64,000 bases of DNA from contig NZ_AUNI01000010.1 in NCBI RefSeq assembly GCF_000447795.1, positions 1 through 64,000 on the forward strand. Reading direction: 5' to 3'. Numbering within the stretch: the stretch's first letter is position 1; each line of letters starts with the position of its first letter. Source of the stretch: Bacteriovorax sp. Seq25_V (GTDB taxonomy: Bacteria; Bdellovibrionota; Bacteriovoracia; Bacteriovoracales; Bacteriovoracaceae). Below, one piece after another: positions 1-64,000 of the stretch. The notes beneath the pieces are model-generated. The model was not told where the DNA came from and searched no databases. It saw only the letters and a program-made list of their open reading frames with translations. A program made the position numbers and the translations under genes.

Positions 1-32
1 TATCAGAAATCCTTGCTTAATTTATATTCTAT

Positions 33-59
33 AACCGACCTATAGATGGGTCGGTTTTT
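33..59 (+). terminator. intrinsic terminator of an upstream gene
   Basis: The arms AACCGACC (33-40) and GGTCGGTT (49-56) form a perfect 8-bp stem with an 8-base loop, followed by a short T run. It ends transcription of a gene that lies before the window and so isolates the ribosomal operon. Confidence 0.8.
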
Positions 60-77
60 GAGTAAAAAATACAAAAA

Positions 78-129
78 TTTTGGGCCATGTGTAAAAAAAA
101 TAAAAAAAAATTTGACATAAGGCCCAAAA
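78..129. repeat. inverted repeat overlapping the rpsJ promoter
   Basis: TTTTGGGCC (78-86) and GGCCCAAAA (121-129) are perfect inverted arms. An inner ATGT/ACAT pair (87-90 and 115-118) extends them. The right arm directly follows the -35 box, so the element could be an operator or a cruciform-type site. No family of regulator can be assigned. Confidence 0.5.
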
Positions 130-140
130 AAAAATAAAAC
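112..140 (+). promoter_or_regulatory. candidate sigma-70 promoter of the ribosomal superoperon
   Basis: TTGACA (112-117) is a perfect -35 box. A 17-base spacer leads to TAAAAC (135-140), a 4/6 match to TATAAT. The predicted transcript starts near 147 and leaves a leader of about 33 bases before rpsJ, too short for an E. coli style S10 leader. Confidence 0.6.
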
Positions 141-179
141 CCAGTTTCAATATAGATTTTAATTATATTAGGAAGTTTA

Positions 180-488
180 ATGAAAGCATCTAAATTAAGA
201 ATTAAGCTAAGAGCTTACGACTACAAATTGCTAGATAATTCAGTTAATGAAATTGTTCAGACTGCTAAAGAAACAGGTGCAAGAGTTGCAGGACCTATTC
301 CTTTACCAACTGAAATTAACAAGTTCACAGTTTTAAGATCTCCTCACAAAGATAAAAAATCACGTGAGCAGTTTGAAATGAGAACTCACAAGAGATTAAT
401 TGATATTATTGATCCAACTCAACAAACTGTAGATAGTCTAATGAAATTAGATTTATCAGCTGGTGTTGACGTAGAGATTAAGTACTAG
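180..488 (+). CDS. rpsJ: 30S ribosomal protein S10
   Basis: This is small-subunit protein S10 (NusE), which sits in the 30S head and also joins NusB in antitermination complexes. It has 102 residues, against 103 in E. coli, and keeps the family pattern of an N-terminal lysine-rich strand and the central [25 protein letters not shown] region. An AGGAAG ribosome binding site (170-175) supports the ATG. It is the first gene of the operon and is followed by a 71-base gap holding a hairpin just before rplC. Confidence 0.97.
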
Positions 489-523
489 TATAAAGCATAG
501 ACAATTTATTATTAACCATGCAT

Positions 524-547
524 GCATCTCTTAGATTAGAGTGATGC
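524..547 (+). other. hairpin just upstream of the rplC ribosome binding site
   Basis: GCAT plus CTCT (524-531) can pair with AGAG (538-541) and ATGC (544-547), leaving a two-base TG bulge and a six-base loop. The ribosome binding site GGAGG (551-555) begins four bases later. It is a plausible translational control or RNA processing element in the longest early gap of the operon. No T run follows, so it is not a terminator. Confidence 0.4.
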
Positions 548-559
548 TGTGGAGGCAAA

Positions 560-1240
560 ATGACAGAAGAAACAAAGGCTGTTGAGACAGCTAATTCAAA
601 CTCAGTTTCTCTTGATTCATTCTTCGGTGTTAAAGCGGGGATGACAAGAATCTTTGACGAAGCAGGGAACCACGTACCTGTTACAGTTATTAAACTTATT
701 CCAAATCACATAACGCAAGTTAAGACATCTGACAAAGATGGTTATGAGGCATACCAAGTTGGTTACTATGAGAAAAAAGAAGCTCTAGTAGTTAAGCCAA
801 CTAAAGGTCACCTTGCAAAAGCTAACGTAGAAAACAATTATGTAAAATTTGCTGAAATTCGTCTTGATTCAGTAGATGCTTCTAAGCTTGGTAGTCAAGT
901 ATCAGTAGATACTTTCACAGCTGACTCTTATGTAGACATTACTGGTACTACTAAAGGTAAAGGTTTCCAAGGTGTTATGAAAAGACATAACTTCCAAGGG
1001 GGTCCAGGTGCTCACGGTTCAAAGTTCCACAGAACAACAGGTTCTATTGGTAACAGAGCTACTCCAGGTAGAGTTTGGAAAAACAAGAAAATGCCAGGAC
1101 ACATGGGTTGTGACAAGCAAACTATCCAAAATATTAAGGTAGTAGAAGTAAATACAGAGAAAGGATACATGCTAGTTAAAGGTAGTATTCCTGGATCTAA
1201 AAATGGCTTTGTTAAAGTATCTAAAGCCCTAAAGAAATAG
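560..1240 (+). CDS. rplC: 50S ribosomal protein L3
   Basis: L3 binds 23S rRNA early in assembly and sends a loop toward the peptidyl transferase centre. The conserved loop is clear, with GTTKGKGFQGVMKRHNF and GGPGAHGSKFHR, followed by GSIGNRATPGRVWKNKKMPGHMG. The protein has 226 residues, longer than the 209 of E. coli, because of a poorly conserved Glu/Thr/Ser-rich N-terminal extension of about 20 residues before FFGVKAGMTRIF. The GGAGG site four bases before the ATG supports this start, so the extension looks real. Confidence 0.97.
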   Translation: MTEETKAVETANSNSVSLDSFFGVKAGMTRIFDEAGNHVPVTVIKLIPNHITQVKTSDKDGYEAYQVGYYEKKEALVVKPTKGHLAKANVENNYVKFAEIRLDSVDASKLGSQVSVDTFTADSYVDITGTTKGKGFQGVMKRHNFQGGPGAHGSKFHRTTGSIGNRATPGRVWKNKKMPGHMGCDKQTIQNIKVVEVNTEKGYMLVKGSIPGSKNGFVKVSKALKK

Positions 1241-1263
1241 TTATTTAATGTGAGGAAAACGAT

Positions 1264-1881
1264 ATGACCGATATCACAGTATTAAACACAAAATTTGAAG
1301 ATGCAGGAAAGATAAGCACAGAAGTTAATCTTGCTGCTGATATTGTAAATGTACCAGTAGTACATCAAGTTGTTAAAGCGATCCTAGCTTCAAGAAGACA
1401 AGGAACTGCTAAAACAAAAACTAGAGCTTTTGTAAGTGGTGGTGGTAAAAAACCATTCAAGCAAAAAGGTACTGGTAACGCAAGACAAGGTTCTAATAGA
1501 TCAGGTCTAATGGTTGGTGGGGCAACAGTATTTGGTCCAACTCCAAGAGATTATACACAAAAAGTTAATAAGAAAATGGCACTAGTTGCTATTCAGTCAG
1601 TATTAGCTGACAAGCTTCAGGCTGGAAAGTTAACTGTTGTTGATAAATTAGAATCAAACGGAAAAACAAAAGAAATGTTCGCACTTCTTAACGGTAAAGG
1701 ATTACTTCCTGCACTAGTGGTTACAGAAGATAAGAATTCAAATGCTTTAAGAGCTGTAAAAAATCTTCAGTGGGGGAAAGGTCTTGCTGTAGAAGGTTTC
1801 TCAGTATATGAAGCTGTTAAGTTTGAAAATCTTGTAATTGAGAAGAGCGCTTTAGAAACTCTATTAGGCAAGTTGGTGTAG
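1264..1881 (+). CDS. rplD: 50S ribosomal protein L4
   Basis: L4 is a primary 23S rRNA binding protein lining the exit tunnel. In E. coli it also represses the S10 operon. The 205 residues include the conserved RQGTAKTKTRAFVSGGGKKPFKQKGTGNARQG tunnel loop in the first half and the FGPTPRDY segment. A GAGG site precedes the ATG. The gene ends two bases before rplW. The leader before rpsJ is too short to show an L4 target like that of E. coli. Confidence 0.97.
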   Translation: MTDITVLNTKFEDAGKISTEVNLAADIVNVPVVHQVVKAILASRRQGTAKTKTRAFVSGGGKKPFKQKGTGNARQGSNRSGLMVGGATVFGPTPRDYTQKVNKKMALVAIQSVLADKLQAGKLTVVDKLESNGKTKEMFALLNGKGLLPALVVTEDKNSNALRAVKNLQWGKGLAVEGFSVYEAVKFENLVIEKSALETLLGKLV

Positions 1882-1883
1882 TC

Positions 1884-2174
1884 ATGGCAAGTTTAGAAAA
1901 TGTAATCAGAAAACCACTAATTACAGAAAAGTCATCTGTTATTACTGAAAAGGAAAACAGATACGGATTTGTAGTTGAATTGAAAGCTAATAAAAATCAA
2001 ATCAAAAGTGCTGTTGAAAAGCTTTATGATGTAAAAGTTTTAAATGTAAAAACAAACATCACTCCAGGTAAAGTAAAAAGAGCTGGAAATAAAACAAAGA
2101 AAACAAGCAAGATTAAAAAAGCATATGTTCAATTAGCTGAAGGTCAGAAAATTGAATTTTTTAAAGGCGTTTAA
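1884..2174 (+). CDS. rplW: 50S ribosomal protein L23
   Basis: L23 lies at the polypeptide exit and is the docking site for trigger factor and SRP. It has 96 residues (100 in E. coli) with the typical N-terminal IRKPLITEKSS segment, the KANKNQIKSAVEKLYDVKVLNVKT core and a lysine-rich loop. The ATG lies two bases after the rplD stop and no strong ribosome binding site is seen, so translation is probably coupled to rplD. Confidence 0.97.
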   Translation: MASLENVIRKPLITEKSSVITEKENRYGFVVELKANKNQIKSAVEKLYDVKVLNVKTNITPGKVKRAGNKTKKTSKIKKAYVQLAEGQKIEFFKGV

Positions 2175-2199
2175 TTAGCTAAACCAAAAGAGGATTAAG

Positions 2200-3024
2200 A
2201 TGGGTATTAGAAAGTTTAAACCAACAACTCCTTCGTTAAGACGTATGCAAGTTGTAAATTCTGACGAGCTTACAAAAGGTGTTGGACCAGTAAAAAGATT
2301 AACTACATCAAAAACTGTAATTGATGGTAGAAATAATAGCGGACGTATCACTGTTAGACACAGAGGTGGCGGAGTTAAGAGAAGATACAGACTAATTGAT
2401 TTCAAAAGAAATAAATTAGAAGTTCCTGCAACTGTACAGGCGATCTCTTACGATCCAAACAGAACATGTAATATTGCTCTAATTGCTTATGCAGATGGTG
2501 AGAAATCTTACATTCTTGCTCCACTTGGACTACAAGTTGGTGACAAAGTTGTTTCTTCAGCAAAAGCCGATATTAAAGTTGGTAATGCTAAGAAGATTAA
2601 AGATATTCCAGTTGGTACATTAGTTCACAATGTTGAAATGTATCCAGGTGCTGGTGGACAGCTTGCAAGATCTGCAGGTTCTTATGTTCAAATCATGGCA
2701 AAAGAAGAAAAATTTGCTCTTTTAAGAATGCCATCTGGAGAACTAAGAAAAGTAGAAGTTGAATGTACAGCTACTATTGGACAAGTTGGAAATCTTGACC
2801 ACGAGAAAAGAAACATTGGTAAGGCCGGAAGAAAAAGAAAAATGGGCTTTAGACCAACTGTTCGTGGTGTTGTTATGAACCCTGTTGATCACCCACATGG
2901 TGGTGGTGAAGGTAGAACTTCTGGTGGTAGACACCCAGTATCTCCTTGGGGAACACCAACTAAGGGATATAAAACAAGAAGCAATAAGAGAACTGATAAG
3001 TTTATTGTTAAGAGAAGAAAGTAA
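2200..3024 (+). CDS. rplB: 50S ribosomal protein L2
   Basis: L2 is required for subunit association and the peptidyl transferase centre. Its 274 residues (273 in E. coli) carry the conserved C-terminal motif [14 protein letters not shown], with the functionally important histidine near residue 230, and the [16 protein letters not shown] segment near residue 50. An AGAGGA site stands before the ATG. No truncation or unusual insert is visible. Confidence 0.98.
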
Positions 3025-3041
3025 TTAATTAGGAGATAAAT

Positions 3042-3323
3042 ATGGCCCGTTCGCTTAAAAAAGGTCCATTTGTAGATGTAAGCCTTATGAAGAAAGTTTT
3101 AGCAAGTCAAGATGAGAATGCTAAAGGAAACAAAGTTATCAAGACATGGTCAAGAAGATCAACTATTGTTCCAGAATTTATTGGTCTTACTTTTGCTGTA
3201 CACAATGGTAAAAAGTTTATTCCAGTTTATGTTACAGATAACATGATTGGACATAAGTTAGGGGAGTTTGCATTAACGAGAACATTTAATGGTCACGGTG
3301 CAGACAAAAAAGGTAAAAAGTAA
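3042..3323 (+). CDS. rpsS: 30S ribosomal protein S19
   Basis: S19 is a 30S head protein that pairs with S13 near the A-site finger. It has 93 residues (92 in E. coli) with the family start [11 protein letters not shown], then [26 protein letters not shown] and the C-terminal [12 protein letters not shown] segment. A TTAGGAG site precedes the ATG, and the gene follows rplB by 17 bases. Confidence 0.97.
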
Positions 3324-3352
3324 TTTTTTAGAGTTTTATAAGGAGAGGCTAT

Positions 3353-3688
3353 ATGGCCATAGTTGTAAAAAATAGTAGAGTAGGTATTGCGCCAAGAAAA
3401 GTTAGACAGGTCTGTGATTTAATCAGAAACCGTAAAGCTTCTGAAGCTCTAAAGATCCTTAGATTTTGTGAGAAGAAAGAAATTTCGCTTGTTTTGGCAA
3501 AGTTAATTAATAGTGGTTTAGCGATTGCTTCTGATTCAGAGAAGTATGACCTTGATAACTTAGTGATTGGTACAGTTTACGCAAGTGAAGGACCAACTCT
3601 TAAGAGAATCCAGCCAAGAGCGCAAGGTAGAGCATACAGAATTAGAAAAAGAACAAGTCACATTACTGTTGAACTTAAAGAAGCATAG
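3353..3688 (+). CDS. rplV: 50S ribosomal protein L22
   Basis: L22 lines the exit tunnel opposite L4. It has 111 residues, against 110 in E. coli. The RVGIAPRKVRQVCDLIR start and the C-terminal beta-hairpin GPTLKRIQPRAQGRAYRIRKRTSHITV are both intact. The AAGGAGAGG site before the ATG is strong. It sits in the standard order between S19 and S3. Confidence 0.97.
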   Translation: MAIVVKNSRVGIAPRKVRQVCDLIRNRKASEALKILRFCEKKEISLVLAKLINSGLAIASDSEKYDLDNLVIGTVYASEGPTLKRIQPRAQGRAYRIRKRTSHITVELKEA

Positions 3689-3697
3689 GAATTTAAA

Positions 3698-4327
3698 ATG
3701 GGACAAAAAGTACATCCATACGGTTTTAGATTAGGTTACATTAAGTCATGGCATTCAAATTGGTATGCTAGTGATAGAGATTATTCACAAACTCTTCATG
3801 AAGATTTAGCGATTAGAAAATATATCGAAGAAAACATGAAGAATGCATCTGTAGCTAACATTGAGCTATCAAGAACTTCAGATCAAGTTAAGGTTACTGT
3901 TTATACAGCTAAGCCTGGTATCGCGATCGGTAAGAAGGGTGCAGGAATTGAAAAAATCAGAAATGACCTAAAGGCGCTAACTAGAGGAACTTTAATCTTC
4001 AACATTGCTGAAGTTAAGAGACCAGATGCAGACGCGAAACTTATCGCAGAAAACATCGCTTCTCAGTTAGAGAAACGTGTTGCTTTTAGAAGAGCAATGA
4101 AAAAAGTTATGCAATCAGCATTTAGAGCTGGTGTAAAAGGTATCAGAGTAAGAACTGCTGGTCGTCTTGGTGGTGCAGAGATGGCAAGAAGTGAAGGTTA
4201 CACTGAGAGAAAGGTACCTCTTCACACTCTAAGAGCAGATATAGATTACAACACAGCTGAGGCTCATACAACATTTGGTGTTATCGGTGTTAAAGTATGG
4301 GTTTACAAGGGTGAGATCTATAAATAA
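3698..4327 (+). CDS. rpsC: 30S ribosomal protein S3
   Basis: S3 forms part of the mRNA entry site and has an RNA helicase role with S4 and S5. The N-terminal KH domain is visible around KPGIAIGKKGAGIEKIRNDL (about residues 75-95), and the C-terminal domain has KGIRVRTAGRLGGAEMARSE. It has 209 residues against 233 in E. coli, because the variable basic C-terminal tail is short, as in many other phyla. Confidence 0.97.
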   Translation: MGQKVHPYGFRLGYIKSWHSNWYASDRDYSQTLHEDLAIRKYIEENMKNASVANIELSRTSDQVKVTVYTAKPGIAIGKKGAGIEKIRNDLKALTRGTLIFNIAEVKRPDADAKLIAENIASQLEKRVAFRRAMKKVMQSAFRAGVKGIRVRTAGRLGGAEMARSEGYTERKVPLHTLRADIDYNTAEAHTTFGVIGVKVWVYKGEIYK

Positions 4328-4360
4328 GAATTTTTGAATATATAATTTATTGAGGTAAAC

Positions 4361-4780
4361 ATGTTAAGTCCAAAAAGAGTAAAGTGGCGTAAACATCAGA
4401 AAGGTAGAATGACTGGTAAAGCCAACCGTGGAAATACTATAACGTTTGGTGATTTTGCTATACAAGCACTATCTTGTGGGTATATAACGAACCGTCAAAT
4501 TGAAGCAGCTCGTATCGCCATGACAAGAAAGATTAAAAGAGGTGGTAACGTATGGATCAAAATCTTCCCAGATAAGGTTCTTACGAAGAAGCCTGCTGAA
4601 GTTAGGATGGGGAAAGGTAAAGGTTCTCCAGATAAGTGGGTAGCTGTTGTTAAGCCAGGAAGAGTAATGTTTGAAATTAAGCATACTGATGCAGACCTAA
4701 GTAAAGATGCACTTAAGCTTGCTATGTATAAACTTCCTGTGAGAACAAGAATTATTAGTAGAGAAGCTCAAGAGTTATAG
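4361..4780 (+). CDS. rplP: 50S ribosomal protein L16
   Basis: L16 helps place the aminoacyl end of A-site tRNA. The 139 residues (136 in E. coli) begin with the typical [15 protein letters not shown] and contain the conserved [16 protein letters not shown] and [17 protein letters not shown] segments. The Arg 81 region of the E. coli hydroxylation site lies in this latter stretch. A TTGAGG site precedes the ATG. Confidence 0.97.
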
Positions 4781-4793
4781 GAAAGAGGGAATT

Positions 4794-4988
4794 ATGCAAA
4801 AGCTAGAGTTCAAAGATATTAAAGGTTGGAGCGCGAAAGAGATTGATGCAAAAGTTTCTGAAATCAGAAAAGCAATGTTTGATCTTCGTATGCAAAAGAC
4901 TACAAGTGGAATTGAAAAACCACATCACTTAAAAGTGGCAAAGAAAAATATAGCGAAGCTTTTAACAGCTAAGGCTAAGGGTGAATAA
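4794..4988 (+). CDS. rpmC: 50S ribosomal protein L29
   Basis: L29 is a small two-helix protein next to L23 at the tunnel exit. It has 64 residues (63 in E. coli), with the signature [26 protein letters not shown] in the second half. A GAAAGAGGG site precedes the ATG. The gene ends two bases before rpsQ. Confidence 0.96.
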
Positions 4989-4990
4989 TT

Positions 4991-5248
4991 ATGAGTACTA
5001 TTGATCATAAAGCGTTTAAAAGAAAGTTAGATGGTGTTGTTGTTTCTGTTAAAAACGAAAAAACTGTAGTGGTAAATGTTGCAAGACGTTTTAAGCATGA
5101 TGTTTACAGTAAATTCGTTACAAAAACAAAGAAATACCACGCTCACGATGAAAGCGGTTTAGCAAAGCTTGGAGATACAGTAACTATTATTGAATCTAAG
5201 CCATATTCTAAACTTAAGAAGTGGGAACTATTTAAGGTAAATAATTAA
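4991..5248 (+). CDS. rpsQ: 30S ribosomal protein S17
   Basis: S17 is a primary 16S rRNA binder with an OB fold. It has 85 residues (84 in E. coli), with the family stretch [16 protein letters not shown] at the start and the [30 protein letters not shown] segment later. The start lies two bases after the rpmC stop, so the two are probably translated together. Confidence 0.97.
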
Positions 5249-5280
5249 TTTGGCATTGGCCGATGTATACGGAGTAAATC

Positions 5281-5649
5281 ATGATTCAGATGCAGACGAA
5301 GCTAGAAGTGGCAGATAACTCTGGAGCTAAAGAAGTTAAATGTATCAAGGTTCTTGGTGGTTCAAAAAGAATGAGCGCAGGACTTGGTGACATTATCGTA
5401 GTAGCTGTACAGCAAGCTCTTCCTGGTGGAAAGATTAAAAAAGGTGACGTTAAGAAAGCCGTTATCGTAAGAACTAAGTATCCTGTTAGGAGAGAAGATG
5501 GTTCTTATATTCAATTCGATAAAAACAGTGTTGTTATTCTAAATAATAATAGTGAGCCAGCTGGAACACGTATTTTTGGACCGGTTGCACGTGAGTTAAG
5601 AAGCAAAAACTTTACTAAGATTTGTTCTCTTGCTCCAGAAGTTCTTTAG
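5281..5649 (+). CDS. rplN: 50S ribosomal protein L14
   Basis: L14 contributes to intersubunit bridges and is the docking site of the silencing factor RsfS. Its 122 residues (123 in E. coli) include [19 protein letters not shown] at the start, KKAVIVRTK in the middle and the C-terminal [13 protein letters not shown] motif. The GGAG site in the 32-base gap supports the ATG. Confidence 0.98.
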
Positions 5650-5667
5650 GATAGACGAGGAATTATT

Positions 5668-5982
5668 ATGCAAAAGTTGAAAGTTAGTGATCAAGTAGTG
5701 GTATTAGCAGGTAAAGACAAGGGTAAGACTGGCGAAGTTAAAAAAATTAACTTCAAAAAGAACGTTGTTTATGTTGCTGGTGTAAATGTATTAAAAAAAG
5801 CAGTGAAGCCAACTCAGGAAAACCCTGCAGGTGGAATCATGGATATGGAAGCTCCTCTTCATATTTCGAATGTTGCTGTTGTAAGCCCTAAAACTAAAAA
5901 GGCTACAAGAGTAAGAATCGAAGAAAAAGATGGTAAGAAAGTAAGAGTTGCTGTATCTTGCGGAACTGTTTTAGATAAATAA
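5668..5982 (+). CDS. rplX: 50S ribosomal protein L24
   Basis: L24 is an assembly initiator for the large subunit and has a KOW domain. It has 104 residues, as in E. coli. The KOW motif [17 protein letters not shown] lies at residues 10-26, and the middle has the [18 protein letters not shown] segment. A GAGGAA site precedes the ATG. Confidence 0.97.
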
Positions 5983-5995
5983 GGTTGGAGCGGAT

Positions 5996-6535
5996 ATGAG
6001 CAGACTAAATGATCTTTACAAGAATGAAGTAAAAAAACAAATGACTGAGAAATTTGGTTACAAAAATGTACATCAAGTTCCAAAGTTAGAAAAAATTGTT
6101 GTTAACTGTTGTACAAAAGAAGCTGTAACAAATTCAAAAATTGTTCAGTCTATTATGGATGACTTAGGTGCAATTACAGGTCAAAAGCCAGTTGTAGCTA
6201 AAGCAAAAAAATCAGTTGCAGGATTTAAGTTAAGAGAAGGAATGCCAATTGGTGCAAGTGTTACACTGAGAGGTGAGAAAATGTTCGAATTCCTTGATAG
6301 ATTAGTAAACATTACTCTTCCAAGAGTTAGGGACTTTAGAGGGGTTTCTCCAAAAGGTTTCGACGGTAGAGGAAATTATACTCTAGGCCTTAAAGAACAA
6401 ATTATCTTTCCAGAGATCAGTTATGATCAAATCGATAAGGTAAGAGGTTTAGGTATTTCTATCGTAACAACTGCTACTAATAATGAAGAAGGAAGAGAGC
6501 TACTAAATCTTTTTGGTATGCCTTTCAGTAAGTAA
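5996..6535 (+). CDS. rplE: 50S ribosomal protein L5
   Basis: L5 binds 5S rRNA with L18 and contacts P-site tRNA. It has 179 residues, equal to E. coli. The conserved PKLEKIVVN start, [39 protein letters not shown] and the C-terminal LLNLFGMPF are all intact. A TTGGAG site precedes the ATG. In E. coli this junction region binds S8 for feedback control; I cannot confirm such a site here. Confidence 0.98.
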
Positions 6536-6550
6536 TTAGAGGATAATATA

Positions 6551-6856
6551 ATGGCTAGAAAAGCAAAAATTGTAAGTAATCTTAAGAGAAAAGCTCTTGC
6601 AGAGAAATACGGACCATTAAGAAAAGAATTAAAAGCTAAGATTGTGGACGAGAAACTTTCTGATGAAGAGAGATTTGAAGCAATGATTAAACTGCAAAAG
6701 TTGCCAAAAAACTCTGCATCAATTAGATATAGAAACAGATGTGGACTTACAGGTAGACCAAGAGCTGTATACAGAAAATTTGGTTTAGCGAGATCAACTT
6801 TTAGAGAATTAGCACTAAGAGGAATGATCCCTGGTGTAACGAAGTCCAGCTGGTAA
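6551..6856 (+). CDS. rpsN: 30S ribosomal protein S14, zinc-free type
   Basis: S14 sits in the 30S head. This is the long 101-residue form. It has [23 protein letters not shown] but only one cysteine in that region, so the CxxC-CxxC zinc site of the short form is missing. That matches the zinc-independent version found in many proteobacteria. An AGAGGA site precedes the ATG. Confidence 0.97.
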
Positions 6857-6873
6857 TTTGAGGAGTTAATTAT

Positions 6874-7257
6874 ATGATGACAGATCCAATAGCAGATATG
6901 CTAACAAGAATTAGAAATGCAAACAGTGCTGGACACGACAGAGTTGAGTTCCCAGCTTCAAAGCTTAAAGCTGCTGTATGTAAAGTAATGAAAGATGAAG
7001 GGTATATTAGATCTTTCAAAATTATTGCTAAGTCAACAAGTGATATTAAAATTAAAGTACTTCTAAAAGAAGATGCGATCATTGGACTTGAAAAAGTTTC
7101 AAAACCAGGGCTAAGACAATATAGAGGTTATAAAGATATCTCTCGTGTTATCAGTGGTTTAGGTACATCGATCCTATCAACTTCTCAAGGTGTTCTTTCG
7201 GATAGAGAGGCAAGAAAGAGAAAAGTTGGTGGTGAAGTAATTTGTAATGTGTGGTAG
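6874..7257 (+). CDS. rpsH: 30S ribosomal protein S8
   Basis: S8 binds the 16S rRNA central domain and represses the spc operon in E. coli. The 127 residues begin MMTDPIADMLTRIRNAN and end in the family motif GVLSDREARKRKVGGEVICNVW. Two ATG codons stand in a row at the start. The GGAG site (6861-6864) gives 9 bases to the first and 12 to the second, so the first is chosen. Confidence 0.97.
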   Translation: MMTDPIADMLTRIRNANSAGHDRVEFPASKLKAAVCKVMKDEGYIRSFKIIAKSTSDIKIKVLLKEDAIIGLEKVSKPGLRQYRGYKDISRVISGLGTSILSTSQGVLSDREARKRKVGGEVICNVW

Positions 7258-7266
7258 GAGATTACT

Positions 7267-7806
7267 ATGTCACGTATAGGAAAAAATCCAGTAGTAGTAC
7301 CAGAAAAGGTACAAGTAAATATTAGCAATTCTTTAGTTACTGTAAAAGGACCAAAGGGAGAGCTAACTTATAATCATCACCCAAAAGTTACTGTAAAGCT
7401 TGAAGGTTCAGAAATTGTAGTTGCTCCAGTGGATGAAACTAAAATTGCTAAATCTATGTGGGGAACAGCTAGAACACTAGTAAACAACATGGTTGTTGGT
7501 GTTACAGAAGGTTTCACGAAGGCATTAGAATTTAACGGAGTTGGTTACAAAGCAGCTGTTCAAGGGAATGTTTTAAACTTATCTCTTGGATATTCGCACC
7601 CAATTGAGTATACTCTGCCAGAAGGAATTTCTGCAAAAGTAGACAAGAACAGAATCGAAATTTCTGGTTCAAACAAAGAACTAGTTGGTTTCGCTGCTGC
7701 GAAAGTAAGGTCGTTTAGACCACCTGAGCCATATAAAGGTAAAGGTATTAAGTATGCTGATGAAACAATCATCAGAAAAGCTGGAAAATCATCTGGTAAA
7801 AAATAA
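7267..7806 (+). CDS. rplF: 50S ribosomal protein L6
   Basis: L6 lies near the sarcin-ricin loop, where elongation factors bind. The 179 residues (177 in E. coli) begin MSRIGKNPVVVPEKV, and the second repeat domain has VKSFR-type sequence KVRSFRPPEPYKGKGIKYADE. The stop is followed by a 65-base gap with a strong hairpin before rplR, the only marked break in this part of the operon. Confidence 0.98.
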   Translation: MSRIGKNPVVVPEKVQVNISNSLVTVKGPKGELTYNHHPKVTVKLEGSEIVVAPVDETKIAKSMWGTARTLVNNMVVGVTEGFTKALEFNGVGYKAAVQGNVLNLSLGYSHPIEYTLPEGISAKVDKNRIEISGSNKELVGFAAAKVRSFRPPEPYKGKGIKYADETIIRKAGKSSGKK

Positions 7807-7823
7807 ATTTAATATAAGAGTAG

Positions 7824-7857
7824 CCTAGTAATGGGGCCTGGCAATCAGGCCCTTAGG
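7824..7857 (+). other. strong hairpin between rplF and rplR
   Basis: GGGCCTG (7834-7840) and CAGGCCC (7846-7852) make a perfect 7-bp GC-rich stem with loop GCAAT. CCTA (7824-7827) and TAGG (7854-7857) add an outer helix. There is no T run, so a simple terminator is unlikely. An AAGGAG site for rplR follows at 7861-7866. The hairpin could mark RNA processing, protect the 3' end, or bind a ribosomal protein. Confidence 0.55.
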
Positions 7858-7871
7858 GTGAAGGAGAGAAA

Positions 7872-8249
7872 ATGATTAGAAAACCGTTGGGTAAGCTGAA
7901 AGATCAAAGTCAGACAAGACGCCTTAGAAGAAAATTATCAATCAGAAAAAAATTATCAGGAAACACAGAGAGACCAAGACTTTCAGTTTCTAGATCTAAC
8001 AAGCACATTGCTGTACAAGTAATTGATGATAGCACGAATAAGACATTATTCAGTGTTCAAACATTTGGTAAAAATGCAGTAGACGCGAAATGTAATGTTG
8101 AAGGTGCTAAATTAGTTGGTGCTAAACTTGCTGAAGAGCTTAAGGGAAGAAAAATCGAAACAGCTGTATTCGATAGAAACGGTCTTAAGTATCACGGTAT
8201 TATTGCAGCTCTAGTGACTTCTACTAGAGAGAATGGAATTCAAATTTAG
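7872..8249 (+). CDS. rplR: 50S ribosomal protein L18
   Basis: L18 binds 5S rRNA together with L5 in the central protuberance. The 125 residues are slightly longer than the 117 of E. coli because of a basic N-terminus. The core has [20 protein letters not shown], and the C-terminus has [24 protein letters not shown]. The AAGGAGAG site close to the ATG fixes the start. Confidence 0.97.
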
Positions 8250-8257
8250 AGGTTAAT

Positions 8258-8851
8258 ATGAGCGAAGAAACAAAAAACGTAGAAGTTAAAGCGGAAGCTA
8301 AGAAAGATAAGAAGCCATCTCAAGCTAGAAAAGCCCCAGCAAAGAAGAAAGCTGCAGCAGCAGTTGATGTTGAGCTAGAAGAGAGAGTAGTTGCTGTTAA
8401 TAGAGTAGCTAAGGTTATGAAGGGTGGTAGAAGATTTTCTTTTTCTGCACTCATGATCGTTGGTGATAAAAAAGGTAGAGTTGGATACGGACTTGGTAAA
8501 GCAAAGGAAGTTCCAGAAGCTATCAGAAAAGCAACACAAGCTGCACAGAAATCAATGATTAATGTACAGATTGATGGTGGAACAATTCCTCACTCAGTAA
8601 CAGGTGCTTTTGATGCTGGTAAGATTTTATTTAAACCAGCTGCTGAAGGTACTGGGGTTAAGGCTGCTGGTGCATGTCGTTCAATCCTTGAGCTTGCAGG
8701 TATTAAAGATGTTTTAACGAAATCTTTAAGAGGTAACAACCCACATAACGTTGTTAAAGCAACATTTGATGCATTAAAACAATTACGTTCAGTAGAACAA
8801 GTTGCAAATGCAAGAGGAAAAGACGCTAAAGGTCTTAGAATTAAAGGATAA
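8258..8851 (+). CDS. rpsE: 30S ribosomal protein S5 with basic N-terminal extension
   Basis: S5 contributes to decoding fidelity and mRNA entry. The core has the double-stranded RNA binding part [27 protein letters not shown] and then the C-terminal [29 protein letters not shown] region. At 197 residues it is 30 longer than E. coli S5. The extra part is a Lys/Ala/Glu-rich, probably disordered N-terminal tail of about 40 residues. A GAGG site precedes the ATG, so the extended start is supported. Confidence 0.97.
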
Positions 8852-8863
8852 GTCGAGGTTTAT

Positions 8864-9046
8864 ATGGCAAACAAGACAATTACAGTAAAGCTAAAGAGAA
8901 GTACAATTAAGTGTACAGAAAAACAAAAAGCTACAGTTAGAGGTCTAGGTTTAAGAAAGATGCACTCTTCAAGAACTCTAGAAAATACTTCTGCTGTTAG
9001 GGGAATGATTAAAAAAGTTATTCACCTTTTAGATATTCAAGAATAA
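8864..9046 (+). CDS. rpmD: 50S ribosomal protein L30
   Basis: L30 is a small surface protein of the large subunit. It has 60 residues (59 in E. coli). The conserved second half reads ATVRGLGLRKMHSSRTLENTSAVRGMIKKV. A GAGG site precedes the ATG. It sits between S5 and L15, the standard order of the spc operon. Confidence 0.96.
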   Translation: MANKTITVKLKRSTIKCTEKQKATVRGLGLRKMHSSRTLENTSAVRGMIKKVIHLLDIQE

Positions 9047-9060
9047 GTGAGAGGCTAGAT

Positions 9061-9516
9061 ATGTTGACGTTAAATAACTTAAAGAGTCCAAAAGGCGCGC
9101 ACAAGAACATTAAAAGAATTGGTCGTGGACAAGGTTCAGGACAAGGACAACAAGCTGGTAAAGGTCACAAAGGTCAGAAGGCTAGAGCTGGTGGTGGTGT
9201 AAGAACTGGTTTCGAAGGTAACAACCTTCCACTATATATGAGAATTCCAAAGAAAGGTTTCTCAAATTCACCATTTAAGGTATCATATGCAGAAGTTAGC
9301 CTTTCGGCGATCGAAGCAAAGTTTGATTCTGGTGAAGTTACTAGAGAACTTCTTGTTGAAAAAGGTCTTTTAAATGGTATTAACAAGAGAAAGCCAATTA
9401 AAGTTCTTGCTAACGGTGAATTAAAAACAGCTTTAACATTTGTTAATATTGATAAATTTACTAAATCTGCTGCTGAGGCCGTTGCTAAAGCTGGTGGAAA
9501 AATCGAGACTAAGTAA
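9061..9516 (+). CDS. rplO: 50S ribosomal protein L15
   Basis: L15 is a late assembly protein with a long, glycine-rich extended arm. It has 151 residues (144 in E. coli). The arm GRGQGSGQGQQAGKGHKGQKARAG at about residues 21-44 and the later GFEGNNLPLYMRIPKKGF segment are typical. A GAGAGG site precedes the ATG. The gene is followed 14 bases later by secY. Confidence 0.97.
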   Translation: MLTLNNLKSPKGAHKNIKRIGRGQGSGQGQQAGKGHKGQKARAGGGVRTGFEGNNLPLYMRIPKKGFSNSPFKVSYAEVSLSAIEAKFDSGEVTRELLVEKGLLNGINKRKPIKVLANGELKTALTFVNIDKFTKSAAEAVAKAGGKIETK

Positions 9517-9530
9517 GAAAGGATCTCTGA

Positions 9531-10844
9531 ATGTCAAATGCTCATGGAAAATTAGAAGAGCTTAAAAAGAAAGTACTATTTACTTTCTTATTATTGGTTG
9601 TATATAGATTGGTTGCGCAAATCCCTGTTCCAGGTGTAGATGCGCAAGCAATTCATTCTTATTTTGCGGACTCTGGTGGTGGAGGTCTTTTTGATCTTAT
9701 TAACACATTCAGTGGTGGTGCTTTTAAGAGATTCTCAGTACTCGCTCTGGGGATCATGCCATATATTACAACTTCAATTATTTTTAGTCTTCTAGGGGAA
9801 GTAATTCCTCAGATTCAAGAGCTTCAAGAAGATTCAGAAGGTAATAAGAAAATTCAGAAATGGACACGCTATGCGACTGTAATCCTATGTTGTATTCAGG
9901 GTTACAGTATGGCTGCTGTTTTTGAGACTTTCGTGAGCCCAGGCGGCGCGAGAGTAATCCCTGATCCGGGTCTTTTGTTTAGGGCAACTACAATGATTAC
10001 CCTAGCAGCTGGTACAATGTTTCTTCTTTGGTTAGGAGAGCGTGTAACTGAGCTTGGTCTTGAAAATGGTGTTTCGCTAATTATTTTTGCAGGTATTGCT
10101 GTAGAGTTACCATCAGAAATGATTCAAAAAATGACACTTTATAGATCAGGTGAAATGACAGGTATCTCATTGTTAACATTCTTTGCTGTTATCATTGCCT
10201 GTTTTTTTATTGTTGCTTTCGTTGAGAGAGCATTTAGGGCAATACCTGTACAATATGCCAAGAAAGTTGTTCACAACAGAGTGTATGGTGGAACGCAAAC
10301 TCTGCCAATGAGAGTTGATACAGGTGGGGTAATGCCGCCAATCTTAGCTTCGTCGTTATTGGCAGCACCAGCAACTTTTGCAACTTTTATTCCGCAAAAT
10401 AGTGTGTTTAGACCATATTTTGAGACGATTCAGCAATCGCTTTTTCCTGGTCAAATGCTGTTTAATATTCTTTTTGCTCTTCTGATTGTGTATATGACTT
10501 ATTTCTATGCGCCAATCCAGTTTAAGACAAAGAAAATTGCAGAAATGTTACAAAAGAATAATGCTTTTATTCCTGGAATTAGACCAGGTGAGAAAACAAG
10601 AGAATATCTAGACGGACTTCTTGGTAGAATGTCTTTCTTTGGAGCTCTGTTTCTGTGTGTTATTTGTATAGTTCCAACAATCATCACAGGTTCTCAAACA
10701 AGATTTGGTGGAACTTCAATGCTGATCCTAGTAAGTGTGTCAGTTAGAGTTATGATGAATATTCAGTCTTTTATGTTTGCTGATAAATATGAGGCTTCAT
10801 ATAAATCAAAAGGTAAATATAACGGAAATAATAGAAGGTTTTAA
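9531..10844 (+). CDS. secY: protein translocase subunit SecY
   Basis: SecY forms the channel of the Sec translocon in the inner membrane. The 437 residues (443 in E. coli) carry about ten hydrophobic segments, the first-helix segment LVVYRLVAQIPVPGVD, the plug region FDLINTFSGGAFKRFSVLALGIMPYI and the cytoplasmic loop IRPGEKTREYLDGLLGRM. The stop overlaps the adk start by one base, so the two are translationally coupled. No defect is visible. Confidence 0.98.
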   Translation: MSNAHGKLEELKKKVLFTFLLLVVYRLVAQIPVPGVDAQAIHSYFADSGGGGLFDLINTFSGGAFKRFSVLALGIMPYITTSIIFSLLGEVIPQIQELQEDSEGNKKIQKWTRYATVILCCIQGYSMAAVFETFVSPGGARVIPDPGLLFRATTMITLAAGTMFLLWLGERVTELGLENGVSLIIFAGIAVELPSEMIQKMTLYRSGEMTGISLLTFFAVIIACFFIVAFVERAFRAIPVQYAKKVVHNRVYGGTQTLPMRVDTGGVMPPILASSLLAAPATFATFIPQNSVFRPYFETIQQSLFPGQMLFNILFALLIVYMTYFYAPIQFKTKKIAEMLQKNNAFIPGIRPGEKTREYLDGLLGRMSFFGALFLCVICIVPTIITGSQTRFGGTSMLILVSVSVRVMMNIQSFMFADKYEASYKSKGKYNGNNRRF

Positions 10845-11482
10845 TGAGGCCACAGTTAATTTTAATTGGTGCCCCTGGTTCAGGGAAAGGTACTCAAGCA
10901 AAGAAGTTAATTTCTGAGTTTGGGTACAATCATGTTTCTACAGGAGATTTACTCCGTGCGGAAATTCAAAAAGGTTCAGATCTAGGTGAAAGAGTAAAGT
11001 CAATCCTAGATGCTGGAAATCTTGTAGATGATCAAACTGTTTTAGACTTACTAAATGCTAATTGTGATATTGCAAATAGTACTTATATATTTGATGGTTA
11101 CCCTCGTAATCTTGAGCAGTCTAGGGCTCTTGACTCTGAGGTGCTAAAAGGTGCTTCTTCTAAAGCGATTTACTTTGACGTGGATTTAGAAATTCTTGTA
11201 GAAAGAATTGTAAATAGACGTGTAGCTATGAAGAGCGGTGAGATTTATAACTTGATTACGAGGCCGCCAAAAACTCCTGGTAAGTGTGATGTTTCTGGTG
11301 AAGACCTCGTTCATAGAAAAGATGATACAGAGGAAACGGTTAGAAACCGTATGAACGTATTCATTGAAAACGTTGAGCCTGTTCTTGCTTATTATGAGCA
11401 GTCAGGAAGACTATATAGAGTTAAAGCCTCTGAGTCATCAACAGAAGTTTTTGAGAAAATAAAGAATTTAATTACAAAATAA
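10844..11482 (+). CDS. adk: adenylate kinase
   Basis: Adenylate kinase interconverts ATP plus AMP and two ADP in the cytoplasm. The P-loop GAPGSGKGT is at residues 9-17. STGDLLR and [10 protein letters not shown] are the AMP-site motifs. The lid has [25 protein letters not shown], with a single cysteine, so the four-cysteine zinc lid is absent. It has 212 residues (214 in E. coli). The ATG overlaps the last base of the secY stop. Confidence 0.97.
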
Positions 11483-11505
11483 TAATATTTTTTTTGCGAA
11501 TGCTG

Positions 11506-11534
11506 TTGCCTTATGGCCCTGAGTCATATATATA
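11506..11534 (+). promoter_or_regulatory. possible internal promoter before infA
   Basis: TTGCCT (11506-11511) and TATATA (11529-11534) are separated by 17 bases, each matching 4/6 of the sigma-70 boxes. An internal promoter would let infA-rpmJ-rpsM-rpsK-rpoA-rplQ be expressed apart from the upstream genes. The AT-rich context makes a chance match possible. Confidence 0.3.
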
Positions 11535-11565
11535 TGCACAGTTGCATAAAATTGGAAGTAAAATA

Positions 11566-11790
11566 ATGACAAATCAGGATACGATTGAAGTAGAAGGTGA
11601 AGTAGCAGAGCTACTTCCAAATACAAAATTCCGTGTCAAATTACCTAATGGTCACTCAATTATTGCACATATTAGTGGAAAAATGAGAATGCATTTTATT
11701 AAGATTCTCCCGGGTGACAAAGTATTGGTTGAAATAAGTAAGTATGATCTGACGAAAGGAAGAATAACTTATAGAAGTAAAGGTCGCTAG
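11566..11790 (+). CDS. infA: translation initiation factor IF-1
   Basis: IF-1 binds the 30S A site during initiation. The 74-residue product has the S1/OB-fold core [22 protein letters not shown] and ends [15 protein letters not shown]. coli IF-1 has 72 residues. The frame is open 24 codons further upstream from a TTG, but the ATG at 11566 has a GGAAG site seven bases before it and gives the family length, so the longer form is rejected. Confidence 0.96.
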
Positions 11791-11804
11791 CGCAAGAGGT
11801 TGTT

Positions 11805-11918
11805 ATGAAAGTTAGAGCATCAGTTAAATCGATGTGTAAAGATTGTAAAGTAGTAAAAAGAAAAGGCGTACTTAGAGTTGTATGTAAAAACCCTAAGCAC
11901 AAACAAAGACAAGGTTAA
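11805..11918 (+). CDS. rpmJ: 50S ribosomal protein L36, zinc-ribbon type
   Basis: L36 is the smallest large-subunit protein. The ATG at 11805 opens a 37-residue frame starting [20 protein letters not shown]. The zinc ligands C11, C14, C27 and H32 are all present, so this is the zinc-binding type. It lies 14 bases after infA and 20 before rpsM, its usual place. AAGAGG before the ATG serves as the ribosome binding site. Confidence 0.95.
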
Positions 11919-11938
11919 TTTAAAAAAGGAGTGTAGCT

Positions 11939-12322
11939 ATGGCGCGTATTCTTGGTGTTGATATTCCTCGAAATAAAGTTTTAAGAATTGCCCTTCAAAA
12001 AATCTATGGTGTAGGACCAAAGGTTGCTGAGGAAGTTCTTGCAACGACTAACATCGATGCAAACAAAAGTTCGAATGATTTATCAGAAGAAGAAGCAAAT
12101 GAAATCAGACTTGTTCTAGAGTCAAAGTATCTTGTAGAAGGTGATCTAAGAAGAGAAATTGGTCTTAACATTAAAAGACTAAAAGATCTTGGTTGCTATA
12201 GAGGTATTAGACATAGAAAAGGTTTACCAGTAAGAGGGCAAAGAACTCATACTAATGCAAGAACTCGTAAGGGGCCTGCAGTAGCAATCGCTGGTAAGAA
12301 ATCAATTAAGTCAATGAAGTAA
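11939..12322 (+). CDS. rpsM: 30S ribosomal protein S13
   Basis: S13 is a head protein that forms intersubunit bridges and touches P-site tRNA. It has 127 residues (118 in E. coli), starting [13 protein letters not shown] and ending with the basic [25 protein letters not shown] region. An AAGGAG site precedes the ATG. It begins the alpha-operon part of the superoperon. Confidence 0.97.
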
Positions 12323-12338
12323 TTGCAGGAGTTGAGTA

Positions 12339-12725
12339 ATGGTTAAGAAAACTGCTTCAAAAAAGAAAGCTAAAAAGAACATAAGTAAAGGTATTTGCCA
12401 CATCTTATGTTCTTTCAATAATACAATTGTAACGTTTACTGATGTACACGGTAACGCTGTTTCTTGGGCATCTGCTGGACAATTAGGGTTCAGAGGGTCT
12501 AAGAAATCTACACCATTTGCTGCACAAACAGCATCTGTTGAAGCGGCAAAAAGAGCTGCTGAGCACGGTATGACATCTGTAGAAGTAAGAGTAAAGGGTC
12601 CTGGTGCTGGACGTGAAAACGCTGTTAGAGCACTTTTAGCTGCTGGTATTAAAATTACTTCAGTTGCAGATAGGTCTCCAATCCCACACAATGGATGTAG
12701 AGCACCTAAGAGAAGAAGAGTATAA
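12339..12725 (+). CDS. rpsK: 30S ribosomal protein S11
   Basis: S11 lies on the 30S platform by the exit-site mRNA. The 128 residues (129 in E. coli) begin with a lysine-rich tail and then [21 protein letters not shown]. The C-terminus reads [23 protein letters not shown], the highly conserved end. In many proteobacteria rpsD follows; here rpoA follows directly after 23 bases. Confidence 0.98.
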
Positions 12726-12748
12726 TTTAAATATTTAAGGAGCTGTCT

Positions 12749-13756
12749 GTGGACTCATTTATTTCAAAAAACTGGACCAGCATGATTAGACCGGTTGCTT
12801 TAGAAGCTGATATCGAAAAGCAAGGTATTACTTACGGAAAATTCGTTGCGAAGCCTTTAGAAAGAGGTTATGGACAAACTTTAGGGAACTCTTTAAGAAG
12901 AGTTCTACTATCTTCACTACAAGGCGCTGGGATTGTTGCAATTCGCGTTGAAGGTGTTGAGCACGAGTTTGGTACGATCAATAACGTAAAAGAAGAAGTA
13001 TCAGAAATTATCCTAAACCTAAAAGAAGTTCATTTTAGATTAAAGGGTAAAGAAGACGTAATCCTAAATCTTGAAAAATCAGGTGAAGGTCCTGTTACTG
13101 CTGGCGATATTGCAGAACATGCAAACGTTGAAGTATTAAATCCAGAGCACGTTATTTGTAACGTTTCTTCTGGTGGATCGATCAAGATGGAACTTAAAGT
13201 TGCTAGAGGTAAAGGTTATGTTACTGCTGTCGACAATAAAGAAATCCATGATCTTCCAATTGGATGGGTTTATTTAGATTCTCTATTCTCTCCTGTTACT
13301 CGTGTTAACTACACTGTAACAAACTCTAGGGTTGGGAAGAGAACAGATTATGATAAATTAACTCTAGAAGTTTGGACAAATGCTGGTGTTGAGCCACAAG
13401 ATGCTGTTGCATATTCTGCAAAGATTCTTAGAGATCAACTTTCAGTTTTCCTAAGCTTCGAAGATGAAGAGCAAATTACAAGACTAGAGAAGGCTCCGGC
13501 TCAAACTGCTAGTCCTGCAAACTCTGCACTTCTTAAGCCAGTTTCTGAACTAGAGCTGTCTGTAAGATCTGCAAACTGTTTGCAAAATGCAAATATTAAG
13601 TATATCTACGAATTAGTTTCTAAGACTGAAGGTGAGATGCTGAGAACTAAGAATTTTGGTCGTAAATCGTTAAACGAGATCAAAGAAATTCTTACTCAGA
13701 TGGGTCTTGGTCTTGGAATGAAAGTAGATAGCATAATGAAAGACCTTAAAGATTAA
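12749..13756 (+). CDS. rpoA: DNA-directed RNA polymerase subunit alpha
   Basis: The alpha subunit dimer starts assembly of RNA polymerase and its C-terminal domain binds UP elements and activators. It has 335 residues (329 in E. coli). The N-terminal domain shows AKPLERGYGQTLGNSLRRVLLSSLQG, and the C-terminal helix-hairpin-helix region shows ELELSVRSANCLQNANI and KNFGRKSLNEIKEIL. The start is a GTG with AAGGAG six bases before it; a later ATG (12782) would cut conserved residues and lacks a site. Confidence 0.97.
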   Translation: MDSFISKNWTSMIRPVALEADIEKQGITYGKFVAKPLERGYGQTLGNSLRRVLLSSLQGAGIVAIRVEGVEHEFGTINNVKEEVSEIILNLKEVHFRLKGKEDVILNLEKSGEGPVTAGDIAEHANVEVLNPEHVICNVSSGGSIKMELKVARGKGYVTAVDNKEIHDLPIGWVYLDSLFSPVTRVNYTVTNSRVGKRTDYDKLTLEVWTNAGVEPQDAVAYSAKILRDQLSVFLSFEDEEQITRLEKAPAQTASPANSALLKPVSELELSVRSANCLQNANIKYIYELVSKTEGEMLRTKNFGRKSLNEIKEILTQMGLGLGMKVDSIMKDLKD

Positions 13757-13790
13757 TTAGGTCACGTTGAAGTTGTTGTAGGAGAAGATC

Positions 13791-14147
13791 ATGAGACATC
13801 AAAATCACAAATATAAGTTAGGAGTAAATCCTTCTCATAGAGTATCACTTATTAAGAACCTTGCTTCTGAAGTAATTGATCATGGGCAAATTAAGACGAC
13901 ACTTACTCGTTGTAAAGCGGTAAGAGGTTATGTTGAAAAACTAGTTACTTTAGCAAAAGTTGACACTGTTGCAAACAGAAGACAAGCTTTAAAGAAACTT
14001 AACAACAAAGATGCTGTTGCAAAACTATTCACTGAAGTAGCTCCAAAATTCAAAGAGAGAAACGGTGGGTATACAAGAATTATGAGACTAGCTGATAACA
14101 GAACTGGTGATAATTCTAAGATGGCATACATCGCATTCGTTGATTAA
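13791..14147 (+). CDS. rplQ: 50S ribosomal protein L17
   Basis: L17 lies near the tunnel exit. It has 118 residues (127 in E. coli), starting MRHQNHKYKLGVNPSHRVSLIKNLASEVIDHGQIKTTL and including the C-terminal ERNGGYTRIMRLADNRTGDNSKMAYI. The TAGGAG site fixes the ATG. It is the last gene of the superoperon and is followed by a strong terminator. Confidence 0.97.
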   Translation: MRHQNHKYKLGVNPSHRVSLIKNLASEVIDHGQIKTTLTRCKAVRGYVEKLVTLAKVDTVANRRQALKKLNNKDAVAKLFTEVAPKFKERNGGYTRIMRLADNRTGDNSKMAYIAFVD

Positions 14148-14172
14148 TTGTTAATTTTTTGACAATAAATTG

Positions 14173-14204
14173 AAAAAGGCTTCTCATTTTGAGAAGCCTT
14201 TTTT
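14173..14204 (+). terminator. intrinsic terminator of the ribosomal superoperon
   Basis: AAAAAGGCTTCTC (14173-14185) and GAGAAGCCTTTTT (14191-14203) form a perfect 13-bp stem with loop ATTTT, ending in a T run. It closes the 14-kb operon, and the next start codon lies only 12 bases further on. Confidence 0.92.
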
Positions 14205-14215
14205 ATATTGAGCCT

Positions 14216-14773
14216 ATGAAAATATCATCTAAATTTACAATTATATTTTTAATACTAGCTGTTGCGATTGGCTTCTCTATTTACGAGAAGAAGAAGATGG
14301 ACTCATACTTTGATGAGAGTGCAGCTCCAGTGTTAAAAGAATTGCCTGCTATTCAGGGTTTGACTGAGTTCAATTCTGATAAGCCTATAACATTCGATGA
14401 AATACTTTCTGGTTCAAATGGAATGCTGGTTCATTTTTGGGGAACTTGGTGTGCTCCATGTGAGTTTGAATTGCCAGAGTTTCTAGAGTTTTCTAAAAAA
14501 TTAGGTGAGATGAATGTCAAAGTTGTTCTACTGGCCGTAAATGATGATGACATAAAAATTAAAAAATTTATGAAAAGATTTGGCACTTTATCTTCAAATA
14601 TTGTCTTAATTCATGACAAAACAAATCAGGCCATGACTAAATTTGGTGTCGTAAAAGTTCCAGAAACTTTCCTTTTTAACACGAAAAAATTGAATATGAC
14701 GAAGTTTGTAGGTCCCCAAGATTGGAAGTTACAGTCGTATATTTCACGTGTTATGAACTACTTAGCAATATAG
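14216..14773 (+). CDS. TlpA-like membrane-anchored thioredoxin
   Basis: This is a thioredoxin-fold reductase of the TlpA/ResA kind, which reduces disulfides in periplasmic partners such as apocytochromes or copper proteins. It has 185 residues. Residues 1-25 form a positively charged N-terminus and one membrane segment. The active site is WCAPC, in WGTWCAPCEFELPEF, and the cis-proline part is VVKVPETFLF. The frame is open from a TTG at 14189, but that lies inside the terminator, so the ATG at 14216 is chosen although its ribosome binding site is weak. The exact substrate is unknown. Confidence 0.85.
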   Translation: MKISSKFTIIFLILAVAIGFSIYEKKKMDSYFDESAAPVLKELPAIQGLTEFNSDKPITFDEILSGSNGMLVHFWGTWCAPCEFELPEFLEFSKKLGEMNVKVVLLAVNDDDIKIKKFMKRFGTLSSNIVLIHDKTNQAMTKFGVVKVPETFLFNTKKLNMTKFVGPQDWKLQSYISRVMNYLAI

Positions 14774-14827
14774 TTGAGTCTTCAACATATTGCTTTCGCT
14801 AGTGTCTAAAAATTTATCAAAATAGAT

Positions 14828-14855
14828 TTAAGTTTAAAAATTAGATTGCCGAAAA
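14828..14855 (+). promoter_or_regulatory. possible sigma-28 (FliA) type promoter
   Basis: TTAAGTTT (14828-14835) and GCCGAAAA (14848-14855) each match the flagellar consensus TAAAGTTT / GCCGATAA at 7 of 8 bases. The spacer is 12 rather than 11. This could link the downstream sigma-54 regulator to motility, but a single motif match in AT-rich DNA is weak evidence. Confidence 0.3.
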
Positions 14856-14856
14856 G

Positions 14857-14907
14857 TTTGACAGTAAATACCTCGTATCGGGGTTGATTAAACACGGAGC
14901 TGTCAAA
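14857..14907. repeat. inverted repeat enclosing the start of the sigma-54 regulator gene
   Basis: TTTGACAG (14857-14864) and CTGTCAAA (14900-14907) are perfect 8-bp inverted arms 35 bases apart. The right arm ends on the A of the start codon and the ribosome binding site GGAG lies just before it. It could be an operator for autoregulation or an RNA hairpin that hides the start. Confidence 0.45.
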
Positions 14908-16478
14908 TGATTAACTGGAATGATCTCAAGGGACTTCACGTTATCTCAAAGTTAGAAGAGATATTAAATAAGTGGTTTGGAGTAGAAGCGATTTATACAG
15001 ATGCACATTACAAAGTTAGAAGTGGGCATATGGATAAAGATTATGAATTTAAGAATCATTTTTTTAAAGTTCAGATGTCACTTCCACACGGTTATGACTT
15101 TCTAGCAAGTGATATCGAAAGAATTACTGAAGATATGTACCAGTCAAAACAGTCAATCAGTGTTTGTGATTCATACTTTCCGGGTGTGAAGATGATTGCT
15201 TCGAGGATTGAAATTGATGGAGAAAGGCTGGGGACAGTTTTCGCTCTACCGTTTGTTTTTGATACATTCACTGAGGCAGATAAGACTTCTCTCGTGAAGA
15301 TGCTTGTTGAAAATGGCGCAGTTGAGGCAGATGCACAAAATGCTGTATCTCACCTTAAAATGCTTTCAGCGAGTGAAGTTGAGTATCTTGAAGAGCTTGT
15401 TGGTCTAGTGTCTGGAGAGGTTGTTACTTTCCATAGTGAGATCTCAAAAAGAGAAGAAAGAATCCATATGCTAAATTCTGAGCTTGGTGAGAAATTTAGG
15501 TACCATAATATGATTGGGAAATCGAAACCGATGCAGAAGATCTATACTCTACTTGAGAGAATTTCTAACTCTGAATCCTCGGTTCTGATCCAAGGTGAGA
15601 ACGGGACAGGGAAAGAACTAATTGCGAAGGCGATTCATTTTCATTCGCCACGTAAGGACTATCAATTTCTTGCAGTAAACTGTTCGGCGTTTAATGACAA
15701 CCTACTTGATTCGGAACTGTTTGGGCACGTAAAAGGTGCATTTACGGGAGCGATTAAAGATAAGCCAGGTTTCTTTGAAGTGGCTAATGGTGGGACATTA
15801 TTCCTAGATGAAATCGGGGATACTTCACTGAGTATGCAGGTTAAGTTACTTCGTGTTCTTCAGGAAGGTACTTATATGCCAGTTGGGGCTGAGGCATCTA
15901 GAAAAACGGATGTTAGGATATTAGCGGCGACGAATAAAGATCTAAAGAAGATGATGGCTTCTGGTGAATTCAGAGAAGACCTTTATTATAGAATCAATGT
16001 TCTGAATGTGAATCTTCCGTCACTTAAAGAGAGAAAAGAGGATATTCCTGTGCTGATGGATCACTTCCTAAAGAGAAAGTGTGACGAGCAGGGAATGCCG
16101 ATGAAGCAATTCTCGAAGAAGTGTATGGAGAAGATGTTAGATTATGCATGGCCAGGGAACGTAAGACAGCTTGAGAACGAAGTTGAGAGACTTGTGGTAC
16201 TTGCTGGTGAAGATAAGACAATTACTCCTGATCTATTGAGCCCACAGATTCTTGATTTTGGAGCAGCTCCAGAGGCAAATACTAGAGGTGTAAACACTAA
16301 TGGTAAGCTTAAAGACGCGCTTCATGAGCTTGAGGTGATCATGATTAGAGAGGGGCTTAAGAGATGTAATTTCAATAAGTCAAAATTGGCTAAGGAACTT
16401 GGGATTTCGAGAGCGAGTCTTATTATGAAAGTTGAAAAATATGAACTTGATAAGAGAAAAAAAGCAGCTGGTGAATAA
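14907..16478 (+). CDS. sigma-54 dependent transcriptional activator (bacterial enhancer-binding protein)
   Basis: This activator opens sigma-54 promoters by ATP hydrolysis. The 523 residues comprise an N-terminal sensor of about 195 residues without a clear receiver domain, followed by a linker helix, an AAA+ domain and a Fis-type helix-turn-helix. Walker A is GENGTGKE (230-237), the sigma-54 contact loop GAFTGA is intact (277-282), Walker B is GGTLFLDE (295-302), and the arginine-finger region REDLYYR is at 356-362. The DNA-binding helices are near 489-510. No acceptor aspartate pattern is seen at the N-terminus, so it is probably controlled by ligand or protein contact, not phosphorylation. 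Target genes are not evident. Confidence 0.92.
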
Positions 16479-16501
16479 GCCAAATCAACAATAAGCAGAC
16501 T

Positions 16502-16525
16502 AGGCCTCGTTTTGAGGCCTTTTTT
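16502..16525 (+). terminator. intrinsic terminator of the sigma-54 regulator gene
   Basis: AGGCCTC (16502-16508) and GAGGCCT (16514-16520) form a perfect 7-bp GC-rich stem with loop GTTTT, followed by six T residues. Confidence 0.9.
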
Positions 16526-16555
16526 GTGCGCAAAGTCTAAGTAACGCAGGGTCAA

Positions 16556-16572
16556 TAGTCATTTCTAGTCAT
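16556..16572 (+). repeat. helically phased direct repeat TAGTCAT-N3-TAGTCAT
   Basis: TAGTCAT occurs at 16556-16562 and again at 16566-16572, exactly ten bases apart, so both copies face the same side of the helix. This is a common layout for dimeric response regulators or AraC-type factors. It lies about 90 bases before the carboxylase operon. Confidence 0.35.
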
Positions 16573-16609
16573 ATAGGTGTAAACTTCGAAATCATTTTTC
16601 GTTGGGTAA

Positions 16610-16642
16610 TGCCGCATTTTTGAACCAAAAATGGTCGCGGCA
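16610..16642. repeat. compound inverted repeat before the carboxylase operon
   Basis: An outer pair TGCCGC (16610-16615) / GCGGCA (16637-16642) encloses an inner perfect pair ATTTTTG (16616-16622) / CAAAAAT (16626-16632) around AAC. The right side has four extra bases. GGAGG and the start codon follow at 16650-16663. It may be an operator for a fatty-acid or propionate regulator, or a leader hairpin. Confidence 0.5.
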
Positions 16643-16660
16643 CTATAATGGAGGTTAGTT

Positions 16661-18229
16661 ATGGCTACTGACGAAGTACTCGAGCAAAAGAGAGCGCTTT
16701 TAATAGAAAGAAGAAACTTAGCAGATCTAGGTGGTGGAGAAGGCAGAATTGCAAAACAACACGACCAAGGAAAGTATACTGCTCGTGAAAGAATTGAGCG
16801 TTTAATTGATCCAGGAACATTTATTGAATTTGATAAGTTCGTTACTCATCGTTGTGTGAACTTCGGAATGGATGAAAATAAATTCTACGGAGACGGTGTT
16901 GTTACTGGTATCGCGGAAATTAACGGACAAAAGATTGCACTATACTCGCAAGACTTTACTTGTTGGGGTGGAGCACTTGGTGAAGCACACGCAAAGAAAA
17001 TTTGTAAGATAATGGATTTTGCTCTTGAAAATAGAATCCCAGTTATTGGTATTCAAGATTCAGGTGGAGCAAGAATTCAAGAGGGTGTTGATGCTCTTGG
17101 TGGATACGCGGAAATCTTTTGGAGAAACGTAAAAGCTTCAGGTGTTATTCCTCAAATTTCTTTAATCATGGGGCCATCTGCAGGTGGAGCGGTTTATTCG
17201 CCAGCTGTAACAGATTTTATCTTCATGGTTGATAAGACATCTTATATGTTCGTAACTGGACCAGATGTTATTAAGACAGTTACTCACGAAGAAGTGACAA
17301 AAGAAGAACTTGGTGGGGCTGCGACTCACGCAGAGAAGTCTGGTGTTGCGCAGTTTAAGTGCCGTGATGAAGATGATTGCTTTGAGAGAGTGAGAGAATT
17401 ACTTGCTTATATTCCAGCTTCAAACTTTAGAAAGCAGGAACCAAGGTATACAGCAGATCCAGTTTATAGAGATAACTCTAAACTTAAAACTGTAATTCCA
17501 GGAAATCCAAAGAAGCCATATGATATGAAAGAAGTAATTCTTGATATCGTGGATGAGGGACAATTCCTAGAAGTTCATAAAGACTATGCAAGAAATATCA
17601 TTGTTGGTTTCGCTTCAATTGGTGGAATTAAAATTGGTATCGTTGCAAACCAACCAGAAGTATTAGCTGGTGTTCTTGATATCGATTCTTCATGTAAAGC
17701 AGCTCGTTTCATTAGATTCTGTGACGCTTTTGATATTCCAATCGTTTCACTTGTAGATGTTCCAGGTTTCTTACCGGGTACAGTTCAAGAGTACGGTGGG
17801 ATTATTAAGCACGGATCGAAACTTCTTTATGCATATGCAGAAGCGACTGTTCCACTAATTACACTTATTACAAGAAAGTCTTATGGTGGAGCTTATGACG
17901 TTATGGCATCTAAGCACATTAGAGCTGATATTAACCTTGCATACCCAACTGGAGAGATCGCGGTTATGGGTGCTGAAGGTGCAGTAAATATTGTATTTAG
18001 ACATGAACTAGCAGGTCTAACTGGTGAAGCCTTTGATAAGAAGAAAGCTGAGCTTGTTGCAAACTATGAAAACAATTTTGCAAACCCTTACGTAGCTGCA
18101 GAAAGAGGTTATCTTGATGCGATTATTCTTCCAGAAGAAACACGTAAGAGAATCTATGAGTACCTAAGAGTACTTAAAGATAAGCAAGTTGAAAGACCAG
18201 AACGTAAACATGGGAATATTCAATTATGA
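16661..18229 (+). CDS. pccB: acyl-CoA carboxylase carboxyltransferase subunit (propionyl-CoA type)
   Basis: This subunit moves carboxyl from biotin to an acyl-CoA, most likely propionyl-CoA to methylmalonyl-CoA. It has 522 residues, the normal length for the PccB/MmdA family, with both crotonase-like halves. The first oxyanion hole is in [10 protein letters not shown] and [10 protein letters not shown], and the second is near SYGGAYDVM at about residues 408-416. The N-terminal [18 protein letters not shown] is typical. The biotin carboxylase follows with a four-base ATGA overlap and the biotin carrier after that, so this is a three-part enzyme. Methylmalonyl-CoA mutase elsewhere in the window supports the propionyl role. 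Acetyl-CoA or a longer substrate is possible. Confidence 0.9.
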
Positions 18230-19674
18230 TCAGACAGCAAAAGAACGAAAGTAGAAGGATAATGATTGCAAACCGTGGAGAGATTGCTTCACGTGTTGCT
18301 AAAGCATGTCGTGAACTTGGGCACACTGCTATTGGTCTTTGGACTGATAATGAGCGTAATGCAACTCACTTACAATTTTGTGATGAGTGGGTTCACCTTG
18401 AAGGTTCTTCGAATGCTGAAACTTATCTGAACGTAGACAAATTAGTTGAAGTAGCAAAGAAATATAACGTCGATGCTGTTCACCCAGGGTATGGATTCTT
18501 ATCTGAAAACGCTGGTTTTGCTAGAGCGCTACAGGCCGCTGGAATTACTTTCATCGGTCCAAATGTTGATGCAATTCAAGTGATGGGAGATAAGGCCACA
18601 TCTAAGAAGCTTGCGAATGAAGTTGGAGTACCAACTGTTCCAGGTACGGATGAAGCGGTTCCAACAGTAGAGGGAGCAATTAAAATTGCTGCACAAATTG
18701 GGTACCCAATACTTCTAAAAGCCGTTGCCGGTGGTGGTGGTAGGGGGATGAGAGTTTGCAATAACGAAGAAGAAGTTAGAGCAAACTTTGATGCCGTAGG
18801 AAGAGAGTCTAAAGCAGCATTTAATAATGGTGATCTTTTAGTTGAAAAACTAATTGTTAATCCAAGACACATTGAAGTTCAGATTCTTGCTGATAAGCAA
18901 GGAAATGTCTTTCACTTCTTTGAAAGAGAATGTTCTGTTCAAAGACGTCACCAAAAAATTATTGAAGAGGCACCATCTCCATTTATTGGGGAAGATGAAG
19001 AGTTAAGGCAGAATATCTGTAATACAGCGGTTAAGCTTGCAAAAGCTGTTAACTATGATTCTGCTGGTACTGTTGAATTCATCATGGGTGAAGATAAGAG
19101 TTTTTACTTTCTTGAGATGAATACTCGTATTCAGGTTGAGCACCCGATTACTGAAGAAATCACAGGAATGGATCTTATCGTTTGTATGATTCAATCAGCA
19201 TTAGGTGATAGTTTAGGAATTCCATCACAGGAATTTATTAAGAGAACTGGGCATGCGATCGAATGTCGTATTTGTGCTGAAGATCCAATTACAATGTTGC
19301 CAGCTCCTGGTCTAGTAACAGGCTTTGAAACAAACTTCCCACAAGGAACTCGTTTTGATCACTGTCTATTTAAAGGTCTAGAAGTAACACCAGACTTTGA
19401 TCCAATGGTTGGAAAGCTTGTTTGCAAAGGTATCATTAGAGATGTTGCTGTTAGAAAAATGAGAGCAGCTCTTGATGGTCTTTTTATAGAAGGGCTTAAG
19501 ACAAATATGCCACTTTTAAAAGTTATTCTTAGAGAACAAAAATTCTGTGAAGGTATTTATACAACTAACTACATCAAAGAAATTGCACCTCAAGAATGTG
19601 TGAAAACTGACTTTAACCACCTACGCTTCTATGAAGTACTTGCAGGTGTTGAAGCTAGAAGAATGGGGATTTAA
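18226..19674 (+). CDS. biotin carboxylase subunit of acyl-CoA carboxylase
   Basis: The product carboxylates biotin with bicarbonate and ATP. Its 482 residues span the full AccC-like ATP-grasp fold. Visible motifs are [19 protein letters not shown] at the start, [11 protein letters not shown], the glycine-rich ATP lid GGGGRGM near residue 170, RHIEVQ, and [14 protein letters not shown] with the metal and catalytic residues. It overlaps the upstream stop (ATGA) and ends two bases before the carrier gene. The carrier domain is not fused here, unlike in alpha chains of many propionyl-CoA carboxylases. Confidence 0.93.
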
Positions 19675-19676
19675 TA

Positions 19677-20189
19677 ATGAGAACCTATTTAATAGATGAT
19701 GAAGGTAAAGAATTAATAATTGATCTTACAAAGACTACTGTTCACAGCTATGACAATGTTGAGTACAACTACTCAACAATTCAGGACAATCAAGTTGTAA
19801 ATCAACAAGTTGTTCACGTAAGAAAACTATGCGGACAATATTTCATTTCAACGGATAAAGTTGCTTGGAAGAAAATTCCAAGACAAGATCTTCCATCGAG
19901 AATGATAAATGTTGATACTGTTTACAATATCTTCAGAGGATTCAAGCCATCAGGGCTTGGTGGTGCTGACGAAGGTGAGCTTTTAACTAAGATGCCAGGT
20001 AAGGTTGTTAAAATCAATGTTGAGGTCGGAAGCCAAGTTAAAAAGGGTGAGGCTGTTTTAATTTTAGAGGCCATGAAAATGGAAAACGAAATTAAATCCG
20101 GAATTGATGGTATTGTTAAAGCAATTCATGTTAAAGTTGGAGACACTTTAGAAGAAAACGTCCTAATGATGGAAGTTGAAGCAAACTAA
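19677..20189 (+). CDS. biotin carboxyl carrier protein of acyl-CoA carboxylase
   Basis: This 170-residue protein carries biotin between the two catalytic subunits. The C-terminal biotinyl domain (about 100-170) has the biotinylation motif EAMKM at 131-135 with acceptor Lys134. The first 95 residues are a less conserved beta-rich region, probably for docking, in place of the Pro/Ala linker of AccB. The ATG lies two bases after the biotin carboxylase stop. hflK follows after 12 bases, with a terminator-like hairpin inside its start. Confidence 0.9.
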   Translation: MRTYLIDDEGKELIIDLTKTTVHSYDNVEYNYSTIQDNQVVNQQVVHVRKLCGQYFISTDKVAWKKIPRQDLPSRMINVDTVYNIFRGFKPSGLGGADEGELLTKMPGKVVKINVEVGSQVKKGEAVLILEAMKMENEIKSGIDGIVKAIHVKVGDTLEENVLMMEVEAN

Positions 20190-20201
20190 ATTGGAGGAAT
20201 T

Positions 20202-21203
20202 ATGTCTTTTAATCAGAGACAACCATCCAACGACTTTGAAAAAATGAAGCAAGATTTAGATAAGGCCCTAAAGATGATAGGGCCTTTTTTCGTTTTGCTT
20301 ATTTTAGTTGTTGGTACTTACACGTCATTTTACACAGTAGAACCGGATGAAGAAGCGGTTGTTATTCGTCTTGGGAAATTCACAGGTACAAACTCACCAG
20401 GTTTACATTTTAAAATTCCATTAGGAGTAGATGAAGTAATTAAGGTAAAAACAAAGAGAGTTCTTCAAGAAGAGTTTGGGTTTAGAACTGCAAGCACTTC
20501 AAGAAGAGTGACACAATATCGAGATGGAAAAGATATGGATGTTGAGTCTCTTATGCTTACTGGGGACTTAAACGTTGCTGACGTTGAGTGGGCCGTGCAA
20601 TATAGAATTGCAGATCCATTTAAGTATATTTTCCAAGTTGCAGAGCCTATTCAAACAGTCAGAGATGTTTCTGAGTCTATTATGAGACGTGTCGTAGGAG
20701 ATAGATCAGTATCTGAAACTTTAACGACAGGAAAAGTTGAGATTGAGACGACTGCACAAGAGTTGATGCAATCTGTCTTAAATAAGTACGACATTGGTAT
20801 TCAAATTATCTCTGTTAAGCTTCAAGACGTGAATCCTCCACAAGTGGTTAAGGCTTCATTCAATGAGGTCAATGAAGCTAAACAGGAGCAAGAGAAGGCC
20901 ATTAATGAAGCTGAAGGGGCATATAACAAAGTTATCCCTGAAGCGAGAGGTAAGGCGGAGAAACAAATTTCTCAAGCGGAAGGTTTTTCAATCGAACTTA
21001 TTAACAGAGCTCAAGGTAATGTTGCTAAGTTTGAAGAAATCCTAAAAGAATATCAAAGAGCACCAAAAATTACGAAGAAAAGAATCTATCTTGAAACGAT
21101 GGAGAGTCTTTACAAGAACTTTGATGATATCACAATCATTGATACGAAAATTAAAGGTGTTCTGCCTGTATATAACGGACAACTGACTGGAGGTGGAAAA
21201 TGA
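20202..21203 (+). CDS. hflK: HflK membrane protease modulator
   Basis: HflK with HflC forms a cage around FtsH in the inner membrane and limits its access to membrane proteins. The 333 residues have a short cytoplasmic start, one membrane helix at about 25-45 and an SPFH domain beginning YTVEPDEEAVVIRLGKF, followed by a long helical stretch rich in Gln, Glu and Ala. A GGAGG site six bases before the ATG fixes the start. Codons 21-30 form a terminator-shaped hairpin (20262-20290). The stop overlaps hflC (ATGA). Confidence 0.9.
   Translation: MSFNQRQPSNDFEKMKQDLDKALKMIGPFFVLLILVVGTYTSFYTVEPDEEAVVIRLGKFTGTNSPGLHFKIPLGVDEVIKVKTKRVLQEEFGFRTASTSRRVTQYRDGKDMDVESLMLTGDLNVADVEWAVQYRIADPFKYIFQVAEPIQTVRDVSESIMRRVVGDRSVSETLTTGKVEIETTAQELMQSVLNKYDIGIQIISVKLQDVNPPQVVKASFNEVNEAKQEQEKAINEAEGAYNKVIPEARGKAEKQISQAEGFSIELINRAQGNVAKFEEILKEYQRAPKITKKRIYLETMESLYKNFDDITIIDTKIKGVLPVYNGQLTGGGK
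20262..20290 (+). terminator. terminator-like hairpin inside the hflK coding region
   Basis: AAGGCCCTA (20262-20270) and TAGGGCCTT (20278-20286) make a perfect 9-bp stem with loop AAGATGA, followed by a run of six T (20285-20290). It is as good as the plain terminators in this window but lies about 60 bases after the hflK ATG. It encodes KALKMIGPFF. It could reduce read-through from the carboxylase genes unless ribosomes cover it. Confidence 0.65.
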
Positions 21204-22147
21204 GTAAATTTCCATTAGTAATTATTCTAGTTCTAGCAGGATTAATGCTTGGTAAGAATTCTTTATTCGTTTTAGATGAAGGAAGACAAGCGATTATCAC
21301 TGAGTTTGGTAAGCCGGTTGGGAAGCCTGTAACTCAGGCTGGATTACATTTTAAAACGCCATTTGTTCAAGACGTAAGATATGTTGATAAGAGAATGCTG
21401 TCTTGGGATGGATATCCAAATCAAATTCCTACAAAGGATAAGAAATTTATTAAAGTTGATACAACTGCAAGATTTAGAGTTGTTGATGCACTTAAGTTTA
21501 TTCAGACAGTAAGAAATACAAGTGGTGCAAAGGCGAGAATTGATACTGTCCTAGACTCTGCAACTCGTAATGTGATTTCATCTCATAATCTTGTTGAGGC
21601 CGTAAGGGACTCGAACGCAATTATCGAGAAGATAAACAATAATGAGAAATCAACAGACGTGAATGATATCAACGAAGAGATTACTGGTGATATTGAAGAG
21701 GTTTTTGTTGGAAGAGAAAAACTGAGTCAGTTAATTGTTGAAAAAGCAGATGCCGAACTTAGAGAGTTTGGGATTGAGCTAATTGATGTTCAACTTCGTC
21801 GTATTTCTTACGAGAAAACAGTTGAGCAAAAAGTTTATGAAAGAATGATCTCAGAAAGAAAGAGAATCGCAGCAAAAATTAGATCAATTGGTGAAGGTGA
21901 AAAAGCTAAGATCGAAGGTCGTCTTGAAAAAGATTTAAGGCTAATTACATCTGAAGCTTATAAGAAATCGCAAAAAATTAAAGGCCAGGCGGAAGCTAAG
22001 GCGTCGGCAATTTATGCGAAGGTATTCGCTAAAGATCCAGGGTTCTATGAATTTATGAGATCAATGGATGCTTACAAGGCTTCAATTAAAAAAGATACAA
22101 AGTTAATCTTATCTTCAGATAGCGAATTTTTAAAATTCATGAGGTAA
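21200..22147 (+). CDS. hflC: HflC membrane protease modulator
   Basis: HflC is the partner of HflK in the FtsH-regulating complex. It has 315 residues, an N-terminal membrane anchor (about 5-22) and an SPFH domain with VDKRMLSWDGYPNQIPTKDKKFIKVDTTARFRV. The late part has the conserved ERMISERKRIAAKIRSIGEGEKAKIEG helix. It shares an ATGA overlap with hflK. The next gene starts two bases after its stop, so membrane quality control and the sensor kinase further down may be co-expressed. Confidence 0.92.
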   Translation: MSKFPLVIILVLAGLMLGKNSLFVLDEGRQAIITEFGKPVGKPVTQAGLHFKTPFVQDVRYVDKRMLSWDGYPNQIPTKDKKFIKVDTTARFRVVDALKFIQTVRNTSGAKARIDTVLDSATRNVISSHNLVEAVRDSNAIIEKINNNEKSTDVNDINEEITGDIEEVFVGREKLSQLIVEKADAELREFGIELIDVQLRRISYEKTVEQKVYERMISERKRIAAKIRSIGEGEKAKIEGRLEKDLRLITSEAYKKSQKIKGQAEAKASAIYAKVFAKDPGFYEFMRSMDAYKASIKKDTKLILSSDSEFLKFMR

Positions 22148-22149
22148 TT

Positions 22150-22764
22150 GTGATTGAGTATGTGATTGCTGAAAATCCAGATGATAGAGTATTAAGGCGT
22201 GCATCTGAGCTCATTAAGAAAGGTGAGCTCGTTTGTATTCCAACGGATACTAATTGGGTCGTGATAGCTGATCCATTCTCTAAACAAGGGGTGGAGAAGA
22301 TCTATAAATTTAAAAATGTAGATAAGCTCCATCATTTCTCCTTGTTGTGCGATTCAATTTCAAGAGCGAGTGAAGTAGCACTAATTGATGATAGTATTTT
22401 TAAAATTCTTAGAAGGATTACTCCAGGTCATTTTACCTTTATCTTTGAAGCGACAAAGAAGATAACGAAGGCCGTTCAAGCAAATAAAATGGATCATCAG
22501 GTAGGGATAAGATTTATCCCATCGACACTTGTAGAGAAATTACTCGCTGTTCATGGTGAAGTCGTGATGTCGACAAATATTGACTACGCTAAATATGGTT
22601 TAGATGAAGATAATGTTTATAGTTATCAAATTGAAGAAGCGATTGGGAATAGTCTACAGATGATTATTGATCCAGGGGAGTATGAATTCGCTGGTCAATC
22701 TACAATTGTTGACTTTACAAGTGGAGCAGCTGAAATCATTAGACAGGGTGTGGGAAAACTTTAA
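22150..22764 (+). CDS. YciO-type Sua5/YrdC family protein
   Basis: This 204-residue protein has the YrdC fold that binds ATP, threonine or bicarbonate in threonylcarbamoyl-AMP synthesis. It resembles YciO more than TsaC/Sua5: the start has IPTDTNW in place of the usual PTDTVYGL, and HFTFIFEATK and STIVDFT are YciO-like. It may therefore not be the main tRNA t6A enzyme. The start is a GTG two bases after hflC, and the kinase gene begins directly after its stop. Confidence 0.8.
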   Translation: MIEYVIAENPDDRVLRRASELIKKGELVCIPTDTNWVVIADPFSKQGVEKIYKFKNVDKLHHFSLLCDSISRASEVALIDDSIFKILRRITPGHFTFIFEATKKITKAVQANKMDHQVGIRFIPSTLVEKLLAVHGEVVMSTNIDYAKYGLDEDNVYSYQIEEAIGNSLQMIIDPGEYEFAGQSTIVDFTSGAAEIIRQGVGKL

Positions 22765-23910
22765 ATGGAAAAGAAAGATATTATTTTAAATCTTCGCTGG
22801 TTTACTTTAATACTGCTTTCTTTTCTGGGCCTTTACCTTATCGAGCTTACGTCAATTTCATATCGTCAATTTATATTTTACAACCTTAGTATCGTTGTTG
22901 GGGTTGTTTATAACTTCAACAGGATCAAAGTAAAAAATATCAATCTGACGAATGAATTCTACATCGACATTTTACTTATCAATCTCGTTGTTTATTTTTC
23001 AGGCGGTTTGAAAAACTCTTACTATCTGATTGTTTTTATTCCCGCTATTTTTTCACTGCTGCTTTTAAATATTAGGGATGTTTTCAAGTTGTTGGTGATC
23101 ACATTTATCGGTATTGCTATTCAATCGAGCTCTATCTTTCAGTTCACTCCACAAGTTAATTATCTTGACCCGATATATATTTTCTCAGTTTATATTTTTC
23201 TTCTACTTTTTCTTTTTAAAGTTAAGCAAGATGAATATGAGGGAGAGTTAAACTCTTTGAGGTCTAGAGAGAAAAGTGAAAATGAATTAGCTCTTATCGG
23301 CGCGATGACTGCAGCCCTTTGTCACAAAATTGGAACTCCGTTAAATACGATGAGATTAAAGATTGATCGGCTTACAAATGGACGATTTAAAGAGACGGAG
23401 TTACCAATGCTAGAAGAGGCACAGGAGGAGATTGAAAAACTGCTTAGACATATCCGAGAAAGTGCTATTAGTGATCAGAGTTTGTCTGGATCAAAGTTCA
23501 CAAATATAAGCGACGTTCTAGAGGATTTGAAAACAAGAAGAAATGATGTTGAAATTGAGATTGGAGTTAATATTGAAGAAGTCCATGTTTTAATTGATAG
23601 AAAAATATTAGAAAAGTTTATCGATGATATTCTTGATAATAGTTTAGAAGCCAGTGCCTCAAGAGTTAATGTAGAGCTTGAAGAGAGTGATAAATTTGTT
23701 AAGCTTAACTTTGTTGATAATGGTGTTGGTTTCTCAAAAGAGGCTTTAGATAATTTTGGAAAGCCATTTGTATCTTCAAAGGGTGGCCAAGGGCTTGGGA
23801 TTGGGCTATATAACTTGAAAACCTATATGAATTATTTAAAAGGTGAACTTGCCGTTAGTAATAACAAAGAGGGTGCTGTAGTTAGCCTAGTGTTTAGTAA
23901 AGAAAAATGA
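22765..23910 (+). CDS. RegB/PrrB-like membrane sensor histidine kinase
   Basis: This is a two-component sensor in the inner membrane. It has 381 residues with about six hydrophobic segments in residues 10-150. The segment GGLKNSY at 80-86 resembles the quinone-sensing GGxxNPF heptad of RegB. The H-box is CHKIGTPLNTM with phospho-acceptor His187, close to HELGTPL of RegB. N-box DNSLEAS, DNGVGFS and GQGLGIGLYN give the ATPase domain. A cysteine (C186) sits directly next to the histidine, which is unusual and could make it redox sensitive. It overlaps the response regulator by four bases. Confidence 0.85.
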   Translation: MEKKDIILNLRWFTLILLSFLGLYLIELTSISYRQFIFYNLSIVVGVVYNFNRIKVKNINLTNEFYIDILLINLVVYFSGGLKNSYYLIVFIPAIFSLLLLNIRDVFKLLVITFIGIAIQSSSIFQFTPQVNYLDPIYIFSVYIFLLLFLFKVKQDEYEGELNSLRSREKSENELALIGAMTAALCHKIGTPLNTMRLKIDRLTNGRFKETELPMLEEAQEEIEKLLRHIRESAISDQSLSGSKFTNISDVLEDLKTRRNDVEIEIGVNIEEVHVLIDRKILEKFIDDILDNSLEASASRVNVELEESDKFVKLNFVDNGVGFSKEALDNFGKPFVSSKGGQGLGIGLYNLKTYMNYLKGELAVSNNKEGAVVSLVFSKEK

Positions 23911-24425
23911 AGATTATAATTGTTGATGATGATATTAATTTTTGTGAATCCTTATCCTTGGATTTTAATGATGATGGCTTTGAAGTAAGTTATTATAATA
24001 CAGTCGCTAGTTTTCTTAAGGCCCGACCTGCTTGTCACTCACTTATTCTTGATCTTAGACTAGGAACTGAAACATCTACTAATTTTTTAGCAGATATTAG
24101 AAAAGTCGTAGGATCAGAAACCAAAATCATTATGTTAACTGGCTATGGTTCTATTTCAACAACTGTTGAGGCGATGAAGTTAGGGGCTGATGATTATCTA
24201 ACGAAACCAATAAAATATGACGTTTTAAAAAGCAAAATCTTAGACCTGCCACTTTCTTTTAAACAGGATAATGATGAAGCTTTGTCGCTGGACCAGGCCG
24301 AGCGAGAACATATTGAATTTGTCCTAAATTCCTGTCAGGGAAATATTACTAAGGCATCGAAAATATTGGGAATTCATCGTCAGAGCTTACAAAGAAAGCT
24401 TAAAAAATACTCGCCCGTTAAGTAA
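23907..24425 (+). CDS. RegA/PrrA-like response regulator
   Basis: This 172-residue regulator pairs with the kinase it overlaps (ATGA). The receiver domain fills the first 120 residues, with acidic residues D7-D9, phospho-acceptor D49 in LILDLRLG and the conserved lysine in DDYLTKPIKYD. The C-terminus is a single Fis-type helix-turn-helix ending GIHRQSLQRKLKKYSP, very like the end of RegA. RegA relatives control respiration and redox genes, so the redoxin and YtkA-like genes that follow are plausible targets. Confidence 0.88.
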   Translation: MKIIIVDDDINFCESLSLDFNDDGFEVSYYNTVASFLKARPACHSLILDLRLGTETSTNFLADIRKVVGSETKIIMLTGYGSISTTVEAMKLGADDYLTKPIKYDVLKSKILDLPLSFKQDNDEALSLDQAEREHIEFVLNSCQGNITKASKILGIHRQSLQRKLKKYSPVK

Positions 24426-24481
24426 CTCCTGCAACAATATGCTGCATTTACTTGCTAGCTTGTTCACGCTAAATAGCAGTA

Positions 24482-25015
24482 ATGGAAATATTTCTTCTAA
24501 TGCTTTTTCCATTTATGGTTTGGGCCAATAAAATTGATATGAAAAATATCGAGGGTCTTGATCTGCGTACAATGGAAAATAAGAGTATCGAATTGAATGC
24601 TAAGTTTAATGTCTTTATGTTCTTTAGTGCTTCATGCCCATGTTCAAAAAGTTACTTTGATTATCTAAATAAGTTGTCTGAAAAATATAAGGATATTCAG
24701 TTCTTTGGTTTTCATTCTTCGAAGACACTCAGTACAGATGTAGCAAAGAATTACTTTTCTAACTTTGATGTTCATTTTCCCGTTATTCAGGATAAAGAAC
24801 TAAAATATGCAAATATCTTTGAGGCTCTAAAGACGCCTCATGTTTTTGTTTTAGATGCTAAAAAAAATATTGTATTTCATGGTGGTGTTGCTGATTCAAG
24901 ACACATGACGAGTGCAAAGAATTTTTACTTAGAAAATGCGTTAAATGATATTAGTAATGGAAATCAACCAAGAATGGCGCATGCAAAAGCCCTCGGTTGT
25001 TATATCGCAAGATAA
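24482..25015 (+). CDS. secreted redoxin with CPC motif
   Basis: This is a thioredoxin/peroxiredoxin-fold protein with an N-terminal signal peptide (about residues 1-15). The active region is FFSASCPCSKSYF with C52 and C54, a CPC arrangement in place of CxxC. The cis-proline part is ALKTPHVFVLD. A third cysteine, C173, lies in the C-terminal LGCYIAR, a pattern I associate with redoxin domain proteins near copper or cytochrome genes. It has 177 residues. Its ATG is 56 bases after the regulator gene with a poor ribosome binding site. The role in disulfide or copper chemistry is inferred. Confidence 0.7.
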   Translation: MEIFLLMLFPFMVWANKIDMKNIEGLDLRTMENKSIELNAKFNVFMFFSASCPCSKSYFDYLNKLSEKYKDIQFFGFHSSKTLSTDVAKNYFSNFDVHFPVIQDKELKYANIFEALKTPHVFVLDAKKNIVFHGGVADSRHMTSAKNFYLENALNDISNGNQPRMAHAKALGCYIAR

Positions 25016-25027
25016 TAGGAGTTATAG

Positions 25028-25459
25028 ATGAAATTAGTTTTTGCAATGTTCTTATCTCTTGGAGCTTTTGCTCATTGTCCTCTTGAGTTCAAGTCAGAGA
25101 ATCTTTGTGCAATTTTAAATTGGAAAAAAGCGCCAATAGCAAATGTCGATAATTCTTTTGAAGTGACGTTTTGGAAGAAGGGTGATTATAATCACGTACC
25201 AGTAACACCGCAAGCTGATGTTGGCTTCATAGCATGGATGGTGATGGATAACGGACATCAGCATGGTGGGCCAGCAATGACATGGAATGAAATATCAGAA
25301 GGAAAATTTGAAGTAAATGATGCAAAATTTTTCATGCACGGGATGAAAGGATACTGGCAAGTAAAGATTCAACTTTCTGAGTATGGTGACCTTGTTGAAG
25401 AGAATGCTGTTAAAGTAGACCTTTCTGGAAATGGAAATGGTGGAGGACATCATCATTAA
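25028..25459 (+). CDS. YtkA/FixH-like periplasmic protein with His-rich tail
   Basis: The 143-residue product has a signal peptide (1-15) and cysteines at 17 and 27. The middle carries the YtkA/FixH-like pattern: a GH.HGGP segment, then GKFEV, then FFMHGMKGYWQVKI. The C-terminus ends GNGNGGGHHH, a possible metal-binding tail. FixH relatives help copper loading of cbb3 oxidase. Ribosome binding site AGGAG lies nine bases before the ATG. It overlaps the next gene. Confidence 0.65.
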   Translation: MKLVFAMFLSLGAFAHCPLEFKSENLCAILNWKKAPIANVDNSFEVTFWKKGDYNHVPVTPQADVGFIAWMVMDNGHQHGGPAMTWNEISEGKFEVNDAKFFMHGMKGYWQVKIQLSEYGDLVEENAVKVDLSGNGNGGGHHH

Positions 25460-25886
25460 GATTTTAAGCTTATTTTTAATATTTATACTGATTACATCAT
25501 GTGGAAAATCTCCGTTTACTTCAGAGTTATTAAATAATTCTAAACCTACTGAGATTGCTGATGGATCTTTAGCTAAGGGGAAAAGACTTGGATCTTATGA
25601 TTTAGATTTTCGCCATGATGGAGAATTTATTCTTTATAATGAGAATCAGGCTAAGTTAAATATTACTCAAGTTGATGGGGAACAAGACTTTATTGATATA
25701 AGTGACCTTGAAATTTACCTTTGGATGCCTGAGCATGGGCATGGTTCATATCCTATTAATGTTTCACTTGATCAGAGTGGAAATATTCTTTTAAGGGATA
25801 TGTACTTTACGATGCCTGGGAATTGGATCTTGATAATAAAAAGCATAAAGCTAAATACGAGTTTAAGTTGGCCAATTATTCTTTGA
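25455..25886 (+). CDS. YtkA/FixH-like lipoprotein, probable ATT start
   Basis: This lipoprotein has the pattern MPEHGHGSYPINV, then LLRDMYFTMPGNWILII, the same YtkA/FixH layout as the gene before it. Read from ATT at 25455 the N-terminus is MKILSLFLIFILITSC, a textbook lipoprotein signal with lipobox ITSC, and a GGAGG site lies eight bases upstream. The ATT overlaps the preceding TAA stop. ATG codons at 25431 and 25437 are in frame but would add the acidic MEMVEDII, unsuited to a signal peptide. Length from the ATT is 143 residues. The frame is sure; the start is inferred. Confidence 0.65.
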   Translation: MKILSLFLIFILITSCGKSPFTSELLNNSKPTEIADGSLAKGKRLGSYDLDFRHDGEFILYNENQAKLNITQVDGEQDFIDISDLEIYLWMPEHGHGSYPINVSLDQSGNILLRDMYFTMPGNWILIIKSIKLNTSLSWPIIL

Positions 25887-26776
25887 AAGTTATTATTTTT
25901 CTCATTGTTCAAACATCTCTTTTGGCCGCTTCTTGTTGTGGTGGTGGAGGTGGTAGTCAGAATCTTATCCTTAATGACGCTGCGATAAAGCTATCTCTTG
26001 CATATTCAAATACAACTTACCTGAGTGATATTGATTCTAAGGGTAGTGAAGTACAAAGAAAAAAATCGGGACTCGAAATTAAAGAAGTTGTAAGTTTGGG
26101 ATATGCTAAAAGCTTTTTGGCCTATCATCAAGCAGGCTTAGAACTTAATGGGGTGAAGATTACGAAGGGGGAAGGTGCTACTGAAAGAAGTGAAATTAAT
26201 CCGGGGGATTTAAAGTTCTTCTATGGCTATGAAGTGTTTCCAGAAACATATTACAGTATTTGGAAGCCTCGTGGTTTTGCGTCTTTTGTGTTTAATATTC
26301 CTCTTGGAAATTCAAAGTATGATTATGAAACTACGGCCGGTGAAGATATTAGTAGTAGTGGTTTTTATAGCCTTTCTGCCAACTTAGTCCTTTTAAAAGT
26401 TTATGGACGTCATCAGCTTTTACTTTCTTTTGGAGGAGTCGGAACATTTACTGGTGATACTGGCAAGGGAAAAGTAGAGAGGGATTTGGGTTATAATGTG
26501 AGTGGAAGCTATAGTTTTAGTTCACTATATGACTTTGCAGATCTTTCCTTCACAATAGGAAGAGATGTAATTGGTAAGGACAAGCTCTATAAAGATAGTG
26601 AAGTAATAGAGTCTTCTAATTCGATTGAAAACTTTGCATCTATTTCTCTGTCTCATGAAGTAAATGAAGAAAATGCCATCTCACTAACGTATAAAGACAC
26701 TGTTAATTTTGGGGGACAGAAGAATATTTCCACGTACAAGCTGATTTCGGTCAATTATTTACATTATTCCTTTTGA
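25883..26776 (+). CDS. outer-membrane barrel-like protein with Cys-Cys-Gly motif
   Basis: A TTG at 25883 overlaps the previous stop (TTGA) and gives MKVIIFLIVQTSLLAASCCGGGGG, a clean secretion signal followed by CCGGGGG. An in-frame TTG at 25823 would give a polar start and is rejected. The 297 residues have many alternating polar/aromatic stretches and end LISVNYLHYSF, with a terminal phenylalanine typical of outer-membrane beta-barrels. The paired cysteines could bind a metal or be lipid-modified. I do not recognise a named family. Its overlap with the YtkA-like lipoprotein suggests a joint function. Confidence 0.65.
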   Translation: MKVIIFLIVQTSLLAASCCGGGGGSQNLILNDAAIKLSLAYSNTTYLSDIDSKGSEVQRKKSGLEIKEVVSLGYAKSFLAYHQAGLELNGVKITKGEGATERSEINPGDLKFFYGYEVFPETYYSIWKPRGFASFVFNIPLGNSKYDYETTAGEDISSSGFYSLSANLVLLKVYGRHQLLLSFGGVGTFTGDTGKGKVERDLGYNVSGSYSFSSLYDFADLSFTIGRDVIGKDKLYKDSEVIESSNSIENFASISLSHEVNEENAISLTYKDTVNFGGQKNISTYKLISVNYLHYSF

Positions 26777-26792
26777 AAGATAAAATTTTTCT

Positions 26793-28289
26793 ATGAGAAA
26801 AATTAATATCCTTTTATTTGTTGTTATCCAATTTATTATCAGTTTTTATTGCTTATCCTTTGGTGATGATACATCGCTTGGTCTTATTGATGGTTGGGTT
26901 AGAATTGGAAATAACAGCTTCGAATCACTTGTTGATTTCAGCACTTGGGGTATTATTAAGAGTAACGTCGAGCCAGTTGTTGCTTTTTCTTTTGGAAGCA
27001 CAACGATCCCTCTTTTATTTCAGGCGAGAGAAACAGGATTTATCTATATTATTATTAAGTTATTATCTGTAATAATTGGACCTGTGTTTGCACTTCAGCT
27101 GGTGAATTTAATATTAGTTTGTGCAACTTTCTATTTTTTAGATAAGATTCTATCAAGATTTTTTTCAAAAGATGATCAACCGGTAGCCCTCGCTTTAATG
27201 GTACTATCTCCTGTTCTTATGTACTTTGGTGGGCCATATTATCCTGATAAGTTTATCTTTTTCTTTACGGTTCTACTAGCCTATCAAATTCTTGAGAAGA
27301 AAAGTGCAAAGTATGTAATTTTAACTGCCACACTTGGACTTTTAACAAAGTTTATCTTTATCTTGAATATCATATTGGTGCTTTTAGCTTTTGGTGATAA
27401 GAAAAGGGTTCTTGGGTTATTGAAGACAAAAACTTTCAAAGTCGTTTTTAGCTTTCTTACAGTACTCCTCGCATTTATTGTGACTAAAATGTATGACCAG
27501 TTTTATTACGAGTTTGTAACAGATCATAATATTTTTAAATCGAGCTTTTTTAACCTGGAATACCTACGTCATATGGCCATGGTTCTGGTTGATCAAAGAA
27601 GTTATTTGGAATACTTCATTATCGGTGGAAGTAGTAAGGGATATCTGGTTCTAAGTTGTCTTGTTAATATTGCTGTCTTCTTGGGACTAAGATTTACGAA
27701 TGCTAAGAAAATGGTTGTTTCAATATTTGCATATTTCATCCTTCTATATTTTGCAATTTATGAATTTTCGAATGCATCAGATTATTTTACGGAGGCTCTC
27801 GTTGTATTACTTATTTTAAAGGGAATGAGTATTGCACATGCGCCAAAAGAATATAAAAAAGGCTTGATTGTTCTTGTTCTTATTCTTTCTGCTTGGGAAT
27901 TTGGGGCATGGTTTAATGGAATGACAACTGGAAAGCTTAGGGGAGAGATTGCTTTGAGTGAGAAGCTTAAGGTAATGAATCTTATTCAAGAACGTGGAGC
28001 AAACCAAGTAATTGTAGTAAATAAGTATGACCTTGGCGTTTATGACTTTCTTTCAGAGGGGAAGATTAAAGGATCTTTCTTTGACAAGGATACTTTTCAA
28101 TACCAAAAGCAGGCATGTGTTCTTGGTTATTATAGTTATAAATTTGGTGGCGCCTATGCTGGTGAAGAACAAACAAATCTAAGAGATATTTATACCCTGA
28201 CTGTATTTATTGATAAGTATAAGTATTCATTGGAAGATGTAATGTACGAAGATAGGTTATTTGCTTATTTAGGGTGTAAGCAAAATTAG
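26793..28289 (+). CDS. polytopic membrane protein, glycosyltransferase-C like
   Basis: This 498-residue protein has about ten hydrophobic segments and a soluble C-terminal part of about 110 residues. An early periplasmic loop with acidic residues (GDDTSLGLIDGW) and the overall layout resemble GT-C type membrane glycosyltransferases such as the family 39 mannosyltransferases, but no catalytic motif is certain. It starts 16 bases after the barrel gene with a weak AAAGA site. Unknown membrane transport or assembly protein is the alternative. Confidence 0.5.
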   Translation: MRKINILLFVVIQFIISFYCLSFGDDTSLGLIDGWVRIGNNSFESLVDFSTWGIIKSNVEPVVAFSFGSTTIPLLFQARETGFIYIIIKLLSVIIGPVFALQLVNLILVCATFYFLDKILSRFFSKDDQPVALALMVLSPVLMYFGGPYYPDKFIFFFTVLLAYQILEKKSAKYVILTATLGLLTKFIFILNIILVLLAFGDKKRVLGLLKTKTFKVVFSFLTVLLAFIVTKMYDQFYYEFVTDHNIFKSSFFNLEYLRHMAMVLVDQRSYLEYFIIGGSSKGYLVLSCLVNIAVFLGLRFTNAKKMVVSIFAYFILLYFAIYEFSNASDYFTEALVVLLILKGMSIAHAPKEYKKGLIVLVLILSAWEFGAWFNGMTTGKLRGEIALSEKLKVMNLIQERGANQVIVVNKYDLGVYDFLSEGKIKGSFFDKDTFQYQKQACVLGYYSYKFGGAYAGEEQTNLRDIYTLTVFIDKYKYSLEDVMYEDRLFAYLGCKQN

Positions 28290-28300
28290 TGTCTAAACTT

Positions 28301-28328
28301 TTGACACCCTTGTTAATATTACTATATT
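28301..28328 (+). promoter_or_regulatory. sigma-70 promoter of the secreted Cys-pair protein gene
   Basis: TTGACA (28301-28306) and TATATT (28323-28328) are separated by 16 bases, 6/6 and 5/6 matches. The predicted transcript starts near 28335. The -35 overlaps ACACCCT (28304-28310), which is inverted relative to AGGGTGT (28271-28277) in the end of the previous gene. Confidence 0.65.
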
Positions 28329-28331
28329 AAG

Positions 28332-28360
28332 CCATTTTCCTCATGAAATGAGGATAATGG
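28332..28360 (+). promoter_or_regulatory. leader hairpin sequestering the ribosome binding site
   Basis: CCATT-T-TCCTCAT (28332-28344) pairs with ATGAGGA-T-AATGG (28348-28360), 12 bp with one T-T mismatch and loop GAA. The ribosome binding site GAGGA (28350-28354) lies in the 3' arm and the start codon is five bases after the stem, so the site is closed when folded. This is the layout of an RNA thermometer or a protein- or RNA-controlled switch. Confidence 0.5.
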
Positions 28361-28364
28361 TTCC

Positions 28365-29771
28365 ATGAAAAAAATTATCGCGACATTATTATTGGTAAAC
28401 TCAGTTGTATATGCTGAAGTTGAAAGTGTTAACTTCCTAGAAATTGGGTTTGAGAAATGGGATTACGAAAGACCAGCGAATCCTTCTGTCGCTAGTGGGC
28501 ACTTGAAATTTACTGAAGCTAAAATGTCTCGAGCTGATCTTAGCTTTAATATGAAGAATAAAGATCAAATGTTTGATGCGCAGATGTACTGGAAGAATAA
28601 TATAATCAGTTTTACGACTCCATTTATGAACCTAGATTTTGGAATGGGAGAGAATAGTGGATTTAATGATATAAAAAGTATCTCTACAAAAAATAGCTCA
28701 GCCATTATTAATCCTCTCTTTTTCTCTTTTACGGGAGAAGATTTCTCATTTGGCCTTGATGATATGAAGTTAGGGCTTAAGAACTTTACTGCATTCTGTA
28801 CTGCTAACGATGAAGAACTTGATATGGCCTCTGCAGAGGGGATTGAATATGGTTGTATGACTGAGATGTCTCTTAACTCTAATGACTATGCAAGACCTCT
28901 AGAACTTAATATGGTAATGGATTATGAGGATGGCGATAAGTTAACTTTTAATGCAAATCTATCAAATATTGATCTAAATGATTCAACCTTGATACAGGCG
29001 AAGGCAACTTCAGCAGATATGACAGTGTCGAAATATTTTGTGGAAATGGCTGAAGCTAATCTTGTTTGTCAGAAAAAAACTGACATGAAAGTATTTGATT
29101 CAGAAGTATTTAAAAAAGATTGCGAAAATACAATTGATCTCACTGTTCCTAAAATTGTGGTAAACAATAAAACAGACGATACAAAGTTTTATCTCGAAAC
29201 AGAAGAGATTAAAATTCAGAACGAAAAGTTAAGCTTCAAGGCACCTGTTATTCAATTTGTTGATAAGGTCAGTAGTGTTACAACTTATGACTTGGAATTG
29301 AATTGTGATAAGAGTGCAAAAGCGACTGCTTATGATCTTCATTCGATGATTGGAGAATGTCTAAAAAATGGTGAGGTGAGGATTCCACGCCTTGTTTCAA
29401 GAGATGAAGATAAACTTTGGTGGAGTTATGGTGATATTTTATCAAAGAATGTTGACCCAACGTCACATATTAAGAGTAAAGAAAAAGACGCGGCAGATAT
29501 CTCAATTAAGATGATTAATAAGAATGTAAAGCTTTCAGCGAATGCCTATACAAAGATTCTTGGAGTTACAACGAAGTTCCATGTCGATGTTAAGGGACAG
29601 GCTGTTCACTTACCAGAAAAAGATCAAATTATTATTAAAGTCAGTGATATCGCTGTACCACTTGGTTGGATTAAAATAAAATGGAAGAAGGTTCTTCTTG
29701 GAATTATGAAGAAAGCTATCGTCGGTTCGATGATCGAATTTCAGGGCGATAATATTATTATTCAATTATAA
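28365..29771 (+). CDS. secreted protein with three Cys-pair beta units
   Basis: I do not recognise this 468-residue protein. It has a signal peptide (1-17) and is beta-rich. Three cysteine pairs recur with nearly equal spacing: C145/C164, C235/C253 and C314/C332. Each is preceded by a short alternating beta strand and followed by another, as in ELNC...ECLKNGEVRIPRL. The C-terminal 80 residues alternate hydrophobic and polar residues (KDQIIIKVSDIAVP). The same unit and the same end occur in the 42496 gene, so the two are paralogues. A periplasmic or outer-membrane lipid-facing role is conceivable but unproven. A strong promoter and a leader hairpin stand before it. Confidence 0.75.
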   Translation: MKKIIATLLLVNSVVYAEVESVNFLEIGFEKWDYERPANPSVASGHLKFTEAKMSRADLSFNMKNKDQMFDAQMYWKNNIISFTTPFMNLDFGMGENSGFNDIKSISTKNSSAIINPLFFSFTGEDFSFGLDDMKLGLKNFTAFCTANDEELDMASAEGIEYGCMTEMSLNSNDYARPLELNMVMDYEDGDKLTFNANLSNIDLNDSTLIQAKATSADMTVSKYFVEMAEANLVCQKKTDMKVFDSEVFKKDCENTIDLTVPKIVVNNKTDDTKFYLETEEIKIQNEKLSFKAPVIQFVDKVSSVTTYDLELNCDKSAKATAYDLHSMIGECLKNGEVRIPRLVSRDEDKLWWSYGDILSKNVDPTSHIKSKEKDAADISIKMINKNVKLSANAYTKILGVTTKFHVDVKGQAVHLPEKDQIIIKVSDIAVPLGWIKIKWKKVLLGIMKKAIVGSMIEFQGDNIIIQL

Positions 29772-29791
29772 TAGAAGATATGGAGTTTATG

Positions 29792-30094
29792 ATGAAAAAA
29801 TTAATTTATGCAGCACTTGTCTTAATGGGAACTAGTTCTTATGCTCTTGAATGTACTGGCGCTGGCGGATTTGGTATTAGTGTCGATTCAACGGGGAATG
29901 GTGAACTTTCAACTCCTCAAGAATCAATCAGTCTTAAAAACGTAAATGGATCAGGTAACTATTATTTTGCAAGTGTAAACGAGGGAAATGTCAGAACATT
30001 TACTCTTTCAGTGTCCCCTGGAGATCTGGCAAGTACTTTAAAGCTTATTTATAAAAGAGGGGCTCCTCAATCAGTTGAGGTCACTTGTAAATAA
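29792..30094 (+). CDS. small secreted protein of unknown function
   Basis: The ATG at 29792 has GGAG (29782-29785) six bases before it and gives MKKLIYAALVLMGTSSYALEC, a standard signal peptide. ATG codons at 29780 and 29789 are in frame but badly spaced. The mature part of about 80 residues is Ser/Gly/Asn-rich with two cysteines, one at each end (ALEC and VTCK), probably forming a disulfide. The 3' end overlaps the end of meaB on the other strand by 24 bases. No family recognised. Confidence 0.65.
   Translation: MKKLIYAALVLMGTSSYALECTGAGGFGISVDSTGNGELSTPQESISLKNVNGSGNYYFASVNEGNVRTFTLSVSPGDLASTLKLIYKRGAPQSVEVTCK
30065..30080. terminator. hairpin in the convergent overlap, meaB stop in the loop
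   Basis: CCTCAA (30065-30070) and TTGAGG (30075-30080) form a 6-bp stem. The loop TCAG contains the complement of the meaB stop TGA. Neither side has a good T run, so its strength as a terminator is doubtful; it fits a pattern seen at all convergent ends here. Confidence 0.35.
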
Positions 30095-31048
30095 TAATTC
30101 AAGCATTTTTTCGGCACTCTTAAAGGGTGTCGATTTATTTTGAACAACATTACTCTCAAGCTTTTTAAACTCACTTTGAAGCTTTGGGTTCTCTGAAATT
30201 TTACTTTTTATCATTTCTAAAAACAAACTATTTAACCACTTCTTGTTTTGATTAAGTCTTTTATTTTTTAAGAAGTCATATTTAGTTGTTACTTCGATAT
30301 ACTCGAGAACATCTTCCCAGTATTCTTTGATTCCTGAATTTTCAAGAGCCGAAATGAGTTTCACACGTGGCTTCCAAACAGCACTGCGAGACATGATATT
30401 CATTGCACTTAGATATTCACTCTGTGTTGATTTTGCACGACCAAGGTTTTCACCTTCTGCTTTATTAATAAGAATATAATCGGAAACCTCTATAATACCT
30501 TTTTTAATTCCTTGGAGCTCGTCTCCTGCTCCAGGAAGAAGCAGAACAGTGAAAAGATCTACCATATCAGAAACCGCAAACTCTGATTGTCCGACACCAA
30601 CAGTTTCGATGAGAATAACATCAAAGCCTGCAGCTTCACAAAGTAGCATTGCTTCTCTTGTTTTTTGAGCAACACCACCAAGAGTTCCTGATGTAGGACT
30701 TGGACGAATATAGGCATTTGGCTCCTGAGAGAGTCTTTCCATTCTTGTTTTATCACCTAAGATGCTTCCTCCTGAGACTGGAGAACTTGGATCGATTGCG
30801 AGAACCGCAACCTTCTTACCAAGTGAAGTTAGGTGAAGGCCTAGGGACTCAATAAATGTTGATTTACCAACACCTGGAGTCCCTGAGATTCCAATTCGAA
30901 TTGTATTTCCCGTGTGAGGTAGAAGTTCTTCAATAAGTGCTTGGGCCTGCTTTTGATGCTCTGGCTTCTTACTCTCACTAAGAGTGATTGCCTTTGATAA
31001 AGCTCTAATTTTTCCTGCACTAATGTCTGATGCTTTTATCTCACTCAT
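30071..31048 (-). CDS. meaB: methylmalonyl-CoA mutase-associated GTPase MeaB
   Basis: MeaB is a G3E-type GTPase that protects methylmalonyl-CoA mutase and gates cofactor B12 loading. It has 325 residues with P-loop GTPGVGKST at 56-64, the AIDPSSPVSGGSILGDKTRM switch region, ETVGVGQSE and the NKAEG base-recognition motif (NKAD-like). It follows the mutase gene by eight bases, with AGGA before the ATG. Its end overlaps the 29792 gene on the opposite strand. Confidence 0.95.
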   Translation of the reverse strand: MSEIKASDISAGKIRALSKAITLSESKKPEHQKQAQALIEELLPHTGNTIRIGISGTPGVGKSTFIESLGLHLTSLGKKVAVLAIDPSSPVSGGSILGDKTRMERLSQEPNAYIRPSPTSGTLGGVAQKTREAMLLCEAAGFDVILIETVGVGQSEFAVSDMVDLFTVLLLPGAGDELQGIKKGIIEVSDYILINKAEGENLGRAKSTQSEYLSAMNIMSRSAVWKPRVKLISALENSGIKEYWEDVLEYIEVTTKYDFLKNKRLNQNKKWLNSLFLEMIKSKISENPKLQSEFKKLESNVVQNKSTPFKSAEKMLELLFTSDLN

Positions 31049-31056
31049 ATTTGTTC

Positions 31057-33201
31057 CTACTTCATTGCCGCTTTTACAGCTTCAAGAACGCCTTTAGCTG
31101 CTTCAGGGATTGGAGTACCTGGACCAAAGATTCCCTTAACTCCTGCTTTAACTAGGAAATCGTAATCTTGTTTTGGGATAACTCCACCACATACAACAAT
31201 AATATCTTCAGCGTCTAATTTTTTAAGTTCGCTGATAAGATCAGGAATAAGTGTCTTGTGACCTGCAGCTTGGGATGAGACACCAACAATGTGCACATCA
31301 TTTTCAACAGCCTGTTTTGCAACTTCTTCTGGAGTTGAAAATAGTGGCGCTAGGTCGATATCAAAACCAACATCTGCAAATGCTGTGGCAATTACTTTTG
31401 CTCCACGATCGTGACCGTCTTGTCCCATTTTAGCGACGAGCATTCTTGGGCGTCTTCCAAACTCTTTTTCAAAATCATCAATTTCTTTCATGATACTTTT
31501 CCAGTTGTCATCGTTTTCATAAGCCTTACCATAAACACCAGCAACAGTTTTTGAGTTCGCATTATATCTTCCCCAGACCTTCTCTAGAGCATAAGTGATT
31601 TCACCAACTGAACATCTTGCACGAACTGCTTTAATTGCAAGGTCAAGTCCGTTACCTTCACCTGTTTCTGCGTATCTTGTTAGTGCTTCCATACATGCTT
31701 CGACTTGAGACTCATCTCTGTTCGCACGTAGTTCTTCAAGACGTCTAATTTGAGAGTTTAAAACAGCAACGTTATCGATATCTAAAACTTCGACTTTATC
31801 TTCTGTTGTTGGTTTGTACTTATTAACACCGACAATAACATCTTCACCTTTGTCGATACGAGCTTGTTTTGCTGCTGCAGCTTCTTCAATTTTAAGTTTA
31901 GGAACACCTGTCTCAATCGCTTTAGACATACCTCCAGAAGCATCTACTTCTTTAATTATAGCACGAGCTTTCTCTGCAATCTCATGAGTAAGGCTTTCCA
32001 TCATGTAAGATCCTCCCCATGGGTCAACAGTATTTGTGATACCTGTTTCCTCTTGGAGAATGATCTGTGTATTTCTTGCAATTCTTGCAGAGAATTCTGT
32101 CGGAAGTGCGATCGCTTCATCAAAAGCATTTGTGTGAAGAGACTGTGTTCCACCAAAAACTGCTGCCATCGCTTCAACAGTCGTTCTAATTATATTGTTA
32201 TAAGGATCTTGTTCTGTTAATGACCAACCAGATGTTTGGCAGTGTGTTCTAAGCATTAGTGAACTTTGATTTTTTGGTTCATACTTAGAAACTATTTCAG
32301 ACCACAGAAGTCTTGCAGCTCTAAGCTTTGCAATCTCCATATAGAAATTCATTCCAATACCAAAAAAGAAGGAAAGTCTTGGGGCAAAGTCATCAATTTT
32401 CATCCCAGCAGCTAAAGCTGTTTCGATATACTCTTTTCCGTCTGCTAGTGTATAAGCAAGTTCAAGAGCGGCATCTGCACCCGCTTCTTGAATATGATAT
32501 CCAGAGATTGAGATAGAGTTAAACTTCGGCATATTTTTTGAAGTATATTCAAAAATATCTGCAATGATCTTCATTGAAGGTTTTGGTGGAAAGATGTAAG
32601 TGTTTCTAACCATAAACTCTTTTAGAATATCATTTTGAATTGTGCCTGAAAGTTGATCTTGTGAAACGCCTTGCTCTTCAGCAGCCACAACATAGCCTGC
32701 AAGAATTGGAAGAACGGCTCCATTCATTGTCATTGAAACTGAAACTTTATCAAGTGGAATTTGATCGAAAAGAACTTTCATATCTTCAACACTATCAATT
32801 GCTACTCCGGCTTTTCCAACATCACCTTTTACACGTGGGTGGTCAGAATCATATCCTCTGTGTGTTGCGAGATCAAAGGCAACAGAAACACCTTGCCCAC
32901 CAGCGGCGAGTGCTTTCTTGTAAAAGTTATTTGATTCTTCAGCAGTAGAAAAACCTGCGTACTGTCTAATTGTCCAAGGACGACCTGTGTACATTGTGGC
33001 ACGTGGACCACGAATAAATGGTTCGAATCCTGGCATTGTATTTTGGAATGGGAGATCTTTTACATCTTCTTCTGTGTAGAGAGATTGGACTGTGATATTT
33101 TCTGGAGTAAGAGTCTCTTTCGGCCCTTTTCCTTTTGTTTCTTTGGTCGCAAGATCTTTCCACGTTCGCTTGTCGATTTTTGGTGGTTGGTAATTACTCA
33201 T
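31057..33201 (-). CDS. methylmalonyl-CoA mutase, homodimeric type
   Basis: This B12 enzyme converts (R)-methylmalonyl-CoA and succinyl-CoA. It has 714 residues, the length of E. coli ScpA. The substrate barrel motif [15 protein letters not shown] is the form of true methylmalonyl-CoA mutases. The C-terminal B12 domain has DGHDRG at 595-600 with base-off ligand His597, then [10 protein letters not shown] and VVCGGVIP. No small subunit gene is seen. It lies between a HAD phosphatase gene and meaB with eight-base gaps, clearly one operon. With the 16661-20189 carboxylase it would link propionyl-CoA to succinyl-CoA; the epimerase is not in the window. Confidence 0.95.
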
Positions 33202-33209
33202 TGTCTTTC

Positions 33210-33836
33210 CTATTTATGCTCGTACCAAGATACTTGAAAGGTATCTATGCCAGAAGCTTTAGCCGCTTGCAGGCCAGTTGGTGAGTCTTCAAAAATTAAA
33301 CTATTTTTTTTGTCTATCTTTAGCACTTTTAATGCGTACTGGTAAGGGGCAGGGTGTGGTTTTGATAACACTGTATCTTGTCTTGTAACTACTAATTTAA
33401 AGTATTTAGATACTCCGCAGTGATCGAGCAGAGAATGAGTTATTACGTCCTCGCTCGCGGTAACGACTGCTAGAGTTTTTCCACTTTCGTTAAGTAATTT
33501 TAGAAGCTTCTGCATCTCGGGCTTGATGATTGTATTTGGATCAGTGGCAGGAATAAGATCGAGCATCAGATCATTTTTTGCTTTAAGAAAGTTATCTAGG
33601 TCATGGCTCATATATTTTGAGATGAGGGGGTAAACATCGGTATCAGCAAGGCCATAGAGGTCATCTATTGTATAAGGAGACTGTTTTTGTGTTATGAGAT
33701 GTATTGCCTCAAAATGTAAGCATTCGCTATTTAAAATTGTGCCATCCATGTCAAAGAGGATTGCTTTTTTCGATTCTGTCAGCTTTAGAATATTATCAAT
33801 ATTTAATGTGTCTAAGTGCCCTAAAGTACTTGTCAT
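33210..33836 (-). CDS. HAD-superfamily phosphatase, phosphoglucomutase-like
   Basis: This 208-residue hydrolase has the HAD nucleophile motif [10 protein letters not shown] near residue 30, a helical cap, the motif II threonine VVTASED, and motif III/IV around [11 protein letters not shown] and [16 protein letters not shown]. It resembles beta-phosphoglucomutase or phosphoglycolate phosphatase; the substrate cannot be read. A TTG at 33854 opens the frame, but GAGGAA lies six bases before the ATG at 33836, which is chosen. It is the first gene of the mutase-meaB operon, an unexpected partner. Confidence 0.82.
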
Positions 33837-33911
33837 TGCTAATTCCTCAGTCAAGTTTTTACATCAAAATTATATAATAATTATGTTTAAAAGGCAGAAA
33901 ATTCTTACCTT

Positions 33912-33940
33912 TTGAAAAGTGTGCACGGCGTTGATATGAT
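33912..33940 (+). promoter_or_regulatory. sigma-70 promoter for the 33971 gene
   Basis: TTGAAA (33912-33917) and TATGAT (33935-33940) are exactly 17 bases apart, each 5/6. The start of transcription would be near 33947, leaving a 24-base leader with the GGAGGGGAA site. Confidence 0.65.
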
Positions 33941-33970
33941 AAAGTTGTAGTTAGAGAACGTGGAGGGGAA

Positions 33971-34525
33971 GTGTTTAAAAAACCTGTCAATCAACAATCT
34001 GAACTCATCTTAGAAACAAGCCTGCAGTCATTTTTCTTTGATCAGCTTCTTGAAGTGAACAAAAAATTTCAAAGTCCATTACCTAATGAAACAATTTATT
34101 ATTCTAGCCTTGTGATGGATAAATTTGGCCATTCAAATGAATACTACGAGACAGTTGATGGAAGGGTGAGAAATAAAATCCTTGGTATCAAGCTAATGGA
34201 GTCAACTCAGCTTGAGCGAAAAGAGCAGCAAAGGTCTCTGCAAGATATTGGAGATACAGCATTACTGATGTGTGGTTATTTCTATGACTCAATCAATGAA
34301 AAGCTAGTTGATTATCGCTACTATCAAGAAATTGGTCAGGCTGCATATTCCAGGCTTGATGCCTTTGTACCATCTTTCTATGATGTGAACTCATTTTATA
34401 AAATTTTATCCAGTCAATTTGAGACACTAGCAAATCTGATGCAAATGGTTCAGAAAACCAGTAGTGAATATCAGACTAATCCGATTCTTTTATTCGCTAA
34501 TCATCATAGAGTAAAAGCGTCCTAG
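33971..34525 (+). CDS. protein of unknown function, cytoplasmic
   Basis: This 184-residue protein is not recognised. It has no signal peptide or membrane segment. It is mostly helical, with a central charged part (QLERKEQQRSLQDIGDTALLM) and a Gln/Tyr-rich second half. The start is GTG, strongly supported by GGAGGGGAA immediately before it and by a good promoter. Divergent transcription from the HAD-mutase operon and the gene after it (34562) gives no clear functional clue. Confidence 0.7.
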   Translation: MFKKPVNQQSELILETSLQSFFFDQLLEVNKKFQSPLPNETIYYSSLVMDKFGHSNEYYETVDGRVRNKILGIKLMESTQLERKEQQRSLQDIGDTALLMCGYFYDSINEKLVDYRYYQEIGQAAYSRLDAFVPSFYDVNSFYKILSSQFETLANLMQMVQKTSSEYQTNPILLFANHHRVKAS

Positions 34526-34561
34526 TATTTTATTTAATGCAAAATAGATTAAAATAATCTG

Positions 34562-36571
34562 ATGAAAAAAATTAATATATATACTTTGATATTCTCTCTT
34601 TTTATTCAACCTCTATCCTTTGCACAAGATGAAGGTAGCTCTAATATATTTGTGAGAGGTGCAGATAAGGTTGCAGATACTATTGAAGAATTTCAAGGTG
34701 GAGAATACGGTATTGGGAAGAATGTCGCAAGACCACTTTCGAAATATTTAATCAAGCGAGCAGGGACACCGGGTTTCTTTATTTCAAAATATATGAGTTA
34801 TCGCAAGCAGATGAATCAGCCAATCTGTTCTACGTCTGCAAAGTTAAATCATGTTGGCTATATGCTAACTCTTACTTCTGATATCACAAATCATGTTATC
34901 ACTTGGAAAAATGGGAGAGACCTAAAAAAAGAGTTTGAAGGCGAAGCAGGTGAATTAGAAAAATACGCTCAAGAGAATAAGCTTGGTGAGGATAAAAATA
35001 CAAAAATCCCTGAAGATAAAAGAGATGTTCATCTCAAGGCAATTGATTATCAAATTAGGTGGGAGACTCTCGAGCAGAAACGACTAAACTTGTATCGTAC
35101 TCTAAAATATCCTGCTCTTGGATTGTTCTTAACAAGTCAAATTCTAACGACACAAGAGATGCTAGCACAAGCTTCAACAGCAGGAAGTGCGGCTGCAGCA
35201 GAAGAGTCTTGCTGGAACACACAAAAGGTTGTTAAGGAAGCTGAGGAGAAAAAGACTCAAGGTCTTAATGATGCTGCTGCAGAAGCTGAAAAGAAGATTG
35301 TCGAAACTAAAGAAGAAAAGCCGACTCCTTGGTATTTGAAGCCATTCATGTGGATGGGAGAGAAGTTAAGTTCTGCAGGCTCTTATTTGAAGCAGAAGGG
35401 AAAGGATATCAGAAACTCAGATACATATAAGACCCTTAAAGACCACAGAAAGGGAAAGGGGGTTAAATCTGAGTATGGTGCTGATGGAAAAGCAAAAGCA
35501 GATGTACAGACTATCCGAGAAGATAACTCTGCTGCTTATGCAGAAGAAATGATTATTAATGTTATAGAAGAGTTTAAGGGTGAAGATAAATCAAAAGGCA
35601 TTGGTGGAAAATTAAAATCAGAGGCCATTGATATTGGAACACGTTATGCCGTTCGAACAATGTTGAATACACAACGAGAAGCGGTTGATAAATTCATGAG
35701 AAGTCCAACAGGAAGATATCTCGTAATAGGACAAAATATTTACATTATCTATTCTGATTTTCAGAGTATTGAGGCACAAGTAAAGTACTCAAAAGAAAAA
35801 AAAGAAACACTTGAGTACTTAAAGTCTAAGTATACTGGTTCTATTGAAAATCGCCAAGAGACAACACTTTTTGAACTAGAGTATCAAAAAATATTTCTTC
35901 AGGTCCTAGATGTTATAGCTCCAGAGGTTTATGCGATGATCGATGGTGATAAAATGAAAAATGAATTAAGTTTATGTATTTCGGATATTGGATGCGAAAA
36001 GTCTTACCAGTTCTTCAGCGAAGATATGAAAACAGTGTTTGCAAATTACCCTGTGGAAGATCAAAAGAAGATGGGGGAAACATTAAAAAGTAGTTATGCG
36101 CTTGAGCATTTTATCAGAAGCCAGAAGAAGGGTGTTGTTTTCGCAAATTATGACATGAAAAAAATGAATGAAAGTATTGAAAGAGATGTGAAAATTGTCG
36201 AAGAGAATGCAAATATTCTGAATGATAAGAAAATGATACCTATAGCTCAATTAGAAAAATCAACTAAAGCAGATTTTGATGAATATTTTAATTTTTATTC
36301 AGGAATGCTTAGGCCAGACTTTAATACAATTACATTTGAGCAGGTTCAAAAATTATCTAATGGAAGAATAGTAAAACCAAAGGCTAAAAAGGTTACTCTG
36401 GAAAGTCAGAATGTGGCGTTAAAGACAGAATCAAATAAAGAGACAGAAGATCTCGATTTGAAAGAAATTGAAAAAAAACGGTTTCAATATAATATTTTGT
36501 ATAAAAAAGATGATAATATTTGGCTGAAAATTCATCAACGTTACAAGAAAAAATATAAGGACCTACTTTAA
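34562..36571 (+). CDS. large secreted protein of unknown function
   Basis: This 669-residue protein begins with a signal peptide (1-21, cleaved near SFA-QDEG). The middle contains an Ala/Glu/Lys-rich segment of coiled-coil type (about 220-260), and the rest is lysine- and glutamate-rich and mostly helical with two cysteine pairs (CISDIGC near 475 is one). A hydrophobic stretch near residue 180-200 may be membrane-associated. No family is recognised. The C-terminus is very basic (RYKKKYKDLL), and the stop lies in the loop of a hairpin shared with the convergent M16 gene. Confidence 0.65.
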   Translation: MKKINIYTLIFSLFIQPLSFAQDEGSSNIFVRGADKVADTIEEFQGGEYGIGKNVARPLSKYLIKRAGTPGFFISKYMSYRKQMNQPICSTSAKLNHVGYMLTLTSDITNHVITWKNGRDLKKEFEGEAGELEKYAQENKLGEDKNTKIPEDKRDVHLKAIDYQIRWETLEQKRLNLYRTLKYPALGLFLTSQILTTQEMLAQASTAGSAAAAEESCWNTQKVVKEAEEKKTQGLNDAAAEAEKKIVETKEEKPTPWYLKPFMWMGEKLSSAGSYLKQKGKDIRNSDTYKTLKDHRKGKGVKSEYGADGKAKADVQTIREDNSAAYAEEMIINVIEEFKGEDKSKGIGGKLKSEAIDIGTRYAVRTMLNTQREAVDKFMRSPTGRYLVIGQNIYIIYSDFQSIEAQVKYSKEKKETLEYLKSKYTGSIENRQETTLFELEYQKIFLQVLDVIAPEVYAMIDGDKMKNELSLCISDIGCEKSYQFFSEDMKTVFANYPVEDQKKMGETLKSSYALEHFIRSQKKGVVFANYDMKKMNESIERDVKIVEENANILNDKKMIPIAQLEKSTKADFDEYFNFYSGMLRPDFNTITFEQVQKLSNGRIVKPKAKKVTLESQNVALKTESNKETEDLDLKEIEKKRFQYNILYKKDDNIWLKIHQRYKKKYKDLL

Positions 36572-36579
36572 GTAGGCCC
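36559..36579. terminator. hairpin at the 34562/M16 convergent junction, stop codon in loop
   Basis: GG-A-CCTAC (36559-36566) pairs with GTAGG-C-CC (36572-36579), one mismatch. The loop TTTAA (36567-36571) ends in the TAA stop of the 34562 gene. The M16 gene stops six bases past the stem on the other strand. It is likely to serve both directions. Confidence 0.45.
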
Positions 36580-36584
36580 GGTTC

Positions 36585-39134
36585 TCATCTTCCAACAGTA
36601 ACAGTAATCCAATTTTTTGAGAAAGCAGATTTAAGTTCCTTTTGGAAATCGGCATACTTCAAAGTAGAAATTTCTTTATTAGACTCATGGAAATAATCAA
36701 GTCCCTTTCCTTGTAAAGTTGGAACAGAGTAGACATTTGCATAATCATCATTAACTTGAAGATTGAGTTGATTTTGTCCCTCTATCATTATCTTAATACG
36801 ATCGAAGTCTTGTTTTGAAAGACCTTCTTTACTAAGTCTATCGATAATAGTTTTAATGGCATCAATTGCTGCTTCAACTTTATCATGACCACTGGCCATG
36901 TAGATCCCCCAGTAACCAGCTTCAAGAGCATTCATATGTACTGGCTGGGCTACATAACAAAGTCCTTTTCTGTCTCGAACATCTACAAAAAGTTCAGAAG
37001 ATTGACCAGAAAGGTGAGTTGTAATCATTTTTAAAACAGTATTTTCTTTGCTAGAAAGCGACTTTGTCTGCGTACCAATAAAGATTTGCGTTTGTTCGCG
37101 ATCAAAATCGAGATGAAGTGTTTCCGCCTTAAGTTTCTTCACTGGCTTCGCCTTGAGTTTTACAATTTTACGTGCCTTTAGTGATTTTGTATGTAGTTTG
37201 ATTTCTTCAATTACTTCTTCTGCTGTTAGGTCTCCACAATATGTAAAAAGAATCTCTCGCTTTTTGAGATTGTCATCATGAAGTTTGACTATATCAGCTC
37301 TTTTGATTTTTTTAATTGAATCCTCAGTGCCAATGATACTTTGTCCATAAGGGTGTCCTGCAAAGAGCTTCTCTGTAGCTAATCTGAAACAATTTTTTGT
37401 AGCATCTTCTTTTTGAGCATCTAAGCTTCTCTTAATCATTTTGATTTCATGTGTAAGATGCTTTTGTTGAAAAGACGGTTCCATCAAAGACTTAAGGAAA
37501 TGATTACTCAACTCCTTAAAGTGGTCTGTTTGACCATGCATCGTTAATCCAAAAGCATTTTTTCCAGAGAAGTGACTAAGGCTTGCTGATTTATTTTCAA
37601 GATCATGTCTTAATGCTTCCTGTGAAACCCCTTTGTAACCTTTTGTGAGGAGACTTGCTGTAATACTGTAAATTCCACTCGTTTTTTGTGTTTCTTCAGT
37701 AATTCCACCTTTAAGGTAGGCGTGAAGAACGAAAGTCGGAGTCATTGGGTTGTGACGATATAATAAATTAATTCCCGGAATAACTTCATAAAGGGAAGTA
37801 TTCGGATCATACTTTGACTTCGTGACTTTGTAATTTTCGCTCTTAATGGGCTTTGTATGTCTTGAAATATTTTTTGAAAGTGTCTCAAGTGGTTTCTTGT
37901 AGTTTTCTAACTGCTCAGACTTTGGAAGTTGAAGGCTAATGTGCATTGGGCGCGAGAAAATATCTTGGTATGCGGCATTAACTTCTTTTAAAGTGGTCTT
38001 TCTAATTCTTTCGATGAAAATATTCTCACTTTCAATATTTTCGGTCTGTGCATAACTGCTTCCTAGAGCAAAGGCAAAAGACTCAATCGATTCTTTTGAA
38101 TACACTTTAGAAGCAATGTATTGATTCTTAATTTTAGTAATATCTTCTGATGAAATACCATTTTTTATAATATTTCCAAGTGTATCTTCAAGAAGCTTTA
38201 TAACTTTCTTATAGTTTTCGACAGGAAAATTGATTCTTAAAAAATGAATGCCACCTTCACAGAAAAACATTGTAGATGAAGCACAGTGATTAGCAATAGA
38301 GTCCTTAAGAACAAGAGCTTTGTGTAATGGTGAACTTTCCCCATGTCCCAAAGTATTATAGGCCAGGTCTTCAGCTGCTGCTGATTTATGATCCATTCCA
38401 GGAGATTGAATCGTAAGGGATAGCTGTCCCATCCTAACATCTTTGTTGTGCATTTCAATTGTCGGTTTCGACTTCAGCTTAAATGATGGCTTCTTTGCAG
38501 CATTTCCATTTGGAAGCTCGAAAGATTCAATCTTCTTGATGATCTCTTCTTTTCTTGAAATATCTCCAGCAACGACAAGAAAGGAGTTCGAACTATTGTA
38601 ATATTTTTCACGAAAGTTCATTAGCTGTTCGCGTGAGAAGTTTTTAATTGTTTTTTCATTTCCTAGAATTGCGTGAGCATAACCACCAGTGAAAGAAGAC
38701 TTTTGAATCTTATGAAAAGAGTATTGATTTGGACTATCAATACTTCTTCTGAATTCTTCAAAAACTACTTCACGCTCTGGAATAAGATCTTCAATTTTAA
38801 ATTGTGGATTAGAAACCATGTCGAGAAGAATATCTAGTGTTTGATTTAGATTTGAGTTGGGAGTATTGATGTAATAGCAAGTGTAATCAAAAGATGTGAA
38901 TGCATTAATCTCACCACCGAACGACTCCACTTCGTGAGCAATGGCTGCTCCAGGTCTCGTTTGCGTTCCTTTGAAAAACATATGCTCGAGAAAGTGTGCA
39001 ATTCCATGATCTTCCCTGGCTTCAAGTGTGCTTCCAGCTCTAAACCAAATCTGAGCTGTCGCAACGTTACTACCTGGTAAATCAACGAAGATAACTTCGA
39101 GGTTGTTTTTTAATCTATCAATTTCGTATTTCAT
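36585..39134 (-). CDS. M16 family zinc metallopeptidase, tandem domain
   Basis: This 849-residue protein is a pitrilysin-type peptidase with two M16 lobes. The inverted zinc motif HFLEH is at residues 47-51, and the third ligand and catalytic neighbours lie in REVVFEEFRR near 121-130. The second lobe (about 440-849) lacks the motif and closes the chamber, as usual. There is no signal peptide, so it is cytoplasmic unless exported otherwise, unlike many pitrilysins. Its substrates are short peptides in known relatives. It is divergent from hemW and convergent with the 34562 gene. Confidence 0.9.
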   Translation of the reverse strand: MKYEIDRLKNNLEVIFVDLPGSNVATAQIWFRAGSTLEAREDHGIAHFLEHMFFKGTQTRPGAAIAHEVESFGGEINAFTSFDYTCYYINTPNSNLNQTLDILLDMVSNPQFKIEDLIPEREVVFEEFRRSIDSPNQYSFHKIQKSSFTGGYAHAILGNEKTIKNFSREQLMNFREKYYNSSNSFLVVAGDISRKEEIIKKIESFELPNGNAAKKPSFKLKSKPTIEMHNKDVRMGQLSLTIQSPGMDHKSAAAEDLAYNTLGHGESSPLHKALVLKDSIANHCASSTMFFCEGGIHFLRINFPVENYKKVIKLLEDTLGNIIKNGISSEDITKIKNQYIASKVYSKESIESFAFALGSSYAQTENIESENIFIERIRKTTLKEVNAAYQDIFSRPMHISLQLPKSEQLENYKKPLETLSKNISRHTKPIKSENYKVTKSKYDPNTSLYEVIPGINLLYRHNPMTPTFVLHAYLKGGITEETQKTSGIYSITASLLTKGYKGVSQEALRHDLENKSASLSHFSGKNAFGLTMHGQTDHFKELSNHFLKSLMEPSFQQKHLTHEIKMIKRSLDAQKEDATKNCFRLATEKLFAGHPYGQSIIGTEDSIKKIKRADIVKLHDDNLKKREILFTYCGDLTAEEVIEEIKLHTKSLKARKIVKLKAKPVKKLKAETLHLDFDREQTQIFIGTQTKSLSSKENTVLKMITTHLSGQSSELFVDVRDRKGLCYVAQPVHMNALEAGYWGIYMASGHDKVEAAIDAIKTIIDRLSKEGLSKQDFDRIKIMIEGQNQLNLQVNDDYANVYSVPTLQGKGLDYFHESNKEISTLKYADFQKELKSAFSKNWITVTVGR

Positions 39135-39211
39135 TTACAGAATCTTCCTTTTATTGAGATATACTTATATAGAATAAACTATTAATGACTTAATTAAAAA
39201 CGAGTGGAAGT

Positions 39212-40324
39212 TTGCACCTCAATTCCCTTTATTTACATTATCCGTTTTGTCGTCATCTTTGCAATTACTGTGATTTCTACAAGAATGTGCCTAAAAATGA
39301 TGATGAAGTCACAAAATTTGAAGCTCTTTTAGGGCAAATGATTGTGAGACAAAAGAGCTTAATGTCCGAACTCGGTTACCAGTGGGGGGATCTTGAAACT
39401 ATCTACATTGGTGGTGGAACCCCTTCTTTGTGGGGAAGGAGAGGTGCAGGCTATATTAGGAATTTTCTACTTAATGAGAAAGTATCAATAACTTCAAACT
39501 GTGAATTCACACTGGAGGTAAATCCTGGTAGTTGGACAAGTGAAGGACTCGAAGATTGGAAAAAAAGTGGAGTAAATCGCTTTTCATTGGGAATACAATC
39601 CCTGGATTCACGTTTCATTAAGCTACTTGATAGAGTTCACAATATTGATGATGTCTATGCGACACTCGAAAAATTTAAGGAGATGGATGCAAATTTCTCG
39701 GTAGATTTTATGTTAGGGCTTCCACAGTCAGAGACACTTAATAGAGATGTTATTAAAGAGCTTGAAACAATTTTGACATATAATCCAAGTCATATCTCTC
39801 TCTATATTCTTACGACGAAAGATCACTACGTTCATCAAAGTACAATCCCATCAGATGAATGGATTGAAAAAGAATACTTAGCAGTTAGTGAGTATCTTCA
39901 AAAGAATGGATTTGAGCACTACGAAGTCTCAAATTTTGCGAAAAAAGGAATGGCATCAAAGCATAACCTACGTTACTGGCAAATGAAGTCGGTTGGAGCT
40001 CTAGGGCCATCTGCGACGGGATATCTAAGTGAAAAGAATTATCGCTATAAATGGAAAGTTTCCACAGCTGATTTTGTGCCTGAAGTACTAGAGAAAAAAG
40101 ATGTAGTATTAGAAACTCTTTATATGAATCTAAGAATAAGTGACGGATTATCTCTGACATTTTTTAACGATAAAGAGAAAGATGAACAATTGGCTGTTAT
40201 CGCCGAGTCATGGATAAATAGGGGGCTTGGAGAGATTCGAGGGAGAAGAATTATTTTGAATTCTCGTGGTTTTTTAATTCTCGATTTTTTAATGGATGAA
40301 ATCTTTTCCAAAATCAACTTCTAG
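39212..40324 (+). CDS. hemW: HemW-like radical SAM protein
   Basis: HemW is the heme chaperone related to oxygen-independent coproporphyrinogen oxidase. It has 370 residues. The 4Fe-4S motif CxxxCxxC uses C13, C17 and C20 in FCRHLCNYCDF, followed by TIYIGGGTPSLW, EVNPGSWTSEGLEDWKKSGVNRFSLGIQSLD and VDFMLGLPQSE. The start is a TTG at 39212, the only in-frame possibility that keeps the first strand; the ribosome binding site GTGGAAG is very close, so the start is less sure than the identity. Confidence 0.85.
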   Translation: MHLNSLYLHYPFCRHLCNYCDFYKNVPKNDDEVTKFEALLGQMIVRQKSLMSELGYQWGDLETIYIGGGTPSLWGRRGAGYIRNFLLNEKVSITSNCEFTLEVNPGSWTSEGLEDWKKSGVNRFSLGIQSLDSRFIKLLDRVHNIDDVYATLEKFKEMDANFSVDFMLGLPQSETLNRDVIKELETILTYNPSHISLYILTTKDHYVHQSTIPSDEWIEKEYLAVSEYLQKNGFEHYEVSNFAKKGMASKHNLRYWQMKSVGALGPSATGYLSEKNYRYKWKVSTADFVPEVLEKKDVVLETLYMNLRISDGLSLTFFNDKEKDEQLAVIAESWINRGLGEIRGRRIILNSRGFLILDFLMDEIFSKINF

Positions 40325-40369
40325 TTCAAGAAAAAGCTAATAAAGTCGATAAATTACGCGAGGTAATTT

Positions 40370-42418
40370 ATGCGTATTTATATTTTCTTACTAATGTTTT
40401 TAACAATTGTTTCTTGTGGTCATGTTGATAAACGTGGACCAGATTCTATAAATGATGAAATTAATATCATTGCCGGCCAACAGTGGAAGAATCTAAAGCA
40501 AGAGCGAAAATTAGAAGTCTATAAGATTAGAAATAACTTAATCAAATTTATGCTTGAGAGTTGCTACAAAACTGATGCTCAAAAAATAGAAGCATTTAAG
40601 CAAGCTCAAGCTTATCTAGTCGATTCAACTGAAAAACTTGGATTTAATATTAAAAACGATAAGCTTGGAAATTCTGATGTTTATAAAGTTATTTTAGATC
40701 CTCCTAGATGGACTCTTAAAGACGAAGTTGAGTGGATGAATGCTCAGGTAAAGAAAACTAATCCTTCTGCTTTAAATGTAGATGGGACTTCATACCTCTC
40801 TCACTTATCTGCACTTGATATTGGAAGTCTTCCTGACATTCAAGAGAATGATGTTTTTTCTAATCAAGATTTAAGTGAATTGATGACAGCTTTAAAGTCA
40901 AACAATGCTTCTGATGAAGTTCCACTACTAGTCGTCAATAAGTTTGAGAATAAGGTAACTACTTATTTTGATAAAATTAGAAACCTTGGAACAGAGCTAG
41001 CTGCAACAGGACAAGTTAATATTGGAAACGAGGAAGCTGAAAAATTCTTTGTAAAGTTCCTCGATTACTATTATTCAAATGTCGATATCAGTGTGATTAA
41101 AAATATATTAAATGATGTCGTTGATATTGGAAGAGAGCCAACTCAAATGGAGCTGGTGCAAGTTATGTTCAAAAATTCTGGACCAGGTCTTGGGAAAACA
41201 TTACAGCAAATGGGGAAAGATCCAAATATGGGTGATTCCCTCGCCGAAGTGATATCAGTTTTAGAAGATGATGGAAAAGCTGTTCCACAATATTTAGTTG
41301 AGAGAACAGTTAAAGCTGATAAAGGTGGATTTAGAGTATCTAAAATCAGTGAGAAGCCTCTTGGGACTGGAACTATGGCCCAGGTTAACAAAGCAAGTCT
41401 AACGAGAAATGGCATAAGTGAAGTTGTCGCACTGAGGTTTTTAAAACCTGGAATTGAAGCAAGGGTGAACGAAGACCTAAAAATCTTAAAGGACTTTATA
41501 GAAAAAATGGGTAATGAGGGCGAATTGTCAGAAGACTTTCTTCCTAGTGCAAGAAAACTCGTAGAAAGTATTTCAACTTTCTTAAAGTCAGAGCTTGATA
41601 TTGCTGATGCCATTAAAAAACAAGATTATGCTAGAAAAGTATATGAGCAAAAAATAAATGTTGTAATTGATAAAAAGAAGTACGAAGTGGATATTAAAGT
41701 ACCTAAGGTTTATTATCCGGAGACGGGTAAGAAAACGAAACTTCATATTCAAGAGTTTATTACATTTGGAGAAAAATTCTCTTCTCTCGATGATAAATTT
41801 GCTAGGTCTGCAGTTGCTAAGGCGATAATGCAAACATGGTTTGAAGAAGCATTAATTAAATCTGGATTTGTGCATAGTGATCTTCACCAAGGTAACTTTA
41901 CTGTTCGAAATGTTACCCCAGACTCGGCACAGGTTGTTCTTTTTGACTTTGGGATGAGTGAAACTTTGACCAAAGATACCCGCCAATCATTTATCATGAT
42001 TGGTGCAGGTGTTGAATTTAAGAAGCCTGCTTTGATTGCAGATGGTATCCTTTTAATGGATAAAGAGAAAGCCAGCAGACAAGCTCGAAAAGAGCTAATC
42101 AAAAAAATTACAGCAGAAATTAATCATATTGATAAAACTGAAGATTGGATTGTTTGGGCCTTAAAAGAGGGGCATCTTAAAAATGATCAGCTTGGAACTT
42201 TGGCACGTGGTGGAGTTCTCGTCTCTCAACTAGGAAAAATCGTCGGTAATGAAACAATGCATGAAGATATTGTAGAAGACCTTTTGGCTAAAAATGCAAT
42301 TAAGGCCTTTGGGAAAAATAGTGATTTTCCTTTAACTAAAGGACAAGTATTTAGAATTGGGACGTCATCTTGTGCTAAAAGCATCAAGAGTTTTTTTTCT
42401 TTCGGTAAGTCTAAGTAA
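40370..42418 (+). CDS. lipoprotein with ABC1/UbiB kinase-like domain
   Basis: This 682-residue protein begins with a lipoprotein signal, FLTIVSC with Cys16, and a GAGG site before the ATG. Residues 20-300 are an unrecognised helical region. A kinase-like domain of ABC1/UbiB type lies at about 320-600: KPLGTGTMAQVNKASL stands in place of the alanine-rich loop, VVALRFLKPGI has Arg where VAVK has the ATP-binding lysine, HSDLHQGNF near 500-508 is the catalytic loop and DFGMS at 525-529 the metal-binding motif. Export by a lipoprotein signal is unexpected for this family. The altered motifs suggest a degenerate or ATP-independent protein. It could also be inner-membrane anchored facing the periplasm. 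Confidence 0.8.
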   Translation: MRIYIFLLMFLTIVSCGHVDKRGPDSINDEINIIAGQQWKNLKQERKLEVYKIRNNLIKFMLESCYKTDAQKIEAFKQAQAYLVDSTEKLGFNIKNDKLGNSDVYKVILDPPRWTLKDEVEWMNAQVKKTNPSALNVDGTSYLSHLSALDIGSLPDIQENDVFSNQDLSELMTALKSNNASDEVPLLVVNKFENKVTTYFDKIRNLGTELAATGQVNIGNEEAEKFFVKFLDYYYSNVDISVIKNILNDVVDIGREPTQMELVQVMFKNSGPGLGKTLQQMGKDPNMGDSLAEVISVLEDDGKAVPQYLVERTVKADKGGFRVSKISEKPLGTGTMAQVNKASLTRNGISEVVALRFLKPGIEARVNEDLKILKDFIEKMGNEGELSEDFLPSARKLVESISTFLKSELDIADAIKKQDYARKVYEQKINVVIDKKKYEVDIKVPKVYYPETGKKTKLHIQEFITFGEKFSSLDDKFARSAVAKAIMQTWFEEALIKSGFVHSDLHQGNFTVRNVTPDSAQVVLFDFGMSETLTKDTRQSFIMIGAGVEFKKPALIADGILLMDKEKASRQARKELIKKITAEINHIDKTEDWIVWALKEGHLKNDQLGTLARGGVLVSQLGKIVGNETMHEDIVEDLLAKNAIKAFGKNSDFPLTKGQVFRIGTSSCAKSIKSFFSFGKSK

Positions 42419-42495
42419 TCATTATGGTTAAGGGGCTTTACGAATAATTATAATCATGGCTAGAATATTCCTTGGAATTGAGACAAGGACGTTAA

Positions 42496-43281
42496 ATGAA
42501 AACTATTCTAGCCGTAATGCTATCTTTGCAAGTTTTTGCAAATCTCCCGTGGGGAAACTTAGAAAATGTAAATGCAACCTATTCTTCACCTGAAGGGAAG
42601 GCCACTGCAAAGTATCTTAATCTTGAAGGATTTGGAGAATACTCATCTCCCGAACTATTTGTAAAAAATAATGAAGGAATTCTTGTTTTTTCTTTTGAAG
42701 ATAAGAAATTTGAAATTGATCTTTCTTTATTTGCAGTTAACGATGCAGATAATGTTAAAGTTAAGAACCTCAATCTTGTAAATAACAAAGAAAAAATTAA
42801 TCTTAATTTCGATAGTATCTATGCCAAAGCAGCTCTAACAGATGCAAAAATTCACAATGTGGAATTTGATTGTAAGAGAGAGGCAATACATGATGATATG
42901 TATGGAGACCTTTTTCAAACGTGTTTCACAAATTCTGATATTTTCTTTAAAAGATTTGATTATTACTCTGAAGAGAGAAGTTTTAAAAACTTTATTGATG
43001 AAAAAACTAACCATACAGATATTGTGGTTAAGAATATTGAAATTCATGTTAAAGATGAAAGATTCAATGGTAAATTAGAAAGTAATCTTACTTTTGGAAT
43101 TGATGTGAGATTTGATGGCGAAGTAAAGTATTATGCAGATAAGCAAATGGTTGAATTAAAAGTTGATAGTGTCAGAGCGTCTCTTTTCAGTATCAGATCA
43201 AAGGTGTTTAAAGAATTAGATGGAAATGTTCCGGATAATATTGTTGTTGATGAACCATATATCAGAATTTATATTCCTTAA
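42496..43281 (+). CDS. secreted protein with one Cys-pair beta unit
   Basis: This 261-residue protein has a signal peptide (1-15) and is beta-rich. Its single cysteine pair C126/C143 stands in VEFDC...TCFTNSDIFFKRF, matching the third unit of the 28365 protein (ELNC...ECLKNGEVRIPRL). The C-terminal part, KQMVELKVDSVRASL and a final YIRIYIP, also parallels that protein. They are paralogues of different unit number. A TATAAT at 42449-42454 may be its -10, but the -35 is poor. Function unknown. Confidence 0.72.
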   Translation: MKTILAVMLSLQVFANLPWGNLENVNATYSSPEGKATAKYLNLEGFGEYSSPELFVKNNEGILVFSFEDKKFEIDLSLFAVNDADNVKVKNLNLVNNKEKINLNFDSIYAKAALTDAKIHNVEFDCKREAIHDDMYGDLFQTCFTNSDIFFKRFDYYSEERSFKNFIDEKTNHTDIVVKNIEIHVKDERFNGKLESNLTFGIDVRFDGEVKYYADKQMVELKVDSVRASLFSIRSKVFKELDGNVPDNIVVDEPYIRIYIP

Positions 43282-43290
43282 ATTTAAAAT

Positions 43291-43314
43291 AGGATAAGGC
43301 TTATGCCTTATCCT
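43291..43314. terminator. bidirectional terminator with nhaC stop codon in the loop
   Basis: AGGATAAGGC (43291-43300) and GCCTTATCCT (43305-43314) form a perfect 10-bp stem. The four-base loop TTAT contains the complement of the nhaC TAA stop (43301-43303). A T-rich tract follows on the plus strand, and AT-rich sequence on the minus side. Confidence 0.75.
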
Positions 43315-44737
43315 GAACTTTCTTTTTTATCCCAATCTTCATCGCCGCAAAAAACAAAGCAATCAATGGACTAATGTAATTAAAGAACGCATAAGGAGCA
43401 TATGTTAGAGTGCTAACTCCTAATACTCCAGATTCGTAGGCACCACAACTATTCCAAGGAATTAATGGTGATGTAACAGTCGCAGAATCTTCTAGTGCAC
43501 GAGATAAATTCTCTGGCTCAAGATCATAGTCATCATAAGCAGTCTTAAACATTCTACCCGAGACAACAATTGCAAGGTACTGATCTGATGCCGTAGCATT
43601 TAGAAATAAACAACTTGCTAGAGTGGCGCCGATCAAGCTTCCGGCTCCGGTTACAAGCTTTAAAATTGCAGATGCAATTGTTTGTAGCATACCAGTTGCT
43701 TCAAGTGTTCCCCCAAGGATCATTGCAGAAATAATTAACCAAAGAGTTGAAAGCATACCTTTCATTCCTCCTCGGTTTAGAAGTGAATCAATCACTTTAT
43801 GGCCAGTTTCAAACTCAAAACCACCATATGAGACCTTTGTTAAAATCGTATAGAAACTCTTTATACTATTGTCACCCATAATTTGTGAGATCATTTCTCC
43901 TTGAAAAATAAGTGCAACAACTGCTCCAGCAAGAATACCAAATGCTATCGCTGGTAATGCTGAGACTCTCTTTCTAATCATAAATAATACAACCGCAGGT
44001 GGAATAAACAGAAAAGGTGAGATGTGAAAATGTTTATCAAGTGTCTCTTGAATTGTGAGGATTGATTGTTCATCAAGAGCCTGACCTGAATAGAAAAAAC
44101 CAAATATAGCATAGAGTATGATCGCTATGATAATTGCTGGTCCGGTAGTAAATGTCATATGTCTAATATGTTTAAACAAATCAGTCCCGGCCATAGCTGC
44201 TGCAAGATTAGTAGTATCTGAGAGTGGAGACATCTTATCTCCAAAGTAAGCACCTGAAACAATTGCCCCCGCGATTAGCCCAGATGGGAGTCCTAAAGTT
44301 TCTCCTATCCCAAGTAAGGCAATACCGATAGTTCCAGTTGTTGACCAACTACTTCCTGTTGCAAGAGCTGTGATGCAACAGATGATGCAAGCTACTGGTA
44401 AAAAAATGACTGGAGATATTAGCTTTAATCCATAATAAATCATTGCTGGAACGGTACCTGACAAGATCCACATTCCAATTAAAGCTCCAATGACAATTAA
44501 TATGTTCATGGCAGAAATTGATGAAGTTAAAGACTCAACAATACCTTCTTCTATTTTGCTATAACTGACTCCTTGGATGAAATGTCCAATAAAGCCTGCA
44601 ACTAGGGCACTTAGTAGGAGTGCTGTTTGGTTGGCCCCTGATGTAGCATCATCTTTGAAAATGATGACATTAATAATTAAGAGAAAAACTAGAAGTATAA
44701 CGGGGATAAGTGATAAAAATAAAGTTGGTTTTTTCAT
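43301..44737 (-). CDS. nhaC: NhaC family Na+/H+ antiporter
   Basis: NhaC antiporters exchange sodium for protons in the inner membrane. The product has 478 residues and about eleven hydrophobic segments. Typical family stretches are ALATGSSWSTTGTIGIALLGIG, IVSGAYFGDKMSPLSDTTNLAAA and SPLIPWNSCGAYESGVLGV. The ATG at 44737 has AAGGAA six bases before it; an in-frame ATG five codons upstream (44752) contains that site and is rejected. A sodium antiporter is consistent with a marine or alkaline habitat. Confidence 0.9.
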   Translation of the reverse strand: MKKPTLFLSLIPVILLVFLLIINVIIFKDDATSGANQTALLLSALVAGFIGHFIQGVSYSKIEEGIVESLTSSISAMNILIVIGALIGMWILSGTVPAMIYYGLKLISPVIFLPVACIICCITALATGSSWSTTGTIGIALLGIGETLGLPSGLIAGAIVSGAYFGDKMSPLSDTTNLAAAMAGTDLFKHIRHMTFTTGPAIIIAIILYAIFGFFYSGQALDEQSILTIQETLDKHFHISPFLFIPPAVVLFMIRKRVSALPAIAFGILAGAVVALIFQGEMISQIMGDNSIKSFYTILTKVSYGGFEFETGHKVIDSLLNRGGMKGMLSTLWLIISAMILGGTLEATGMLQTIASAILKLVTGAGSLIGATLASCLFLNATASDQYLAIVVSGRMFKTAYDDYDLEPENLSRALEDSATVTSPLIPWNSCGAYESGVLGVSTLTYAPYAFFNYISPLIALFFAAMKIGIKKKVQDKA

Positions 44738-44797
44738 ATTGAGTTCCTTCATGGTACGATAAATAAAATTATAAGCTTTAATAAGGAATAATGAAAG

Positions 44798-46780
44798 ATG
44801 GAAGACAAGTATTTATGGTTAGAAGAGGTAGAAGGATCAGAAGCCCTAAGCTGGGTAAATGATCGAAATACGATAACTGAAAAATACTTTGAACAAATTG
44901 ATAGCTTCAAGAAAGATACAGAAGATGCTCTCGCCATTTATAACGATAAAGATAAACTTCTCAGTGTTAATTTTGTAGGAGATTATGTTTTTAATTACTT
45001 CAGTGATGAGAACAATAATATTGGCCTTCTTCGAAGAATGCTTGTTTCTGACTTTAATCAAAAGAAGACAAATTGGGAGTTAGTAATTGATTTCGACATT
45101 CTTTCCGCAGCGGAGAATAAGAAGTGGGTTTATCAAGGTTTAGTAGCCGCACCAAACAAGAAACGTGCAATAATTTTCATTTCAGATGGTGGAAAAGATG
45201 AATATGTCACTCGTGAGCTTGATCTCGACACTCTTCAGTTTGTCGAAAAAAATCCTTTTAATTTCACACCTTCAAAAGGTTGGCTTGATTACTTAGATAA
45301 TGATCGTGTTATATGTACTCATGTCGTGAATGAGGATGATAATAATAGGTCGGGATATCCTCGACGAGTAAGAATTGTAAATCGTGGTGAACATATAAAT
45401 AACTCAAATGCGATTTACGAGGCCGATAAAGGAGGAGCATTTTGCTATCCATTTGTTTGCGATGATCAGGCTTTTATTTTAGACCGTAGTTCTTTTTTTG
45501 AAGGAAAACTATTACAGATTAAAAAGCAAGGTATCCTTGAACTAGAGGTCCCTCCACGTCACACTTTTTATGGTGTTGTTTCTGGATTTCTCATTATTTC
45601 TATCAATGAAGATTGGGATGGGTTTTATTCAGGGGATCTTTTAGCTGTTCAATATGACGATCTTGGAAAAGTTAAGGATTCGAAACTAATATATCACCCA
45701 AAAGATCGTGAATCATTTGAATACTCGTATGTCGCAAAAGATAAGGTCATCCTTATTCTTGATCGAGATATTCGAGGAAATCTTCTTGAGTTTAACTTTG
45801 ATAGCGAAAGTGAGACTTGGAGATGTACTGAGATTACTTTTGAAAAAGAATTAAATATTACCGCAGTTATTTCATCAGAAGATCGTAATGATTATTACTT
45901 TTATTCATCTTCATTTAATTCTCCAACGACTTTAAGTTACAAGGATGAAAAGGGTATTTCAAATATTCAATTTGGCAGTTCTTTCTTTGATTATGATGAT
46001 GTTGTTGTGAATCAAGAGTATGCAAAATCAAAAGATGGAACAATGGTTCCATACTTTATTATGCATAAGAAAGATGTTGTCTATGATGGGACTAATAAGA
46101 CTATTCAGTATGGCTACGGTGGTTTTGAAATTGCACTGAAACCGAGTTTTTCAAATTTAACGGGTAAGCTATGGCTAGATAAGGGTTACGTCTATGTTGT
46201 TGCTAATATCAGAGGTGGCGGAGAATTTGGACCGAGTTGGCACCAAGCAGCTCTCAAGCACAATCGTCATAAGGCCTACGAAGATTTTTTCGCCGTTTCA
46301 GAGAAGCTTATTGAAGATAAAGTAACTTCTCCTGAGCATCTCGGAGCTTGGGGGGGAAGCAATGGTGGTCTTTTGATGGGAGTCTGTATGACACAAAGAC
46401 CAGATCTTTATAATGCGATTATCTGTGCTGTTCCACTCCTTGATATGCTTCGCTATCATAAACTTTTAGCAGGGGCGAGTTGGATTGGTGAGTATGGTGA
46501 TCCAGAAATTGAAGAAGATTATGAGTACTTGGCTTCTTATAGTCCTTATCAAAATTTGAAAGTGAATGATAACTTTCCAAAAGTGTTATTTAAAACTTCA
46601 ACAAAAGACGATAGAGTTCACCCCGGGCACGCCCGAAAGATGGTAGCAAAATGTATTGAACTGGGTGCGGATAGTCTTTATTTTGAAAATATAAATGGTG
46701 GGCACGCTGGAAGTTCATCAAATGATGAGTACGCAGTTGATAAAGCAATGGCCTATTCTTTCTTTGAGATTAATCTTTAG
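44798..46780 (+). CDS. prolyl oligopeptidase family serine peptidase (S9A)
   Basis: This 660-residue enzyme cleaves short proline-containing peptides. The N-terminal part (about 70-400) is the beta-propeller. The alpha/beta-hydrolase domain has the nucleophile in GAWGGSNGGLLMG with Ser near residue 520, Asp near 604 in TKDDRVHPGHA and His near 635 in NGGHAGSS. There is no signal peptide, so it is cytoplasmic, fitting a role in final peptide breakdown. AAGGAA lies nine bases before the ATG. It is divergent from nhaC. Confidence 0.92.
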   Translation: MEDKYLWLEEVEGSEALSWVNDRNTITEKYFEQIDSFKKDTEDALAIYNDKDKLLSVNFVGDYVFNYFSDENNNIGLLRRMLVSDFNQKKTNWELVIDFDILSAAENKKWVYQGLVAAPNKKRAIIFISDGGKDEYVTRELDLDTLQFVEKNPFNFTPSKGWLDYLDNDRVICTHVVNEDDNNRSGYPRRVRIVNRGEHINNSNAIYEADKGGAFCYPFVCDDQAFILDRSSFFEGKLLQIKKQGILELEVPPRHTFYGVVSGFLIISINEDWDGFYSGDLLAVQYDDLGKVKDSKLIYHPKDRESFEYSYVAKDKVILILDRDIRGNLLEFNFDSESETWRCTEITFEKELNITAVISSEDRNDYYFYSSSFNSPTTLSYKDEKGISNIQFGSSFFDYDDVVVNQEYAKSKDGTMVPYFIMHKKDVVYDGTNKTIQYGYGGFEIALKPSFSNLTGKLWLDKGYVYVVANIRGGGEFGPSWHQAALKHNRHKAYEDFFAVSEKLIEDKVTSPEHLGAWGGSNGGLLMGVCMTQRPDLYNAIICAVPLLDMLRYHKLLAGASWIGEYGDPEIEEDYEYLASYSPYQNLKVNDNFPKVLFKTSTKDDRVHPGHARKMVAKCIELGADSLYFENINGGHAGSSSNDEYAVDKAMAYSFFEINL

Positions 46781-46859
46781 GGAATTTCTTAACAGAATGC
46801 TAATTTGATCTTAGAAGTAAATTTATTAATAATGGCAAAAATTTATAACAGGATATAGT

Positions 46860-47648
46860 ATGAAAATTTTTAAAGTGGCTCTTCTTGGAGCATTCTCATT
46901 AAATGCTTTTTCTTGGGCAACTAATGGTCACCGTATTGTAGGTGAGGTTGCTTCACATTACGTAAACAAAGAAACTAAAACTCAAGTTTCAAAAATACTT
47001 AAAGGTTACTCTCTTGCTGATGTTGCAAACTGGGCCGATTTTATTAAGTCTGATCCTACTTGGAGAAAAGCAAATCCTTGGCACTATGTAACAATTAAAG
47101 ATGGTCAAACATACGCGACTTCAGAAAAAGTCAAAGAAGGTGATGTAGTTTGGGCCATAAATAATTTCTGCGGTGTTCTTGGAAACAAGAAAGCTAAGGG
47201 CCAGGATCGTGAAGAAGCATTGAAATTCCTTGTACACTTTGTGGGAGATATTCATCAACCGCTTCATGTTGGCACAGGAAAAGATCGAGGCGGAAATGAT
47301 GTTGAGCTTAAGTGGTTCAAGGAAGATGTAAATCTTCACCAGGTTTGGGATGATCATTTAATAAAGATGCAGGACTATTCATACACTGAGTATACTAAGT
47401 TTTTGAATCATCCTGTAAAATCTGAGATTGCAAAATGGAAGAAATCTACAATTGAAGACTGGATTCAAGATGCTGTAGCTCAAAGAGAAGCGGTTTATGA
47501 CATCGTAAAAAATAGTAAAGATTACGCGAAGTACGGTGAATATAAGTACAATTATAACAATATTGGAAACCTGAACGCGAACTTATTTAAAGCTGGAGTC
47601 CGCCTCGCAGCAACCATTGAAAAGTGTCTTAAAAACGGGAAAATGTAA
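46860..47648 (+). CDS. secreted S1/P1-type nuclease
   Basis: S1/P1 nucleases are zinc-dependent single-strand nucleases and 3'-nucleotidases. It has 262 residues, a signal peptide of 18, and the mature protein starts with Trp19, which in this family is a zinc ligand through its amino group. The other ligands are visible in NGHRIVG, ANWAD, PWHYV, FLVHFVGDIHQPLHVG and NLHQVWDDHL. Secreted nucleic acid degradation suits a bacterium that feeds on other cells. It is followed by a hairpin and then the grpE promoter. Confidence 0.93.
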   Translation: MKIFKVALLGAFSLNAFSWATNGHRIVGEVASHYVNKETKTQVSKILKGYSLADVANWADFIKSDPTWRKANPWHYVTIKDGQTYATSEKVKEGDVVWAINNFCGVLGNKKAKGQDREEALKFLVHFVGDIHQPLHVGTGKDRGGNDVELKWFKEDVNLHQVWDDHLIKMQDYSYTEYTKFLNHPVKSEIAKWKKSTIEDWIQDAVAQREAVYDIVKNSKDYAKYGEYKYNYNNIGNLNANLFKAGVRLAATIEKCLKNGKM

Positions 47649-47665
47649 GAATCATTATATTACTG

Positions 47666-47689
47666 GCTCGTGCGCATTGCGAAACGAGC
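47666..47689 (+). other. hairpin after the S1/P1 nuclease gene
   Basis: GCTCGT (47666-47671) and ACGAGC (47684-47689) enclose an inner CGC/GCG pair. Only TGGTCTTTCACTTT follows, so terminator strength is uncertain. It nevertheless separates the nuclease gene from the heat-shock operon. Confidence 0.4.
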
Positions 47690-47749
47690 TGGTCTTTCAC
47701 TTTAAATTCAGCAGTTTAGCAAAAACGCACTTTTTTTTTATTCCTAACA

Positions 47750-47776
47750 TTGACATTAATTCATTCAATCCCATTT
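47750..47776 (+). promoter_or_regulatory. sigma-32-like heat-shock promoter of grpE-dnaK-dnaJ
   Basis: TTGACA (47750-47755) and TCCCATTT (47769-47776) are 13 bases apart, agreeing with the RpoH layout of a TTGAAA-like -35 box and a CCCCATnT-type -10. No sigma-70 -10 box stands at the right place. No CIRCE (HrcA) repeat is visible. Confidence 0.6.
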
Positions 47777-47818
47777 TTAGTAATGAGAATGATTTTTATT
47801 AAATAAAAAGGATTGGAA

Positions 47819-48394
47819 ATGTCGGAAACTGAAACAACAAATGAAGAAGTTATGAAAGAAGCAAAGAAAGCTTCTGAAGAAGCTCATGAGGCGCTAGAAG
47901 AAGTTAGAGAGGTAGAAGCTGAAGTTCAAGAGTTGAGAGATGAAGTTTCTGAGGAAAAGAAAGAATTAGAAGAGTTTAAAAATAAATTCTACTATCTTGC
48001 AGCTGAGATGGAGAATATGAAGAAGAGACATGATAGAGACCTTCAAAATCAAATTAAGTTTGGTTCTGAAAAGATCTTAAAAAATCTTCTGGATGTTGTA
48101 GATAATTTAGAAAGAACAATGATGGCCATTGAAAAAGATGAAGACGATAAAGTAAAAAACATCTACACAGGTATCGATATGGTTAAGAATCAGTTCTTAG
48201 ACGTTTTAAAGCAAAATGGATTAGAGCAAGTTGAAGCAATTGGAAAAATCTTTGATCCAAACTTTCATGAAGCATTGGCGCAACAGCCAGCTGAAGGAAA
48301 GCAAGATGATGAAGTTATTCAAGTATATCAACAAGGTTATAGCCTAAATGGTAGATTGATTAGAGCAGCAAAAGTAGTAGTAGCAAAAAATTAA
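47819..48394 (+). CDS. grpE: nucleotide exchange factor GrpE
   Basis: GrpE releases ADP from DnaK. The 191-residue protein has an acidic, Glu/Lys-rich N-terminal coiled coil (about 10-60), followed by [16 protein letters not shown] and [12 protein letters not shown], and a C-terminal beta domain with [15 protein letters not shown] and [27 protein letters not shown] lies six bases before the ATG at 47819; a TTG two codons upstream is rejected. First gene of the chaperone operon. Confidence 0.95.
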
Positions 48395-48417
48395 GAGAAA
48401 AGTATAAGGAGAGTTTT

Positions 48418-50340
48418 ATGGGAAAAATTATTGGGATCGACTTAGGAACAACAAACTCATGTGTGTCTGTTCTAGAAAACGGAAAGTATAAAATTATCGC
48501 AAACGCTGAAGGGCACAATACAACTCCTTCTGTAATTGGTTTTGCAAATAACGGTGAGGTTCTTGTTGGACAAGTTGCTAAGAGACAAGCAGTAACAAAC
48601 CCAACTAAAACTCTATATGGTATTAAAAGACTTATCGGAAGAAAGTTTAAAACTCCAGAAGCTGAAAAATTTGCATCAGTAGCTCCATTTGAAATTTTTG
48701 CAAACAAAAATGGTGATGCATGGGTAAAAGTTGATGGAAAAGAAATGTCTCCTCAAGAAATCTCTGCAAAGGTTCTTCAAAAGCTTAAGAAAGCTGCAGA
48801 AGATTACTTAGGTGAAACAGTTTCTGAAGCTGTTATTACAGTTCCGGCTTACTTCAACGATGCTCAAAGACAAGCAACAAAAGATGCAGGTAAAATTGCT
48901 GGCCTTGAAGTAAAAAGAATTATCAACGAGCCAACTGCTGCGGCACTTGCTTACGGATTAGATACTAAAAAAGATAAGAATATTGCAGTATTTGACCTTG
49001 GTGGTGGTACATTTGATATCTCTATTCTTGAAATCACTTCTGACGGTGTTTTCGAAGTTAAAGCTACAAATGGAGACACTTTCCTAGGTGGTGAAAACTT
49101 TGATGAATCAATCATTGACTACTTTGCTGATGAATTCCAAAAGCAAGAAGGAATTGATTTAAGAAAAGATCAAATGGCACTTCAAAGACTTAAAGAAGCT
49201 GCTGAAAAAGCTAAGCACGAACTATCGAATGTTAACAACACTGACGTTAACCTTCCATTCATTACTGCTGATGCTTCAGGACCAAAACACTTAAACCTTC
49301 AAATGTCTCGTGCGAAATTTGAAGATCTAATTTCTAAGTTTATTACTGACCTTGCTAAGCCATGTTTAACTTGTATTGAAGATTCAGGTCTTGATAAGAA
49401 TGAAATCGATGAAGTTATCCTAGTTGGTGGTTCAACAAGAATCCCAGCGGTACAAGCAAGAGTAAAGGAAATCTTTGGTAAAGAAGCTTCAAAAGGTGTT
49501 AACCCAGATGAAGTTGTTGCTGCTGGTGCTGCAATCCAAGGTGGTGTTCTAGCTGGTGATGTTAAAGATGTTCTACTTCTTGACGTAACTCCACTATCAC
49601 TTGGTATCGAGACTCTTGGTGGAGTAATGACTCCACTTATTACAAAGAATACGACTATCCCAACTAAGAAGTCACAAGTATTCTCTACTGCAGTTGATAA
49701 TCAACCAGCGGTTACAATCCACGTATGTCAAGGTGAGAGAGAATTTGCAAAAGACAATAAGTCTCTAGGAAGATTCGATCTTACAGGAATTAATCCAGCA
49801 CCACGTGGTGTACCACAAATTGAAGTTATCTTTGATATCGATGCTAACGGGATCGTAAACGTTTCTGCAATTGATAAGGCGACTGGTAAATCTCAAGAAA
49901 TTAAGATTACTGCAGGGTCTGGTTTATCTGAAGAAGAAATCGAAAGAATGGTACAAGAAGCAGAAGCGAACAAAGAAGAAGATAAGAAAAGAAGAGAAGT
50001 TGTTGATACAAGAAACAACTTAGATGCAATGATTCTTTCTTGTGAAAAAATGATCAAAGACGATACAGAAGGAAAAATTTCTGCTGAAGATAAGACTGCT
50101 CTAGAAGGTGCAATCACTGAAGCGAAAGGAAAACTTGCTTCTGAAAGTATTGATGAGCTTAAAGCAGCTTACGAAACATTACAAAATGCTTCTCATAAGG
50201 TTGCTTCAGCGATGTATCAGCAAGGTGCTCCAGGTGCAGACATGGGTGCAGGTGCTGGTCCAGAAGGTGCAACTGATGCAGGTGCTGGTTCTAAGAAACA
50301 AGACGATGATGTTGTAGACGCTGACTTTAAAGAAGTATAA
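48418..50340 (+). CDS. dnaK: molecular chaperone DnaK (Hsp70)
   Basis: DnaK binds exposed hydrophobic segments in an ATP-driven cycle. It has 640 residues. The ATPase domain starts [18 protein letters not shown] and has [15 protein letters not shown]. The linker [19 protein letters not shown] leads into the substrate domain. The C-terminal part is rich in Gly, Ala, Gln and Met and ends [12 protein letters not shown], like other bacterial DnaKs. An AAGGAGAG site is just before the ATG. Confidence 0.99.
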
Positions 50341-50359
50341 TTTTAAAAAATAGAACGGG

Positions 50360-50408
50360 TCACCTTTAGAAGTATTTGCACATGGAGTGTATCTATGACT
50401 AAAGGTGA
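50360..50408 (+). promoter_or_regulatory. long-range inverted repeat in the dnaK-dnaJ gap
   Basis: TCACCTTTAG (50360-50369) and CTAAAGGTGA (50399-50408) are perfect 10-bp arms with a 29-base loop that contains GGAG (50383-50386) and a start codon at 50395. Pairing would loop out or restrict this initiation region. No T run follows. Confidence 0.5.
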
Positions 50409-50427
50409 TTTCGTCATTATGGGATAA
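50395..50427 (+). CDS. possible 10-residue leader peptide before dnaJ
   Basis: An ATG at 50395, eight bases after GGAG, opens MTKGDFVIMG and stops three bases before the dnaJ ATG. dnaJ itself has only a weak GGGA in front of it. The small frame may recruit ribosomes and pass them to dnaJ, and its first codons lie in the 3' arm of the 50360-50408 repeat. It could also be chance. Confidence 0.3.
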   Translation: MTKGDFVIMG

Positions 50428-50430
50428 AGA

Positions 50431-51570
50431 ATGAGCAAGAGAGACTATTACGACGTTCTCGGTGTTTCAAAAACTTCATCAAAAGATGAAATTAAAAAAG
50501 CTTATCGTAAGCTTGCAATGAAATACCATCCAGATAGAAATCCTGATGACAAGGATGCTGAATCTAAATTTAAGGAAGCGTCTGAAGCGGCAGAAGTTTT
50601 ATTGGATGAGAATAAAAAAAGAAGATATGACCAATTTGGACACGCTGGTGTCGATGGCCAGGCCGGTGGTTTCGGTGGTGGCGGATTTGGTGGCGGAGGT
50701 GACTTTGGTGACCTTGGCGATATTTTCGGCGATATTTTTGGCGACATCTTAGGTGGTGGACGTGGAAGACGTGGTGGTCGTAGACAATCAGGGCGTCCAG
50801 GAAATGATCTACAGATGGGTGTGCGTGTCTCTTTTGAAGAGGCGGCATTTGGTGCAAAGAAAACAATTAGTGTAACGAAATTAGCAAAGTGTGGAACTTG
50901 TCATGGTTCTGGTGGCAAAGACGGATCTAAGCCATCAACATGTGATATGTGTAACGGTCATGGGGAAGTAAGAAGACAGCAAGGTTTCTTTACTGTAGCT
51001 TCGACTTGTCCAAAGTGTAACGGTTCTGGTCAAATGATTAGTGATCCATGTGGTACATGTCATGGTGATGGAAGAGTTAAGAAGAAGTCTGAACTTGAAG
51101 TGACTATCCCTGCTGGTATTGATCATGGCCAGCGCTTAAAGCTTTCTAATGAAGGAGATGCTGGTGCACAAGGTGGGCCAGATGGTGATCTTTATATTGT
51201 AATTGAAATTGAAAGACATCCAATCTTTGAAAGAGATGGCTTTGATGTTTATTACACAGTTCCAGTTAGCTTCTCGCAAGCTGCGCTTGGTGCTGAGGTT
51301 CAAGTGCCAACTCTTGACGGAAAAGTAATGGTGGAAGTTCCTGCAGGTACTCAGTCTGGTAAGAAAATGAGACTGCGTGGTAAAGGGATCCAGAAGCTTG
51401 GTGGATACGGAAATGGCGATGCTATTCTAACGATCCATGTTGAAACACCAACAAAGCTTTCAAGTGAACAAAAAGAATTGTTCGAGCAGCTACTTGCTCT
51501 TGAAGATGGTGGAAAAAGTAACCCAATGAGTAAGGGGTTCTTTGATAAAGTAAAAGATTTATTTCAATAA
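50431..51570 (+). CDS. dnaJ: chaperone DnaJ
   Basis: DnaJ delivers clients to DnaK and stimulates its ATPase. The 379 residues follow the full class I plan: a J-domain with HPD in MKYHPDRNPDD, a Gly/Phe-rich region (GGFGGGGFGGGGDFGDLG), four zinc repeats (CGTCHGSG, CDMCNGHG, CPKCNGSG, CGTCHGDG) and the C-terminal client-binding barrel. The translation start may be coupled to a small leader frame. It is followed by a strong hairpin. Confidence 0.98.
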   Translation: MSKRDYYDVLGVSKTSSKDEIKKAYRKLAMKYHPDRNPDDKDAESKFKEASEAAEVLLDENKKRRYDQFGHAGVDGQAGGFGGGGFGGGGDFGDLGDIFGDIFGDILGGGRGRRGGRRQSGRPGNDLQMGVRVSFEEAAFGAKKTISVTKLAKCGTCHGSGGKDGSKPSTCDMCNGHGEVRRQQGFFTVASTCPKCNGSGQMISDPCGTCHGDGRVKKKSELEVTIPAGIDHGQRLKLSNEGDAGAQGGPDGDLYIVIEIERHPIFERDGFDVYYTVPVSFSQAALGAEVQVPTLDGKVMVEVPAGTQSGKKMRLRGKGIQKLGGYGNGDAILTIHVETPTKLSSEQKELFEQLLALEDGGKSNPMSKGFFDKVKDLFQ

Positions 51571-51576
51571 TTGACT

Positions 51577-51605
51577 GGCTTCTTAGGCCCTATGCCTAGG
51601 AAGCC
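51577..51605 (+). terminator. terminator of the grpE-dnaK-dnaJ operon
   Basis: GGCTTCTTAGGC (51577-51588) and GCCTAGGAAGCC (51594-51605) form a 12-bp stem with one G-T pair and loop CCTAT. Only TTTCAT follows, so it may act as an RNA end protector as well as a terminator. Confidence 0.65.
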
Positions 51606-51707
51606 TTTCATCTCCTAGTAAAACACTCCAGTAAACTCTGTACAGTTTCATTATCTTGAAAAATCTATTAAAATACTCTCATTGTTTTAAACGATTCAAG
51701 GAAGATC

Positions 51708-53687
51708 ATGAAAAAGATAATCGTCTATATCTCATTTTTACTTTTAGTTAGTTGCGGTGGGATTTCATTAATTAGTAGAGGAACAGAAAATCTGTACACT
51801 CCAGAATTTACAAAGTTAATTGAAAGAGCAAAAGGTGCATATGCAGCAGGAAGTAAAGACACTGCAATCGCACAGCTCGAAGCGATTCAAGATGAGCCGC
51901 TACTGCCAACTGAAGTAGCGATGAAGAAAAACTTAATTGGTGTTATTAGGTTTTCGGAAGGAGACTTTGAGCAAGCTATTTATAATTTTAACATGGCACT
52001 TACAACTTCCAGTCTTGATGAAAAGCTAACAGCTCAAATTCATCTCAATCTTGCGAGCTCTTATTACAAACTAGGTGATACAGATAATACGCTTTCGACA
52101 TTACTTCTTTGTGACTTCAAAAAATTAGAAGGAAAGGAATTTCAAAATTATCACAAACTGAGATTCAATGTCGCAAAGGATCTTGGGAGAAAGAAAATTT
52201 CTATTGAGTCATTGTTTTGGATGCTCTCAAAAGAAAAAGATTTAGTTGTTTTAAAGTCGAGCCAGCAGTTTAGCGAGTTGGTAACTCTTTATTTCTCATT
52301 AGAACAACAGGAAAGAATTAGATTCATTAAAGACTTATCAGATGAGAAAACTCTTATTGCAGGTTATTTAACTTATTTAGAAGTTGAGCAACTATATAAT
52401 CAGGCGAAGCGTAGTGAGGCATCAAATCTTGCCGGATGGATTACACGCGTATACGAAGAAACACCGAGTATTGTTGAACTTGCAAACAACTTTTTAAGAA
52501 GGATTGAAAACTTCGCTTCTTTAAACCAGAGATCAATCGGAATCGTTTTACCGTTAAGTGCTGAAGGACAGAAGGGAATCTTTGCTAGACGCGCTCTTGC
52601 TGGTATCGATCATGCGGTAAGAAATCTCAATGAAAGTAACGCAAATAATGAAGGATGGGTTCCACTTATTCTTGAAGTTGCAGATAGCTCAGGCAGTGCA
52701 GTTGTTGGAAAAAGAAGAGTCGCAGAGTTAATTGAAAGCAAGAATGTATCACTCCTAATTGGTGGATTATTTTCTAATGAAGCAGTAGCTGAATATGAAA
52801 TGGCAAAAAAATATGGAACCTTCTTTATTTCTCTATCTCAAGTTTTTATTGATAAGCTACAGAAGAATCATTTGTTAATTGAAGTTCCTGGTTCGGTTGA
52901 ATCGCAGATCTCAGTACTATTTGAAGAGAAGTTTTTAAGCTCGTTTGGAAAAAAGGCAGCGATAATATTCCCTGATACAGAAAGAGGGAGAGCCTATGTT
53001 GACGAGTTCTGGAGAAAAGCATCTGAGTCGGGCTCAACAGTTGTTGGAGTTCATGTCTACGATAGTAAGAATACAGATCAAAGAGATACTGTACAAAAAC
53101 TTCTAGGTCTTAAATACAAAAGAGAGAGACAGGAAGAACTTGAGATTCTTGAGGAGCTTCATGAGCTTGAGGGAGCAACAAGTATCAGAAGAATTCAAAC
53201 GTTAAAACCTGAAGTGGATTTTGATTGGGCCTTTATTCCATCAACTCCAGACGATGCACTTCAAATTATTCCATCATTTGGATATTTTGATGCCTTTAAT
53301 GTTCCTCTTATTGGAGATCCAAGTTGGAGATCAACAAATATCTCTAAAGAAAGTTACAAGCTTGGAAGATTGTACTTTGTTGATGGTGACGTGCCTAAGG
53401 GAGAGTCAGACTTCGTAAATAGCTTCAAGAGAAGGAATCAAGAGAGTCCAAGGATCGTTGAACTATTGGGCTATGAGGCCTTTGAAATCGCTAATAATAT
53501 TCTAGGTAGTGGTGAGTTTAAGTCGAGAGGAGATCTTGAACAGAGCTTAATTACAGCAAATCATGTTACTGGCTTAACAGGTGATTGGGTTTTAAAAGAG
53601 AATGTTTGGCTTAAGAAAATGAATTTGATGAATCTTTACAGAGGAAAAACCTCTAAGATGAAATTAGAGGAAGTAAAAGCTGAATAA
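51708..53687 (+). CDS. LpoA/LppC-like lipoprotein, TPR plus periplasmic-binding fold
   Basis: This 659-residue lipoprotein has lipobox LLVSC (Cys16). Residues about 30-250 hold tetratricopeptide-like helices (GVIRFSEGDFEQAIYNFNMAL, HLNLASSYYKLGDTDNTL), and residues about 265-640 a type I periplasmic-binding fold beginning IGIVLPLSAEGQKGIFARRALAGIDHAV. That layout is the one of LpoA, the outer-membrane activator of penicillin-binding protein PBP1a. Similar proteins outside gammaproteobacteria are poorly known, so the role is inferred. The stop lies in the loop of a shared bidirectional hairpin. Confidence 0.75.
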   Translation: MKKIIVYISFLLLVSCGGISLISRGTENLYTPEFTKLIERAKGAYAAGSKDTAIAQLEAIQDEPLLPTEVAMKKNLIGVIRFSEGDFEQAIYNFNMALTTSSLDEKLTAQIHLNLASSYYKLGDTDNTLSTLLLCDFKKLEGKEFQNYHKLRFNVAKDLGRKKISIESLFWMLSKEKDLVVLKSSQQFSELVTLYFSLEQQERIRFIKDLSDEKTLIAGYLTYLEVEQLYNQAKRSEASNLAGWITRVYEETPSIVELANNFLRRIENFASLNQRSIGIVLPLSAEGQKGIFARRALAGIDHAVRNLNESNANNEGWVPLILEVADSSGSAVVGKRRVAELIESKNVSLLIGGLFSNEAVAEYEMAKKYGTFFISLSQVFIDKLQKNHLLIEVPGSVESQISVLFEEKFLSSFGKKAAIIFPDTERGRAYVDEFWRKASESGSTVVGVHVYDSKNTDQRDTVQKLLGLKYKRERQEELEILEELHELEGATSIRRIQTLKPEVDFDWAFIPSTPDDALQIIPSFGYFDAFNVPLIGDPSWRSTNISKESYKLGRLYFVDGDVPKGESDFVNSFKRRNQESPRIVELLGYEAFEIANNILGSGEFKSRGDLEQSLITANHVTGLTGDWVLKENVWLKKMNLMNLYRGKTSKMKLEEVKAE

Positions 53688-53700
53688 CAGCTTTTACTTC
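53670..53700. terminator. bidirectional hairpin covering both convergent gene ends
   Basis: GAAGTAAAAGCTG (53670-53682) and CAGCTTTTACTTC (53688-53700) form a perfect 13-bp stem. The five-base loop AATAA (53683-53687) contains the TAA stop of the LpoA-like gene. The 3' arm encodes the last two lysine-class codons and stop of the small minus-strand gene. Confidence 0.75.
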
Positions 53701-53795
53701 TTAGCGTTAATTCTTTTAAGAATTCTTGCTTTTTTCTTTGCTTGACCAGTTTTTCTTTTCATTTTTAGAGCTGATCTTTTTCTTCCTGCACCCAT
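53694..53795 (-). CDS. 33-residue very basic protein, possibly ribosome-associated
   Basis: A minus-strand ATG at 53795, with AAGGA six bases before it, opens a 33-residue frame starting MGAGRKRSALKMKRKTGQAK and ending in KRINAKK. About half the residues are Lys or Arg. This composition is that of tiny ribosomal proteins such as Thx, bS22 or the AURKAIP1/COX24 group, but I cannot assign one. It lies convergent to the LpoA-like gene, with only six bases between the stops, and divergent from the AMP nucleosidase gene. Confidence 0.65.
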   Translation of the reverse strand: MGAGRKRSALKMKRKTGQAKKKARILKRINAKK

Positions 53796-53902
53796 GGTAT
53801 ATCCTTTTGCTTAGTGTTAAAATGATTAGTTATACTAGAAAAAAAGCTTTGAATTGGCAAGTGGTAGATTGTCATCAAATATTATTTAAGGGCAATAAAT
53901 AG

Positions 53903-53932
53903 TTGTCAAAAAAAATACGTAAATGGTACATT
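53903..53932 (+). promoter_or_regulatory. candidate sigma-70 promoter for the AMP nucleosidase gene
   Basis: TTGTCA (53903-53908) and TACATT (53927-53932) are 18 bases apart, 5/6 and 4/6 matches. It lies about 46 bases before the start codon. The rest of the 183-base gap (53796-53978) holds AT-rich DNA without further recognisable structure. Confidence 0.45.
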
Positions 53933-53978
53933 TTATGTAGTTAAATGCAATGGATGCATAAAATAAAGGTGTAACGGA

Positions 53979-55007
53979 ATGCGCAATGCGAAAAAGAAAG
54001 TAACTAAAAAAGTTACTTCGAAAAATAATACAATTAAAAAGAAAACAGCTAAAAAAGTTACTAAGAAAGTATCAACAAAAAAAGCTGTTAATTCGAAGCC
54101 TGGAATCGACACGGCCTTTGTTGATGACTTAGCTTTTCAAGAAATAAATCTCGTTAAAAAAACAACTAAGAAACTTGCAACAGATCTTGAATTAAAAAGA
54201 GCTGCATTAAGAGCGAGAAGAATCCACTGGAACAATGATAAAAAGCAAATCGCAATTGATATGCTTGAGAGATACACTGGACATGACTTTGGTGATTTTC
54301 AGCAACAGATTATTTTAACAAACTTCCACTACTACATTGAGAGATTCAATATACTTCTTGATGATAGTCATTATACAGAAGGTTCAGCTTTTAAGGCAGC
54401 ATCTTCTAAAAAAGCAAAAGTAACTATTATTGAGTTTGGTGTTGGTGCTGCGATGGCCGCCTTAATTGGTGAGCTTATTTCTGTAGTACAGCCAAAAGCA
54501 GTTCTATTTCTAGGTATGGCCGGTGCGGTTCACCCATCTTTAAAAGTTGGTGACTTCGTTCTTCCAATTGCTTCTATTAGGGCAGAAGGTGTTACTGAAC
54601 ACTTCTTACCAAAGCAAGTACCTGCTCTTCCAACTTTCAAGGTTCAAAAATTTGTTTCACAAATTCTTGTTGAACATGGATACGATTATAGAACAGGGAC
54701 AATTCACTCGACAGATTACCGTTTTTGGGAATTTGATGAAAGATTCAAAGAAAAATTAATTGAGGAGAGAGTTCTTGCTGTTGAGATGGAAACTGCAGCA
54801 CTCTTCGTTTCGTGTTTTGTTTCTAAAGTAAATATTGGAGCATTACTTTTAATATCAGATTGTCCAATGACTAAGGATGGAATTAAGACAAAGAAATCTG
54901 CAAAGAGTGTATTTAGAAATTACACTGACAGACATATCGAGTTAGGGATTGAAGCAATGGCTGATATCGCTGATAGAGGTGAGAACGTAAGACATTATCA
55001 CTGGTAA
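53979..55007 (+). CDS. amn: AMP nucleosidase with lysine-rich N-terminal tail
   Basis: AMP nucleosidase splits AMP to adenine and ribose-5-phosphate. The catalytic core (about 90-342) belongs to the short bacterial form and has IEFGVGAAMAALIGE, LGMAGAVHPSLKVGDFVLPIASIRAEG and VEMETAALF. The first 40 residues are a histone-H1-like tail of repeated Lys/Thr/Val, with VTKKVTSK and KKVTKKV units, absent from usual members. No later ATG would remove the tail cleanly. The tail may bind nucleic acid or membranes, or steer the enzyme to RNA-derived AMP. MreB follows after 31 bases. Confidence 0.88.
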   Translation: MRNAKKKVTKKVTSKNNTIKKKTAKKVTKKVSTKKAVNSKPGIDTAFVDDLAFQEINLVKKTTKKLATDLELKRAALRARRIHWNNDKKQIAIDMLERYTGHDFGDFQQQIILTNFHYYIERFNILLDDSHYTEGSAFKAASSKKAKVTIIEFGVGAAMAALIGELISVVQPKAVLFLGMAGAVHPSLKVGDFVLPIASIRAEGVTEHFLPKQVPALPTFKVQKFVSQILVEHGYDYRTGTIHSTDYRFWEFDERFKEKLIEERVLAVEMETAALFVSCFVSKVNIGALLLISDCPMTKDGIKTKKSAKSVFRNYTDRHIELGIEAMADIADRGENVRHYHW

Positions 55008-55014
55008 AAAATAG

Positions 55015-56076
<1,062 letters not shown>

Positions 56077-56096
56077 AAAATTAATTTGAGGTAAGA

Positions 56097-56903
56097 ATGA
56101 ATCAGGATGATTTGTTTCTAAAATTAGAGCTCTCGGATATAGAAAATAAACTAAGAGAGCTCCTCTTTTCTAGACACCCACTTAAAATTTGGGAAGATGT
56201 TAATACATATGCTCGTGTAGAGCTTAAGTCTGTTGAAAATCTAAGTTTAAAAATTGCAAAATTTGATTTCTATAATGAAGAGAAAGTTTACTTTGTATCT
56301 TTTAATCTGCGTGGGATGAATTACTACTTTCGTGCAACAACGGAGGAACTTGACGGAGATGTTAAATTAACTCCTCTGGGTGATATTTATCGAGTCGAAA
56401 GAAGAAGAGATGTAAGACTAAGAATGCACCCTCGTGTCCCAAGTCAACTTTATCTTAAAATTGATAGAGAAGATGAAGTGGACACAGGAAATGTTCTATC
56501 TATCAATAAAGTTGATAATAAAGAAAGAGCACTTTTCCAGTCATTTCAAGAAGAGTTGCGAGGCGTCCCTGAAATTGGCGGAGTTAAAGTTTTAGATTTA
56601 TCTGAGAAAGGACTATCGGCCGTTTGTAGTTCAAATGAAGCAAAATTAATTACCTATTCTAAACCAACATCAGCTATTTTAATTGTTGAAAAAAATAATG
56701 TTGTTATTGAAGATATCGAAGTAATTTATGAAGTAGATTATCTTGATGTCCGCTTAGAGGGGGTTGGAATGAAGAAACTTGGGATGAGTTTCTCTGCAAA
56801 CCCAAAGCTAAGTGAGTTGATTAATAATTTGAATGATGAGTCTATTGTGTTGTCATCTTTAGATGAGGAATTTGCAAAGTTTATAGATCAATTAGAGGGG
56901 TAG
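56097..56903 (+). CDS. PilZ-domain protein, probable c-di-GMP receptor
   Basis: This 268-residue cytoplasmic protein has a YcgR-like N-terminal half and a PilZ domain. The c-di-GMP motif RxxxR is R103-DV..-R107 in ERRRDVRLR, and DLSEKG at 167-172 is the second motif. The distance between the two motifs (about 60 residues) is larger than usual, indicating an insert of about 30 residues. Lying next to mreB and before a lipoprotein and transporter genes, it may link c-di-GMP to envelope growth. A GAGG site precedes the ATG. Confidence 0.8.
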   Translation: MNQDDLFLKLELSDIENKLRELLFSRHPLKIWEDVNTYARVELKSVENLSLKIAKFDFYNEEKVYFVSFNLRGMNYYFRATTEELDGDVKLTPLGDIYRVERRRDVRLRMHPRVPSQLYLKIDREDEVDTGNVLSINKVDNKERALFQSFQEELRGVPEIGGVKVLDLSEKGLSAVCSSNEAKLITYSKPTSAILIVEKNNVVIEDIEVIYEVDYLDVRLEGVGMKKLGMSFSANPKLSELINNLNDESIVLSSLDEEFAKFIDQLEG

Positions 56904-56907
56904 GCAT

Positions 56908-57654
56908 ATTAAATTAATAAATTTCTTATACCTATTAATGTTTTCAAGCTGCGCTTATCTTAATCTTGATAAAATTGAAGTAAAGCCTGAAGAGGCCAGC
57001 TTTGTTCAGACTGAAGAAGCTGGATCATACAAAGTTCAAAGAAGTATCGGTTATAATAAAGATAAGGATTTCATCAGCAAAACTTTAATTACTGATATGG
57101 AAAAACCTGATGTCGTAGTCGAAAAGTCTGTTACATTCTCAGAAGTATATGAACTAAATAAAGATTCAAAAATTTTTAGGCCAATTAAGTCAGAAGCAAT
57201 CTATTTTTTAAATGGTCAAAAATACGTGACAAAACTTGCTCTTGATTACAAAAAAGAAATAGTTCGAATTACGATGGATTCGCCAGAAGATCAGTGGAAT
57301 GGCACAAAAGAGTATTCCATGCCAAAAGGGAATGGAGCGATTTGTTTTTACTCCATTGTAACTGAATGTGCTGTTGTATCTAGTTTCTTCGAAAATGCTG
57401 TTAAAAATAACTCTGGAACAATGAATTTCATACTTGTGTGGGAAGGTTATCCATATTTTCATGAACAGTTTTTAAATCTTCCACCAACTCCAATTACCGA
57501 AGCAACAATTTCTTACGATGGCAGAAACAGTGCGGGGTTCTATCGTTTTACTCTGAATGCTGGTGGACAAAGTCAGTTCTACTTCATTAACAAGAACGGA
57601 CAACTTGTAAATCATTATTGGTCATCACAGGCATATACAAGGGTTCGTAGATAA
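56908..57654 (+). CDS. lipoprotein of unknown function, probable ATT start
   Basis: Read from ATT at 56908, the N-terminus is MKLINFLYLLMFSSC, a lipoprotein signal; GAGGGG (56895-56900) lies seven bases upstream. The first ATG (56938) would start MFSSC and destroy the signal, and no other NTG codon is in frame. The mature protein, about 230 residues, is beta-rich with two inner cysteines (ICFYSIVTEC). I recognise no family. It follows the PilZ gene by four bases and overlaps the permease gene by one base, so it may be a partner of the transporter, but it is too short for a peptide-binding protein. Confidence 0.65.
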   Translation: MKLINFLYLLMFSSCAYLNLDKIEVKPEEASFVQTEEAGSYKVQRSIGYNKDKDFISKTLITDMEKPDVVVEKSVTFSEVYELNKDSKIFRPIKSEAIYFLNGQKYVTKLALDYKKEIVRITMDSPEDQWNGTKEYSMPKGNGAICFYSIVTECAVVSSFFENAVKNNSGTMNFILVWEGYPYFHEQFLNLPPTPITEATISYDGRNSAGFYRFTLNAGGQSQFYFINKNGQLVNHYWSSQAYTRVRR

Positions 57655-58553
57655 TGAAGTTCTTATTGAAAACACTTTTTACGCTATTGATGGCCATTAC
57701 AATTATATTCTTTGCCTTGAGGATGACTCCAGGTGATCCGGTTGAAAGACTACTTGGACCTGAAGCAAAGCAGGAGGAAATAGTAAAATATCGTTCTGAG
57801 TTAGGTTTAGATAAAACAATTACTCATCAATATTTTGATTTTGTAAAAGGGATCTTTTCTCTTAATCTAGGCAAATCATTTTTTAATAAAGAAACAGTTG
57901 TTGAGTTACTTGGTGAGCGAATGAAGCCAACGTTGACATTGGCCTTGATTTCAATCCTCATCTCTACTCCGATCGGATTAATTCTTGGAACCATTGCAGC
58001 AGTTAATCAAGGTAATCTTAAAGACTACGGTGTTCGATTTGGAAGTTTGATATTGTTATCCTTTCCAATTTTTTCCTTGGCCCCGCTCTTAGTACTCGTT
58101 TTCGCAGTTAAGGCCGGAGTGTTGCCCGTGTCAGAATGGACGAGTTTATCACATATGGTGTTACCTATTTTAACTTTGGTTCTTCCTCTTTCATCAGTGA
58201 TAATACGAGTTATGAGAAATAAGTACTTGGAAGAGGTTAGTAATCTTTGGGTTCTTGTTCTTCAGGCTAAAGGGTTATTTAATAAAGCGATTTTACTTCG
58301 TATAATTAAAGTCTGTATGCCAACAATTTTGAATGTTGTAGCAATTCAACTATCTGTGGTTATGGCGGGGACTATGATCACTGAAACAATTTTTGATATT
58401 CCAGGTGTTGGGTCATTACTTTTTGAGGCAATTGGAAATAGAGATTACCCAGTTGTTCAGGGCGTGATCGCATATTCAACTCTAGTTTATATGTTTGTCT
58501 ATTTCGTTATTGATTTCGTGAATGCAAAACTTGACCCGAGAATCGAGCAATGA
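57654..58553 (+). CDS. peptide-type ABC transporter permease, DppB/OppB family
   Basis: This 299-residue inner-membrane permease has six hydrophobic segments. The family start FFALRMTPGDPVERLLG, the ILGTIAAVNQG region and the C-terminal ETIFDIPGVGSLLFEAIGNRDYPVVQG are characteristic. The EAA loop (ILRIIKVCMPTILN) is degenerate. It overlaps the lipoprotein gene by one base and the next permease by four. No ATPase or substrate-binding protein gene is in the window, so these must be supplied from elsewhere. Confidence 0.92.
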   Translation: MKFLLKTLFTLLMAITIIFFALRMTPGDPVERLLGPEAKQEEIVKYRSELGLDKTITHQYFDFVKGIFSLNLGKSFFNKETVVELLGERMKPTLTLALISILISTPIGLILGTIAAVNQGNLKDYGVRFGSLILLSFPIFSLAPLLVLVFAVKAGVLPVSEWTSLSHMVLPILTLVLPLSSVIIRVMRNKYLEEVSNLWVLVLQAKGLFNKAILLRIIKVCMPTILNVVAIQLSVVMAGTMITETIFDIPGVGSLLFEAIGNRDYPVVQGVIAYSTLVYMFVYFVIDFVNAKLDPRIEQ

Positions 58554-59359
58554 AAATAAATAAAGAAATAAAAATTGGTGGAGTTATTCTAGGCATCTAT
58601 TTCTTGTGGGCCATTACATGGATTTTGTTAAAAGGAAATACATTTGCTCCACAGATGAATATTGAAAAAGAACTTGTCGCACCAAGCATAAATGGTTTTG
58701 TATTTGGAGCAGACGTTCTAGGGCGTAGTCTTTTTGAAGTATTGTCTGTTGGGCTTGTTTATACTTTTACAATCTCATTTGTAGTAAGTTTGTCTTCATG
58801 TCTATTGGGTATACTTATAGGTTATTTATCTGCAATGAAAATAAAGTTTGTATCTGAGTTTATGGATTTGTTTACAAATATTATTTTTATTTTTCCTAGT
58901 ATTTTGTTGGCTATTTTAGTTATGTCAATGTCAGGTGCTTCGGTTACTGGTCTTGTCCTGTGTTTAATCTTCACTTCATGGCCAGGCTACGCTCGAATTG
59001 CAAGAGGTGAGACACTAAGAGTTATGAATCTAGGTTTTGTTGAGTCAGCAAGAGCAATTGGTGTGTCTAACTTTAGATTGTTTTACAAATCAATTCTACC
59101 TTCAATACTTCCAGTCATTTCAATACACTTTGTTTTAGGTTTAAGTGGGGTTGTTATTAGTGAAGCAAGTCTTGGGTTCTTAGGTCTTGGGGCAAGTGAA
59201 TATTCTTGGGGTGCAATACTTGCTATGGCAAAAGTTGTTCTATTAGAAGCTCCCCATGTCGTTTTAGTTACAAGTCTATTAATGACAGGTTTAATTGTTT
59301 CATTAAATTTGTTTAGCGATGGACTTAGAGACGCTCTTGATCCAAAAAACCAAAACTAA
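58550..59359 (+). CDS. peptide-type ABC transporter permease, DppC/OppC family
   Basis: Partner of the DppB-like permease. The 269 residues include FGADVLGRSLFEVLSVG, FTSWPGYARIARGETLRVMNLGFVESARAIGVSNFRLFYKSILPSILPVI (containing the ATPase-contact EAA loop) and EASLGFLGLGASEYSWGAIL. It begins inside the end of the previous gene (ATGA). With nagZ 42 bases further on, import of wall peptides or muropeptides is a reasonable idea, but the substrate is not readable. Confidence 0.92.
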   Translation: MKINKEIKIGGVILGIYFLWAITWILLKGNTFAPQMNIEKELVAPSINGFVFGADVLGRSLFEVLSVGLVYTFTISFVVSLSSCLLGILIGYLSAMKIKFVSEFMDLFTNIIFIFPSILLAILVMSMSGASVTGLVLCLIFTSWPGYARIARGETLRVMNLGFVESARAIGVSNFRLFYKSILPSILPVISIHFVLGLSGVVISEASLGFLGLGASEYSWGAILAMAKVVLLEAPHVVLVTSLLMTGLIVSLNLFSDGLRDALDPKNQN

Positions 59360-59401
59360 TAAAATAGTACTTAAATCCGATTAGGGACTATTGGAGAATA
59401 T

Positions 59402-60475
59402 ATGAAAGAATTAGGTCAATTATTTATAACAGGTATCTCAGGGACAGTACTGACTGAGGATGAAAGTAAATTTATTTCAGAAGAAAATATTGGTGGAGTC
59501 ATACTCTTTGCAAATAATTATGAGAGTCCGGCTCAATTGGCAGAACTTGTAAACTCGATCCAAGCATTAAGAGATCACTTTCCATTATTTATTGCTGTAG
59601 ACCATGAAGGTGGTCGAGTAATCAGATTTAAAAAGCATTTTACTCATTTTCCACCAATGCTTGATATTGTTAAAAAAGATTCTCCAAAGGTATGTTTCGA
59701 AGTTCACGATATAGCAGCAAAAGAACTTGAAGCCTGTGGAATCAATCTTAATCTAGCTCCAGTTTGTGATATTTTTAATAATCCAAATAATAAAGTTATT
59801 GGAGACCGCGCGTTTGGTGATAATGCTGAAACGGTATCACTATTTGTATCTTCTGCGATTAGAGGTCTTCAGACGAATAATGTAATGGGTTGTGCTAAGC
59901 ACTTTCCAGGTCACGGCTGTACAACTAAAGATAGTCACTATGATCTACCAATCGTCAAAAAATCTTTAGAAGAGCTTAGAGAAGAAGAATTTATTCCATT
60001 TGTTAAGGCAGTTAAGTCAAGAGTTGAGATGGTGATGATGGCCCATCTTCAAGTTGATTCAATTGATGAAGAACTTCCGTGTACACTTTCCAAAAATGCA
60101 TATGATCTTTTAAGGTCTGAGTTGAAGTTTAAGAAAGTGATCATTACTGATGATATGGAAATGAAAGCAATTACAGATCGTTACTCTTATGGAGAAGCTG
60201 CCTTAATGGCCCTTAAGGCAGGTGCTGATATAGTTGAGTATCGTAGTATGGAAACATGTAAAGAAGCTTACTACGCTGTGAAAGAAGCATATAAGAAAAA
60301 ACAAATTAGTAATGAGTGTATTGAAGAAAAAGTAGTACGTATCAACGAACTAAAGAAACAGTATTTATCAGATTATAAGCCAAAATATATTCCTGATGTG
60401 ACCAAAAAAATTGGTACGGCTGAGGCCAAGGAACTCCTGAGTGAAATCGTTGGAATTACTGCTGATAAAGCATAA
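59402..60475 (+). CDS. nagZ: beta-N-acetylhexosaminidase, NagZ family (GH3)
   Basis: NagZ removes GlcNAc from recycled muropeptides in the cytoplasm. It has 357 residues without a signal peptide. The GH3 motifs are FIAVDHEGGRVIRFK, GDRAFGDNAE, CAKHFPGHGCTTKDSHYDLPIV with the catalytic His/Asp loop, and VIITDDMEMKAI carrying the nucleophile aspartate. A GGAG site precedes the ATG. It lies behind peptide permease genes, fitting peptidoglycan recovery. Confidence 0.92.
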   Translation: MKELGQLFITGISGTVLTEDESKFISEENIGGVILFANNYESPAQLAELVNSIQALRDHFPLFIAVDHEGGRVIRFKKHFTHFPPMLDIVKKDSPKVCFEVHDIAAKELEACGINLNLAPVCDIFNNPNNKVIGDRAFGDNAETVSLFVSSAIRGLQTNNVMGCAKHFPGHGCTTKDSHYDLPIVKKSLEELREEEFIPFVKAVKSRVEMVMMAHLQVDSIDEELPCTLSKNAYDLLRSELKFKKVIITDDMEMKAITDRYSYGEAALMALKAGADIVEYRSMETCKEAYYAVKEAYKKKQISNECIEEKVVRINELKKQYLSDYKPKYIPDVTKKIGTAEAKELLSEIVGITADKA

Positions 60476-60505
60476 AATTCAGTCACTTAAATAAGGACTT
60501 TATTG

Positions 60506-60561
60506 CCCTAGTAGCTAAAGAATCGAAAAGATTTGGTATTCTAGGGTAATGATATCATTAC
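60506..60561 (+). promoter_or_regulatory. palindrome and inverted repeat around the tadC start codon
   Basis: GTAATGATATCATTAC (60546-60561) is a perfect 16-bp palindrome that includes the ATG. CCCTAG (60506-60511) and CTAGGG (60541-60546) form another pair; the second arm contains AGGG, the only ribosome binding site, two bases before the start. An inner AATC-GAAAA-GATT hairpin (60521-60533) lies between. Binding or folding here would block initiation. Confidence 0.5.
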
Positions 60562-61790
60562 GAAATAAATTTTCATTTCTAATTTTCTTTATATTTTTTA
60601 TAAATATAGCAAATGTATTCGCTCAGGCCGAAAAACTTGGTTCTTATGATATTTATGACAAGAGACAACATGCTTATATTCTCGAAGATTCGTGTAAAAA
60701 AAATTATCAAGCAAGTTGTTTTGAGTTAGGACTTTTATATCTTCAATTTACTGAATCAAAATTCAAGCAAGATAAAATAAATTATCAGAAAGAAGGTAAA
60801 CGCCTGATTGGTGAAGCCTGTAAAAATGGTGAGAAGGCTGCTTGTGATTATTTAAAAGGTGATGAACTTTATAAAGGTTCACAAATTATCTTTTGGTCTG
60901 GAATACTTCTTATGGGTGTTGCAGTCTTGATTGTTACGTTAATGATGTTTCAAGACAACGAACAATTTCAGGCGCAACAAAAACTAGAAGATGGTGAAGA
61001 TGCCAAGGTTAGCAAAGTTAAAAGCCACGGTATAGTATTACAATACTCAAGACCCTTCTTTAAAAGATATCTCTCGCCAGTTGTAGCGAGCATGAAGAAC
61101 AAAAAGAAAATCAAAGAGAAGTATAGAAGAAAACTAGCTAGTGCCGGTTTAACAGATGTCTTAACAACAGAGGACTTCTACGCATTTAAACTATTTTTGA
61201 TTGTTGGTTTCCCTGTAATGTTCATTGTTATTAGATATTTCCTTGAAGCAACTTGGCCATTGAGTCTTGTGCCTGTTACTGCTGCTGTCGGATTTGTGTA
61301 CCCAGATATTTGGATCAAGGGAAAGATTGAAACAAGACAAAAAGATTTAATTAGAGGTATGCCTTTCAGTGTTGATATGTTGGCACTTTCTGTCGAAGCA
61401 GGTTTGGATTTTGTTGCTGCAATGACAAAGGTTGTTGAGAAGGCGAAACCAGGTCCTTTAACAGATGAGTTTGAAATTCTAATTAAGGAAATTAAAGTAG
61501 GTGCCTCAAGAGCTGAAGCACTACGAAATATGGCGTGGAGAGTTGACCTCGTACAAATTTCATCTTTTTGTGCAACACTTATTGCTGCTGACTCAGTAGG
61601 GGCATCAATTGGTCCTATATTGAAGTCTTTATCTATTGAGATTAGACAAAAGAAATCTGCTGATATTGAAAAGGAAGGAGCAACTGCTGCGACAAAAATT
61701 CTTTTTCCAATGATGATTTTTATTCTTCCAGCTGTTTTATTGATGGTTTTTGCTCCTATCGCTGTTGATATGGTGACTGGAGGAAAATAA
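60549..61790 (+). CDS. TadC-like type IV pilus assembly protein with Sel1-like N-terminal domain
   Basis: TadC is an inner-membrane protein of the tight-adherence (Flp) pilus and belongs to the GspF fold. The C-terminal part (about 205-413) has the family pattern LIRGMPFSVDMLALSVEAGLDFVAAM and KILFPMMIFILPAVLLMVFAP. Before it lies an unusual portion: a signal peptide (1-25), then two Sel1/Hcp-like repeats with cysteine pairs C49/C57 and C91/C99, and then a membrane helix near 112-133. So the protein combines a periplasmic disulfide repeat domain with a secretion platform. No tadA or tadB is upstream. Confidence 0.82.
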   Translation: MISLRNKFSFLIFFIFFINIANVFAQAEKLGSYDIYDKRQHAYILEDSCKKNYQASCFELGLLYLQFTESKFKQDKINYQKEGKRLIGEACKNGEKAACDYLKGDELYKGSQIIFWSGILLMGVAVLIVTLMMFQDNEQFQAQQKLEDGEDAKVSKVKSHGIVLQYSRPFFKRYLSPVVASMKNKKKIKEKYRRKLASAGLTDVLTTEDFYAFKLFLIVGFPVMFIVIRYFLEATWPLSLVPVTAAVGFVYPDIWIKGKIETRQKDLIRGMPFSVDMLALSVEAGLDFVAAMTKVVEKAKPGPLTDEFEILIKEIKVGASRAEALRNMAWRVDLVQISSFCATLIAADSVGASIGPILKSLSIEIRQKKSADIEKEGATAATKILFPMMIFILPAVLLMVFAPIAVDMVTGGK

Positions 61791-62131
61791 TGAAACTTAA
61801 AAAGCAAAGTGGAGAATTAATTGCAGAAAAAATAAAGATTGCGGATAGCTTTTTTGCTCGATTAATTGGTCTTATGTTTAAAGGCCCGTTGGTTGAGTTT
61901 GATTCATTATTAATTAAAAAATGCAATTCGATTCATACATTCTTTATGAAGTATCCAATCGATGTCGTATTTATGAATAAAAACTTCAAGGTGGTAAGAG
62001 TCTATAGAAATATTAAACCTTGGAGAATGACGAGAATTGTTTTCGGTGCAACACAAGTAATTGAATTTGAGGCCGGAAAACTAAAGGGCGATCTTAAGGT
62101 CGGAGAAGAGTTAGAGTTATGTATAAATTAG
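61790..62131 (+). CDS. DUF192 family protein
   Basis: This 113-residue protein has the DUF192 pattern: FFARLIGLMFKGPL, SIHTFFMKYPIDVVFMNKNFKVVRVYRNIKPWRM and VIEFEAGKLK. The family has no firm function. It starts on the last base of the tadC stop (TAATG) and overlaps the FHA gene by 13 bases, so it is a fixed part of this pilus-linked operon. There is no signal peptide, unlike many members. Confidence 0.82.
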   Translation: MKLKKQSGELIAEKIKIADSFFARLIGLMFKGPLVEFDSLLIKKCNSIHTFFMKYPIDVVFMNKNFKVVRVYRNIKPWRMTRIVFGATQVIEFEAGKLKGDLKVGEELELCIN

Positions 62132-63684
62132 TTGTAGTCGCAGGAAAACTGCGCGGAACAGAGTATGAGCTTGCAGAGGGAGAAAATACTCTTGGGCGAT
62201 CGGACGAGTGCACAGTTCACTTTCCAGTAGAAGGTGTTTCTAAAAAGCATTTATCTATTTCTGTGACTGGTGATGTTGCCTACATTAAAGATCTCGGTAG
62301 TGCTAACGGTACTTTCGTAAATGGGAAAATCATTAAGCGAACTACTGTGAAAAATGGAGATAAAATCGCTCTTCCAGACACCATACTTCAGGTTGTTCAA
62401 GTTAAAGAAAAAAAGAAAATTATTAAGAAGAAAATAAAAAGTGAAGATGATGATGAACCAGACTTCTTAACTGGTGGTGATATGCCAGAGAATGTCGCAG
62501 GTAAGCTTATTTGGCTCTTTAAGTATCGCTTCATGTCTATTATCCACGGAATTAACAATGAATATGAATGGCGTATATTAATTGCCATTTTACTATTTAT
62601 CTTCGTTGTCGTTAACGTAACACTAACTATCTTGCCTGTTTTAAAAACAAGTAAGGCGCTACTTCTTTATGAAGTTGCTAAAAGAGGCGAGCATTATGCG
62701 GATCAGATCAAGAGAATGAACAGGAAAGCCCTGTCTATTAAAGATCTTGATCGAGTTGATACATCGTTTTTAGAAGCAAATAACATGGGGATTGTTTCGT
62801 ATGATCTCTTCGATATTAGTGGACGAATTGTTAGACCACTTAGTCGCTTGAATCAATATATTGATGACCCTTTTTCCGCACAAGTTAGACAGTGGGCTGA
62901 AGCAAATCCTCGAAACATCGATAATGGGTTTGTTGTTCGACTAGAAAATAATGAAATTGGTATTGGACAGGTCATCAAGGCTCCAAACATGAAAACAGGT
63001 GAATCTGATATTGTTGGTGTTATTGCAATTCGATTTAAACCTACATCAATTACAGAAGAGGCAACGAAAAGCCAGGTTGCATACTTTGAGGCTCTAATTA
63101 CATCATTTATTGCATCGATTATTTTCTTTGCGATTTTATACTATCTAACACTACGACCACTGGAAGAGATGAAGTTTCAGATTGAAGAGTCGTTAAGAGG
63201 CAAGCGTAGAACACTTGAAAGTCAGTTTTTGTGGGGAGAGCTATCTCCATTAAGATCATCTGTGAATACAATTTTGCAGCGATTACGTGAGCTACAAAAG
63301 GATTCTATGGATGATGATTTTACAGAATTAGAAAGTGATGAAACTTATGTTGCTTCTCTTTATGAATTTATGCAAGGGGCAACAGGTCCTGTGTTAATTC
63401 TTAATTCAGAGAAGAATCTCTCTCATATTAACGGGCAAGCAGAGGACATTACAGGGATTAGGGAATCTTCATCTCTGGGAATGAGTTTGCTCGATGTCGC
63501 AAGAGAAAAAGGTTTTGCTGCCACGGTGATGGAGCTATGTGATGCATCTGGTGAGAATGGTGGAACTTCACAACATGGAGAATATGAACTTGCTGGACAT
63601 CCATATAGTATCTATACGGTAAGTCTAATTGGAAAAGATAATTTTCCAAAAGCATTTTACGTAACGTTTGTACAAGAGGGTTAA
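62119..63684 (+). CDS. membrane FHA-domain signalling protein with PAS-like end
   Basis: The 521-residue protein starts with a forkhead-associated domain (1-95) with GRSDECTVHF, SKKHLSI and DLGSANGTFVNG, which binds phosphothreonine. A charged linker (Lys-rich, 95-120), a membrane helix at about 150-172, a periplasmic region of about 150 residues, a second helix at about 325-348, a HAMP-like stretch and a PAS-like part (about 405-521: GPVLILNSEKNLSHINGQAEDITG) follow. There is no kinase or cyclase domain. It resembles Tad-associated FHA regulators. It overlaps the DUF192 gene by 13 bases. Confidence 0.82.
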   Translation: MYKLVVVAGKLRGTEYELAEGENTLGRSDECTVHFPVEGVSKKHLSISVTGDVAYIKDLGSANGTFVNGKIIKRTTVKNGDKIALPDTILQVVQVKEKKKIIKKKIKSEDDDEPDFLTGGDMPENVAGKLIWLFKYRFMSIIHGINNEYEWRILIAILLFIFVVVNVTLTILPVLKTSKALLLYEVAKRGEHYADQIKRMNRKALSIKDLDRVDTSFLEANNMGIVSYDLFDISGRIVRPLSRLNQYIDDPFSAQVRQWAEANPRNIDNGFVVRLENNEIGIGQVIKAPNMKTGESDIVGVIAIRFKPTSITEEATKSQVAYFEALITSFIASIIFFAILYYLTLRPLEEMKFQIEESLRGKRRTLESQFLWGELSPLRSSVNTILQRLRELQKDSMDDDFTELESDETYVASLYEFMQGATGPVLILNSEKNLSHINGQAEDITGIRESSSLGMSLLDVAREKGFAATVMELCDASGENGGTSQHGEYELAGHPYSIYTVSLIGKDNFPKAFYVTFVQEG

Positions 63685-63690
63685 CCTTAA

Positions 63691-64000
63691 ATGAGTAAAG
63701 CGCCTGTTAAAATTACTAAAGACTTAACACTTCCAGAGACAGCTGGGGTGTATCATCGTGTCGTTTGTATGACAGGAAAGAATAAAGGTCTTTGTTATTA
63801 CCTTAATGGTAACCGAATGGTTATGGGGCGATCTAATAAGGCCGATATTCAAATTCTAGACACTCAAGCATCAAGAGAGCACGTCGAATTATCACGTGTT
63901 GGAAAGGATATCGTCCTTACTGATCTTGGCTCACAAAATGGCGTCGTAGTTAACGATCTCGATGTGAAACAGCACAAGTTAAAAAATGGCGACAAGATAA
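63691..64000 (+). CDS. FHA-domain protein, cut by the window end
   Basis: The ATG at 63691 opens a frame that runs past the last base, so only the first 103 codons are seen. The visible part is an FHA domain: MGRSNKADIQILD, SREHVELSRV and LTDLGSQNGVVVNDLDV. It starts six bases after the previous FHA gene. The rest of the product may hold a kinase, a secretion ATPase or nothing more. Confidence 0.85.
   Translation, partial: MSKAPVKITKDLTLPETAGVYHRVVCMTGKNKGLCYYLNGNRMVMGRSNKADIQILDTQASREHVELSRVGKDIVLTDLGSQNGVVVNDLDVKQHKLKNGDKI

Follow-up and report, generated by a model that had tools for sequence, protein, structure and literature searches.

Proteins of the UbiB family are old and widespread, and the purpose of their use of ATP is unsettled. 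The periplasm and the rest of the cell envelope normally hold no ATP. What, then, would a UbiB protein do if it were exported? A locus in Bacteriovorax sp. Seq25_V raises this question. In the 64,000-nt stretch of DNA that was analysed (the window), a first-pass annotation made from the sequence alone described a 682-aa reading frame with an ATG start, evident in the window sequence and ORF list, as an ABC1/UbiB kinase-like protein carrying a lipoprotein signal. The gene and its 5' end comprise the following features:

40360-40363 (+): Shine-Dalgarno sequence GAGG, 6 nt 5' of the ATG, read from the sequence
40370-42418 (+): predicted exported protein of the UbiB/ABC1 family, 682 aa, from the ORF, the Pfam ABC1 score (89.4 bits) and a fold match to COQ8A (Z 16.2)
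40370-40414 (+): predicted signal peptide, residues 1-15
40406-40417 (+): lipobox IVSC, residues 13-16, with the C16 codon at 40415-40417 and Gly at the +2 position

A scan for promoters and terminators gave matches at chance level only.

The family assignment rests on both profile and fold. Pfam ABC1 (PF03109) matched the protein with an E value of 2.7e-25 (89.4 bits against a cut-off of 22.9), as it did all 15 members of relative set A3, while the UbiB quinone biosynthesis equivalog TIGR01982 reached 85.3 bits, far under its cut-off of 487.55. The structural comparison with UbiB/ADCK3 that had been called for gave the same answer: an AlphaFold2 model built on seven orthologues (pLDDT 77, pTM 0.73) found COQ8A (5i35) as its top match by Foldseek and VIA-align (E 5e-9, Z 16.2, rmsd 3.9 over 342 residues, model residues 261-646), followed by mycobacterial ABC1 proteins and then RIO kinases. 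A PDB sequence search with the single protein returned a chance match only; a profile built with the exported relatives reached COQ8A. The protein thus carries both the ABC1 profile and the UbiB fold, and it lacks the Ala-rich loop (AAAS) of UbiB/ABC1 proteins. Because the Pfam definition tolerates an altered loop, we file it as a variant within a branch of the superfamily rather than as a canonical UbiB. The genome also encodes two more ABC1 proteins whose motifs are canonical, so the gene in the window is an additional copy.

Two regions precede the kinase-like core:

40427-41149 (+): all-helical N-terminal region outside the UbiB fold, residues 20-260 (AlphaFold2 pLDDT 82, pTM 0.81 when modelled alone)
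41150-41335 (+): UbiB N-terminal extension, residues 261-322, with K276 and Q279 of the KxGQ motif (KTLQ here), aligning with COQ8A from residue 261 onward

The first-pass annotation had described a novel helical region of 280 residues. Its helical character stands, but its length shrinks to about 240 residues, since residues 261-322 align with the known UbiB extension. For residues 20-260 we found no Foldseek match under E 1, Z scores of at most 4.0 and no convincing PDB relative; judged from the model, this is a missing match and no proof of a new fold. One residue of the helical region, Y234, is shared by 44 of 45 Arg-type relatives (defined below) and by 7 of 7 exported Lys-type proteins. 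Within the extension, the Lys and Gln of KxGQ are present in all 45, and the Gly position is not kept (KLLQ also occurs).

To place the protein we collected 45 distinct relatives that share an Arg at the position of the beta3 lysine (Arg-type), drawn from Bacteriovoracaceae, Bdellovibrio and other families of the phylum; these sequences are not independent, many come from metagenome-assembled genomes (MAGs), and identity falls to about 21%. The N-terminus of the window protein, MRIYIFLLMFLTIVSC-GHVDK, has a positively charged n-region, a hydrophobic core and the lipobox, as expected of a bacterial lipoprotein, and signal peptidase II is encoded in the same genome. A hydrophobic signal segment was found in 42 of 42 intact Arg-type N-termini and in none of 37 cytosolic-type ABC1 proteins, with signals called heuristically by hydrophobicity and lipobox pattern rather than by SignalP; the three relatives left out are L072 and L151, which lie at a contig end, and L066, which is interrupted by a stop. 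Export through Sec, as first proposed, is therefore matched by every orthologue in which it could be judged, and none was found that lacked the signal. Lipidation fares differently. The pattern predicts a lipid on C16 of the window protein, where the IVSC lipobox is confirmed, but a lipobox Cys occurs in only 16 of the 42 (a count that takes in the TSSC of L059, recognized by eye, and leaves out L138, a false match of SPase I type). Bdellovibrio homologues, like some of those from Bacteriovoracaceae, carry signals of the SPase I type instead (AWA-A, AQA-V, TPAQA-I), so lipidation is a lineage-specific trait and not one of the whole family; of the two orthologue traits put forward for checking, the Lys-to-Arg change is conserved throughout and the lipobox cysteine is not.

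A second cysteine provides further information on the compartment:

42371-42373 (+): C668, lone C-terminal cysteine; 44 of 45 Arg-type proteins carry a Cys 5-18 residues before their end

The sole exception ends at a contig edge, and in many Arg-type proteins the mature chain contains no other Cys. The exported Lys-type proteins L042, L045, L047 and L103 contain exactly one Cys in total, again in the C-terminal tail, and cytosolic relatives have no such pattern. Judged by its distribution, the cysteine supports a location in an oxidising compartment and points to a possible intermolecular disulfide or modification site. Could the protein nevertheless be an ordinary cytoplasmic ABC1 protein, with an N-terminus that is hydrophobic by chance or that anchors it in the reverse orientation? 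The signal calls are computational, and L036 and L037 have a hydrophobic N-terminus with neither a clear lipobox nor a clear SPase I site. We nonetheless consider this very improbable: the signal persists in 42 of 42 intact N-termini at identities down to 21% against 0 of 37 in cytosolic ABC1, signals of both the SPase II and the SPase I type are present, the lone-Cys pattern fits the outside, and the positive n-region argues for a C-out orientation. That the protein is both a UbiB/ABC1 member and exported is the part of our reading in which we have high confidence.

Orthologues were found in about 20 of 129 genomes sampled from the order, all of the same family, in almost every member of one large genus of family f6, and in a number of further families of the phylum. 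Among the carriers with names are Bacteriovorax sp. MedPE-SWde and DB6_IX, Bacteriovoracaceae and Halobacteriovorax MAGs, and Bdellovibrio bacteriovorus strain kdesi. In a scan of 84,980 species, which depends on exact matches to short peptides and may overlook others, the Arg-type occurred only in records named Bacteriovorax, Bacteriovoracaceae, Halobacteriovorax, Bdellovibrio(nales), Oligoflexia and two MAGs. We found no paper in the open literature on an exported bacterial ABC1/UbiB protein, from Bdellovibrio or elsewhere, which is weak evidence of absence.

In a maximum-likelihood tree of 78 proteins, computed with the trait columns left out, a single branch with 98/96 support separates all exported proteins from the cytosolic ABC1 proteins. 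A single cytosolic-looking protein, L048, lies on the exported side; it is at a contig start and its N-terminus is uncertain. The Arg-type proteins together with L154 form a branch with support 96/94, and the placement of the long branches L043, L152, L151 and L046 is unsure. Each trait requires two changes under parsimony. As far as sequences can tell, the simplest history is that export arose once while the Lys was present, since some exported proteins still have it, and that one Lys-to-Arg change followed, with L154 as a retention or a reversal. We hold it to be probable that the exported branch has a single origin. Six exported ABC1 proteins (L042, L043, L044, L045, L047 and L103) keep the Lys and the alphaC Glu, and mostly the Ala-rich loop; their active sites look like those of a canonical UbiB but would sit outside the cytoplasm.

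How, then, has the active site changed in the Arg-type branch? Profile alignment equates R356 with COQ8A K358, A414 with E411, G334 with A339 and E299 with R301. The relevant elements are:

41264-41266 (+): E299, an acidic residue gained at the position of COQ8A R301; 45 of 45 Arg-type proteins plus L154
41363-41374 (+): G332-T-G-T335 loop in place of the Ala-rich loop, with G334 at the position of COQ8A A339; G334 in 45 of 45
41435-41437 (+): R356 in place of the beta3 Lys (VALRFLKP, codon AGG); Arg in 45 of 45 Arg-type, Lys in 44 of 44 other ABC1 proteins
41591-41623 (+): ExD motif and alphaC (ELDIADAIKKQ), with A414 in place of the salt-bridge Glu; T28/A14/S2/G1 at position 414 in the 45 Arg-type proteins
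41873-41896 (+): catalytic loop HSDLHQGN, residues 502-509, with D504 and N509; 45 of 45
41945-41953 (+): DFG, residues 526-528, with the metal-binding D526; 45 of 45

Three observations of the first-pass annotation hold across the branch, recurring, as the signal does, well above chance: the replacement of the beta3 Lys by Arg; the altered loop, LGTGTMAQV at residues 331-339, which reads GTGT or GVGT among relatives and always has Gly at the A339 position; and the retention of HSDLHQGN and DFG, so that the HxDxHxGN and DFG catalytic and metal-binding residues are all in place. The alignment indicates that the change to the pocket is nonetheless larger than was then seen, with the alphaC Glu lost in all Arg-type proteins and an invariant E299 new. 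In COQ8A, K358 and E411 form the canonical salt bridge. The corresponding beta3 Lys-alphaC Glu pair is missing here on both sides, with Arg in 45 of 45 at one end and A, T, S or G in 45 of 45 at the other. Glu is present at position 414 in 42 of 44 other ABC1 proteins, with L044 and L154 as the exceptions; the apparent loss in L044 proved to be an hmmalign shift, and MAFFT shows the Glu. L154 is a real intermediate: it is exported, keeps the Lys, has lost the Glu, has the GTGT loop, has gained E299, and is the sister of the Arg-type L150. Cytosolic ABC1 proteins have Q, R or K at position 299 and never Glu. Because Glu 299 is seen where Glu 414 is missing, the sequences suggest that the acidic partner may have moved from 414 to 299.

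We also searched for a WNK-like rescue, in which a new Lys takes over from the lost one. K359 is conserved, but R or K stands at this position in most other ABC1 proteins too, and K276, likewise considered, is the ordinary KxGQ Lys. R613 is invariant in 45 of 45 and lies in the region of COQ8A R611, which in COQ8A forms a salt bridge with the catalytic Asp.

A purely non-catalytic scaffold had been put forward among the options for this protein. It would then be an envelope pseudokinase whose fold binds a partner, for instance a peptidoglycan synthase activator or the product of a neighbouring gene, and performs no chemistry. The loss of the Lys-Glu pair in 45 of 45, the ATP not expected in the periplasm and the large helical N-terminal region without known relatives would all fit such a scaffold, and so would part of the gene neighbourhood, in which one candidate partner lies next to the gene:

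42496-43281 (+): exported 261-aa protein without a Pfam family, possible partner; adjoins the ABC1 gene in L034 and L035, second gene downstream in L039

The closest relatives, L034 and L035, share the gene order of the window, with a HemW-like radical SAM gene upstream and the 261-aa gene downstream, and in L039 a homologue of the 261-aa protein is two genes away. In five Bacteriovorax genomes (L056, L057, L059, L060, L061) an LPP20-family gene, a lipoprotein gene, LpoB (E 1.9e-22) and a further, TPR-like lipoprotein gene precede the ABC1 gene with a gap of 15 bp; the block is placed at about 5 kb upstream. The outer-membrane lipoproteins LpoB and LPP20 are unrelated to the ABC1 protein in sequence, and in the genome of the window the LpoB block lies on another contig (L141:3504-7790) without an ABC1 gene; the link is therefore suggestive for one lineage only, where it also fits a role in the envelope more generally. 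No neighbour gene common to all lineages was found. Two other exported proteins were observed near these genes: in L061 (7993-9948, reverse strand) a cytochrome c-FTR1 iron permease fusion, a single exported protein, adjoins the ABC1 gene, and in the window a protein of 669 aa that has a signal peptide but matches no Pfam family is encoded a few genes upstream (34562-36571). Against the scaffold stands the catalytic machinery itself: the catalytic Asp, the metal-binding Asn and Asp, and K276 and Q279 are invariant in 45 of 45 despite identities of about 21%, and scaffolds usually lose some of these. A scaffold without chemistry is thus the less likely option, and we rate it as rather unlikely.

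Comparison with characterized proteins shows what this pocket might still do. The window protein has in common with COQ8A/ADCK3 and bacterial UbiB the fold, the KxGQ-type extension, ExD, HxDxHxGN, DFG and the invariant Arg near R611. It differs from them in being exported, in the beta3 Arg, the lost alphaC Glu, the GxGT loop and the Glu at the R301 position, and also in its extra helical N-terminal region, its C-terminal Cys and the absence of a visible C-terminal transmembrane hairpin. In COQ8A, A339G is hyperactive, favouring ATP and giving autophosphorylation, and R301W lowers ATPase activity with ADP binding retained (PMC7877690). The ATPase activity of COQ8 and of E. coli UbiB is stimulated by analogues of CoQ intermediates (PMC7263595). 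The initial statement that known UbiB proteins face the cytoplasm has exceptions in yeast, where two UbiB proteins, Cqd1 and Cqd2, are oriented towards the mitochondrial intermembrane space and influence how CoQ and phospholipids are distributed (PMC10214851, PMC8346625). They share with the window protein a UbiB domain beyond the inner membrane, in a compartment matching the periplasm, and offer a precedent for a role in lipid and CoQ homeostasis; unlike it, they are membrane-anchored mitochondrial proteins with ATP in their compartment, and their canonical kinase-like residues are reported to be necessary. KSR2 also has an Arg at the beta3 Lys position with the catalytic Asp and metal ligands kept, and it binds Mg-ATP and is reported to be active (PMC4718504), although it is a eukaryotic cytosolic relative of protein kinases from another superfamily branch.

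The KSR2 precedent raises the possibility of a true ATP-using kinase or ATPase outside the cytoplasm, running on ATP freed from prey or leaked into the envelope. G334, which corresponds to a natural A339G, would fit this, and many carriers belong to Bdellovibrio or Bacteriovorax, genera with predatory type species. However, in many Bacteriovoracaceae the protein would be attached to the envelope of the predator itself, the alphaC Glu has gone along with the Lys, and not all carriers are known predators (some are MAGs); we consider such an enzyme quite unlikely.

We propose instead that the window protein belongs to a monophyletic exported UbiB/ABC1 branch of the Bdellovibrio phylum, directed outward by a Sec signal that is here of the lipoprotein type, in which the phosphate side of the pocket is rebuilt (K358R, E411A, A339G and R301E in COQ8A numbering) with the catalytic Asp and both metal ligands kept. 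The mature protein would lie on the periplasmic side, membrane-anchored in Bacteriovorax and free in Bdellovibrio, and its lone C-terminal Cys would probably form an intermolecular disulfide. Mg and a phosphate-bearing ligand would still be bound, with the role of the missing Lys-Glu pair taken by R356 and perhaps also by E299. Since the UbiB relatives COQ8, UbiB and Cqd1/Cqd2 handle lipids, the predicted substrate is an envelope lipid, which would be a phospholipid or else an isoprenoid (menaquinone, undecaprenyl phosphates). We give this whole reading, a periplasmic or outer-membrane UbiB-fold protein whose rebuilt, Mg-competent phosphate pocket acts on an envelope lipid without cytosolic ATP, about an even chance. 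Its component of lipid handling without cytosolic ATP, which is drawn by analogy, is more tentative and stands somewhat below that. A more specific form, in which the four fixed substitutions would serve Mg-dependent periplasmic phosphate chemistry without ATP and a phosphorylated envelope lipid such as undecaprenyl phosphate would be the ligand or donor, is speculative, and we think it unlikely.

In Bdellovibrio-group predators, a family that drives lipid handling with ATP thus seems to have been given a new use in the cell envelope. A natural branch that lies outside the ATP compartment and is altered at A339, K358, E411 and R301 offers a ready-made test of what the UbiB fold does without ATP, and direct testing is possible because a homologue (L073) is present in Bdellovibrio bacteriovorus, a species with working genetics.
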